Source of the DNA: an uncultured Roseburia sp.
GTDB lineage: Bacteria; Bacillota; Clostridia; Lachnospirales; Lachnospiraceae
Direction: 5' to 3'
Length of the DNA stretch: 38,968 nucleotides
Assembly (NCBI GenBank): GCA_945787015.1
Contig: CALZGM010000027.1
Location: 1 to 38,968, forward strand
The position numbers were made by a program, and so were the translations under genes. Below, in pieces: positions 1-38,968 of this stretch. The notes under the pieces were generated by a model. That model did not search any database and was not told where the DNA came from. It worked only from the letters and a program-made list of their open reading frames with translations. Each line of letters opens with the position of its first letter. Position 1 is the first letter of the stretch.

Positions 1-48
1 ATGGCTAAAATAAAGGCTTTTTTGTGCAAAATAAATAAGAAAGTATAG
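1..48 (+). other. possible 3' tail of an upstream gene
   Basis: Frame 1 is open from the first base to a TAG at 46-48 (15 codons). It ends 9 bases before the kinase start at 58. It could be the end of an upstream gene in the same operon, but 15 codons carry no recognisable motif and an open stretch this short is common by chance. The ribosome-binding site of the next gene (AGAGAGGA) begins inside this tail. Confidence 0.25.
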
Positions 49-57
49 AGAGGATAT

Positions 58-1146
58 ATGGAACACAAAAATCCATTGCTTACAAGCAACGAAAATGAAC
101 ATAAATTTATTACCATCGGCGAAATCATGCTGCGTCTGACACCGCCAAACTACGAAAAAATCCGTATGACAAACAGTTTTGAGGCCAGCTATGGCGGAAG
201 CGAAGCCAATATTGCACTGGCATTGGCAAACCTCGGCGTTGACAGCACCTTTTTTACTGTTGTCCCGGACAACAGCTTAGGAAAAAGTGCCATCCGTTTG
301 CTTCGCAGTAACGACGTACATTGTACACCAGTTATCTTAAGTACCCCGGAAGAAACTCCGACACACCGTCTTGGAAGCTACTACCTCGAGACCGGTTACG
401 GAATCCGTGCAAGCAAGGTGATTTACGACAGAAAACACAGTGCCATTACAGAATATGATTTTAGTAAAGTCGACATCGAAGCATTGCTCGATGGCTTTAC
501 CTGGATTCACTTAAGCGGTATCACCCCGGCTTTAGCACCAAACTGCAAAAAGCTGACCATGGACTGCTTAAAGGTTGCAAAAGAAAAAGGCATCACCGTC
601 AGCTTTGACGGTAACTTCCGCAGCAAACTCTGGACCTGGGAAGAAGCCAGAGATTTCTGTACCGAGTGCCTCCCATATGTAGATGTGCTTTTAGGTATCG
701 AACCTTATCATCTCTGGAAAGATGAAAATGACCACAGCAAGGGTGATGTAAAGGACGGCGTACCGCTTCAGCCAAGCTATGAACAGCAGGATGAAATTTT
801 CCAGAAATTCGTAGAGCGCTATCCAAACATCAAATGTATCGCACGCCATGTACGCTATGCACACAGCGGCAGCGAAAACAGCCTGAAGGCCTTCTTGTGG
901 TATGAAGATCATACCTTTGAAAGCAAGCTATTCCACTTCAACATCTTAGACCGAGTTGGAGGAGGAGATGCATTTGCCAGTGGACTTATCTATGCCATGA
1001 TGCATAACTACAAACCAATGGATATTGCAAACTTTGCCGTTGCAAGCAGTGCCATCAAGCATACCATCCGCGGCGATGCAAACATTACAGATGATGTACA
1101 GAGTATCCGCAATTTGATGGATATGAATTACGATATCAAGAGATAA
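58..1146 (+). CDS. kdgK: PfkB-family sugar kinase, probable 2-keto-3-deoxygluconate kinase
   Basis: A 362-residue ribokinase/PfkB-family kinase, likely phosphorylating 2-keto-3-deoxygluconate to KDPG in the cytoplasm during uronate and pectin-sugar breakdown. Seen: the N-terminal family region GGSEANIALALANLG (about residues 47-61) and the C-terminal signature DRVGGGDAFASG with the expected catalytic base Asp304 and anion-hole glycines. Length is slightly above the usual 310-340 because of an N-terminal extension and an insert near residues 225-245. The start at 58 has AGAGAGGA upstream at good spacing. A GPH symporter converges on it from the right, consistent with a sugar-acid locus. The KDG assignment rests on overall resemblance to clostridial KdgK proteins; a fructokinase or another PfkB specificity remains possible. 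Confidence 0.8.
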   Translation: MEHKNPLLTSNENEHKFITIGEIMLRLTPPNYEKIRMTNSFEASYGGSEANIALALANLGVDSTFFTVVPDNSLGKSAIRLLRSNDVHCTPVILSTPEETPTHRLGSYYLETGYGIRASKVIYDRKHSAITEYDFSKVDIEALLDGFTWIHLSGITPALAPNCKKLTMDCLKVAKEKGITVSFDGNFRSKLWTWEEARDFCTECLPYVDVLLGIEPYHLWKDENDHSKGDVKDGVPLQPSYEQQDEIFQKFVERYPNIKCIARHVRYAHSGSENSLKAFLWYEDHTFESKLFHFNILDRVGGGDAFASGLIYAMMHNYKPMDIANFAVASSAIKHTIRGDANITDDVQSIRNLMDMNYDIKR

Positions 1147-1180
1147 AAAAAGAGTGGCTTTTCGGCCACTCTTTACTTTT
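1147..1180. terminator. bidirectional intrinsic terminator
   Basis: A 10-bp perfect stem (1149-1158 with 1165-1174, AAAGAGTGGC/GCCACTCTTT) with a 6-base loop lies between two converging genes. On the plus strand it is followed by a T-rich tail. On the minus strand the run of A at 1145-1150 gives a T-run, so it probably ends both the kinase and the symporter transcripts. Confidence 0.9.
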
Positions 1181-1210
1181 ATGATCTTTTTTACTAAGTA
1201 CCAATGTGCT

Positions 1211-2716
1211 TTATTTTTCACCAATACTTCGTCTTGCACTTAACTCTTCCATAATTTCCTTATGCTTCTTATTCGTAATCTCATATTTTAGCATCGGCAG
1301 CACTGCAATAACGCAGGAAACCGCTGTCGGTATTGAAATCAAAAAGAACATGCCAAAACGATACGCTTCAAATTCCGGAGCTGTTGCAAACAAAAAGTCA
1401 TTTGCGGGAGATGCTGCAAGCGCCTCGTTACAAGCCGCAACGGCATCACCGCTAAACCCAACCAGCGCAAATACAATACCTTGAATAAAGGAAGAAATTC
1501 CTGCGCCCAGCTTTGTAATAAAACTCTGTCCGGAGAAAAAGATACCATCCGGACGATAACCGGTACGCTGCTCATCAAAGTCTACACAATCTGCAATCAG
1601 GATTGACTGCATCACCGTTGAAGCACCGATTCCCGCTCCTGCAAATGCAAACATAATTGCCGTAAATACAAGCCAGTGTGTTTCATAAAGCCTTGTTCCA
1701 TCCATCAGGTACATGATAAAAATTGCAGCAAACGGAATCGCGCCGCTTGCCGTGCTGACATTGTATACCGCGCGCTTTTCAAACTTCTGGCAAAGCTTTG
1801 GAACAAGCCCCATCGCAATAAACTGGCTGCCATACATCGCACCGCCAAGTACTGCCATATAAAGCATGTAGCTTTGTCCATCGCCACCGTTGTCCCCATA
1901 ATAGTAAGACATCAGTGTCATCGCTACACCAAGAAGTAACTGAATCGGTGCCTTCAAAACGCCGGAAATCAATATTCTGCGGAATGGCTTGCATGCCCAC
2001 ATAATTTTAATATTATCAATAAATCCCTTATGCTCATCAGAAGGCTGTACCACACGCTCTTTTGCATAAGCTGCGCACTGGAACATAAGTGAACCGATCA
2101 CAGTCAGCACACCACAAACCACGATAAATCCCCATTGAAGACCCTTACTCTGGCTCATACCTCCTGCTGTAAAGGAAGCTCCCACAGACTGGGAAATCGG
2201 AACAATCGTAAGTAAAATCAGTGCTCCCGCAATACCTGCCACAATTCGTGCAAGGCTTAGGATACTGGCTCTGTCTTTTTCGCTGTCTGTCATAAGCGAG
2301 GTAATGCCCCAAATCGGAATATCTCCTGCTGTATACGTCATTCCCCATAATATGTAAGATACTGCTGCCCAGCCAATAATCAAAGCATTTGTTGTTGCCG
2401 GATTCGACTCCGAGTACTGACCGTTTACAAAGGTTAGGAAGGTGGTCACCATAACAATCATCGGCACAAAGAAAAGATATGGTCTGCATTTTCCCCATTT
2501 GGTTCTCGTACGGTCCACAAGCGTTCCCATCATCGGATCATTAATCGCATCCCAGATTCGCGCTACGCCCATGATAACGCTAATGGCTATCGCCGGAATA
2601 AAAATTACACTCTGAAAATAAAAAGTCATTCCGGTGGCAATGATATTGTAAATCACGTTCTGTCCCATGAGACCGATTAGGTACATGTTACGTTCCTTTT
2701 TGGTGTAGGTATTCAT
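1211..2716 (-). CDS. GPH-family (MelB-like) sugar:cation symporter
   Basis: A 501-residue integral membrane protein of the glycoside-pentoside-hexuronide:cation symporter family (MFS superfamily), importing a sugar or glycoside with a cation. Seen: about 12 hydrophobic segments, the family-typical N-terminal block ending DAINDPMMGTLVDRTRTKWGKCRPY (about residues 55-80), and a C-terminal stretch DCVDFDEQRTGYRPDGIFFS typical of the family. Length fits. GGGGGGAGA precedes the ATG at 2716. It converges with the PfkB kinase gene, so a uronide or plant-derived sugar is a reasonable guess, but the substrate cannot be read from sequence. Confidence 0.85.
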   Translation of the reverse strand: MNTYTKKERNMYLIGLMGQNVIYNIIATGMTFYFQSVIFIPAIAISVIMGVARIWDAINDPMMGTLVDRTRTKWGKCRPYLFFVPMIVMVTTFLTFVNGQYSESNPATTNALIIGWAAVSYILWGMTYTAGDIPIWGITSLMTDSEKDRASILSLARIVAGIAGALILLTIVPISQSVGASFTAGGMSQSKGLQWGFIVVCGVLTVIGSLMFQCAAYAKERVVQPSDEHKGFIDNIKIMWACKPFRRILISGVLKAPIQLLLGVAMTLMSYYYGDNGGDGQSYMLYMAVLGGAMYGSQFIAMGLVPKLCQKFEKRAVYNVSTASGAIPFAAIFIMYLMDGTRLYETHWLVFTAIMFAFAGAGIGASTVMQSILIADCVDFDEQRTGYRPDGIFFSGQSFITKLGAGISSFIQGIVFALVGFSGDAVAACNEALAASPANDFLFATAPEFEAYRFGMFFLISIPTAVSCVIAVLPMLKYEITNKKHKEIMEELSARRSIGEK

Positions 2717-2763
2717 TATAAATCTCCCCCCTGTTTTGTTTTATGTCAGTCACACTTTGATTT

Positions 2764-3744
2764 CTATTGCAGATATCGTTTTGCAACTTCTTCCGTTAAT
2801 GAATATTTTTCTGCTATTTTTTGGAGAATAAAATCGTTGTCTTTTCCAAGTTCTCTTAAGGTATCTATGTATATTTTGATACCTAGCTCTCGCTCAAGTT
2901 CTCTTCCTTGCTGCATTCCAAGTTCTCTTCCTTGCTGCATTCCAAGTTCTTTTCCCTGCTGCATTCCAAGTTGAATTCCAAGTTCCCTGCCTTGCTGTAT
3001 TCCTTCTTCAAGTCCCTGTATTCTTCCTCTGTCCCTGATTTTATCAACTGCTTCGCACATATTTTTAACCTCCTTTGATTCACCAGTCTCAATCAAATGT
3101 TCAAATTCATCCGTCTGACCAAACACGGATAATAGCTTCAATACTGCATCAACATGTTCTATCTGCTGTGGTGACGGATTATATTCTGTTTGCTTCCTCA
3201 TCTGTGTAAAAAAATCTGCAACAATGCGGAAGTCACTTTTAAACATCTCAACCTGTTCATCACTAAGCCATGCGATTTCAAATACATGAATCCTATAATC
3301 ATTAATATAGTCGTCGAGCTCCGTCGGTATAGAAACCACACTCTTCAAATTTGTTGGTTCACTCCAATGTGTTTTCCATCCAAAGTATAAAACAATGGTT
3401 ACCACCGGATATCGATTGCCCGATGCATTTTTTAGCAACTGGCTTCTGTAAGAACTTCCATCATAACCTAATATCCGTAACGGCATATCCTTTTCTGCTT
3501 TTGTCTGATTTTCGATTCCACATAATGCAATATTGACGTTCTTATCTCTCCATAGCTTCATAACATCGCGTTCCATTTCATGAAGCTGTGTGTCATCTGC
3601 CTTATATTGAGATCTTATCTTTGAATCTCCCAATGCTTCCGGTAAAACAATTTCGTGCCCTCCAAACAGCAAAACATTTACGATATCTGCGAACACATCC
3701 TCGTAATCCTCCAGAAGCTTCTCTGTCATGTCCTTTTGTCTCAT
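2764..3744 (-). CDS. Rpn family recombination-promoting nuclease / PD-(D/E)XK putative transposase
   Basis: A 326-residue protein of the Rpn/YhgA-like PD-(D/E)XK group, DNA endonucleases linked in E. coli to RecA-independent recombination. Seen: the N-terminal block EKLLEDYEDVFADIVNVLLF, the nuclease-like GIENQT...DMPLRILGYDG...YRSQL segment (about residues 95-125), and a charged C-terminal tail built of 8-residue units of the type GMQQGREL (residues about 245-290). An ATG seven codons upstream (3765) has no ribosome-binding site, whereas the ATG at 3744 has GTGAGG six bases before it, so 3744 is chosen. Genomes of this group often carry many copies. It has its own promoter (3830-3858). Role in this host is unknown. 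Confidence 0.8.
   Translation of the reverse strand: MRQKDMTEKLLEDYEDVFADIVNVLLFGGHEIVLPEALGDSKIRSQYKADDTQLHEMERDVMKLWRDKNVNIALCGIENQTKAEKDMPLRILGYDGSSYRSQLLKNASGNRYPVVTIVLYFGWKTHWSEPTNLKSVVSIPTELDDYINDYRIHVFEIAWLSDEQVEMFKSDFRIVADFFTQMRKQTEYNPSPQQIEHVDAVLKLLSVFGQTDEFEHLIETGESKEVKNMCEAVDKIRDRGRIQGLEEGIQQGRELGIQLGMQQGKELGMQQGRELGMQQGRELERELGIKIYIDTLRELGKDNDFILQKIAEKYSLTEEVAKRYLQ
2896..3003 (-). repeat. in-frame 24-bp tandem repeats in the rpn tail
   Basis: Two identical 24-bp units (2896-2919 and 2920-2943) are followed by a third with two changes (2944-2967), a half unit (2968-2979) and a degenerate fourth (2980-3003). All keep the reading frame and encode GMQQGREL-type units, predicted to extend a helical or coiled-coil tail. 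The identity of the first two copies points to recent slippage or duplication. Confidence 0.9.
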
Positions 3745-3829
3745 TCCATACCTCACTTTCCTCATTTGTTAAAAAATCGTTCTTTTTACAAACCGGAACG
3801 TGCATTTTGAAATAAAACTTTCTACCACA

Positions 3830-3858
3830 ATTATAAAGGTGCTGTGATTCGTTTACAA
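3830..3858 (-). promoter_or_regulatory. predicted sigma-A promoter of the rpn gene
   Basis: Reading the minus strand, TTGTAA (3858-3853) and a perfect TATAAT (3835-3830) are separated by 17 bases. Transcription would start near 3823 and leave a leader of about 80 bases before the ATG at 3744. Confidence 0.65.
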
Positions 3859-4149
3859 CAATTTCTTTCTTTTTCATGTTCTATTTGTAAAAAGATATAC
3901 CTGGGAATCTTTGGCGAGCCGCCGGAATTGTCCAAGTAGAAGCCTTTCGAAACAGGCTTTTGGCTGTTTATGAGTTGCAGCCGATATTCAAAGAATTGCG
4001 CTTCCTGAATGAAATCAGTATAGCATTCGCTGAAGGTGTTGGCAAGATAATATTAGTAAACCCGTGTACATTTCTCCTTTTCTCGTTAAGGAATATCGTA
4101 AGCGGATGCCTTCTGTCTTCCAGAATCACATCCGCTCTCTTTTATCTCT
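3859..4149. other. gene-free stretch with one hairpin; possible decayed sequence
   Basis: No convincing gene lies between the rpn promoter and the end of the GGDEF gene. A plus-strand frame is open from about 3905 (ATG at 3960) to 4265, with protein-like composition in its first half (for example NEISIAFAEGVGKIILVN), but it runs antisense into the GGDEF gene, lacks a ribosome-binding site and matches no family I know. A small hairpin (3940-3945/3954-3959, AAGCCT/AGGCTT) is present. It may be a remnant of a lost gene. Confidence 0.35.
4101..4136. terminator. hairpin after the GGDEF gene, weak terminator candidate
   Basis: AGCGGATG (4101-4108) pairs with CATCCGCT (4129-4136), and an inner TTCTG/CAGAA pairing extends it. 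It lies 14 bases past the stop of the minus-strand GGDEF gene, but the T-rich tail (CTCTTTTATCTCTTT) is on the plus-strand side, so its termination direction is unclear. Confidence 0.4.
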
Positions 4150-5310
4150 TTATTCATCTAATTCCTGCTGCAACCGGTAAATATGATTTGTCAGCAGTTT
4201 TGCAATCGTATGCATGGTTTCAATCTCACTCTGCAGCCACAAACGTTTATAGCCGCAGTTATTGACACCTACGGTTCCAATAATTTCTCCGTCCTTATAA
4301 ACAAAAACCTGAAGCAGGGTCTGTACGCCCATTCGGCGTAGTTCACTTCGGATCGGCTCCGTTGTCTGTTCAATATCTGTGCAAAAAAAGATACCGTCAC
4401 TGTTAAAACATTTCTTCTTGTATTCATCCGCAGATACTGCAAGCCGTGGTGGAATGTTTTTGGATTCCACCTGTGAATAAAAATAGGATTTTCCTATATG
4501 ACTGCGGTCCTTTGTGTAACAGCTGGCATAAGCTCTTGTGACATCAAACGTCTCTACAATTACCTTCGCCATTTTTTCAATAGCAGTTTTCGGATCCTCG
4601 TTCTCCTGCAAAATATCAATTACTTTATCCAGCATAACCTTAGATACCGAAAAGCCACTTTCACCTAACTGCTCTACAAAATCCTTGCGTCCCGCATTCA
4701 AAAGTCTGGTATTACTTATCGGCTGCTTCGTAAGTATCTCACTTTTCTCTTCTTCCTCAAATATCGCATAGCAATTTTTTCCAAGTCCCTTTGCACGATA
4801 AAGAGCAATGTCTGCTTCCTTATACATCTCAGAATAATTTTTTTCCGAAGGATTGGCAAATGTAATTCCGATGCTGAGAGAAATACCGTAATTCTGGTGC
4901 TCCTGCTGGTATTTATTTTTAATTGCCTCGCAAAGCATTCCGGCTTTATCCAATATCACCTGTTTCTCTGTTACCGCCGGTGCAAAAATCTGATACTCGT
5001 CTCCGCCCACACGTCCAAGGAAATATTCATCTAAAAAATTTTCACGAATATAGTCAGCTACGTCCACTAAAAGTGCATCACCCAGCATGTGTCCAAAATT
5101 ATCATTCACGTTTTTAAAATTATCAACGTCAATAATCAGCAGTGCGCATAAACTGTCTTCTGCTTTTTCTTCAATAAAGTTGGTAATCCACTTTTCCATT
5201 CCATAGCGGTTAAACAGCTTCGTTAGAGAATCAATGTGAGCCGCATTCCAAAGTTCCTCTAATTCTTTTGGATTATTGCGGTAAACATCATAATCAACTT
5301 TAATTTCCAT
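4150..5310 (-). CDS. GGDEF-GAF protein, probable diguanylate cyclase
   Basis: A 386-residue cytoplasmic protein with no membrane segment. An N-terminal GGDEF domain (about residues 25-180) is followed by a GAF-like domain (about 215-380), so it probably makes cyclic di-GMP from two GTP in response to a ligand or partner. Seen: DSLTKLFNRYG, the metal-binding IDVDNFKNVND, and the active-site loop GGDEY (102-106), a permitted variant of GGDEF. The usual allosteric inhibitory RxxD five residues before the GG is absent; the equivalent positions read LDEY. GGGAGA precedes the ATG. It follows the rubredoxin fusion gene by 42 bases and may be co-transcribed. The order GGDEF then GAF is the reverse of the common arrangement. 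Confidence 0.85.
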   Translation of the reverse strand: MEIKVDYDVYRNNPKELEELWNAAHIDSLTKLFNRYGMEKWITNFIEEKAEDSLCALLIIDVDNFKNVNDNFGHMLGDALLVDVADYIRENFLDEYFLGRVGGDEYQIFAPAVTEKQVILDKAGMLCEAIKNKYQQEHQNYGISLSIGITFANPSEKNYSEMYKEADIALYRAKGLGKNCYAIFEEEEKSEILTKQPISNTRLLNAGRKDFVEQLGESGFSVSKVMLDKVIDILQENEDPKTAIEKMAKVIVETFDVTRAYASCYTKDRSHIGKSYFYSQVESKNIPPRLAVSADEYKKKCFNSDGIFFCTDIEQTTEPIRSELRRMGVQTLLQVFVYKDGEIIGTVGVNNCGYKRLWLQSEIETMHTIAKLLTNHIYRLQQELDE

Positions 5311-5352
5311 AATGCCATCTCCCGATATGATGCAAACACATTTTAATATCTA

Positions 5353-5976
5353 TTATTTTTCTTCATAAATCGGTTCAAAGTCCTCTGCCGGATGTCCACA
5401 TAATGGACAGCTGAAATCTGCCGGGAGTTCACTTCCCTCATAGACATAATTACAGATTTTACAACGCCAGCCTACAATCTTTTTGTCTTCCTGTTTTGCC
5501 TGTGGTTTCGGTTTTACCTTACTCTGGTAATCTGCGTAGGTAAGCGGAGCCTTTTCATTTAAGAGCTTTGCGTCTACTACCTCAGCAATAAATAACGTAT
5601 GGCTTCCCAAGTCTTCTTTGCTTACGACTTTACAGCTGATAACAGCACATGTCTGCCAGCCAATATATGGAATTCCATTAATGTCTGTCGGAGCCTGTAA
5701 GTTTTCAAATTTATTTACATCTCTTCCGGACTGGAATCCAAAATGCTGAATGGTCGGGAACATACAAGTCTCATCTAAAATGCTTAGCGCAAACACACCG
5801 CTTTCCTTTATCAAATCGCAGGTATAATTCGTATTAATCACTGCGATAGCCACTCTTGTAGGACTGTTTGCTACCTGCATACAGGTATTGGTGATGCATC
5901 CGTTCACAACATCGCCAGACTTCGTTGTGAGAACAAAAACTCCATAACTTAAGTTATATAATGCTTTTTTATCCAT
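5353..5976 (-). CDS. hrb: flavin reductase-rubredoxin fusion (high-molecular-weight rubredoxin)
   Basis: A 207-residue electron carrier. Residues about 1-150 form a FMN-binding flavin reductase-like domain, and residues 170-207 form a rubredoxin. Seen: the iron-binding cysteine pairs C172xxC175 and C190xxC193 in WRCKICNYVYEG...CPLCG, joined by a lysine- and proline-rich linker (KVKPKPQAKQEDKK). In acetogens and other clostridia such proteins pass electrons from NAD(P)H to flavodiiron proteins that remove oxygen or nitric oxide; that role is inferred here from the family. AAGGGAGG precedes the ATG, and a TATAAT at 6012-6017 on the minus strand suggests its own promoter. Length matches the family. 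Confidence 0.88.
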   Translation of the reverse strand: MDKKALYNLSYGVFVLTTKSGDVVNGCITNTCMQVANSPTRVAIAVINTNYTCDLIKESGVFALSILDETCMFPTIQHFGFQSGRDVNKFENLQAPTDINGIPYIGWQTCAVISCKVVSKEDLGSHTLFIAEVVDAKLLNEKAPLTYADYQSKVKPKPQAKQEDKKIVGWRCKICNYVYEGSELPADFSCPLCGHPAEDFEPIYEEK

Positions 5977-6049
5977 GTAAAAACCTCCCTTATGTAATAT
6001 TTCATAAAAACATTATAACATTATTGGGGAAAAAATACATCCACACATT

Positions 6050-6673
6050 TTATTTCTGATATACCTGCATAAAATTCTCCACAACCTCAATCAGCTTCTC
6101 ATAGCTCATAGATGTGGTATCCAGACAGAAGTCATAGTTTCTCGCATCATTCCAGTCTCTTCCCGTATAATAACGGCAGTATTCTGCACGGTACTTATCA
6201 ATCTTTTCTATTTTCTTAATGGCTTCTTTTTCGGAAAGCCCGTTCTGATTCATAACACGCTTCACACAATCCTCAAGCGGCGCATAAAAAAACAAGCGCA
6301 GTACATTTGGATTATCCTTTAAGATATAATCTGCACATCGGCCGATAATAATGCAGGATTCCTGCTCTGCCAGTTCCTTAATGACCTTTGCCTGATAATT
6401 AAACAGGTTATCATCGGATACAAAATCAGAACTCTCCGGTGGAATGACTCCGCCCTTATAAGGATTCTTTCTTAAAATAGACAAAAGCGGTGATTTTTTC
6501 AGCTTTTCATCTGCCTCACCAAACAAAGCTTCATTAATTCCGCTTTCATCGGAAGCCATACGAAGAATCTCTCTGTCATAACAGTTAATTCCTAATTTGT
6601 CGGCAAGCAGCATACCCAGAGTACGTCCGCCGCTTCCGTAGCTTCTTGCTATTGTAATAACCGTCTTTTTCAT
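6050..6673 (-). CDS. cytidylate kinase-like protein
   Basis: A 207-residue P-loop kinase of the cytidylate kinase-like family common in clostridia, distinct from the canonical Cmk. Seen: the nucleotide-binding loop in ITIARSYGSGGRTLG (residues 7-20), the CYDREIL segment, the IIGRCADYIL segment, and a C-terminal lid and helix region containing YRAEYCRYYTGRDW. The substrate of this family is not established; nucleoside monophosphate phosphorylation is the family expectation. It begins 17 bases after livF and probably sits at the end of that transcript. The functional link to amino-acid transport, if any, is unknown. Confidence 0.75.
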   Translation of the reverse strand: MKKTVITIARSYGSGGRTLGMLLADKLGINCYDREILRMASDESGINEALFGEADEKLKKSPLLSILRKNPYKGGVIPPESSDFVSDDNLFNYQAKVIKELAEQESCIIIGRCADYILKDNPNVLRLFFYAPLEDCVKRVMNQNGLSEKEAIKKIEKIDKYRAEYCRYYTGRDWNDARNYDFCLDTTSMSYEKLIEVVENFMQVYQK

Positions 6674-6690
6674 TGTTTTTGCCCCCTTAT

Positions 6691-7401
6691 TTATTCTCCC
6701 AGATAAGCCTTCTTAATAGAATCATTATTCATCATTTCTTTCGCATCACCGGATAACACAATATTACCGGTTTCAAGCACATATGCACGGTCTGCGATAG
6801 AGAGCGCTTTTTTTGCGTTCTGCTCCACAAGCAGTACCGTTGTACCGCTGGCGGAAATCTCTTTTACAATATTAAAAATCTCCTCTACCAAAATCGGAGA
6901 CAGGCCCATGGACGGCTCATCCATTAAAATAATCTTTGGCTTTGACATCAGCGCACGCCCCATAGCCAACATCTGTTGTTCACCGCCGCTTAAGGTTCCT
7001 GCCAACTGATTTTTTCGTTCCTCCAGTCTTGGGAAACTCTTGTAAACACGCTCCAAAGACTCTGCTATCTCTGCCTTGTTCTTTCTTGTATACGCACCAA
7101 GCTTTAGGTTCTCATATACAGACAATTCCGCAAATACACGTCTGCCTTCCGGCACATGTGCCATTCCCATGGATACGATTTTATGTCCCGGTATTTTTGA
7201 AATGTCTGTCCCTTCAAAAAGAATCTCTCCTGCTGACGGCCTTATCATTCCGGTGATTGTTGCAAGCGTCGTTGTCTTGCCGGCACCATTTGCACCGATT
7301 AGCGCAATGACCTCACCTTCATTTACTTCAAAGGAAATCCCTTTTATGGCCTGAATCACACCATAGTATACTTCCAGATTTTTAACTTCCAACATTGCCA
7401 T
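6691..7401 (-). CDS. livF: branched-chain amino acid ABC transporter, ATP-binding protein LivF
   Basis: A 236-residue ABC ATPase, the second nucleotide-binding subunit of the Liv importer for leucine, isoleucine and valine. Seen: Walker A GANGAGKTT (36-44), Q-loop region, signature LSGGEQQM, Walker B IILMDEPS, and the H-loop replaced by VEQNAKKAL, as usual for LivF. GGAGGAG precedes the ATG, and the gene begins 18 bases after livG. Length and order (H-M-G-F) are canonical, so the call is secure. Substrates other than branched-chain amino acids occur in this family (urea, amides), but the neighbouring genes do not suggest them. Confidence 0.93.
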   Translation of the reverse strand: MAMLEVKNLEVYYGVIQAIKGISFEVNEGEVIALIGANGAGKTTTLATITGMIRPSAGEILFEGTDISKIPGHKIVSMGMAHVPEGRRVFAELSVYENLKLGAYTRKNKAEIAESLERVYKSFPRLEERKNQLAGTLSGGEQQMLAMGRALMSKPKIILMDEPSMGLSPILVEEIFNIVKEISASGTTVLLVEQNAKKALSIADRAYVLETGNIVLSGDAKEMMNNDSIKKAYLGE

Positions 7402-7419
7402 ATTGTAAATCTCCTCCTA

Positions 7420-8178
7420 TTACTCACCCAGATATGCTTTTATTACCTGAGGATTGTTCAATACGTCACTTGTCTTTCCTTCTGCTAAAACCTGACCAAA
7501 ATTTAATACGGTCAGCTCTTCACAGATACCGGAAACAAGCTTCATATCATGCTCAATCAAAAGAATCGTCATATCAAATTCATCTCTGACAAAATGAATC
7601 GTATCCATCAATTCCTTTGTTTCATTCGGATTCATACCTGCTGCCGGTTCGTCTAAGAGTAACAGTTTTGGATTCGTTGCCAGTGCACGGGCAATTTCCA
7701 ATTTTCGCTGTTTACCATAAGGCAGATTGGAAGCCAGATAATCTGCTTCTTTATCTAAATCAAATACCTTTAACAGTTCCATTGCCTTTTCGTCCATTGC
7801 AGCTTCCGTCTTATAATACTTTGGCAAGCGGAAAATACCGGTCAGAGTAGAGTAGGTCATCTGATTATGTAAACCGATTTTTACATTATCAAGTACGGTC
7901 TGCTCTTTAAACAAGCGAATATTCTGGAACGTACGGGCGATTCCCGCTTTATTAATATCAATGGTTTTTTTACCGGTAATATCTACTCCATCCAGCAAAA
8001 TAACACCATCCGATGGTGTATATACGCCGGTTAACATATTAAAAACTGTTGTTTTTCCGGCTCCGTTTGGTCCAATCAGACCATAGAGCTGTCCCTTCTC
8101 GATTGAAATCTGGAATCGGTCTACGGCACGAAGTCCGCCGAAGGAAATTCCAAGATTTTTTACTTCCAATAATGCCAT
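7420..8178 (-). CDS. livG: branched-chain amino acid ABC transporter, ATP-binding protein LivG
   Basis: A 252-residue ABC ATPase partner of LivF. Seen: Walker A GPNGAGKTT (36-44), the LivG-type signature LPYGKQRKLEIARAL, Walker B LLLLDEPAAGMNP, and the family C-terminal end with NFGQVLAEG. The frame stays open 23 codons upstream into livM, but the ATG at 8178, two bases past the livM stop, starts the conserved MALLEVKNL and has AAGGGAG upstream inside the end of livM. Translation is therefore probably coupled to livM. Confidence 0.93.
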   Translation of the reverse strand: MALLEVKNLGISFGGLRAVDRFQISIEKGQLYGLIGPNGAGKTTVFNMLTGVYTPSDGVILLDGVDITGKKTIDINKAGIARTFQNIRLFKEQTVLDNVKIGLHNQMTYSTLTGIFRLPKYYKTEAAMDEKAMELLKVFDLDKEADYLASNLPYGKQRKLEIARALATNPKLLLLDEPAAGMNPNETKELMDTIHFVRDEFDMTILLIEHDMKLVSGICEELTVLNFGQVLAEGKTSDVLNNPQVIKAYLGE

Positions 8179-8180
8179 AA

Positions 8181-9257
8181 CTATGCCGCTCCCTTCCCTG
8201 TATTTTTCTTTAATCTCGTTACTATCTTCTGTCTCCATTCGATACATTTTGGAGCCCAGTTAAACAGCATCATCGCAATTAAAACAATTGCATAAATCAA
8301 CATACGATAATCTTTTAGTTCACGCAATACCTCAGGTAGCAGCGTAAGCAATGCTGCTGCAATAATGGAACCGCGGAAATTTCCCATTCCACCAAGTACT
8401 ACAAATACCAGAATCATAATGGACATATTATACCCGAAGTTCGCCGGTGTTGCGGTAACCGTAGAAAGGTTGTGTGCATAAAGCACGCCGCCAGCACCTG
8501 CAATCGCTGCAGAAATGGTAAATGCCATCAGTTTAAATTTTGTAATATTGATACCTACGGATTCTGCTGCAATACGATTATCACGAATTGCCATAATCGC
8601 ACGGCCGCTTCTGGAATTTACCAGATTGTATACCACAAAAAGAGAAACCAGTATCAAAATAATTCCTGCCGTAAAGCTAGAAAGATGCGGAATACGGGAA
8701 ATACCTTTTGCACCGTTAATCAGCCACATTCCCTCATCTGACAACTTAATTGCATTTCCGTTTGTAATGGCAAAGTGAAAACCATCCGTATCCTTTGCAA
8801 TATATAATACGTTAATAATATTTTTAATAATTTCGCCAAAAGCCAACGTTACGATAGCGAGATAGTCTCCCTTTAAACGTAAAACCGGAATACCGATTAA
8901 AAAGCCAAAAAGTGCTGCCACCACAGTTCCCACAAGAAGTGCGCAAATTAATAACAGAACTTTATTTGTAATCGTACCCTCTAACAACTTTGTGCAGAGT
9001 GCACCCGTAAATGCGCCAACGCACATAAAGCCTGCATGCCCGATACTAAGCTCTCCCAAATAGCCGACACATAAGTTTAATCCGATAGCAACGATGGAAT
9101 AAGTACACATCGGAACAAGAAGTCCCTGCATTAAAGAGGACATAGAACCCGCTGCAATCAAAAGCTGTACAACTATGTAAACCACGATAATAACTGTATA
9201 TGTAAATAGCTGCTCTCTGGTCTGTTTTTTCATAGATTTTAAATTTAACTTCTTCAT
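8181..9257 (-). CDS. livM: branched-chain amino acid ABC transporter permease LivM
   Basis: A 358-residue membrane permease forming the transmembrane pore with LivH. Seen: about 9-10 hydrophobic helices, the family segment GYLGELSIGHAGFMCVGAF (about residues 65-85), the FGFLIGIPVLRLKGDYLAIVTLAFGEI segment, the EAA-like loop with AIRDNRIAAESVGIN (about residues 220-235), and a basic C-terminus. It lies 18 bases after livH. Length is at the upper end of the family. Confidence 0.93.
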   Translation of the reverse strand: MKKLNLKSMKKQTREQLFTYTVIIVVYIVVQLLIAAGSMSSLMQGLLVPMCTYSIVAIGLNLCVGYLGELSIGHAGFMCVGAFTGALCTKLLEGTITNKVLLLICALLVGTVVAALFGFLIGIPVLRLKGDYLAIVTLAFGEIIKNIINVLYIAKDTDGFHFAITNGNAIKLSDEGMWLINGAKGISRIPHLSSFTAGIILILVSLFVVYNLVNSRSGRAIMAIRDNRIAAESVGINITKFKLMAFTISAAIAGAGGVLYAHNLSTVTATPANFGYNMSIMILVFVVLGGMGNFRGSIIAAALLTLLPEVLRELKDYRMLIYAIVLIAMMLFNWAPKCIEWRQKIVTRLKKNTGKGAA

Positions 9258-9275
9258 ACCATCTCATCCTTCCCC

Positions 9276-10157
9276 TTAGACTTTTTCCTGCATCTTTTTG
9301 CCTAAAATACCGGTCGGTTTTACTAAAAGCACAATAATCAAAACCGCAAATACAATCGCATCTGACAACTGGGAAGAAATATAGGCACGACCTAAAATTT
9401 CAATGATGCCCAAAAGAATACCGCCGATTAACGCACCCGGAATCGATCCGATACCACCAAAAACCGCTGCCGTAAATGCTTTAATACCAGGCATAGAACC
9501 CGTATACGGAGTCAGAGTCGGATAAGCGGAGCAAAACAGTACTCCGGCAATTGCTGCAAGCCCGGAACCAATAGCAAAGGTCAGGGAAATCGTTGCGTTT
9601 ACATTGACACCCATCAGCTGTGCTGCGTCCTTATCCTCTGAGACTGCTAACATCGCCTGACCAGCTTTTGTCTTTTTGATAAAAAGGCTTAATGCAACCA
9701 TAATAACAATACAAGCCACAACTGTAACTATCGTTGTTCCCGAAATCGTAAGTGCACCGTCAGCCAGCTTTAACGCCGGAAGTGTAACAACAGATGTAAA
9801 GGATTTGGTATCTGCTCCAAAAATCAGCAATGCCGCATTCTGTAAGAAATAGCTGACGCCGATTGCAGTAATAAGCACCGCCAAAGGAATCGCACGTCTA
9901 AGCGGTTTATATGCAATTTTTTCTATTGTAATACCAAGCGCTGTACACACAACCATGGAAAGCAGGACTGCCGGAAGCGGATGCCATCCCTGTCTGCTCA
10001 TGGTTAAGAAGGTCACATAGCATCCAACCATAATAACATCCCCATGTGCAAAGTTTAACATCTTGGCAATACCATATACCATGGTATATCCCAATGCAAT
10101 AATCGCATACACACTTCCCAGACTGATTCCGTTAATCAGATAGGATAAGAAATTCAT
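9276..10157 (-). CDS. livH: branched-chain amino acid ABC transporter permease LivH
   Basis: A 293-residue permease. Seen: the N-terminal LINGISLGSVYAIIALGYTMVYGI typical of LivH, then FAHGDVIMVGCYV, the loop with AVSEDKDAAQLMGVN (about residues 180-195), and GGIGSIPGALIGGILLG near the end. An ATG seven codons upstream (10178) is possible, but AGAGGTG lies five bases before the ATG at 10157, which also starts the conserved MNFLSYLINGIS. It is the first gene of the livHMGF unit, with its own promoter at 10207-10235 and a strong terminator separating it from livJ. Confidence 0.93.
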   Translation of the reverse strand: MNFLSYLINGISLGSVYAIIALGYTMVYGIAKMLNFAHGDVIMVGCYVTFLTMSRQGWHPLPAVLLSMVVCTALGITIEKIAYKPLRRAIPLAVLITAIGVSYFLQNAALLIFGADTKSFTSVVTLPALKLADGALTISGTTIVTVVACIVIMVALSLFIKKTKAGQAMLAVSEDKDAAQLMGVNVNATISLTFAIGSGLAAIAGVLFCSAYPTLTPYTGSMPGIKAFTAAVFGGIGSIPGALIGGILLGIIEILGRAYISSQLSDAIVFAVLIIVLLVKPTGILGKKMQEKV

Positions 10158-10206
10158 AACAACACCTCTGTCTTTCATTCTTTAATACGTTAAAATGACT
10201 CTATCC

Positions 10207-10235
10207 AGTATAACACAGTTTATACCGGTATACAA
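10207..10235 (-). promoter_or_regulatory. predicted livHMGF promoter with a palindrome in the spacer
   Basis: On the minus strand TTGTAT (10235-10230) and TATACT (10212-10207) are 17 bases apart. The perfect 12-bp palindrome TATACCGGTATA (10221-10232) overlaps the -35 box and fills half of the spacer, the place where a repressor would block polymerase. Confidence 0.6.
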
Positions 10236-10266
10236 TTCCAACTGCTGCAAACTTTCTATTATCATG

Positions 10267-10308
10267 AAAAAAAGGCTGACCGGCGGTATCAAAAACCACC
10301 GACCAGCC
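10267..10308 (-). terminator. strong intrinsic terminator after livJ
   Basis: On the minus strand a 14-bp stem (10308-10295 with 10287-10274) includes three G.U wobbles and is followed by seven T. It lies 56 bases after the livJ stop and before the livHMGF promoter. It should let the binding protein be made in excess over the membrane subunits. Confidence 0.9.
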
Positions 10309-10363
10309 AACTTCTTTGTTGGAAATTAATTGTGAATCTTTGTTTTTGAAACGGACGTTTCAT

Positions 10364-11554
10364 TTACATAGCTACATATGCGCCATCTTTAATTACAACT
10401 GCCTTTGGAGCCTTGCTAACCTCGCCGGTTGCTTTCCATGTCATACCAACACCTGTTAAACCATCTACAGAAATCTCCGGCATAACTGCTGTTAAAGCCG
10501 CACCTAAGTCAGAAACACTCATATCCGGTGTAGCACCTGCTTTTTCAGCTGCTGCTTTAATTACATAAATTGCATCATAAGCATCTGCTGCAAACTGGTT
10601 TGGTGTTTCACCATAAGCTTCTTTATATTTTGCAACAAAAGACTGCGTTGCTTCATCAGCCGCATCTGCTGCAAACGGTGTTAATAAAACTACACCCTCT
10701 GCAAGAGAAGTATCAAAATTTTCTACCCCTAAGATACCATCAATACCATCTACACCGAAGAAGGTTGGAGCATAACCCATACCATTTGCCTGTGTTAAGA
10801 TGATAGAAGCTTCTGTGTAGTAAATTGGTAAGAATACTAACTCAGCGCCTGCACTCTGTGCTTTCTGTAACTGCGTAGAAAAATCTGTCTTAGAATCTGC
10901 AGTAAAGGATTCCTCTGCTACTACTTCAAGTCCTTTTGCCTGTGCTTCTTCTACGAAAGTAGCTTCAATACCGGAAGAATATACACTGGAGCTATCATAA
11001 ATAACTGCTACTTTTGTAGCAAGACCATTATCTGCAATATACTGTGCAGAAGCGGTTCCCTGGTTAGGATCTGTAAAACATGCCTGGAATACATTGTCAT
11101 TTATAATAACATCTGTGGAAGAAGCAGATGGTGTCAACTGGAACATTCCATCTTCTGCTGTCTTATCTGTGACTGCGATACATGCGGTTGTTGTTACAGA
11201 ACCCATTAAAATCTGCATACCCCAGTCTTTTAAGGAGTTGTATGCATTAACAGATTTCTCTGCATCTGCCTGATCATCTTCATACTTAAATGCAACCTGA
11301 TATCCATTGATACCGCCTGCTGCATTAATCTCATCTACAGCAATCTGTGCTGCGTTCATTACGGCCTGACCATAAATTGCTGCATCACCGGTTGTCGGTC
11401 CAATGCTACCGATTTTAAATACTGCTCCGTCTGTAGAAGCACCTGCTGCTTCTGTTCCTGCTGCCTGACTTGCGCCTTCGCTCTTCTGTCCGCATCCAGC
11501 CAGACATGTCGCAACCATTGCGGTTGCTAATAATACACTCATAAATTTTTTCAT
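10364..11554 (-). CDS. livJ: branched-chain amino acid ABC transporter substrate-binding lipoprotein
   Basis: A 396-residue extracellular ligand-binding protein (Leu/Ile/Val-binding, periplasmic-binding type I fold). Seen: a lipoprotein signal with lipobox LAGC (Cys21), then a low-complexity Ser/Ala/Gly spacer, FKIGSIGPTTGDAAIYGQAVMNAAQIAVDEINAAGG typical of the family, and a C-terminal domain with FAADAYDAIYVIKAAAEKAG. The frame remains open 22 codons upstream, but GAGGAGGGA precedes the ATG at 11554, which starts the signal peptide. It has its own promoter at 11594-11622 and a terminator after it. Ligand specificity is inferred from family and neighbours. Confidence 0.92.
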   Translation of the reverse strand: MKKFMSVLLATAMVATCLAGCGQKSEGASQAAGTEAAGASTDGAVFKIGSIGPTTGDAAIYGQAVMNAAQIAVDEINAAGGINGYQVAFKYEDDQADAEKSVNAYNSLKDWGMQILMGSVTTTACIAVTDKTAEDGMFQLTPSASSTDVIINDNVFQACFTDPNQGTASAQYIADNGLATKVAVIYDSSSVYSSGIEATFVEEAQAKGLEVVAEESFTADSKTDFSTQLQKAQSAGAELVFLPIYYTEASIILTQANGMGYAPTFFGVDGIDGILGVENFDTSLAEGVVLLTPFAADAADEATQSFVAKYKEAYGETPNQFAADAYDAIYVIKAAAEKAGATPDMSVSDLGAALTAVMPEISVDGLTGVGMTWKATGEVSKAPKAVVIKDGAYVAM

Positions 11555-11593
11555 ATTCGTTCCCTCCTCGAATATCTTTTCATCTTTTTCGAA

Positions 11594-11622
11594 ATGATAG
11601 CAAATTTTTCCCATCTGCACAA
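11594..11622 (-). promoter_or_regulatory. predicted livJ promoter
   Basis: On the minus strand TTGTGC (11622-11617) and TATCAT (11599-11594) are 17 bases apart, about 40 bases before the ATG at 11554. Farther upstream (11686-11700) is the inverted repeat ATAACT-TAT-AGTTAT, of the T-N11-A form bound by some LysR-type activators; no such regulator gene is visible nearby. Confidence 0.6.
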
Positions 11623-11729
11623 TATTCAGAATGTACGAACTTCTTTTCGCATTTTAATTATAAATTATGCAAAATGATGTGCTCGATAACTTATAGTTAT
11701 TTTACTTATTCTATGTTGTAATATCAGCT

Positions 11730-12998
11730 CTATTTTCTCCACAAATCGCCCCAAACCTGATCACATAGGTTCACACAATATGCATAGGAAAAATCGGCAT
11801 CCTGTTTTACGATTTCGTTCTGCCCGGCCAAAGCGGTTGAATAATCCTCTAAAAAATAAACCGTCACACCATTCGTTCCTTCTGTCAAATGACATACCAC
11901 CGGTTCCACGCCATAATCCATAATGAAGACCTCTCCGTTCTCATCCATACCGAGCGTAACTTCTGACATTCCGCCAACCATACGATTTGCAATACCCTCG
12001 CCGCTGCCGGATGTCCAGTTTACAAAATTTCCAAGAGAATAGTACACTAGCATGGAATGTCCTGTCGCCTCATCCACAAGCATTTCGACCGGCTCAATGA
12101 CATGCGGATGCGTTCCGAGCACCAAATCCACACCATTTTCCATAAAGATGTTACACCATTTTTTCTGCTGGCTTGTCGTCCCAAGCTCATATTCAGTTCC
12201 CCAGTGAGGACAGACAATCGTAAAGTCCGCCAGTTCTTCAGCTTTGGCAATTGCTGACACGACTTTTTCTTCTTCTAACAGGTCCACTGCAAACGGCATA
12301 TCCGATGGAAGTGCAATTCCATTGGTCCCATAGGTAAAATTCAAAATGGCAATTTTTACACCGTCCTGCTCATAAATATAGATTTCATCCTGGTCTTCTT
12401 TACTGTCATGAATGCCAAGCACCGGAATTTCCGGATAGTTTTCTTCCCAGAAAGTAAGACAGTTTTTCAACCCTTTCTTTCCCTGGTCCAACGCATGGTT
12501 TGTCCCATGACAGATGACATCAAATCCTGCTTCCACTAAATCATCTCCCAGTTCAAAAGGCGCATTAAACGCCGGATAACCGGAAATGCCCAGTTTTTCT
12601 CCGCCAATAATCACTTCCTCATTCACAATCGCAAGGTCTGCAGCCTGAATCTTGGATACCGTATTTGCAAAAATAGCATCATAACTGTAGGTTCCATCTT
12701 CCTGCAACGCACTTTTTTCCACAGGTGTATGCATCAGCATATCTCCTACCATAATAATGGAAATTTCCGGTCCCTCATAGACCGGTTCTTCCGGTTCTGT
12801 TGATGTGGTTGTATCATCAGTAATCCCATCATCAATTGCTTCCGAATTATCCATATCTTCCGTATTTTCTGTAACGTTATCCACAGAAGCCTCGATTTTT
12901 TTGTTGAAATATCGAATCCATTCGTGTCTGTCACATGCCGTCAATGTTGATACGCACATTACACCAAACAGACAGAGCGCTAACATTCTTTTCTTCAT
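11730..12998 (-). CDS. CapA-like lipoprotein (poly-gamma-glutamate/PgsA-type metallophosphatase fold)
   Basis: A 422-residue extracellular lipoprotein of the CapA family. Seen: signal peptide with lipobox LTAC (Cys22), an acidic Thr/Asp/Glu-rich linker (about residues 35-75), then a calcineurin-like fold with IIMVGDMLMH, AIVNEEV, the CHGTNHALDQG histidine motif, VCPHWGTEYE and LGTHPHVIEPVE, all expected of the family. CapA/PgsA proteins assist poly-gamma-glutamate capsule synthesis, but most clostridial homologues lack the pgsBC partners, as here, so the true role is unknown. It starts 12 bases after rsmI and is probably co-transcribed with it. Confidence 0.82.
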   Translation of the reverse strand: MKKRMLALCLFGVMCVSTLTACDRHEWIRYFNKKIEASVDNVTENTEDMDNSEAIDDGITDDTTTSTEPEEPVYEGPEISIIMVGDMLMHTPVEKSALQEDGTYSYDAIFANTVSKIQAADLAIVNEEVIIGGEKLGISGYPAFNAPFELGDDLVEAGFDVICHGTNHALDQGKKGLKNCLTFWEENYPEIPVLGIHDSKEDQDEIYIYEQDGVKIAILNFTYGTNGIALPSDMPFAVDLLEEEKVVSAIAKAEELADFTIVCPHWGTEYELGTTSQQKKWCNIFMENGVDLVLGTHPHVIEPVEMLVDEATGHSMLVYYSLGNFVNWTSGSGEGIANRMVGGMSEVTLGMDENGEVFIMDYGVEPVVCHLTEGTNGVTVYFLEDYSTALAGQNEIVKQDADFSYAYCVNLCDQVWGDLWRK

Positions 12999-13010
12999 CT
13001 TCGTCCCATC

Positions 13011-13847
13011 CTATAAAAGAGCCTGATACACATCCCGCTTACTGATACCTCTGTCCTTTGCTACCAGCTTCATGGCTTCCTTCCGGTCAATCCCCTGACC
13101 TTCATAAACTGCCATATGTTCCTCAATTGTCATTGCTTCCCAGTTTTTTTTCTCTTCCTCGGCAATGGTTTCAAAGCTCTTTCCTTCCAATACCAACACA
13201 TACTCACCGCGTGGTTCATTCTCTTTGTAAAAATCCAGCATTTCCGAAATAAAAGCCAGCGTTTTCTCCTCATACCGCTTCGTCAACTCCCTGCACACGG
13301 CAATTTTCCGGTTTCCAAGTGTCTCAAGCAGCTCCTCCAAAGTCTTCACCAAATGATGCGGTGCTTCATATAAAATGATAGTTCTGGTTTCATTCTTAAG
13401 CTGCTCCAAAACCAGTGCACGTTCCTTTTTCTCTCTTGGCAAAAAGGCCTCAAACGCAAATCTTCTGGTCGGAAGACCTGACATCGTAAGTGCCGTAATA
13501 CATGCTGCAGGTCCCGGAAGAGAAGTCACCTCGATGCCTTCCTCATAACAAATACGTACCAAATCTTCACCCGGATCCGAAATGCCCGGCGTTCCCGCAT
13601 CCGTAATCAGTGCAATATTCTTTCCTTCCCGCATCTTATCCACAAGCTGATATGCTTTCTCAATTTTATTATATTCATGATAACTCGTCATAGGAGTCTT
13701 TATTTCGAAATGATTTAACAATTTAATGGAATTTCTTGTATCTTCCGCTGCAATCAAATCCACTTCCTTTAATGTGCGTAACACACGGTAGGTAATGTCC
13801 TCTAAATTCCCGATTGGTGTCGCACACAAAAACAATTTTCCTGCCAT
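13011..13847 (-). CDS. rsmI: 16S rRNA (cytidine1402-2'-O)-methyltransferase RsmI
   Basis: A 278-residue SAM-dependent tetrapyrrole-methylase-fold enzyme that 2'-O-methylates C1402 of 16S rRNA. Seen: the N-terminal LFLCATPIGNLEDIT, AAEDTRNSIKLLNHF, the glycine-rich ALITDAGTPGISDPGEDLV, SLPGPAACITAL, and the C-terminal winged region GISKRDVYQALL. The frame opens seven codons earlier (13868), but AAGGGAG lies six bases before the ATG at 13847. In many Firmicutes rsmI follows yabB/trmN6 directly; here the alpha-glucoside operon lies between them and rsmI has its own promoter. Confidence 0.93.
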   Translation of the reverse strand: MAGKLFLCATPIGNLEDITYRVLRTLKEVDLIAAEDTRNSIKLLNHFEIKTPMTSYHEYNKIEKAYQLVDKMREGKNIALITDAGTPGISDPGEDLVRICYEEGIEVTSLPGPAACITALTMSGLPTRRFAFEAFLPREKKERALVLEQLKNETRTIILYEAPHHLVKTLEELLETLGNRKIAVCRELTKRYEEKTLAFISEMLDFYKENEPRGEYVLVLEGKSFETIAEEEKKNWEAMTIEEHMAVYEGQGIDRKEAMKLVAKDRGISKRDVYQALL

Positions 13848-13911
13848 GAAGTACTCCCTTCTGTTCAAAAGTTATTCTGTACACGATTAATCTAATCCTG
13901 TTCAAAATAAT

Positions 13912-13940
13912 ATTATAATCTTAATTTTCCACTTCTGCAA
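13912..13940 (-). promoter_or_regulatory. predicted rsmI-capA promoter
   Basis: On the minus strand TTGCAG (13940-13935) and a perfect TATAAT (13917-13912) are 17 bases apart, placed between the GH13 terminator and the rsmI start. Confidence 0.65.
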
Positions 13941-13969
13941 TCTTGTAAAAATCAATTCTATATTAGCAA

Positions 13970-14007
13970 AAAGCACCTGTCTCACATTCTCGTAAAACAA
14001 GTGCTTT
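13970..14007 (-). terminator. intrinsic terminator of the alpha-glucoside operon
   Basis: On the minus strand a 10-bp stem (14007-13998 with 13979-13970) with one G.U wobble and an 18-base loop is followed by T residues. It lies nine bases past the GH13 stop. Confidence 0.75.
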
Positions 14008-14015
14008 CTCATTTA

Positions 14016-15674
14016 TTATTTTAATTTTATCACTCTCGTCTCATATGAAAGAAGTTTTTGATTAGAAGTATTTTCACAATTGTGAAATAACAATTCTAAC
14101 CCTTGATATTCATTCATATCAAATGTCTTCTCCTCTTCAGAAAAATTACAGATAACCAAAAATGAATTGTCTTTCAAGGAGCGCTTATATACATAAAGCT
14201 GTTCGTCTTCTTCAAAAAGTTCTTCAAACTTACCATAGATTGCCACTTCATCTGATGCTTTGAATTGAATCAATTTTCGATAAAAATGCAAAATAGAATT
14301 TTTATCTTTCTCTGCTTCTGCCACATTGATTTTCTTATAATTCTCATTCACCATCAACCATGGTACTGCAGTTGAAAATCCCGCATAATCAGAATCATTC
14401 CACTGCATTGGTGTTCTAGCATTATCTCTGCCCTTTTTCAGAATAGCATTCCATGCTTCCTCTGCTTTGCCAGCCTTAATTGCCTCTTCATAATACTTAA
14501 TACTTTCAATATCTCTCAACTGCTCCAAGGATGTAAACGATGCATTCATCATTCCAATTTCTTCGCCTTGATAAACGAAGGATGTTCCCTTTAAAAGATG
14601 CATTGCAACACCTAACATCTTTGCCGCACGAACTCTCATTTCTTCCGATGTAATCGTTACAAATCGAGATAGTGGTCTTGGTTGATCATGATTAGACCAA
14701 AACAAACTTCCCCAACCGACTTCCGTCGCCTTTTGCCATTTTCTCAAATCACTTTTTATATCTGTCAAAGTATACGGAACAATTTCCCATTTACCGTTCT
14801 TTCCACTATCAATATCCATAAGCTCAATTTGGAAAATCATATCCAGCTCTTTTTCTTTCGGAGAAATAAATTTCTTTCCAATTTCAGGATTTACAAAAGG
14901 TGTTTCGCCAACACACATACACTCTCTTCCATAAAAGCATTTCTCGCGCAACTCTTTTAAGTAATCATGTAATTTTTCCTGATTTGCAAAATGTTCCGGG
15001 CAAAAATTATAGCCAGAAATTGTCTGTTCACCTTCCCCATCTGGCAATCCCTCTTTTTTAGCAATGAGATTAATAACATCCATTCGGAATCCATCAATTC
15101 CTTTATCTAACCACCAGTTAATCATTTCATATAGCTTTTCACGAACCACCGGATTTTTCCAATTTAAATCAGGCTGCTTTTCTGAAAAAAGATGTAGATA
15201 ATATTGGTCTGTTGTCTCATCGTATTTCCACGCAGATGGGGTAAAAAAAGATGCCCAGTTATTTGGTTCTTTTCCATCTTTCCCATCACGCCAAATATAG
15301 AAATCTCTATATGGATTGTCTTTTGATTTTCTAGATTCTATAAACCATACATGTTCATCCGATGTATGATTTACAACCAAATCCATAATAATGCGAATAC
15401 CTTTTTGATGTGCTTTTTCCAACAATTCATCCATATCTTCTATTGTTCCGAACTCGGGCATAATATCTTGATAATTACTAATATCGTATCCCATATCATC
15501 ATTTGGTGATTCGTAAACCGGATTCAGCCAAATTGCACCTATACCTAACTCTTTCAAGTAATCCAGTTTTTCTATAACGCCTCTTAAATCACCTATTCCG
15601 TCGCCGTTAGTATCGTAAAAACTTCTCGGATACAACTGATAAATCACACATTCTTTCCACCATTTACGTTCCAT
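14016..15674 (-). CDS. GH13 alpha-glucosidase, probable oligo-1,6-glucosidase
   Basis: A 552-residue cytoplasmic glycoside hydrolase of family 13 (subfamily 31 type). Seen: VVNHTSDEH, the subfamily mark QPDLNW (167-172), nucleophile Asp199 in GFRMDVIN, acid/base Glu257 in CVGETPF, and transition-state stabiliser Asp330 in NHDQPR. Val200 directly after the nucleophile is the residue that in characterised isomaltases marks alpha-1,6 preference, while maltases have Thr or Ala. This suggests release of glucose from isomaltose, panose or isomaltooligosaccharides. The ATG at 15674 lies two bases after the lacI stop; the open frame farther upstream overlaps lacI and lacks the family start. It is the last gene of the operon. 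Confidence 0.9.
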   Translation of the reverse strand: MERKWWKECVIYQLYPRSFYDTNGDGIGDLRGVIEKLDYLKELGIGAIWLNPVYESPNDDMGYDISNYQDIMPEFGTIEDMDELLEKAHQKGIRIIMDLVVNHTSDEHVWFIESRKSKDNPYRDFYIWRDGKDGKEPNNWASFFTPSAWKYDETTDQYYLHLFSEKQPDLNWKNPVVREKLYEMINWWLDKGIDGFRMDVINLIAKKEGLPDGEGEQTISGYNFCPEHFANQEKLHDYLKELREKCFYGRECMCVGETPFVNPEIGKKFISPKEKELDMIFQIELMDIDSGKNGKWEIVPYTLTDIKSDLRKWQKATEVGWGSLFWSNHDQPRPLSRFVTITSEEMRVRAAKMLGVAMHLLKGTSFVYQGEEIGMMNASFTSLEQLRDIESIKYYEEAIKAGKAEEAWNAILKKGRDNARTPMQWNDSDYAGFSTAVPWLMVNENYKKINVAEAEKDKNSILHFYRKLIQFKASDEVAIYGKFEELFEEDEQLYVYKRSLKDNSFLVICNFSEEEKTFDMNEYQGLELLFHNCENTSNQKLLSYETRVIKLK

Positions 15675-15676
15675 CT

Positions 15677-16690
15677 TTATAGTTTGGCAACAGACTCTCT
15701 TTCTACCACTTCTACCGGAAGTACACATTCTTCCTGTTCTACCTCTTTATTATCAATTGCTTTACAGAGTAAATCTACAGCCATTTTCCCCTTTTTAAAA
15801 ATATCCTGTCCAATTGTAGTAAGCCCCGGTGTACAATAATTTGCTATATTTAGGTTATCATATCCCATTACAGAAATTTGCTGAGGAACTTTAATTTTCA
15901 TTTTATTTAACTCCTTTATCGCTCCTACTGCCATAATATCCGCCATACAAAATATAGCTGTACAATCTGTTTCTTCTACAATTCTTTTCGCCAATATTCT
16001 TGCTTCTTCAAAATCTACATTTCCATTAAAAACATATTTCGGATTCACAGGAATCGCATTTTCCTTCAGTGCTTTTTTGTATCCTTGATAACGTTTTTCA
16101 CTGACACCGCCATCTTTTATCTTTCCAGACATAAACGCTATTTTATTATGTCCATGCTCAATTAAGTATTTTGTTGCGATATAACCACCATATATATCAT
16201 CTAATTTCACTTCTTTATATTCATGATTTTCTAAATAGGAATCCACAAGCACGATAGGAATATTACTAAGATTTAATCCTTCATAAAAATCTTCTGGATA
16301 TGCGCCTATTACAATAACTCCATCCATGTTTCGCTGCTTTGCCAACGTAAAATATTTTTCGTCTGCATTTGTGCCGGAAACAATGACATGATATCCCTGT
16401 AATCTAGCGTTATACTCAATACTAGACAAAATTTCACTATAAAATGGATTTTCAAAAACCATTACACTTCCCGGCTCTGTCTGTGGGATAACTACACCAA
16501 TCAAATTGCTTTTATTGCTCACCAAACTACTAGCTGAAATATTTTTTACATACCCCAGCTTTTCGATCGCATTCGTGACTAATTTTACTGTTTCAGGTGG
16601 CAAAATCTTTTTTCCGCTCATGGCATAGGATACGGTTGCAATAGACAATCCAGTTTCATTAGCAACATCCTTAATAGTTACTTTTCTCAT
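15677..16690 (-). CDS. LacI-family transcriptional regulator
   Basis: A 337-residue repressor-type protein. Seen: an N-terminal helix-turn-helix (VTIKDVANETGLSIATVSYAM, about residues 4-24), the hinge region with NISASSLVSNKSNLIGVVIP, and a periplasmic-binding-type sugar sensor domain. The ATG at 16690 has GGGGAA seven bases upstream; a TTG four codons earlier is less likely. It sits inside the operon between GH31 and GH13, with an 18-base gap and a 2-base gap, so it most likely represses its own operon through the two operators at 21654-21667 and 21692-21705 until an alpha-glucoside or its product is present. Confidence 0.9.
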   Translation of the reverse strand: MRKVTIKDVANETGLSIATVSYAMSGKKILPPETVKLVTNAIEKLGYVKNISASSLVSNKSNLIGVVIPQTEPGSVMVFENPFYSEILSSIEYNARLQGYHVIVSGTNADEKYFTLAKQRNMDGVIVIGAYPEDFYEGLNLSNIPIVLVDSYLENHEYKEVKLDDIYGGYIATKYLIEHGHNKIAFMSGKIKDGGVSEKRYQGYKKALKENAIPVNPKYVFNGNVDFEEARILAKRIVEETDCTAIFCMADIMAVGAIKELNKMKIKVPQQISVMGYDNLNIANYCTPGLTTIGQDIFKKGKMAVDLLCKAIDNKEVEQEECVLPVEVVERESVAKL

Positions 16691-16708
16691 TGTATTCCCC
16701 AATATCTC

Positions 16709-18574
16709 TTAGAATAATTTCTGACAGTATTTCTCTATGCATAATGATTCATCATAAGTGATGGAAGTATAGCCCTCTGTACATTCAATATCGTTTCCAA
16801 CGGAAGCACCTATTTTTCCAGTCTTACCTAAATTTAAAGTAAGAGCAGCTCCCTCTCTCACGAACAAAGGAATTTGATTATATGAAGCTTTTACGTATAT
16901 TTCCTGTTTCCCTTTCATTTTACTGCCATCCCAGAAATTATACCACATTCCTTCTGGTAAATACAGATTTCTTCCTGTTTCTCCCTCAGAAATTATAGGC
17001 GCAACTAACAAATCTCCCACCATATATGCATCCTCAATTTTTGATACCTTTTCATCGTTTGGATATTCAAGATAAAGATGCTTCATGAACGGTGTACGCT
17101 CTTTTGCACACTTTTCTGCCTCTGCATAAAAGTATGGTAGAAAATTCATATGCACATTCGCAAAATAGATTGAAACCGCTAAAATTTCTTCATCACCGCC
17201 ATAAAATTCTGACATATTCCATGGACTTCTGTCATTTACAGCAACAGTTCCCTTCATAATCTCTGCAAACTGTCCACTTACCGGTTCACTATGCCACTGC
17301 ATTGCTGGGACGAATGCTGCTAAGGCTGTAGAACGTAAATATAGTTCCTTGCTAGGTAATGGCCCTGCAAAACCTGCAATATCAAAGCTCCAAAATGGTA
17401 CTCCACTAAGAGATAGCGATAATCCTGCTGTTAATACAGATTTCAATTCAGAAAATTTCGACATCTGATCCCCTGCCCAGTGCATCGGAGTTGTCTGTGC
17501 TCCCAAATATCCCGCTCTACTAAATAAAGTTCTATCTTTTCCTATAAATTCAGTATATGCCTTTTCATACTGAGCAGGATATAAATTCTTTTCTTCCTTA
17601 CCCGATACTCCATTATAAAATAGCGTATCTATATCATGTACAAACTCCCCACCATCTGTTTTGAAGCCATCTACTCCCATGTCTAACAAATACTTTCTCT
17701 TAGCAAACCACCAATCCCTCGTTTCTGGGTTTGCAAAATCTGGTAACATGGAACCAACAAACCATTGTCTCGGTATTTTATAAGGAATTCCATTCATATC
17801 TGTTCCCACTAATTTATGTTCCACTGCGTAGGCACAATCATTATCGTGTTGTTCACATACCTGACCCGGATCTAATTCTTTTAACGCCGGTATCTGCCAC
17901 AACACAAGCCTCATTCCTCTGTCATGAAGCTCTTTTATCATCTTATCAGGCGAAGGCCAAGGACCTTCAAACTGAATGTTTTCTCTCTTTAAAAATTCAC
18001 CACCATCTACTGCGGTATACTTTGAACCATTCCACAAATAGAATGTAGCTTCATCACTCCATGCTTCAATTACAACAACATTAATAGGATAATTATATTT
18101 TTCAGCATATGCTATCTGCTCTTCAATGTCCTTTTGACAATTCCATCTATTCGCAGAAGCCCAAACTCCAAACGCCCATTTTGGAGGTAAAACTATTTCT
18201 CCTGTCAATTCTATAAACTGTGCAATAATTTCTTTCGGCGTTCCATAGAAAAAATGCAATTCATATTTTGCCTCTTTGGACAATGTAATTGAAAAATGTC
18301 CTTCTGTAAAATCAAAATCTACTTCATATGCCGTTTCTACAAATACTCCATGTCCGTCATTTGTATGATAGAAAGGCATTGGAAAATATGTAATTTCTCC
18401 TTGTTCGCAAAACTTCTCTATTACTAAACTCTTTAATTTCTTTCCGATATGATTTACGCTACAATAGCGTTCTCCTAACCCAAAAACTGCGCTGGCATCG
18501 CATTCATACTCTATAACAACGTACTCACCAATTACTTTTTCAGTAAAATTTCTAATAATCTTATTATCAATCAT
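16709..18574 (-). CDS. GH31 family alpha-glycosidase
   Basis: A 621-residue family 31 glycoside hydrolase, probably a cytoplasmic alpha-glucosidase (alpha-xylosidase possible). Seen: the N-terminal FGLGERY, the barrel start PPKWAFGVWAS (about 130-140), nucleophile Asp307 in VDGFKTDGGEF, acid/base Asp369 in HWAGDQ, and the LSGVPFWSFDIAGF segment. The N-terminal beta domain is shorter than in large GH31 enzymes (often 700-800 residues). No signal peptide is present. It begins four bases after the MalG-like permease stop and fits the intake of short alpha-glucosides by the adjoining transporter. Confidence 0.88.
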   Translation of the reverse strand: MIDNKIIRNFTEKVIGEYVVIEYECDASAVFGLGERYCSVNHIGKKLKSLVIEKFCEQGEITYFPMPFYHTNDGHGVFVETAYEVDFDFTEGHFSITLSKEAKYELHFFYGTPKEIIAQFIELTGEIVLPPKWAFGVWASANRWNCQKDIEEQIAYAEKYNYPINVVVIEAWSDEATFYLWNGSKYTAVDGGEFLKRENIQFEGPWPSPDKMIKELHDRGMRLVLWQIPALKELDPGQVCEQHDNDCAYAVEHKLVGTDMNGIPYKIPRQWFVGSMLPDFANPETRDWWFAKRKYLLDMGVDGFKTDGGEFVHDIDTLFYNGVSGKEEKNLYPAQYEKAYTEFIGKDRTLFSRAGYLGAQTTPMHWAGDQMSKFSELKSVLTAGLSLSLSGVPFWSFDIAGFAGPLPSKELYLRSTALAAFVPAMQWHSEPVSGQFAEIMKGTVAVNDRSPWNMSEFYGGDEEILAVSIYFANVHMNFLPYFYAEAEKCAKERTPFMKHLYLEYPNDEKVSKIEDAYMVGDLLVAPIISEGETGRNLYLPEGMWYNFWDGSKMKGKQEIYVKASYNQIPLFVREGAALTLNLGKTGKIGASVGNDIECTEGYTSITYDESLCIEKYCQKLF

Positions 18575-18578
18575 TTTC

Positions 18579-19412
18579 TTATCCCTTTACACCACCAACC
18601 ATAATTCCTGTTTTCATTCTAGAGTTTGCTCCAATGTATACAAGAATGATGGGTATCATTGATATTAAACTTCCTGCCATAAGTACATTATACTCTGTAG
18701 CATACTGACCATTTAATGTATTAAGAGCTAATGTAATCGTCATTTTATCTCTGTCCGTTAACATTACCAATGGCCACAAATAATCATTCCAACTATCCAT
18801 AAATGTCGTGATTGATAATGTCAAAATTGCCGGTAATGTCAAAGGCAACATAATTTTACGATAAATAAACCACAATCCTGCGCCATCTATTTGTGCTGCT
18901 TCTATGAAATCGTTCGGTATTGAGCGCATATTTTGTACCAATAAAAAAATCCCAAATGCCTTAAATAAAGAAGGTGTAATAACGCTAGCATATCTATCCG
19001 TCAATTGTAAGCGGTCCATTATGATAAATAATGGAATCAATGTTACCTGTGTAGGAATCATCATAGAAGCTAAATATACTTTAAAAAGGCCATTCCCAAA
19101 AGGAAACTTTATTTTTGTAAAAGCAAATGCTGCCATTGAAGATGAAAGTATGGTAATCAATGTGTAGCTTATTGTAATAAAAAGACTATTTCCCACTGCT
19201 TTTAAAAAAGGAAATTTTCGAAATACCTGAACATATGCATTAAGAGTTGGTTCTTCTGGTATCCATTGTACAGGGAGCGCCATCAGCGCTCCCTTACTTT
19301 TTAATGAAGTTGAAATCATCCAAAAGAATGGAATCATTACTATAATTGCTATTGAAACAGAAATTGCATAATAGCTGACATTTGCCAAAATATTTTTTAC
19401 TTTATGACTCAT
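18579..19412 (-). CDS. carbohydrate ABC transporter permease (MalG-like)
   Basis: A 277-residue permease of the CUT1 sugar ABC family. Seen: six hydrophobic helices, the ATPase-contacting EAA loop EAAQIDGAGLWFIYRKIMLP (about residues 185-205), and the typical ending IMVGGVKG. The ATG at 19412 lies inside the last codons of the MalF-like gene (11-base overlap) with GGATGGG upstream, indicating translational coupling; an ATG five codons earlier is an alternative. No ATPase gene is in the operon, so a shared MsmK-type ATPase encoded elsewhere must energise the importer. Confidence 0.9.
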   Translation of the reverse strand: MSHKVKNILANVSYYAISVSIAIIVMIPFFWMISTSLKSKGALMALPVQWIPEEPTLNAYVQVFRKFPFLKAVGNSLFITISYTLITILSSSMAAFAFTKIKFPFGNGLFKVYLASMMIPTQVTLIPLFIIMDRLQLTDRYASVITPSLFKAFGIFLLVQNMRSIPNDFIEAAQIDGAGLWFIYRKIMLPLTLPAILTLSITTFMDSWNDYLWPLVMLTDRDKMTITLALNTLNGQYATEYNVLMAGSLISMIPIILVYIGANSRMKTGIMVGGVKG

Positions 19413-20316
19413 AATGCACCCATCCATTCTGTAATCTCATCTGTATCATCGTCAATACAAAAATAATAACAAATAAAAGCCATGAATATGCAGATGCATA
19501 TCCCATTTTAAAATAGCTAAATCCATATGTGTAGATTCGTTCTACCATTACCTGTGTTGCGCCGTTTGGTCCACCTTCCGTCATAATTTGAACCTGCGGG
19601 AATAACTGGAAGGCATTGATTAAAGCCATAATTAGGCAGAAGAAAATTGATGGTGTCACTAATGGAAGCGTCACCTTAAAAAAGGTAACAAACTTATTTG
19701 CGCCATCTACTCTTGCTGCTTCATAATAAGTAGGATCAATCGCCTGCAACCCAGAAAGGAGGAACAATCCAAAAAACCCCATGTCTTTCCAGACAGATGC
19801 TAATACAATTCCCGGCATTGCCCAGACTTCACTTGTCAGCCAGCCCGGTCCACTGATTCCTAATATTGCAAGTATTTGGTTAAAAATTCCATATTTTGGA
19901 CTAAGAACCCACTTCCAAATCAAACTGGCTGCAACCCAGGATGTCAATACAGGAATGTAGTACATTACACGGAAAACCATCGTTCCTTTTTTCTTCTTAT
20001 TCAACAAAAGCGCAATTCCCATGGAAGCGACAAATACCAATGGAATGTAAAGAACAATGTAATACAGCGTATGCCCAAGGACTCTCCAAAACTCACTTCC
20101 GCTTAATATCTTGATGTAATTTTCCAATCCAACAAAATGCTCAAAAATTGTATTAACCGTTAATTTTTCCAACCCATTCCAATCTGTAAGACTTAAAAAA
20201 ATGGATATCACTACTGGAAAAAAGCTAAACACTATCATTCCAATAAAGCTGGGAATCATAAAGGGCAATGCCTGTAATAATTTATTTTTTCCGCTTTTCT
20301 TTTTCTGTTTCGACAT
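19402..20316 (-). CDS. carbohydrate ABC transporter permease (MalF-like)
   Basis: A 304-residue permease partner. Seen: a basic cytoplasmic N-terminus, about six helices, ISIFLSLTDWNGL typical of CUT1 permeases, and the EAA loop YYEAARVDGANKFVTFFKVTLPL (about residues 197-219). It starts 13 bases after the binding-protein gene and overlaps the next permease gene by 11 bases. Confidence 0.9.
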   Translation of the reverse strand: MSKQKKKSGKNKLLQALPFMIPSFIGMIVFSFFPVVISIFLSLTDWNGLEKLTVNTIFEHFVGLENYIKILSGSEFWRVLGHTLYYIVLYIPLVFVASMGIALLLNKKKKGTMVFRVMYYIPVLTSWVAASLIWKWVLSPKYGIFNQILAILGISGPGWLTSEVWAMPGIVLASVWKDMGFFGLFLLSGLQAIDPTYYEAARVDGANKFVTFFKVTLPLVTPSIFFCLIMALINAFQLFPQVQIMTEGGPNGATQVMVERIYTYGFSYFKMGYASAYSWLLFVIIFVLTMIQMRLQNGWVHYES

Positions 20317-20329
20317 ACTTATTTCCGTT

Positions 20330-21625
20330 CTACTTTAAAGTAATGGCTGCTTCACATTCTTCCTGAGCCTGATTCAAAGCCTCTTCTGCAGAAATTTTTC
20401 CGCTTGCTGCTTCCGATAATTTCATTGTAATAATATCAGACATCATTGCGTAGTCTTCGATAACCGGTGGTACTACTAAAGAATCAAGTGATTCAAATAC
20501 TGCAGCCTTGTTTTCTGGTGGTGTTACAGTAAGATAAGTATTTAATACTGCTTCGTCTTTAATTGCCGGCAAATCCCAACCTGCGTCAATTCTCATCTGT
20601 GCTGCTTCCGGGCTGGATGCTAACCATGTAATCCATGTAATTGCAGCTTCCTTTTTATCACTATCTGCATTAACTACTAATGCATTACTGAAGAAATGCG
20701 TTGCTTTTGTTGTTCCACCTGGCTCTACAACGATATCCCATTCAAAATCACAACCTGTCGTGAAAGTATTGAATGCCCAAATACCTGTAGGAATCATGCC
20801 AAGACGTCCGCTCTGGAATAAGTCCCAGTCACCCATACCGCCCATCTGCTCCGTAGTAGGCTGTACGTTAGATACTAATACACGATCAATCATCATCTGT
20901 GCTGCCCGAATATTTTCCGGTGAGTTAATTGTAAACGCTGTCTTATCTTCATTCAATAAACTTCCGCCATACTGCGCAGCTACTTTGAAAAATTCATTGT
21001 AAGTAAGTGGAGCATAAATACCATAGATATCTTCACCAAGTGCACTGATTTTTTCTGCTGCAATCTGAACATCATTCCATGTCCAGTCATTTGTAGGATA
21101 ATCTACGCCTGCCTGGTCAAATAAGTCTTTATTGTAAATTAGAACAACATTTGAAAAATTCCCTGGCAAACCATACTGCGTACCGTCTACATTAAATGCG
21201 CTTAATGCTGTCTCATTGAAGTTTGATGTATCAGCATTGGATAAGTCTGCCAGAACACCTTTTGATGCGTATGCTGCAAAATTTTCAATATTCAATTCAT
21301 AACAGTCTGGAGCTGTTCCTCCTGAAACACGCGTCTGCATTGCCGTGAAGTAATCATTGTATGCTACGGTTTCAATTTCAACTACAATATTTGGATATTC
21401 CTCATGAAATTTTTCATACATTGCATTTAATGTCTCCTCGTTACCGCCAGATGCATTAAAGTTGCAATAAGTAATTGTTACTTCCTCCTCCGTTCCTTTG
21501 TTTGCTACCCCCTGTTCAGTTGAAGGAGTATCATTACCTCCTTGCTGCTTAGTCTCTGTGCCTCCACATGCTACAAGACCTAATGCCATTGATGCAATTA
21601 ATAATGTTGCTAATGCCTTTTTCAT
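20330..21625 (-). CDS. sugar ABC transporter substrate-binding lipoprotein
   Basis: A 431-residue extracellular solute-binding protein (family 1, CUT1). Seen: lipoprotein signal MKKALATLLIASMALGLVAC with lipobox Cys20, a short polar linker, then TITYCNFNASGGNEETLNAMYEKF and a long two-lobe body with AITWITWLASSPEAAQ typical of the family. The frame opens 14 codons earlier (21667), but that region contains an operator; GGGAGG precedes the ATG at 21625. First gene of the operon. The ligand is inferred to be an alpha-glucoside or isomaltooligosaccharide from the GH31 and GH13 enzymes downstream. Confidence 0.9.
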   Translation of the reverse strand: MKKALATLLIASMALGLVACGGTETKQQGGNDTPSTEQGVANKGTEEEVTITYCNFNASGGNEETLNAMYEKFHEEYPNIVVEIETVAYNDYFTAMQTRVSGGTAPDCYELNIENFAAYASKGVLADLSNADTSNFNETALSAFNVDGTQYGLPGNFSNVVLIYNKDLFDQAGVDYPTNDWTWNDVQIAAEKISALGEDIYGIYAPLTYNEFFKVAAQYGGSLLNEDKTAFTINSPENIRAAQMMIDRVLVSNVQPTTEQMGGMGDWDLFQSGRLGMIPTGIWAFNTFTTGCDFEWDIVVEPGGTTKATHFFSNALVVNADSDKKEAAITWITWLASSPEAAQMRIDAGWDLPAIKDEAVLNTYLTVTPPENKAAVFESLDSLVVPPVIEDYAMMSDIITMKLSEAASGKISAEEALNQAQEECEAAITLK

Positions 21626-21653
21626 GTTAACAACCTCCCAAATAATATTATTG

Positions 21654-21667
21654 GTTAAACGTTTCAC
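21654..21667. promoter_or_regulatory. LacI-type operator 1
   Basis: GTTAAACGTTTCAC, an imperfect palindrome centred on CG, is the exact reverse complement of operator 2. It lies in the 5' leader of the binding-protein gene, 38 bases centre to centre from operator 2. LacI-family regulators of maltose-type genes bind AAACGTTT cores. Confidence 0.75.
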
Positions 21668-21691
21668 TTAAGTCTAAAAATATATAAACGT

Positions 21692-21705
21692 GTGAAACGT
21701 TTAAC
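21692..21705. promoter_or_regulatory. LacI-type operator 2
   Basis: GTGAAACGTTTAAC, a 14-bp match to the reverse complement of operator 1, begins seven bases downstream of the -10 box. It covers the expected transcription start, the classic position for repression. Confidence 0.75.
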
Positions 21706-21712
21706 TAACTTA

Positions 21713-21740
21713 AATATAACACTTTTTGAAGCATTGTCAA
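21713..21740 (-). promoter_or_regulatory. promoter of the alpha-glucoside operon
   Basis: On the minus strand a perfect TTGACA (21740-21735) and TATATT (21718-21713) are 16 bases apart, followed directly by operator 2 and then operator 1. Confidence 0.8.
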
Positions 21741-21803
21741 TTTGCAATATTATCTAATCTTTTTTCTAAAAATTTGTTTAAATATCACAAATTAACTTAC
21801 AAA

Positions 21804-22547
21804 TCAATATCCGTAAATATCATATATCTCGTCCGTGTACACGCCCTGCTCCTTATACACAATCAGCGGTTTTTCCACTGTCATTCTTGATTTACCGCCT
21901 CGAAGTCCCTCGATTAAAACCATGTTCGGTTCCTTATCTATGTATGGATAGACCAGACGCATTCGCTTCGGCTCAATTTTATATTCTACCATTTTGCTTA
22001 AAATCTCAGCCAGACGAAACGGTCTGTGTACCATGTAAAAACGACCGCCCGGCATCAATAGCTTAGCGCTCTCTCGTAATACATCATCCAAGGTACAGAG
22101 TACCTCGTGGCGGGCAATTGCCTTTGCCTGCGATGGAGAATTTTCTCCATGTGTGCCAATCATATACGGCGGATTTGTCGTTATGACATGAAAAGAAGAT
22201 GCTCCAAATAGTTTTGAAGCATCCTTAATATCCCCGGTCACAATCTTTACTTTTTCTTCCAAATGATTATAGGAAACGCTGCGTCTTGCCATGTCAGCAC
22301 TTTCTTCCTGAATTTCCAAACCGGTAAAGCTCTCTCCACAGGTTTTTGCCTCCATAAGAATCGGAATAATGCCTGTCCCGGTTCCAAGGTCTAAAACCCG
22401 CTCGCCCTTTTTTGCCGTTGCAAATCCGGAAAGCAGTACCGCATCCATTCCAAAACAGAACCGCGCCGGATCCTGAATAATACCATATCCATTCCGCTGC
22501 AGTTCATCGATGCGCTCCCCTTCCTTTAAAAGACTATTTGCTGTCAT
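21804..22547 (-). CDS. trmN6: tRNA1(Val) (adenine37-N6)-methyltransferase-like protein
   Basis: A 247-residue Rossmann-fold SAM methyltransferase (YabB/YfiC type) predicted to methylate N6 of A37 in tRNA. Seen: DELQRNGYGIIQDPARFCFGMDA, the SAM-binding VLDLGTGTGIIPIL (about residues 51-64), and the adenine-N6 catalytic motif NPPY (about residue 125). Its start overlaps the end of ricT by 14 bases, so the two are translationally coupled. It is the last gene of the cluster; the sugar-operon promoter follows and no clear terminator is seen between them. Confidence 0.85.
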   Translation of the reverse strand: MTANSLLKEGERIDELQRNGYGIIQDPARFCFGMDAVLLSGFATAKKGERVLDLGTGTGIIPILMEAKTCGESFTGLEIQEESADMARRSVSYNHLEEKVKIVTGDIKDASKLFGASSFHVITTNPPYMIGTHGENSPSQAKAIARHEVLCTLDDVLRESAKLLMPGGRFYMVHRPFRLAEILSKMVEYKIEPKRMRLVYPYIDKEPNMVLIEGLRGGKSRMTVEKPLIVYKEQGVYTDEIYDIYGY

Positions 22548-23442
22548 CGATTCTTGATTTTCCTCCGCTGTCTTCTAATGCGGCCAGTTCTTTCATTTCT
22601 TCTGCAGAAAGTTTCACATCTTTTTTCCGTCTCGGTTTGAAACGAAGCTGTTCCGGCTTGTATTCCCGTAATTCTTTTTCGTCGTCTACTTCTACTGTTA
22701 CCTTAACCAGCTGACGAAGCACATTTACAGAAGACACCTCTCCTTTTAACCCATCGTCTGTCGTTACAAAGTCACCTACATTCGGCAGCTTGCTATTTAA
22801 ATATTCATACGTCTCTTCCTCATTTTTCAGGCAACACATCAGACGTCCGCATACACCGGAAATCTTCGTCGGATTTAATGAAAGATTCTGTTCCTTTGCC
22901 ATCTTAATGGAAACCGGAGCAAATTCCGGTAAAAACGTGTTACAGCAAAGCTGTCTGCCACAAATGCCATAACCGCCCATAATTTTTGTTTCGTCACGCA
23001 CACCAATCTGACGTAACTCAATACGGGTGCGGAATACCGCTGCCAAATCTTTTACTAACTCGCGAAAATCGATTCTTCCGTCTGCGGTAAAGTAAAACAA
23101 CAATTTATTATTATCAAAGGTATATTCTGCTTCCACAAGCTTCATATCCAGTTCATGCTTTGCAATCTTTTCCAGACAGATGCGGTAAGCCTCTTTTTCT
23201 TTCTCCCGATTCTTTTCTGCCTGTTTTTCATCTGCCTCTGTCGCGATTCGGATGACCGGCTTTAACGGCTGAATCACACTCTCCTCGGACACCTCTCTCG
23301 GCCCGGTAATTACCGTTCCGATTTCCACTCCACGGGCCGTCTCGACAATTGCATGCATCCCTGCTTTTAATTCTAAATTTCCCGGTCCGAAATAATAAAT
23401 CTTACCTGCATTTCGGAAACGGATTCCTACTACTTTTACCAT
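22534..23442 (-). CDS. ricT: PSP1-domain regulator RicT (YaaT)
   Basis: A 302-residue PSP1-domain protein. In Bacillus subtilis it forms the RicAFT complex, which carries iron-sulfur clusters and stimulates RNase Y and sporulation phosphorelay steps. Seen: the N-terminal VVGIRFRNAGKIYYF, and the cysteine clusters GGYGICGRQLCCNTF (about 160-175) and SGVCGRLMCCL (about 195-205) that serve as cluster ligands. Length is a little above the 275-residue Bacillus protein because of a charged tail. One base separates it from holB. Confidence 0.9.
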   Translation of the reverse strand: MVKVVGIRFRNAGKIYYFGPGNLELKAGMHAIVETARGVEIGTVITGPREVSEESVIQPLKPVIRIATEADEKQAEKNREKEKEAYRICLEKIAKHELDMKLVEAEYTFDNNKLLFYFTADGRIDFRELVKDLAAVFRTRIELRQIGVRDETKIMGGYGICGRQLCCNTFLPEFAPVSIKMAKEQNLSLNPTKISGVCGRLMCCLKNEEETYEYLNSKLPNVGDFVTTDDGLKGEVSSVNVLRQLVKVTVEVDDEKELREYKPEQLRFKPRRKKDVKLSAEEMKELAALEDSGGKSRIDDSK

Positions 23443-23443
23443 A

Positions 23444-24433
23444 TTAATTCTCCTTTATCGTCAATAACAGCAGTTCAATCACCAAATCAAAGTTAACATT
23501 CGCATTTAATCGAATCTGCGCCTTATGTAGTGCTTCGAGAATTCTCTCAATACCCCTATAGGAGCTCTTCTCTGCCTGCCGTTTTATGTCATAGACCTCA
23601 TCCTTGAAAATCAGTCCATTTACATCACCGGTTGCTTTAAATAACAAAATATCCCGATACCAGATCATCATCAAATCAAAGTAATCATTGATTGTGAGCT
23701 TATATTCATTAATCTGTTTGATGGCTGCTCCCATCTCATAAATTTCAATATCCTCTAAGCGCTTCATGAGCTGCAAAACAGCTGCCTTCAACTCATTAAA
23801 ATCACTGGAAACCGCCAACTGAATGGCTTTCCCTACATTTCCCTGCGCAAATGCAACGCAGACATCAGCCTGATAATCCGGAATCTGATATTCCTTCATC
23901 AAAAATTTCTTAATCTGCTCATCCGGAACTACCTTCACATTTAAAGTCACGCAGCGTGAAAGAATGGTTGGCAGAAAAATATCTGCATTTGTTGTCAAAA
24001 GCAGGATCACCGCATATGCCGGCGGCTCTTCTATCGTCTTTAATAAGGCATTCTGTGCCTGCACATTCATTTTTTCTGCTTCATCCACAATATAAATTTT
24101 GTATTTACTGCTGTATGGTTTGATGCCAATATCATTATTTAACTGACTGCGGATATCATCAACAGATATTGTGTTTGGCTTTTCATGAGAGACATAAATA
24201 ATATCCGGCTGATTATGATTCATCGCCTGCTTACAGGAATGACATTCCATGCAGCCGTCTGTTCCCCCGGTTGCACACTGTAACGCCATGGCAAAGCTTT
24301 CTGCAAGCATTTTTTTCCCGGACTTATCCGGACCATTGATAATATAAGCATGAGAAATTTTATCCATTGTAATTGCATTTTGAAGATGCTCTTTTATCTG
24401 CTCGTGTCCGATAATATCTCGAAATCCTGCCAT
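23444..24433 (-). CDS. holB: DNA polymerase III delta' subunit
   Basis: A 329-residue AAA+ clamp-loader subunit that helps load the beta clamp. Seen: DIIGHEQIKEHL, the degenerate P-loop NGPDKSGKKML (about 33-43), a zinc-binding module C...CMECHSC (about 53-66), DEAEKMNVQAQNALLKTIEEPP, and the sensor/arginine-finger SRC (about residue 160). The order yaaR-holB-ricT is conserved in Firmicutes and supports the call. Confidence 0.92.
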   Translation of the reverse strand: MAGFRDIIGHEQIKEHLQNAITMDKISHAYIINGPDKSGKKMLAESFAMALQCATGGTDGCMECHSCKQAMNHNQPDIIYVSHEKPNTISVDDIRSQLNNDIGIKPYSSKYKIYIVDEAEKMNVQAQNALLKTIEEPPAYAVILLLTTNADIFLPTILSRCVTLNVKVVPDEQIKKFLMKEYQIPDYQADVCVAFAQGNVGKAIQLAVSSDFNELKAAVLQLMKRLEDIEIYEMGAAIKQINEYKLTINDYFDLMMIWYRDILLFKATGDVNGLIFKDEVYDIKRQAEKSSYRGIERILEALHKAQIRLNANVNFDLVIELLLLTIKEN

Positions 24434-24470
24434 AACGTCCCCTTTCCGGTCAGCTGCACCAACCTTTTTG

Positions 24471-24911
24471 TCAAGTTAATATATCTAACAATAAACCTCT
24501 GATCTCACCGATTTTTTCTAAAATCGTAAGGTGATTCTTCTCATCCTTTACTAATTCCTGCGCCAGTTCATCCAGATTGGAATCAATCAGGCGAATAATT
24601 CCATACACCCGGTGACGTCCTTTTCTATCTAAAAAATTCTCCCGTGAAAACTTATGGGAGCGATATACCACTTCATTCATAAAGTCTCTGATGAGACCTC
24701 TGTATTTTTTCATATCACGGATATCCATATGTCTGGCAATCAGCTCGCCCTGCGCTGTAATATCCGTCATCAGACTGTCAATCTTTGCCTGCAAATCTGC
24801 GTCAGAAATGGCACTTGCAAGTGTAAATTTAAAGGAACCGTCTCCCGACTCCACCGGTGCCGTATCAGGAACCTGTGTTACCTGCGTCATGTTATTTACC
24901 TTTAAATCCAT
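24471..24911 (-). CDS. yaaR: YaaR family protein (DUF327)
   Basis: A 146-residue helical protein of the YaaR/DUF327 family, of unknown biochemical role, normally encoded beside holB. Seen: a disordered N-terminus, [32 protein letters not shown] (about residues 47-78), and [25 protein letters not shown], both typical of the family. AAGGTG precedes the ATG at modest spacing. Confidence 0.85.
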
Positions 24912-24936
24912 CTGCTGACACCTTCTTTCGTGACAT

Positions 24937-25530
24937 CTATTTTCCCTGCTGCTCTAAAATAAACGCCTTAATCTCTGCTTCTGTCTCTTCCAGATTCTCA
25001 TTGACAAAACGTCTGTGAATCCCGGCTTCCTCTAGCTTTTCCTCAGAAAAATCCTTTGCATCCGCTAAAAATCTGCGGCACATTTCTTCATATTTTGGAA
25101 CATCCTGCTGTCTTTCTCTGTCCAATGCCCGCGCCAGACGCTCCCCGTCTTCTACTTCTATATAAATAGGAACAACCGCATCCCTGCCGTAATATTCCCT
25201 GGTCTTTTGATAGGATTCTAACGTGCCGATGATGAGATAATCATGCGCTTGTAAATCAATCTGTCCATCATCTGCTGTAAAATAAGTCCAGACTCCAAGA
25301 ACTGTATGATAGTCTCTGCGTTCAATGATTTTTCCGGCAGCAGATAACTCTGCCGCCTTTGACTCATCACAGAAAAAGTACTCTACGCCGTCTGTCTCCC
25401 CTGCGCGGACAGGTCTGGTCGTATACATCGTAACTGTCTTTAATTGTAAACGCCCATCACCAAGAATCCTTTTATATAAAGTATCCTTTCCTGTGGAGCT
25501 TTTGCCCATCATATAATATATTTTACTCAT
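24937..25530 (-). CDS. guanylate kinase-like protein
   Basis: A 197-residue P-loop protein resembling guanylate kinase (GMP to GDP). Seen: the nucleotide-binding loop [10 protein letters not shown] (9-18), [18 protein letters not shown] matching the GMP-binding segment, and a lid region with [11 protein letters not shown]. It differs from canonical Gmk in its N-terminus ([14 protein letters not shown] rather than a GPSGxGK loop) and may be a second, diverged copy; clostridia often carry this form before yaaR. The ATG at 25530 has AAAAAGG upstream; an earlier ATG at 25563 overlaps the promoter and is unlikely. First gene of the gmk-like/yaaR/holB/ricT/trmN6 unit. Confidence 0.8.
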
Positions 25531-25545
25531 AGTTCGTGCCTTTTT

Positions 25546-25574
25546 AGTATAATATGAATTCAAAAAATAATCAA
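25546..25574 (-). promoter_or_regulatory. promoter of the gmk-like/yaaR/holB/ricT/trmN6 operon
   Basis: On the minus strand TTGATT (25574-25569) and TATACT (25551-25546) are 17 bases apart, immediately after the dacF stop codon. The resulting leader is only about 10 bases. Confidence 0.65.
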
Positions 25575-26948
25575 TTACCGTCTTCTTCTTCGTCTCCCAC
25601 GGCGTTTCTTGATTTCGCGGAATTTTTCCCGTCTGTCTTTTTGTACGGAAAGGTTGTGACGAATGATATAAATATTATCATATACATATTTTCCCAATAA
25701 TAACATTACAATCAGAAGACAGATCATCGCTGCAATTACAACAATGGTACTTGGTTTCACCTGTATGGTTTCTTCCTCTTCGGTCGCACTTTCTATCTGA
25801 TTATCAAAAACATATTCTTCTATCACGGCACCTGTGGTTATAATATCTGCCTGTCCTACCGCTCTTCCGGCATAACTGTAAGAAATGGTTCCTGCAATAT
25901 TCGAAACGTCCCGGTTCAGCCTAACCTCGGATTCTGCCTCTGCGAACTCTGCTGTTTTTGGCAGCAAAATGCACGCTTCCTTATCCAACTCCACAAATGG
26001 CGGATTTCCGTTTAAACTGTTTGCATTTATTTCCTTTTGTACCTCATAACCCGTCTCATTTTCGGATACATTCAGAAGCTGAAAATTATCAAAGCAATAA
26101 TCAAACAAAGCCCTGCTGTCTGTCCACTCGCTTACACCATCGGTATTCATTACAACACATACAAGCGCCATATTATCTTTTTCTGCAAAGGTAACCAGCG
26201 TAGAATTCGCATTTGTCGTATAACCTGTTTTCCCACCGGTGCAATATTCATATACATAATTTCCTTTTTGATAACGATGGAGCAGCTTATTATGATTTTG
26301 CAGCGGTGTCTCTTCCGCATGTTTATTGGTAGGTGGAATCATCCGAGCTTTTGTACTTGTAATAATACGAAAGGTCTCATTTTCATAAGCAGCCTTGGCT
26401 ATCAAGGCCATATCATAACAACAGGTATAATGATTGTCATCATGCAATCCGTGAGGATTCACGAAATTCGTATTTACACAGCCTAATTCCTTTGCCTTGG
26501 CATTCATTAAATCTGCAAATGCTTCAATTGATCCGGAAATATGCTCTGCTACTGCATATGCACATTCATTTGCAGACTCCAACATAATGGCATACAAACA
26601 ATCCTCCATTGTCATTTGCTCGCCATAGTCTCTGGCAATTCCGGAACCTTCTGTATTATCAATTGCTTCATCTGAAAACGTAACGATTTCATTCAAATCT
26701 GAATTTTCCAAAGCAAGCATCGTCGTCATAATTTTGGTAATGCTGGCCGGATAATGTGCTTCTTTACTATTTTTATCGTACAGAATCGTTCCCGTGTTCA
26801 TCTCCATCACAATAGCATTTGGTGAATTGACACTGATTTCTTCCGGCCAATACTGTGCCGCTCCTACAGTCTGCGATGACAACTGTAGCACACTTACCAA
26901 ACAAAGAACAAATCCTGTTATTCTTTTCTTAAAATTTTTCTTATACAT
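25575..26948 (-). CDS. serine-type D-alanyl-D-alanine carboxypeptidase (DacF/PBP5-like)
   Basis: A 457-residue low-molecular-weight penicillin-binding protein that trims the terminal D-Ala from peptidoglycan stem peptides outside the cell. Seen: signal peptide (residues about 9-30), catalytic S69xxK72 (YPASITKIM), S125-A-N127 (LESANECA), and K240-T-G242 (TGGKTGYT). Unlike PBP5, which is anchored by an amphipathic helix, this one has a C-terminal transmembrane helix (about 402-424) followed by a very basic tail ending KKRRGRRRRRR, presumably cytoplasmic. AAGGAAA precedes the ATG. The leader carries a series of hairpins (26963-27031). Confidence 0.9.
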   Translation of the reverse strand: MYKKNFKKRITGFVLCLVSVLQLSSQTVGAAQYWPEEISVNSPNAIVMEMNTGTILYDKNSKEAHYPASITKIMTTMLALENSDLNEIVTFSDEAIDNTEGSGIARDYGEQMTMEDCLYAIMLESANECAYAVAEHISGSIEAFADLMNAKAKELGCVNTNFVNPHGLHDDNHYTCCYDMALIAKAAYENETFRIITSTKARMIPPTNKHAEETPLQNHNKLLHRYQKGNYVYEYCTGGKTGYTTNANSTLVTFAEKDNMALVCVVMNTDGVSEWTDSRALFDYCFDNFQLLNVSENETGYEVQKEINANSLNGNPPFVELDKEACILLPKTAEFAEAESEVRLNRDVSNIAGTISYSYAGRAVGQADIITTGAVIEEYVFDNQIESATEEEETIQVKPSTIVVIAAMICLLIVMLLLGKYVYDNIYIIRHNLSVQKDRREKFREIKKRRGRRRRRR

Positions 26949-26962
26949 CTTATTTCCTTAAT

Positions 26963-27034
26963 ATCGTGAGTAAAGCTCACGATCGACATTCGCCGCTCGT
27001 TGTGTGAGAGCTTCGCTCTCCCAAGCTCGCTTGC
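26963..27034 (-). repeat. hairpin cluster in the dacF leader
   Basis: Between the predicted -10 box and the dacF ribosome-binding site are ATCGTGAG/CTCACGAT (8-bp stem, 26963-26983), GAGAGC-TTC-GCTCTC (6-bp stem, 27006-27020) and a GCGCAAGC-type repeat (27022-27036). This is the composition of dispersed intergenic repeats seen in Lachnospiraceae, but a role as a structured mRNA leader is equally possible. Confidence 0.6.
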
Positions 27035-27038
27035 GCTC

Positions 27039-27047
27039 ATTATATCA
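27039..27047 (-). promoter_or_regulatory. extended -10 promoter for dacF
   Basis: On the minus strand TGATATAAT (27047-27039) is a perfect extended -10 element; no good -35 box is visible. Transcription would begin near 27032, giving a leader of about 84 bases with the hairpin cluster. Confidence 0.6.
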
Positions 27048-27169
27048 TGCGTATAGTTTCAACGTTATTATCAGTATAAATGCTATGAAAAATACATGCA
27101 ACCACTTTTTTTTCTGTTTATGGTATTGTAAAATAGAGAAAGAAATTTAAGAAAGGATACAGCAACTTT

Positions 27170-27808
27170 ATGCGATTACGAAATATACCGGGTGCAGATG
27201 AAGCAATTGCATCCAGTGAATATACGATCAAAGAACCTGAAACCTTAAAAGGAAACTGGAAGAGCATTTTTCCAAAAGCGCAGCCTCTTCACATAGAAAT
27301 AGGCATGGGGAAAGGCCGGTTTATCATGGAGATGGCTTCCCTTCATCCGGAAATTAACTACATTGGCATCGAACGTTATTCCAGTGTTCTCTTGCGTGCA
27401 CTTCAGAAAATGGAGCAAAATCCGCTTCCGAATTTAAAATTCATGTGTATTGATGCAGCAGACATTGAAGAAATATTTGCACCGGATGAAGTAGACCGTA
27501 TTTATCTTAACTTCTCTGATCCGTGGCCAAAGGACCGCCATGCCAAAAGGCGTCTGACTTCCAGACAATTTTTTGCCCGTTATGACAAGGTGTTAAAAAA
27601 AGACGGCCGACTGGAATTTAAAACTGACAATCAGGATTTATTCACCTTTTCATTGGAAGAAATTCCGCAAGCCGGCTGGCACTTAGATGCCTGCACCAGA
27701 GATTTGCATCACGATGCCATATTAAATGAAGGTAATGTTATGACAGAATATGAAGAAAAATTTTCTTCCATGGGCAACCCGATTTGTAAACTGATTGCTT
27801 CACGATAA
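27170..27808 (+). CDS. trmB: tRNA (guanine46-N7)-methyltransferase
   Basis: A 212-residue SAM-dependent enzyme making m7G46 in the tRNA variable loop. Seen: the SAM motif HIEIGMGKGRF (about 42-52), the acidic IGIERYSSV, and the diagnostic FSDPWPKDRHAKRRL (about 115-130), then TEYEEKF near the C-terminus for substrate binding. Length matches TrmB. The ribosome-binding site (AAGGA, 12 bases before the ATG) is farther away than usual. Confidence 0.93.
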   Translation: MRLRNIPGADEAIASSEYTIKEPETLKGNWKSIFPKAQPLHIEIGMGKGRFIMEMASLHPEINYIGIERYSSVLLRALQKMEQNPLPNLKFMCIDAADIEEIFAPDEVDRIYLNFSDPWPKDRHAKRRLTSRQFFARYDKVLKKDGRLEFKTDNQDLFTFSLEEIPQAGWHLDACTRDLHHDAILNEGNVMTEYEEKFSSMGNPICKLIASR

Positions 27809-27828
27809 TTTTTTTCATTCTATCACTC

Positions 27829-27842
27829 GTCGCAGCTGCGAC
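27829..27842. repeat. perfect 14-bp palindrome before the deacetylase gene
   Basis: GTCGCAGCTGCGAC lies between trmB and the deacetylase gene, a few bases before the latter's AAGAAGG ribosome-binding site. It could be an operator or form a small hairpin (5-bp stem, 4-base loop). Confidence 0.6.
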
Positions 27843-27857
27843 AGAAAGAAGGCTTAA

Positions 27858-28682
27858 ATGAAAGTATATACCTGTTTTCCTGAAGGGAAAGCCAAAGCGC
27901 TCACTATGAGCTACGATGACGGTAAATTAGAAGATATCCATCTTTTAGAAATCTTCAATAAATACGGCATCAAGGGAACTTTTAATTTAAACTATGGTGA
28001 AATGCAAAAGGATCAGGCTAATCTTCCTCATCCACGCATTCCGGCAAATCAAATAAAAGAACTTTACGCCGGTCATGAAATTGCTACCCATACCATGACA
28101 CATCCAACCATTGCAAGATGTCCCTTGGTTGGCGTAGCAAGTGAAATCATTGAAGACCGCAAAGGCTTAGAAGCACTTACCGGATCTATCATTCGTGGTC
28201 ACGCTTATCCGAACGGTTCTTACAATGAAGAAATTAAAACCCTGTTTCGTCAGCTCGGTATCGCTTATGCCCGTGTCGTCGAAAAAACAGGATCATTCGA
28301 GCTGCCTGCCGACCCATTGGAATGGCATCCGACCTGCCATCACAATGACCCGGATTTAATGAAATATGCAGAATTTTTTGTAAATTTTCATAAGCCTCAG
28401 TATCTAAAGTTAATGTATGTCTGGGGACACAGTTATGAATTTGCAGACAGAGATAACTGGGAAGTTATTGAAAAATTCTGTGAATATATGAGTGGTCATG
28501 ATGACATCTGGTATGCGACAAACATTGAAATTATCGACTACATGAACGCTGCAAAAAATCTTCAGTTTTCTGCTGACTGTACAAAAGTTTATAATCCAAA
28601 TGCAATGAGCATCTGGCTGCAGATTAATAATGAAACTATCATGGAAGTAAAAGGCGGTGCGTTTGTGGACTTGAGTTGCTAG
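27858..28682 (+). CDS. polysaccharide deacetylase family (NodB-like) protein
   Basis: A 274-residue carbohydrate esterase 4-type protein without a signal peptide. Seen: the catalytic/metal aspartates in LTMSYDDG (about residues 17-22), the metal histidines in HEIATHTMTHP (about 74-84), and GHAYPNGSYNE corresponding to the third motif. The C-terminal part (from about 200) holds HDDIWYATNIEIIDYM, also typical. Family members remove N- or O-acetyl groups from chitin, peptidoglycan or related sugars; the lack of an export signal suggests an intracellular substrate. It follows trmB by 49 bases and may be co-transcribed. Confidence 0.82.
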   Translation: MKVYTCFPEGKAKALTMSYDDGKLEDIHLLEIFNKYGIKGTFNLNYGEMQKDQANLPHPRIPANQIKELYAGHEIATHTMTHPTIARCPLVGVASEIIEDRKGLEALTGSIIRGHAYPNGSYNEEIKTLFRQLGIAYARVVEKTGSFELPADPLEWHPTCHHNDPDLMKYAEFFVNFHKPQYLKLMYVWGHSYEFADRDNWEVIEKFCEYMSGHDDIWYATNIEIIDYMNAAKNLQFSADCTKVYNPNAMSIWLQINNETIMEVKGGAFVDLSC

Positions 28683-28697
28683 ATTAGCGCTAGTCTT

Positions 28698-28845
28698 GTA
28701 AGTCATAAGAAGAGCAAGTGAGAGACCTGCGGTCTCTCACTGTCCGGTCGTCGCCGAACAGTAAAAAAAGAGAAAATCTATGGTCTTACAAATAAATTTG
28801 CAGACCATAAATTTTCTCTTTTTTCTTGCTCTTCTCATGACTTAC
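28698..28845 (-). ncRNA. structured element: 21-bp outer stem enclosing three hairpins
   Basis: Arms 28698-28718 and 28825-28845 pair over 21 positions. Inside lie hairpin A (28718-28740, 10-bp stem, TGC loop), hairpin B (28740-28761, 8 bp), and hairpin C (28764-28824, 23 bp with a 15-base loop, A-rich and T-rich ends). There are three mismatches, 28707/28836, 28744/28757 and 28778/28810. Each reads A with C on the plus strand but G with U on the minus strand, which favours a minus-strand RNA. Hairpin C can also act as a bidirectional terminator for the deacetylase gene and tRNA-Lys. No class name is recognised. A small inverted-repeat mobile element is the main alternative. Confidence 0.6.
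28764..28824. terminator. long bidirectional terminator hairpin
   Basis: AAAAAAGAGAAAAT (28764-28777) pairs with the T-rich complement at 28811-28824, and TATGGTCT with AGACCATA inside. A-runs and T-runs at the two ends make it suitable to stop transcripts from both sides: the deacetylase gene from the left and tRNA-Lys from the right. Confidence 0.7.
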
Positions 28846-28898
28846 GCGCAAAATAAAAGCCCCAAACCTGCATAAATGCTAAGCTTGCGACTTCATAG

Positions 28899-28971
28899 TG
28901 CGCCTTCAGGGGCTCGAACCCTGGACACCCTGATTAAGAGTCAGGTGCTCTACCAACTGAGCTAAAGGCGC
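28899..28971 (-). tRNA. tRNA-Lys (CTT anticodon)
   Basis: A 73-base tRNA on the minus strand. Seen: a 7-bp acceptor stem GCGCCTT/AAGGCGC with discriminator A, D-arm AGCTCAGTTGGTAGAGC, anticodon stem-loop CTGACTCTTAATCAG with anticodon CTT, and T-arm GGGTTCGAGCCC. CCA is not encoded. It has its own promoter at 28994-29022. Confidence 0.97.
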
Positions 28972-28993
28972 ATTTCTCGTTGACACGAATGTT

Positions 28994-29022
28994 ATTATAT
29001 AACAGCCTTTTACAAATTGCAA
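28994..29022 (-). promoter_or_regulatory. tRNA-Lys promoter
   Basis: On the minus strand TTGCAA (29022-29017) and a perfect TATAAT (28999-28994) are 17 bases apart, about 23 bases before the tRNA 5' end. Confidence 0.8.
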
Positions 29023-29112
29023 GTACTTTTTTTAAGAAATTCGCAAAAAAAATGGAACATTCTGATAAAGTATGTTATTTTATAGGTATATACTACATTT
29101 AGGAGGTTTTAT

Positions 29113-30336
29113 ATGCGAGTAGAAGAAAGATTTTTAAAATATGTTTCTTATTGGACAACCTCTGATGAAGAAAATGAACAGATACCTTCCTCAGACCGCC
29201 AATTTGAATTAGCAAAAGTACTTGAGGCAGAGTTAAGGGAGTTAGGTTTAGAAAAAGTAATTCTGACAGACCACTGTTATGTATATGGCCTACTTCCGGC
29301 AACAAAAGGCTGCGAATCAGTAAAGGCCATTGGATTTATTTCTCATATGGACACCGCTCCTGATTACTCCGGTGAAAATGTAAAACCACAGATGATTGAA
29401 AACTATGATGGAAAAGATGTCTTATTAAAAGGAAGCAACTCCTATTTAAAAGTCTCTGACTTCCCTGATTTAAAAACTCTTGTCGGAAAGACTTTAATTA
29501 CTACAGATGGAACCACCTTACTTGGTGCAGATGACAAAGCCGGCGTCGCAGAAATTATGACTGCCATAGAACAAATCATTGCTTCCGGTATGCCTCATGG
29601 CGATATCTGGATTGGTTTCACTCCGGATGAAGAAGTAGGACATGGTGCAGACCTCTTTGATTTGGATTACTTCAAAGCAGATTTTGCTTACACCTTAGAC
29701 GGTGATTACGAAGGGGAAGTCGCTTACGAAAACTTCAATGCTGCCAGTGCAGATTTTAGGATTACAGGTGTCAATGTTCACCCTGGAGAAGCAAAAGATA
29801 TCATGGTAAATGCTGCTGCCGTTGCATGTGAGATTCAATCAAGACTTCCGGAAGCAGAGACCCCTTCCCACACAGAAGGCAGGGAAGGCTTTTATCACAT
29901 GATAGGAATTTCCGGTGATGTTGCCAGTGCAAAGCTTTCTTACATTGTCCGCGACCATGATAAGGATATTTTTGAAACCAGATTAAATAAGCTCCGTACA
30001 CTCGAAATTGAAATGAATCAAAAATATGGTGCAGGAACCGTTGACCTTACAATTCATCATTCTTACTCTAATATGTTAGAAGTAATTGAAAAACATCCTT
30101 ACACTGTACAACTGGCAAAACAGGCGATTAAAAACGTTGGCCTAGAACCCCTGTCCCGTCCGGTCCGTGGTGGTACAGACGGTGCAAGACTAAGCTTTAT
30201 GGGACTTCCTTGTCCAAACCTTGGCACAGGTGGCTATGGTTTCCATGGTCCGTTTGAGCATATAACCGTAGAAGGAATGAATACAGCAATTGCTGTGATA
30301 AAAGAGCTTGTGAAGTTAACAACGGAAGAGCAATAA
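29113..30336 (+). CDS. pepT: peptidase T (tripeptide aminopeptidase)
   Basis: A 407-residue cytoplasmic M20 zinc peptidase that removes the N-terminal residue from tripeptides. Seen: the first metal motif SHMDTAPD (about 75-82), GADDKAGVAEI (about 138-148), the catalytic glutamates in PDEEVGHGAD (about 173-182), TLDGDYEGE, and the C-terminal RGGTDGARLS...NLGTGGYGFHGPFE. TTTAGGAGG lies at ideal spacing before the ATG. Length is as expected. A hairpin terminator follows. Confidence 0.95.
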   Translation: MRVEERFLKYVSYWTTSDEENEQIPSSDRQFELAKVLEAELRELGLEKVILTDHCYVYGLLPATKGCESVKAIGFISHMDTAPDYSGENVKPQMIENYDGKDVLLKGSNSYLKVSDFPDLKTLVGKTLITTDGTTLLGADDKAGVAEIMTAIEQIIASGMPHGDIWIGFTPDEEVGHGADLFDLDYFKADFAYTLDGDYEGEVAYENFNAASADFRITGVNVHPGEAKDIMVNAAAVACEIQSRLPEAETPSHTEGREGFYHMIGISGDVASAKLSYIVRDHDKDIFETRLNKLRTLEIEMNQKYGAGTVDLTIHHSYSNMLEVIEKHPYTVQLAKQAIKNVGLEPLSRPVRGGTDGARLSFMGLPCPNLGTGGYGFHGPFEHITVEGMNTAIAVIKELVKLTTEEQ

Positions 30337-30348
30337 TCTTATAAAAAT

Positions 30349-30412
30349 GAAAAGTGACGAAATATGATTGAGGAGTAAGCGAATATCCCTCAAAACCATT
30401 TCGTCACTTTTC
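30349..30412. terminator. nested-hairpin terminator between pepT and the XRE gene
   Basis: A 15-bp perfect stem (30349-30363 with 30398-30412, GAAAAGTGACGAAAT and its complement) encloses a second 6-bp stem TTGAGG/CCTCAA. It lies between two converging genes, 12 bases past the pepT stop, and is symmetrical enough to serve both. Confidence 0.8.
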
Positions 30413-30416
30413 TTCA

Positions 30417-31070
30417 TTACTGCCAGCTTACTGCATTTTCATCTGTATACACCCACTCTGCCAAACTCACATTTCTGCTTTCCACTCCATTTGATATCGT
30501 AAGAATTACTTTATACTGTTCCGGATGTCTTACTGTAAACGCTACTTTTCCCATACCATTTTGAAATATTACTTCTGATGTTTTTTCATTTCCAAAATAG
30601 TCAATGATTGTAGCTGTGTACGTTAATTTTTCGGAATAAATTGCCGGTACAAAATTGCAGGTTAAAACATCTCCTTCCACCATAAAATTCACAGCACTTA
30701 CTTCTATATTATCCGGTAATTCGTATACTTCAGAAACTACTTCATCCACAACTGTCACTCTTTGACCAATAAGATATCCACAAACACCAAATGTTACAGA
30801 AAATATGATGATTAAAATAGCATATTTAAAATGGTTTGTTTTCTTTTTTATATCTGTTTCCACTTTTGTTTTACATTCTCTGCCACAAAGTTCGTCCATA
30901 CTGACATTTAATAATTCTGAAAGCCTAATAATTTTAGCAAGTTCCGGTACTGCCTCTCCATTTTCCCATTTACTAACTGATTGTCTTGATACCTGCATTT
31001 TTTCAGCCAGCTCTTCCTGTGTAAAACCTGCTAATTTTCTGTATTTTACAAGATTTTCATGAAACTTCAT
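30417..31070 (-). CDS. XRE-family helix-turn-helix membrane protein
   Basis: A 217-residue protein with an N-terminal Cro/CI-type helix-turn-helix (LAGFTQEELAEKMQVSRQSVSKWENG, about residues 13-38), a linker, one transmembrane helix (about 83-105) and an extracellular C-terminal domain (about 106-217) rich in beta strands. This layout suggests a membrane-tethered transcription regulator that senses something outside, but the outer domain is not recognised. AAAAGGAG precedes the ATG. It is followed by the nested terminator shared with pepT. Confidence 0.82.
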   Translation of the reverse strand: MKFHENLVKYRKLAGFTQEELAEKMQVSRQSVSKWENGEAVPELAKIIRLSELLNVSMDELCGRECKTKVETDIKKKTNHFKYAILIIIFSVTFGVCGYLIGQRVTVVDEVVSEVYELPDNIEVSAVNFMVEGDVLTCNFVPAIYSEKLTYTATIIDYFGNEKTSEVIFQNGMGKVAFTVRHPEQYKVILTISNGVESRNVSLAEWVYTDENAVSWQ

Positions 31071-31183
31071 ATCAAGCTCCTTTTCGTGTTTTTCTTACTG
31101 TTATTTTAGCAAAGTATCCATTAGCAATCTACCTATACCGCCTTTACAATTACGCAACCAGAGGTTTACATTAGAAAAAAACA

Positions 31184-31220
31184 AGGGGAAAACCTATTCA
31201 CTATGAATTGATTTTCCCCT
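31184..31220 (-). terminator. intrinsic terminator of the coiled-coil protein gene
   Basis: On the minus strand AGGGGAAAA (31220-31212) pairs with TTTTCCCCT (31192-31184), with an inner ATTCA/TGAAT pairing, followed by TGTTTTTTT. It lies 11 bases past the stop codon of the gene at 31231. Confidence 0.85.
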
Positions 31221-31230
31221 ACTTTTTTAA

Positions 31231-32409
31231 TTACATATTCGCAAGCAATGCTGCGATTTCTTCCGGTGTCATTACCTTATTTGGATCTGATAAATCCGGC
31301 ATTGGTGGTTTTTCCTCCACTACAGGCTCCGGTTCCGGTTCTGCTACCGGTGTTTCGTCTCCTCCTGTCATACTTGCAATTAATGCTGCAATATCATCCT
31401 GATCCATCTTCGCATTCGGATTGTCCGCCTTTGGCGGTTCCGGTATTGGTTCTGGTTCCGGCTCTACTATCGGTTCCGGTTCTGCTGCCGGTTCCTCGTC
31501 TCCTCCTGTCATACTTGCAATTAATGCCGCAATATCATCCTGATCCATCTTTGCATTTGGATTCTCTGCCTTTGGCGGTTCCGATGTTGGTTCTGGTATC
31601 GGTTCAGGTACTGGTTCCGGTTCAACTATCGATTCCGGCTCTATTACAGTTTCCGGGGTTTCTTCCACACTTGGCTCTTCTATAAATGTATCCTGAAGAA
31701 CATCTTCAATACTTTCATAATTTTCTTCTATGGTTGTTCTTGTTTCACTACTTGTTTTAACTGCCTCATGAATAGCATCTTCATTAATCCTTGCAATGTG
31801 ATCTGCCAGTCGTTCGATTTCCTCCTGAAAACCGGACAATTTTTCTGATAATCCCTGAATCCTGTCATTAATAGAGGCTTCCAAATTATTCAGCTCAATA
31901 AATAAACGATCATTCTCTTCAGAATCAATGCCATTATTTCCAATCAACTCCTGTAATTCAGCAACTTTATTATAAACTGCCTTATTTGCAGCAAGAATTG
32001 ACTCTGTACTCTCTTTTGTTTTTCCCATAGATACTTTTGCAATTGCTTTTTGGGAATTAACAATTTTTTCAACCTGATTCTCATTCTCTGACTTATCAGA
32101 TTCCTTCACATTTTTTAATATTTCATCCAAATTCTTTCTTAAAAGCGTGTAAGATGCTTTTTCAGAACGAAAGATGGTATCATACTGTTCTCTGTTTGCA
32201 ATCTCTTTTTCTTCTGAGCAATCTAACATTGCATCAATAACAAAATATAATGCTATTAACACCAGAACGCCGATTCCTACCATTAAAATTACATTCGCCG
32301 GCTGATTAATCATAACATATAATTCTGATAAGAATAATGCTGATGTAACTAATATGGAAATCACTAATTGAAGCCGTGGCTTTTTGCTTTTTGTATTTTT
32401 TTTATCCAT
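31231..32409 (-). CDS. membrane-anchored coiled-coil protein with three FliM-like peptides
   Basis: A 392-residue protein of unknown function. Seen: a basic N-terminus, two transmembrane helices (about 14-33 and 40-60), a long helical, probably coiled-coil region (about 70-240), then a Pro-Glu-rich tail (245-379) that carries MDQDDIAALIASM at 288-300 and 335-347 and ends with MTPEEIAALLANM at 380-392. The repeats resemble the N-terminal (S/L)QDEIDALL peptide of flagellar switch proteins FliM/FliY, which binds CheY, but no other flagellar feature is present. The tail is encoded by a 141-bp direct repeat. It is transcribed divergently from the SDR gene. I do not recognise a family; a membrane-tethered display of short docking peptides is an inference. 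Confidence 0.75.
   Translation of the reverse strand: MDKKNTKSKKPRLQLVISILVTSALFLSELYVMINQPANVILMVGIGVLVLIALYFVIDAMLDCSEEKEIANREQYDTIFRSEKASYTLLRKNLDEILKNVKESDKSENENQVEKIVNSQKAIAKVSMGKTKESTESILAANKAVYNKVAELQELIGNNGIDSEENDRLFIELNNLEASINDRIQGLSEKLSGFQEEIERLADHIARINEDAIHEAVKTSSETRTTIEENYESIEDVLQDTFIEEPSVEETPETVIEPESIVEPEPVPEPIPEPTSEPPKAENPNAKMDQDDIAALIASMTGGDEEPAAEPEPIVEPEPEPIPEPPKADNPNAKMDQDDIAALIASMTGGDETPVAEPEPEPVVEEKPPMPDLSDPNKVMTPEEIAALLANM
31338..31619 (-). repeat. two 141-bp direct repeats in the tail of the coiled-coil protein
   Basis: Two units, roughly 31338-31478 and 31479-31619, are nearly identical over the part encoding PKA(D/E)NPNAKMDQDDIAAL and the following GG motif, with most differences at third codon positions and in the Pro-Glu linkers. 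Edges are approximate. The coding differences suggest an older duplication under selection for the motif. Confidence 0.8.
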
Positions 32410-32442
32410 GGTACGCCTCCTGATGTATCTAAAGATAGTACT

Positions 32443-32471
32443 ATTTTATCATAAAGATATTTTTCTGACAA
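32443..32471 (-). promoter_or_regulatory. promoter of the coiled-coil protein gene
   Basis: On the minus strand TTGTCA (32471-32466) and TAAAAT (32448-32443) are 17 bases apart. The palindrome ATAGTACTAT (32435-32444) overlaps the -10 box. Confidence 0.75.
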
Positions 32472-32485
32472 TAGTACAACTATTG
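32469..32485. promoter_or_regulatory. inverted repeat bridging the two divergent -35 boxes
   Basis: CAATAGT-ACA-ACTATTG is a perfect 7-3-7 inverted repeat. Its left arm overlaps the -35 box of the minus-strand promoter and its right arm that of the plus-strand promoter, so one bound protein could control both genes. A second copy of the ATAGTAC core occurs at 32435-32441. Confidence 0.6.
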
Positions 32486-32511
32486 ACTATTAATTCTTTA
32501 AATTTTATAAT
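32483..32511 (+). promoter_or_regulatory. promoter of the SDR gene
   Basis: TTGACT (32483-32488) and a perfect TATAAT (32506-32511) are 17 bases apart, about 38 bases upstream of the ATG. Confidence 0.8.
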
Positions 32512-32548
32512 ATCTCTATCAAATTAAATTATTAGGAGGTTTTATATT

Positions 32549-33313
32549 ATGGGACGTTTAGATGGTAAGGTTGCCATTATTACAGGCAGTAATTCCGGTG
32601 TAGGCGCAGCTACAGCAGAATTATTTGCAAAAGAAGGAGCAAAGGTTGTAATCAGTGCCCGTCGTCAGGGTCCTTTAGATGAAGTAGCTGAAAAAATTCG
32701 CGCAAACGGCGGAGAAGTTTTAGCTGTACCAACCGATGTTTCAAAGGTAGAGGACGTTGAGAATTTAGTAGCAAAAACAGTAGAAACTTTTGGTAAAATT
32801 GATATTCTGGTAAACAACGCCGGTGTATTGGAATCCGGCTTAAAACCGGTTGACCAATTTTTGGAAGAAGACCTTGATTATGTATTTTCTATTAATACAA
32901 AAGGTACGATGTACTGTACCAGAGCTGTTGTAAAAGAAATGGAAAAAGTTGGTTTCGGTTCTATTGTAAACTTAGACTCTATTGCAGGTCTCTTTGGATG
33001 TGGCGGAGCTTCATACGTTACTTCAAAGGCTGCTGTGATTGGTTTTACAAAACATACCGCTTTGCGTTATGCCGGAACCGGTATTCGTTGTAATTCCGTA
33101 TGTCCAAGTACCATCGTTACTCCTATGACAAAAAATGCAAATCCGGCTGACTTAGATAAAAACATGTTTGGACAGATGATGTCACACTTAGATTTAAAAG
33201 CTCAGCCATGTATGCCTGAAGATGTTGCTAACATTTTATTATTCTTAGCAAGTGATGAATCCCGCGCGATTACAGGACAGGTTATCGTTTCTGATTTTGG
33301 CAGCAGTTTGTAA
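32549..33313 (+). CDS. short-chain dehydrogenase/reductase (SDR)
   Basis: A 254-residue classical SDR oxidoreductase. Seen: nucleotide-binding TGSNSGVG (12-19), NNAG (89-92), catalytic Ser144 and Tyr156xxxLys160 (ASYVTSKAA). Arg38-Arg39 after the second strand suggest a preference for NADP(H). TTAGGAGG lies before the ATG. Substrate cannot be told; resemblance to ketoacyl-ACP reductases and hydroxysteroid dehydrogenases is general to the fold. It is a single gene with a terminator right after it and shares its control region with the coiled-coil membrane protein. Confidence 0.85.
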   Translation: MGRLDGKVAIITGSNSGVGAATAELFAKEGAKVVISARRQGPLDEVAEKIRANGGEVLAVPTDVSKVEDVENLVAKTVETFGKIDILVNNAGVLESGLKPVDQFLEEDLDYVFSINTKGTMYCTRAVVKEMEKVGFGSIVNLDSIAGLFGCGGASYVTSKAAVIGFTKHTALRYAGTGIRCNSVCPSTIVTPMTKNANPADLDKNMFGQMMSHLDLKAQPCMPEDVANILLFLASDESRAITGQVIVSDFGSSL

Positions 33314-33318
33314 AATCT

Positions 33319-33862
33319 TTACATGACATAAAAGAGACTTCCCTTCGAAGTCTCTTTTTTTATGCAAATCATTATATATACCATCACAACTGCCGTAATA
33401 CCTTCCGCTACCGGAAAAGCCAGCCAGATACCTGTCATTCCAAGCTTCATCGGGAACATAAAAAGATAGTCAAATACGATATTAAACAAACTGCTCAGTA
33501 GAGTTGCTGACATAGCAAGGGAGGGAGAACCATCATTTCTGACAAAAGCATTGAAAATGTAATTCAGCATAAAAAATAGCGTTGAAGAAGTATAATTCCG
33601 CTGTCTGCTCTTTTCTTGCCTGTGCAATACTGTAACGAATGGCTGAACCCACACCCATCATAGATCCAATTGCAAAAATGAGACTATAAACAGGCAGCAC
33701 TAAATTCAATGCTGCAATCCCATTTGCTCCCTCTGCAAAGGAAATGAAAAAGGTGTCTGCCAGAATGTAGGCGGAGATGCCTATCATACCTAATATATTT
33801 TGAGATATATATTTAAAAAATTGCCTGTTAATTGATGTTCCTTTCAATACTTGGTTCCTCAA
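33319..33862 (-). pseudogene. decayed MATE family efflux transporter
   Basis: Pieces of a MATE multidrug exporter lie in two frames. An N-terminal piece (33862 to about 33598) reads INRQFFKYISQNILGMIGIS...LVLPVYSLIFAIGSMMGVGSAIRYSIAQA, the normal beginning of clostridial MATE proteins. After a frameshift and loss of roughly 40 codons, a second piece (about 33590-33319) reads LNYIFNAFVRNDGSPSLAMSATLLSSLFNIVFDY and then jumps at KLGMTGIW to LAFPVAEGITAVVMV, a segment that belongs near the C-terminus. About 230 codons of a normal 440-450 residue protein are missing there. It is not expected to be functional. Confidence 0.82.
33331..33362 (+). terminator. intrinsic terminator of the SDR gene
   Basis: AAAGAGACTT (33331-33340) pairs with AAGTCTCTTT (33348-33357), with a 7-base loop and a run of T to 33361. 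Confidence 0.9.
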
Positions 33863-33945
33863 ACTTTTCTCTCATTCTTAAATTATTTTGTATTAAGTTC
33901 GACTATGATTATCTATCATCTTATCAACAATGGTCAGTAAAGTAC

Positions 33946-35385
33946 CTATGCAAACAAATCTTCCGCTGTAATAATTGCTTGTATCTCACCTGAATAGGCA
34001 TTTTCCTCCACTCCATAGGTCGTAATTAGTGTCGGATGGATTGCATATTTGGTGTCAGTCTTTTTAATAAAATCTGAGATTTTTCTCTTCTGATCTTTGT
34101 CATATTTTGCATCAACCACGTAATCAGTCTCAGAATATTTCATTTCACATACATTGATTACCTGATCCTTTCTAACAATAAGTAAATCTATCTGCGAGCC
34201 TAGTATTCCTTTTTCTACATCTTTACTACATTGCCATGCGTTTATTTCCGTGTACACTCCCGCAATACCTAGCGCCTTCTTTATCTGAGCAATGTGCTCA
34301 AAACATACTCTTTCGAAGGCTACTCCACTCCATGCACGAACTATAGGGGTGTTGCTTTGCTCTTTCCAAAAATTTTCATTTTGAACATTATTTCTCAAAA
34401 ATTTGTAATAAAACAATGTATAATTATCCATTAACTGATATAAACATTTTTTTTGTTTGTAGCCAAAGGGGATATATTTTCTTATAAATCCACAATTTTC
34501 AAGTTCATTTAGTTTTCGGGTTAATTCACCTGAACTGGCGATGCCCGTAAGATTACTTATTTCATCTCTGGTTATTCCTTTACCTACTGTACTTAATGCT
34601 TCTACAATTTTTAAATATTGACCAGGCTTATTAAATAATGCACTGTAAAGATTCTCATATTCATTCGACAGAGGAGCCCCCTCTTTAAAGAATAAGTCAT
34701 CAATATTTTGAGGAAGGCTTTTTCCTTTTTTAAGTAAACTCCAATAGTATGGAACTCCTCCCATTATCATATAACATTGTAAAATCTGATGTCTGTTAAA
34801 AACTATTTTTTTACTTTCCAAATACTCCTCACATTCGCGCAGTGTAAATGGTTTTAAATGTATCTGTCCTGTAAGTCTATTGTGTAATCCGCCTCTTGCA
34901 TTTACTATATTCTTTATCATCCAATAGGTTGCCGATGCACATACAATTAATATAACATCCTTCTTTGCTCTGGCAGTTACCCAACCGTTCCAAAAACTCT
35001 CAAGAGCTGATATTAAACCGCTATCCTTTGTATCCATCCACGACAGTTCGTCAATAAAGATAACCTTCTTCTCCTGGTCAGATTCATTAATCACTTCCTT
35101 TAACGCATTAAACGCATCATTCCATGTTTCAAGTTTATTGTCGCCCTTGTATCCTGCATCTTTCAACGATTCAGCAAATTTTCCAAGTTGAGCAGACTTT
35201 CTCGCCCCTGGTTCAATTTGATTATTGCTTATTCCTGTATGTTGGAAGGTAAACTTGTGTTCAAAACTTTCCCTAACCAAATACGTTTTTCCAATTCTTC
35301 TTCGTCCAAAAACAGCTATGAATTGTGGTTCTTCTTCATTCATCAGTGAAAGTAAATAAGCTTTTTCTTCTTTTCTTCCTACCAT
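33946..35385 (-). CDS. AAA ATPase with C-terminal nuclease-like (DUF234) domain
   Basis: A 479-residue protein of the archaeal-type ATPase/DUF234 family. Seen: MVGRKEEKAYL start, Walker A GRRRIGKT (27-34), Walker B VIFIDELSWMD (about 105-115), the family segment MIMGGVPYYWSLLKKG (about 205-220), a winged-helix region (about 260-310), and a C-terminal IDLLIVRKDQVINVCEMK in which Asp400, Glu414 and Lys416 fit a PD-(D/E)XK nuclease core. The role of the family is not established; it is patchily distributed and often treated as accessory. AAGGAAAG precedes the ATG. The gene stands alone with its own promoter and a 13-bp inverted repeat upstream. Confidence 0.82.
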   Translation of the reverse strand: MVGRKEEKAYLLSLMNEEEPQFIAVFGRRRIGKTYLVRESFEHKFTFQHTGISNNQIEPGARKSAQLGKFAESLKDAGYKGDNKLETWNDAFNALKEVINESDQEKKVIFIDELSWMDTKDSGLISALESFWNGWVTARAKKDVILIVCASATYWMIKNIVNARGGLHNRLTGQIHLKPFTLRECEEYLESKKIVFNRHQILQCYMIMGGVPYYWSLLKKGKSLPQNIDDLFFKEGAPLSNEYENLYSALFNKPGQYLKIVEALSTVGKGITRDEISNLTGIASSGELTRKLNELENCGFIRKYIPFGYKQKKCLYQLMDNYTLFYYKFLRNNVQNENFWKEQSNTPIVRAWSGVAFERVCFEHIAQIKKALGIAGVYTEINAWQCSKDVEKGILGSQIDLLIVRKDQVINVCEMKYSETDYVVDAKYDKDQKRKISDFIKKTDTKYAIHPTLITTYGVEENAYSGEIQAIITAEDLFA

Positions 35386-35441
35386 ATAATAACTTTCCTT
35401 CCATATCTGTGATTTTATCCCACTTTTTGAAACTTTATTAT

Positions 35442-35470
35442 ATTATATGGCACTTCAGTTTTGAAATCAA
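35442..35470 (-). promoter_or_regulatory. promoter of the AAA ATPase gene
   Basis: On the minus strand TTGATT (35470-35465) and a perfect TATAAT (35447-35442) are 17 bases apart. Confidence 0.75.
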
Positions 35471-35471
35471 C

Positions 35472-35514
35472 AAAATTTCCAAAACTTATATTTTTTCTTA
35501 TTTTTGGAAATTTT
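35472..35514. repeat. 13-bp inverted repeat upstream of the AAA ATPase promoter
   Basis: AAAATTTCCAAAA (35472-35484) is perfectly complementary to 35502-35514, with a 17-base AT-rich loop. It abuts the -35 box of the ATPase promoter. The remaining gene-free sequence from 35386 to 35698 holds only this, the promoter and the kinase terminator. Confidence 0.7.
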
Positions 35515-35589
35515 ATTTGTCATATATAATCCATCCACATAAGAATAATCTACATATCTTGATTGTCATCTAATTTTTGGACATAAGAA

Positions 35590-35630
35590 AAGCGCCTTAC
35601 CCACCACCATTTGATGATGAGCTGACGCTT
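35590..35630 (-). terminator. terminator of the hybrid histidine kinase gene
   Basis: On the minus strand AAGCGTC pairs with GGCGCTT (35630-35624/35596-35590), and CTCATCATC pairs with GGTGGTGGG through G.U wobbles. TTCTTAT follows. It lies about 70 bases past the stop codon. Confidence 0.65.
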
Positions 35631-35698
35631 CATAATATGTCTGTATTCTTTTACAAAAGAGATACTCGTTGTTAACTCCTGTTAGCAGCATTGCTTTC

Positions 35699-37885
35699 TT
35701 ACCGATTCAAATTTCTTGCTATCGTCTTTGCAACCTCATCCATCACAATAGGTTTTGACAAATGCCCATTCATTCCGGCATCCAAAGATGCCTGTACATC
35801 CTCAGCAAAGGCATTTGCTGTCATTGCAATAATAGGAATTGCTTCGCCATCAGGACGATTTTGCAAATTGCGGATAACATTAGTCGCCTCATAACCATTC
35901 TTATTTGGCATCATGACGTCCATAAGAATGATATCAAATGTGCCCGGTGGGTTATCAGTAAAGATATTTACAACTTCATCACCATCACTAGCTCTGGTAA
36001 TTTGCATTCCAAGTTCTTCCAATTGCACAATTGCTATCTCAGCATTTAGTTCATTGTCTTCAGCTAAGAGAACTTTTAAGCCGGTCAAGTCTACTTTACC
36101 AACAGCATAATCTGTTTTCTTTACTTCACATGCATCAGTAATCTCCATAGGTAATTCAACGGTAAAGGTTGAACCCATACCCTTCTTGCTCTCCACAGAA
36201 ATAGTTCCACCCATCAGGTCAACATACTTTTTTGTGATGGCCATACCTAAACCGGTACCCTTATACTGCGTCCGGGCACCGTGGTCTTCCTGTGAAAATT
36301 CGTCAAAAATATGGTCAACAAATTCTTCAGCCATACCGATACCGGTATCGGTTATTCGATATCGTACATTGATGTAGTGGTCATCAATTCCCGGATGATA
36401 GCTAACCGCATAAGTGACGGTCCCTCCATCATTCGTAAACTTTACTGCATTTCCAAGAATGTTTACCAACATCTCCCTAACTCGCACTGCATCAGTCAAT
36501 ACATAGCGAGTTTGCGGTTCTTCCAGTTCGGTTTGGAAGGTGATATTACGATTGGATAGGTAGCCGTACATGATGGTAAGCACCGAATCCGAAACTTCAA
36601 CAATATCAACAGGTGTGGGCACGTATTTGATTTTACCGCTTTCAATACGGCTGATGTCTAACACATCATTGATAAGAGCAAGCAAATGCTCGGAACTATC
36701 ACTGATTTTATCCAGACAACTCTTAATCTCAGGCGGTGGATTATGTTTCAGTGCAATATTGGTAAAACCGATAATGGCATTCATAGGCGTCCGAATGTCG
36801 TGAGACATATTGTTGAGGAAAGTGCTTTTTGCTGCATTGGCTGACTCTGCCACCAAACGCAGTTGATTCAATTCCTTGTTTGTCTCCTGCTCCATTTTCA
36901 CCATCTGGCTGCTGCGTTGTACTTTAATTAAACTGAAGAACGCCAATAGCATCAGTAACGCCATAACTGATATGAAAATCGTCAGCGTCCGAATGGTGGA
37001 ATTCATCATATTCATGGTACTGATTGCCACAGAGTCCGCAGGAATCAGAAGCATCAACGTCATGTCATAGTCATCCAGTGTTGTAAGACAATAGTAATAT
37101 TCAGTCTGATCCAGCAGGATATTCGCAGCCGCAATACCATTCTTGTCCAGTTGCTCTTTAACCGTGTCAAAACTCTGTTCTTGAACATACTCCACTTCTC
37201 TCAGCGCCTTGTAAATATTCCGGGCACCAATCACATCGTCATTGTCTGCATCAAAATAGGCCAGTGTTCCGTTGTTTTTGATGATATAGGTTGCCGCCTT
37301 GCCGCCGTATGTCTCGGTTGTGTAATACTGTTTCATCGTTCGAATATCCTTCAGTAGCACAACATGGGTAAAGCGTACATTCTCCTCTCCCACTGTGATA
37401 GGAGAATCCAGCTCCTGCGAAAATACCAGAAAGCTGCCTTCGATATTGTCAGTTTCAGAAACGAAGGTATGCCGATTATTCCCGTCTATCAGATGGCTGA
37501 CGTCGAGCCAGATGCCCACAGAACCATCTCTCAGATACCCTGTACCCTGTGCATCCAAAAACATCACCCGGCTTCCATACATATCCGTGCAGAACATCTT
37601 TTCCAAAAGAGCGATGTTATCGCATAATTCCTGTATGTTTTCAAAATGCTGCCCCTGCGCAGCGTTATTCAGTCCTTCCACTAAATTCCAATGGGTATGA
37701 AGGCCGCTGTCCAGATTTGCCTGAATCTGAGTAACCATTTCCTCCAGCTGGCTGGAACGCTCCTCAATCGTCAACTTCATCAAAGAATTACGCATGAAGA
37801 GCACACCAAACGCCAGGACAACAACCAAAATTATCGCAAACGCAACAGGAAAAAGATATTTAGTTGTATGTTTTCTCTCTTGCAT
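35699..37885 (-). CDS. hybrid sensor histidine kinase with receiver domain
   Basis: A 728-residue membrane sensor kinase. Seen: transmembrane helix 1 (about 13-31), an extracellular sensor domain (about 32-298, probably Cache-like), transmembrane helix 2 (about 300-320), the phosphoacceptor His362 in NNMSHDIRTPMNAIIGF, ATP-binding N, G1 and G2 boxes (NAVKF, DTGIGM, GTGLGMAITK), and a C-terminal receiver (about 605-728) with LLAEDNE and phosphoacceptor Asp in DIILMDVMMPNKNG. There is no output or HPt domain, so the phosphate must pass to another protein. GGGAGA precedes the ATG. It follows the solute-binding/nucleotidase fusion gene by 56 bases, which suggests that protein delivers the signal. 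Confidence 0.92.
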   Translation of the reverse strand: MQERKHTTKYLFPVAFAIILVVVLAFGVLFMRNSLMKLTIEERSSQLEEMVTQIQANLDSGLHTHWNLVEGLNNAAQGQHFENIQELCDNIALLEKMFCTDMYGSRVMFLDAQGTGYLRDGSVGIWLDVSHLIDGNNRHTFVSETDNIEGSFLVFSQELDSPITVGEENVRFTHVVLLKDIRTMKQYYTTETYGGKAATYIIKNNGTLAYFDADNDDVIGARNIYKALREVEYVQEQSFDTVKEQLDKNGIAAANILLDQTEYYYCLTTLDDYDMTLMLLIPADSVAISTMNMMNSTIRTLTIFISVMALLMLLAFFSLIKVQRSSQMVKMEQETNKELNQLRLVAESANAAKSTFLNNMSHDIRTPMNAIIGFTNIALKHNPPPEIKSCLDKISDSSEHLLALINDVLDISRIESGKIKYVPTPVDIVEVSDSVLTIMYGYLSNRNITFQTELEEPQTRYVLTDAVRVREMLVNILGNAVKFTNDGGTVTYAVSYHPGIDDHYINVRYRITDTGIGMAEEFVDHIFDEFSQEDHGARTQYKGTGLGMAITKKYVDLMGGTISVESKKGMGSTFTVELPMEITDACEVKKTDYAVGKVDLTGLKVLLAEDNELNAEIAIVQLEELGMQITRASDGDEVVNIFTDNPPGTFDIILMDVMMPNKNGYEATNVIRNLQNRPDGEAIPIIAMTANAFAEDVQASLDAGMNGHLSKPIVMDEVAKTIARNLNR

Positions 37886-37941
37886 ATGAGTGTTCTCCCA
37901 AAATCTCTTTTATATGCTGCGTATCAGCGACTTATCTGCTT

Positions 37942-38968
37942 TCATCGTAAGATTATATAATCCGTAGGGGCTTCCAACTGTTCACCCTGTTCCACCAGAC
38001 GCTGCATCAGGTATCCTTCTGTCCTGGGACCGGAGGTATCGACTTCTGATACTCCCATCTCCTCCATGACCTCGGACATATACCAGTCGCGTTCGCCGTA
38101 GAGCAGGAAAGAATAGGTTGCACTGCGATCCAGTTCCTTTCCATCAATGGTCAGGGCGTTTAGTGTATAACCACTGTCTGTTTTTGTAATGTCCATCTCG
38201 AAACCGCTGGAAACATACAGGGTGCTGTCATTGCAGACTGCGCCACGGTTGCCTGTCATCGAGAGTGTCGTCTCCACAAGCGTATAAATCTGGTCGCCGG
38301 TCAATTCCATAAGACCTGGCCAGCCACCGTCATTCTTTGCCAGATAACCCAGATCTTTCTGGGAATAGTCACCACTGTAGATGTCGCTGGCCACATAGCA
38401 GGACTGCATAAACACCAAATCCGCACCGGACAACACGCGCATGGTATTTGCAAGAGCGGAAGCCGCCTGATTACCGTGCTCAGGGGTGAATTCGTTGGAG
38501 TAAGCGGTGTCGATGTGGGCAACAATCTCAGTGCCGAGTTCTTCTCCTGCCAACTCCTTATTAAATGCAGCTAACGCTTCCTTGGCAGTTTTCACTTCAT
38601 CATTCAGAATCATCTGCACCACATCTTTGGAAATGCGGAACATCTCATTGGATGCCAGACGTATATAAAGCTTATTCTGCTCAATATAAGGCTTCAGGTT
38701 ATCCATCTCCGGCATCAGTTCCAGCGTTACATCCTTTTTGTAAGGCACCATATTTTTGCCGTATGAAATATGATCCTGTCCCTGCTGATTTACCATGGCA
38801 GTCATAATGTCCAGAATCAGCTCTTCTCGTTTGGGGTCATCCATCCCCTTGTTAGAAGCCGCAATCTGAAAAGTTGGATAAGTCAGATACCAGTTGTCCC
38901 GCTCTGTCCGACCGATGTAGGACGGATTTTGCGGACATTCAAAATAAAAAAGAATGTGGAGGTAACAG
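37942..38968 (-). CDS. solute-binding protein / 5'-nucleotidase C-terminal domain fusion (5' end outside window)
   Basis: The frame is open to the right edge, so the start is missing; 341 residues are visible. The first 115 or so (YIGRTERDNWYLTYPTFQIAA...NLKPYIEQNKLYIRLASN) resemble the C-terminal part of an extracellular sugar-type solute-binding protein. The rest resembles the C-terminal substrate-binding domain of 5'-nucleotidases (EHGNQAASALANTMRVLSGADLVFM, DLGYLAKNDG, LMELTGDQIYTLVE). The usual NGGGIR loop, whose Arg contacts substrate, reads MQSCYVASDI here, so catalysis is doubtful and a sensory or binding role more likely. It is the upstream partner of the hybrid kinase. An ATG at 38844 is internal. 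Confidence 0.7.
   Translation of the reverse strand, partial: CYLHILFYFECPQNPSYIGRTERDNWYLTYPTFQIAASNKGMDDPKREELILDIMTAMVNQQGQDHISYGKNMVPYKKDVTLELMPEMDNLKPYIEQNKLYIRLASNEMFRISKDVVQMILNDEVKTAKEALAAFNKELAGEELGTEIVAHIDTAYSNEFTPEHGNQAASALANTMRVLSGADLVFMQSCYVASDIYSGDYSQKDLGYLAKNDGGWPGLMELTGDQIYTLVETTLSMTGNRGAVCNDSTLYVSSGFEMDITKTDSGYTLNALTIDGKELDRSATYSFLLYGERDWYMSEVMEEMGVSEVDTSGPRTEGYLMQRLVEQGEQLEAPTDYIILR

What the first reader, a model, noticed from the sequence alone, without database searches (positions are those of the whole stretch)
28698..28845. Four-way-junction element whose mismatches all become G.U pairs on the minus strand
A 21-bp outer stem encloses three perfect or near-perfect hairpins in only 148 bases, using almost every base. 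There are three mismatches in about 62 pairs. On the plus strand each is A opposite C, and on the minus strand each is a G.U wobble. That asymmetry is what selection on a minus-strand RNA would leave. It lies 53 bases downstream of tRNA-Lys on the same strand, so it may be released from a tRNA precursor. I cannot match it to a known RNA class. The alternative is a small palindromic mobile element that also supplies a bidirectional terminator.
Basis: partly seen in the sequence, partly recalled or inferred. Interest (0 to 1): 0.8.

Follow-up and report, generated by a model that had tools for sequence, protein, structure and literature searches.

The report
Four-way-junction RNA repeat of Lachnospiraceae
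A 148-base stretch after a transfer-RNA gene folds into a four-armed structure and belongs to a family of structured repeats, apparently not described before, that Lachnospiraceae bacteria carry beside their genes, mostly in the direction of transcription, which suggests that it acts in the RNA.

Summary
Window 28698-28845 folds on the minus strand into a 21-bp outer stem around three hairpins (66 pairs in 148 nt, -90.6 kcal/mol, z -15.8). The G.U asymmetry is real, but in one copy it proves little. blastn finds no whole homologue. Shared hairpin pieces led to a covariance model, built without the window, that finds the window's minus strand at 70.7 bits (E 1.2e-16). Members of at least 50 bits occur in 30 of 62 genomes of its genus; beyond its family there was one weak match. 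Rfam has no match. Covariation is very strong. Sense-strand G.U pairs exceed antisense 172 to 62 in 69 non-redundant members, and a tandem G.A motif is conserved. Outside one amplified genome, members between co-directional genes point with them 38 times, against them 3. One subfamily looks mobile: inverted ends, 8-bp target duplications. Best reading: a new family of RNA-active, MITE/BIME-like repeats; here probably a shared transcript-end structure between tRNA-Lys and a convergent deacetylase gene. Transcription was not shown.

The parts
28825..28845 (-). outer stem, 5' arm (21 nt)
   Evidence: fold; the two arms are each other's inverted repeat
28764..28824 (-). hairpin 1, 61 nt, A-rich 5' arm and U-rich 3' arm
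   Evidence: fold; models R1 and R2
28785..28803 (-). tip of hairpin 1, CTGCAAATTTATTTGTAAG, shared with elements of other genera
   Evidence: pattern search and contexts
28739..28762 (-). hairpin 2, 24 nt
   Evidence: fold
28720..28738 (-). hairpin 3, 19 nt; fully Watson-Crick here, without the tandem G.A of most members
   Evidence: fold; family consensus
28698..28718 (-). outer stem, 3' arm (21 nt)
   Evidence: fold
28707..28836 (-). match to family model R2, 70.7 bits, whole model
28850..28894 (-). terminator-like hairpin and T tract that follows tRNA-Lys, before the element
28898..28971 (-). tRNA-Lys (CTT)
27858..28682 (+). polysaccharide deacetylase gene, convergent; its stop is 15 bases from the element

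Best explanation
The element is a divergent member of a dispersed family of repeats of about 120-150 nt in Lachnospiraceae whose sense strand folds into a compact four-way junction: outer stem, long A/U-rich hairpin 1, short hairpin 2, and hairpin 3 with a tandem G.A site in most members. The family spreads at least in one lineage as a miniature inverted-repeat element, and copies sit beside genes, mostly in the direction of transcription and often a few bases after a stop codon. Shown: membership, covariation, strand asymmetry, orientation, target duplications in one subfamily. Inferred: it acts as part of the transcript, as ERIC, Correia/NEMIS and BIME repeats are reported to do. In this window it would give read-through from tRNA-Lys and the convergent deacetylase transcript a shared, very stable 3' end (back-up terminator or barrier to 3'-5' exonucleases). 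My estimates: membership 0.95, RNA-level selection 0.85, transcript-end role at this place 0.5.
For: R2, built from six elements of other genera, finds the window at E 1.2e-16 on the minus strand. Covariation score 0.75 against 0.20 shuffled and at most 0.13 slid; 92% of cells paired against 60% shuffled. G.U sense 172, antisense 62 in 69 members under 75% identity; 51 members against 7, 11 ties; sense strand more stable in 67 of 69. Conserved tandem GA/GA at 82-86%. Orientation: 38 against 3 outside G361, 26 against 0 in the own genus. A same-strand gene ends within 20 nt upstream in 41 of 100 members; an opposite-strand gene starts that close in none. 8-bp target duplications in G361: 110 of 192 positions, permuted mean 77.9, 0 of 10000. 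Between convergent genes in the window.
Against: No expression data. The alignment was fitted to the model, which leans to the structure. Transcription-linked C-to-T mutation could cause part of the G.U excess. This copy lacks the tandem G.A and shows no target duplication. The terminator scan flags hairpin 3, not hairpin 1. At rubrerythrin the element follows the stop directly in 2 of 30 loci examined, and its presence there does not cluster on a poorly resolved gene tree. In G361 orientation is not biased (13 against 8). Orthologous sites are counted more than once.
Confidence: 0.6

Rival explanations
1. A DNA-level mobile palindrome (MITE) without RNA function. The arms stay matched because template switching in replication repairs palindromes, and copies collect at gene ends because insertions are tolerated there.
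For: Inverted ends and 8-bp target duplications in G361; many similar dispersed copies there, best matches often 85-95% identical; similar palindromes in the own genome, one with a perfect 8-bp duplication; patchy presence at single sites.
Against: Palindrome repair does not predict the G.U excess of one strand, the conserved non-Watson-Crick tandem G.A or the orientation bias. No autonomous relative was seen beside 15 of the end sequences looked at, which does not rule one out.
Confidence: 0.2
2. A dedicated regulatory RNA whose junction and tandem G.A site bind a protein or ligand; its position in leaders and 3' ends sets gene expression.
For: Conserved unpaired bases in a four-way junction; several G021 members follow a TATAAT and precede a gene.
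Against: No common function among neighbouring genes is apparent by eye; several sites are patchy; the window copy lacks the G.A site.
Confidence: 0.1
3. A DNA structure such as a cruciform or a gyrase site that acts in double-stranded DNA at gene ends.
For: Long palindromes beside gene ends; this is one of the roles proposed for REP repeats (abstract of PMC3733652 in the listing).
Against: G.U against A.C asymmetry and orientation bias are not expected from a symmetric DNA role.
Confidence: 0.06
4. A small RNA released from the tRNA-Lys precursor.
For: Same strand, 52 bases downstream; 5 of the 102 placements listed have a tRNA as nearest upstream gene (tRNA-Lys twice, tRNA-Thr three times).
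Against: Protein genes are the usual neighbours; the tRNA has a terminator-like hairpin before the element; 29 other genus loci at this site lack it.
Confidence: 0.02

Closest known systems
RNA-active bacterial MITEs: ERIC and Correia/NEMIS (passages of PMC2229807, and PMC10969869)
   Same: Size about 100-200 bp, inverted ends, transcripts with long stem-loops, dispersed beside genes; orientation matters for ERIC; target duplications in one subfamily here.
   Different: A four-way junction with three hairpins and a tandem G.A site, and a different host lineage. No RNase effect has been tested here. Sequence homology to these repeats was not tested directly.
REP/BIME repeats (PMC3733652: listing and one passage)
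   Same: Palindromic, extragenic, often touching stop codons; some members here have CTAC/GTAG at their edges, e.g. L203 and L255.
   Different: REPs are 20-40 bp palindromes in high copy number; here one unit is about 120-150 nt, with few to 37 matches per genome. A RAYT transposase was not sought.
Pneumococcal BOX, RUP and SPRITE repeats (passages of PMC3049150)
   Same: Small interspersed repeats with strong RNA folds, co-transcribed in part and thought to affect neighbouring transcripts; SPRITE resembles terminators.
   Different: Other lineage; the four-way junction with the tandem G.A site was not seen in the passages read.
Intrinsic (bidirectional) terminator
   Same: Hairpin 1 has an A-rich 5' arm and a U-rich 3' arm here and in the consensus; it lies between convergent genes.
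   Different: Outer stem, hairpins 2 and 3 and their covariation are not needed for termination; several own-genus members (L244-L246) lack a U tract by eye and some lie in what look like leaders or operons.

Membership tests
Four-way-junction family defined here (model R2) | Whole-model match in the sense orientation by a model not trained on the window | tested here: met
   70.7 bits, E 1.2e-16, positions 1-125; plus strand 30.6 bits
Four-way-junction family defined here (model R2) | Tandem G.A site in hairpin 3 | tested here: not met
   The window's hairpin 3 is fully paired; 82-86% of the non-redundant members keep the bases. I treat it as frequent, not as required.
MITE | Terminal inverted repeats, no gene inside | tested here: met
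   21-bp inverted arms; no open reading frame of 60 aa or more lies inside 28698-28845
MITE | Target-site duplication | tested here: not met
   Window flanks TTTTGCGC and AAGACTAG do not match. Met for the G361 subfamily: 24 of its 35 elements tested. I therefore do not file this copy as a proven MITE.
MITE | Related autonomous element | tested here: inconclusive
   15 loci with GTAACTATTCAG ends in G361 read by open frames and eye only; no transposase recognised
REP/BIME | 20-40 bp palindromic unit in high copy number | tested here: not met
   Unit of 148 nt here; blastn finds one copy in the genome
REP/BIME | RAYT transposase in the genome | not tested
   No search made
Any Rfam 15 family | Match at the gathering score, or a credible weaker match | tested here: not met
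   Window at gathering scores: tRNA only. Own locus and 19 other loci down to E 1: only tRNA above gathering, nothing credible at the elements
Intrinsic terminator | GC-rich stem followed by a T tract | tested here: inconclusive
   The scan lists two overlapping sites at hairpin 3 on the minus strand (0.4 expected), none at hairpin 1

The most novel reading that the evidence does not exclude
A lineage-wide RNA device of Lachnospiraceae: a four-way junction with a conserved tandem G.A site that is recognised by a host factor (a nuclease or an RNA-binding protein), is carried from gene to gene by mobile ends, and sets the fate of whichever transcript it joins, in leaders, between genes and at 3' ends.
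Probability: 0.2. Interest if true: 0.85.

Novelty: new variant of a known kind. Interest (0 to 1): 0.68.

Why it matters
If right, genomes of a dominant gut family carry a structured RNA repeat family that sequence search alone misses (blastn found one whole copy; the structure model found the family). It would show how a mobile repeat becomes part of transcripts, and an Rfam-type model would let RNA-seq ends, processing and mRNA stability in Lachnospiraceae be read with it.

Tried and rejected
blastn of the element against phages and plasmids: no match. Viral contigs: outer-arm pattern 0 stretches; tip motif 8 stretches, whose folds show no multi-hairpin element around the tip by eye, judged chance. 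One weak genus blastn hit (G018) shows no element and was judged chance. Of the 28 places with the tip motif at up to one mismatch in 397 family genomes, 6 lie in multi-hairpin elements (G000, G095 twice, G176 twice, G362) and one in a simple tRNA-operon terminator (L077); the others show no such element by eye, and several look protein-coding. The tip pattern in genome contigs gave 5 stretches: 3 elements (L102, L103, L105) and 2 judged chance (L101, L104).

Alignments A2 and A3 of whole elements misaligned hairpin 3 and were dropped for A4. Hairpin 1 alone, six rows, gave modest covariation, and the +1 slide scored as high (0.283 against 0.253); the case rests. Strong vertical conservation at rubrerythrin was rejected: among the 30 loci held of the matches in 100 of 120 genomes, 2 have the element directly after the stop; a third weak match there (L318, 20.7 bits) reads as a plain hairpin. 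The tree of 36 rubrerythrin genes does not resolve: 8 element-bearing rows need 6 changes, shuffled mean 7.3, 71 of 500 as low. The outside-family match in G483 (35.0 bits over 80 nt) was taken as a long-hairpin match. The own-genome GTAACTATTCAG elements resemble the architecture by fold only; R2 lists no match in their loci at E up to 1.

Papers: searches of the open library listed no report of this family that I recognised. PMC3733652, PMC10969869, PMC2229807 and PMC3049150 were seen as listings and passages; other papers as listings only.

Rows dropped: the 99 elements leave out the antisense matches, the second L120 copy and the duplicates L142 and L144; L102 and L103 were added. L142 and L144 were also dropped, which leaves 100 placements. 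G361 matches above E 1e-7 were not aligned. Four alignment rows under 100 nt were left out. Of the G361 elements only the 24 with recognisable GTAAC ends were tested for duplications.

Full report
Observation. Window 28698-28845 folds on the minus strand into one 21-bp stem around three hairpins at -90.6 kcal/mol, far beyond shuffles; the plus strand is 13.8 kcal/mol weaker. There are 66 pairs, 4 of them G.U, and 16 unpaired bases. tRNA-Lys(CTT) ends 52 bases upstream on the same strand, with its own terminator-like hairpin between. A plus-strand polysaccharide deacetylase gene ends 15 bases from the other side.

From one sequence to a family. In the own genome blastn finds one copy of the sequence. 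In 62 genomes of the genus it finds the window and one hit that I judge chance. In 397 family genomes it finds short matches in 10, the own genome included. Among them, in G176, the tip of the long hairpin recurs inside another outer stem with further hairpins. A tip pattern then showed whole elements in G095 and G362. A covariance model of hairpin 1 (R1) matched 48 of 397 family genomes at E up to 1e-3. Automatic folding of 31 such loci gave an outer stem with hairpin 1 first and three branches in 25; in two of these (L117, L135) I find the junction doubtful.

Membership test. Model R2 was built from six elements of other genera, without the window. It finds the window's minus strand at 70.7 bits, E 1.2e-16, over its whole length; the plus strand reaches 30.6 bits. 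In the genus 41 of 62 genomes have a match at E up to 1e-3, and by my count of the listing 30 of 62 have one of at least 50 bits. The own genome has four further places, one of them weak at 30.6 bits. All of 30 genomes chosen because they had shown elements or pieces match, with 37 matches in G361 and 13 each in G204 and G293; these counts include antisense and partial matches. Of 249 genomes drawn from the phylum 5 match at E up to 1e-5: four belong to the window's own family, itself included, and the fifth (35 bits over 80 nt) is weak. How many of the 249 are of that family is not shown, and this search used the stricter filters. Rfam 15 has no matching family.

Is it RNA? Four results point to the sense strand. 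First, the fold covaries: 92% of cells paired against 60% shuffled, 1457 doubly changed cells against 408, covariation score 0.75 against 0.20, slid versions at most 0.13. The alignment was fitted to the model, which leans that way, and a few of its rows are antisense matches. Second, G.U pairs: 250 sense against 112 antisense in 99 elements, and 172 against 62 in 69 members under 75% identity, with 51 members against 7 and 11 ties; in hairpin 1 alone 95 against 24. Third, unpaired bases are conserved, above all a tandem GA/GA in hairpin 3 at 82-86% and a G in the loop of hairpin 2 at 97%. Fourth, outside G361, members between two co-directional genes run with them 38 times and against them 3 times; in the own genus 26 to 0; in G361 13 to 8. 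Genes there are open reading frames called by a simple script, and orthologous sites count more than once. A strand-biased mutation process could explain part of the G.U excess, but not the tandem G.A.

Where it sits. A same-strand gene or tRNA ends within 20 nt upstream in 41 of 100 members, an opposite-strand gene starts that close in none, and a convergent gene ends within 35 nt downstream in 10. Recurrent neighbours, named by eye from their C-termini, are rubrerythrin (the element 5 nt after the stop in six members), groEL, tuf and tRNA-Thr. The rubrerythrin site is patchy, however: 2 of the 30 loci examined carry the element directly after the stop, and presence does not cluster on a poorly resolved gene tree. 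At the window's own site 44 of 62 genus genomes have the neighbouring peptidase; of the 30 loci held only the window has the element beside the tRNA, though 28 of the other 29 keep a tRNA-Lys there. In one of them (L035) only 148 bases beyond the tRNA were held. Several G021 members follow a TATAAT, and three loci in three species precede what looks by eye like mutS2, so some copies seem to lie in leaders.

Mobility. Most G361 copies have their best match inside G361, often at 85-95% identity, and many share ends GTAACTATTCAG/CTGAATAGTTAC. The 8-nt flanks of 24 of its 35 elements agree in 110 of 192 positions against 77.9 in permutations, 0 of 10000 as high; two are perfect. The window's genome holds four GTAACTATTCAG pairs; three enclose 196-197 bp that fold into an outer stem with inner hairpins in a similar arrangement, one with a perfect 8-bp duplication. 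R2 does not list these. The window's own ends begin GTAA and end TTAC but show no duplication, so how this copy arrived is open. From memory, GTAA ends with 8-bp duplications recall IS66-type elements; this was not tested.

Mechanism. I commit to an RNA-active, mobile-derived repeat. When transcribed in sense it gives the transcript a very stable junction that can form or protect an end; at this locus it would serve tRNA-Lys read-through and the convergent deacetylase message. Against a plain terminator: the scan flags hairpin 3 rather than hairpin 1, and some members seem to lie in leaders or operons. Published analogues (ERIC, Correia/NEMIS, BIME, BOX) are reported to affect the transcripts that hold them, by the passages read. 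The step from structure to function is inference; no expression data were at hand.

Verdict. As a kind it stands beside known RNA-active MITEs; as a family with this architecture I found no report in the searches made and no Rfam entry.

Noticed in passing
L277, L281, L285 (own genome, contigs C13, C35, C47); L273 (C8): Palindromic elements with ends GTAACTATTCAG/CTGAATAGTTAC: three of 196-197 bp that fold into an outer stem with inner hairpins, one with a perfect 8-bp flanking repeat (TTTAATTT), and a 75-bp short form.
   Followed up: partly
L202, L119, L204, L246 (downstream of the elements): Partial repeats of the hairpin 2/hairpin 3 module follow several elements, as if units were built as mosaics.
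   Followed up: no
L242, L244-L246, L250, L251, L253 (genome G021): A TATAAT lies just upstream of several elements, and genes follow in the same direction; these may be structured leaders.
   Followed up: no
L064 and L071 (genome G287): Two contigs share the exact 23-bp hairpin sequence GAGACCTGCGGTCTCTCACTGTC with the window's hairpin 3 region, in other structured surroundings.
   Followed up: no
L054, downstream of tRNA-Lys (genome G008): At the same tRNA-Lys site another relative has a different run of nested palindromes after the tRNA terminator, which R2 does not match.
   Followed up: partly
L276, L282, L284, L292 (genome G361): Very short forms (about 40-94 bp) hold little more than the two inverted ends GTAACTATTCAG/CTGAATAGTTAC, like internal deletions of the mobile form.
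   Followed up: no
L077 (genome G360), after a tRNA-Arg: A simple tRNA-operon terminator carries the same hairpin tip TGCAAATTTATTTGCA without the other hairpins.
   Followed up: no
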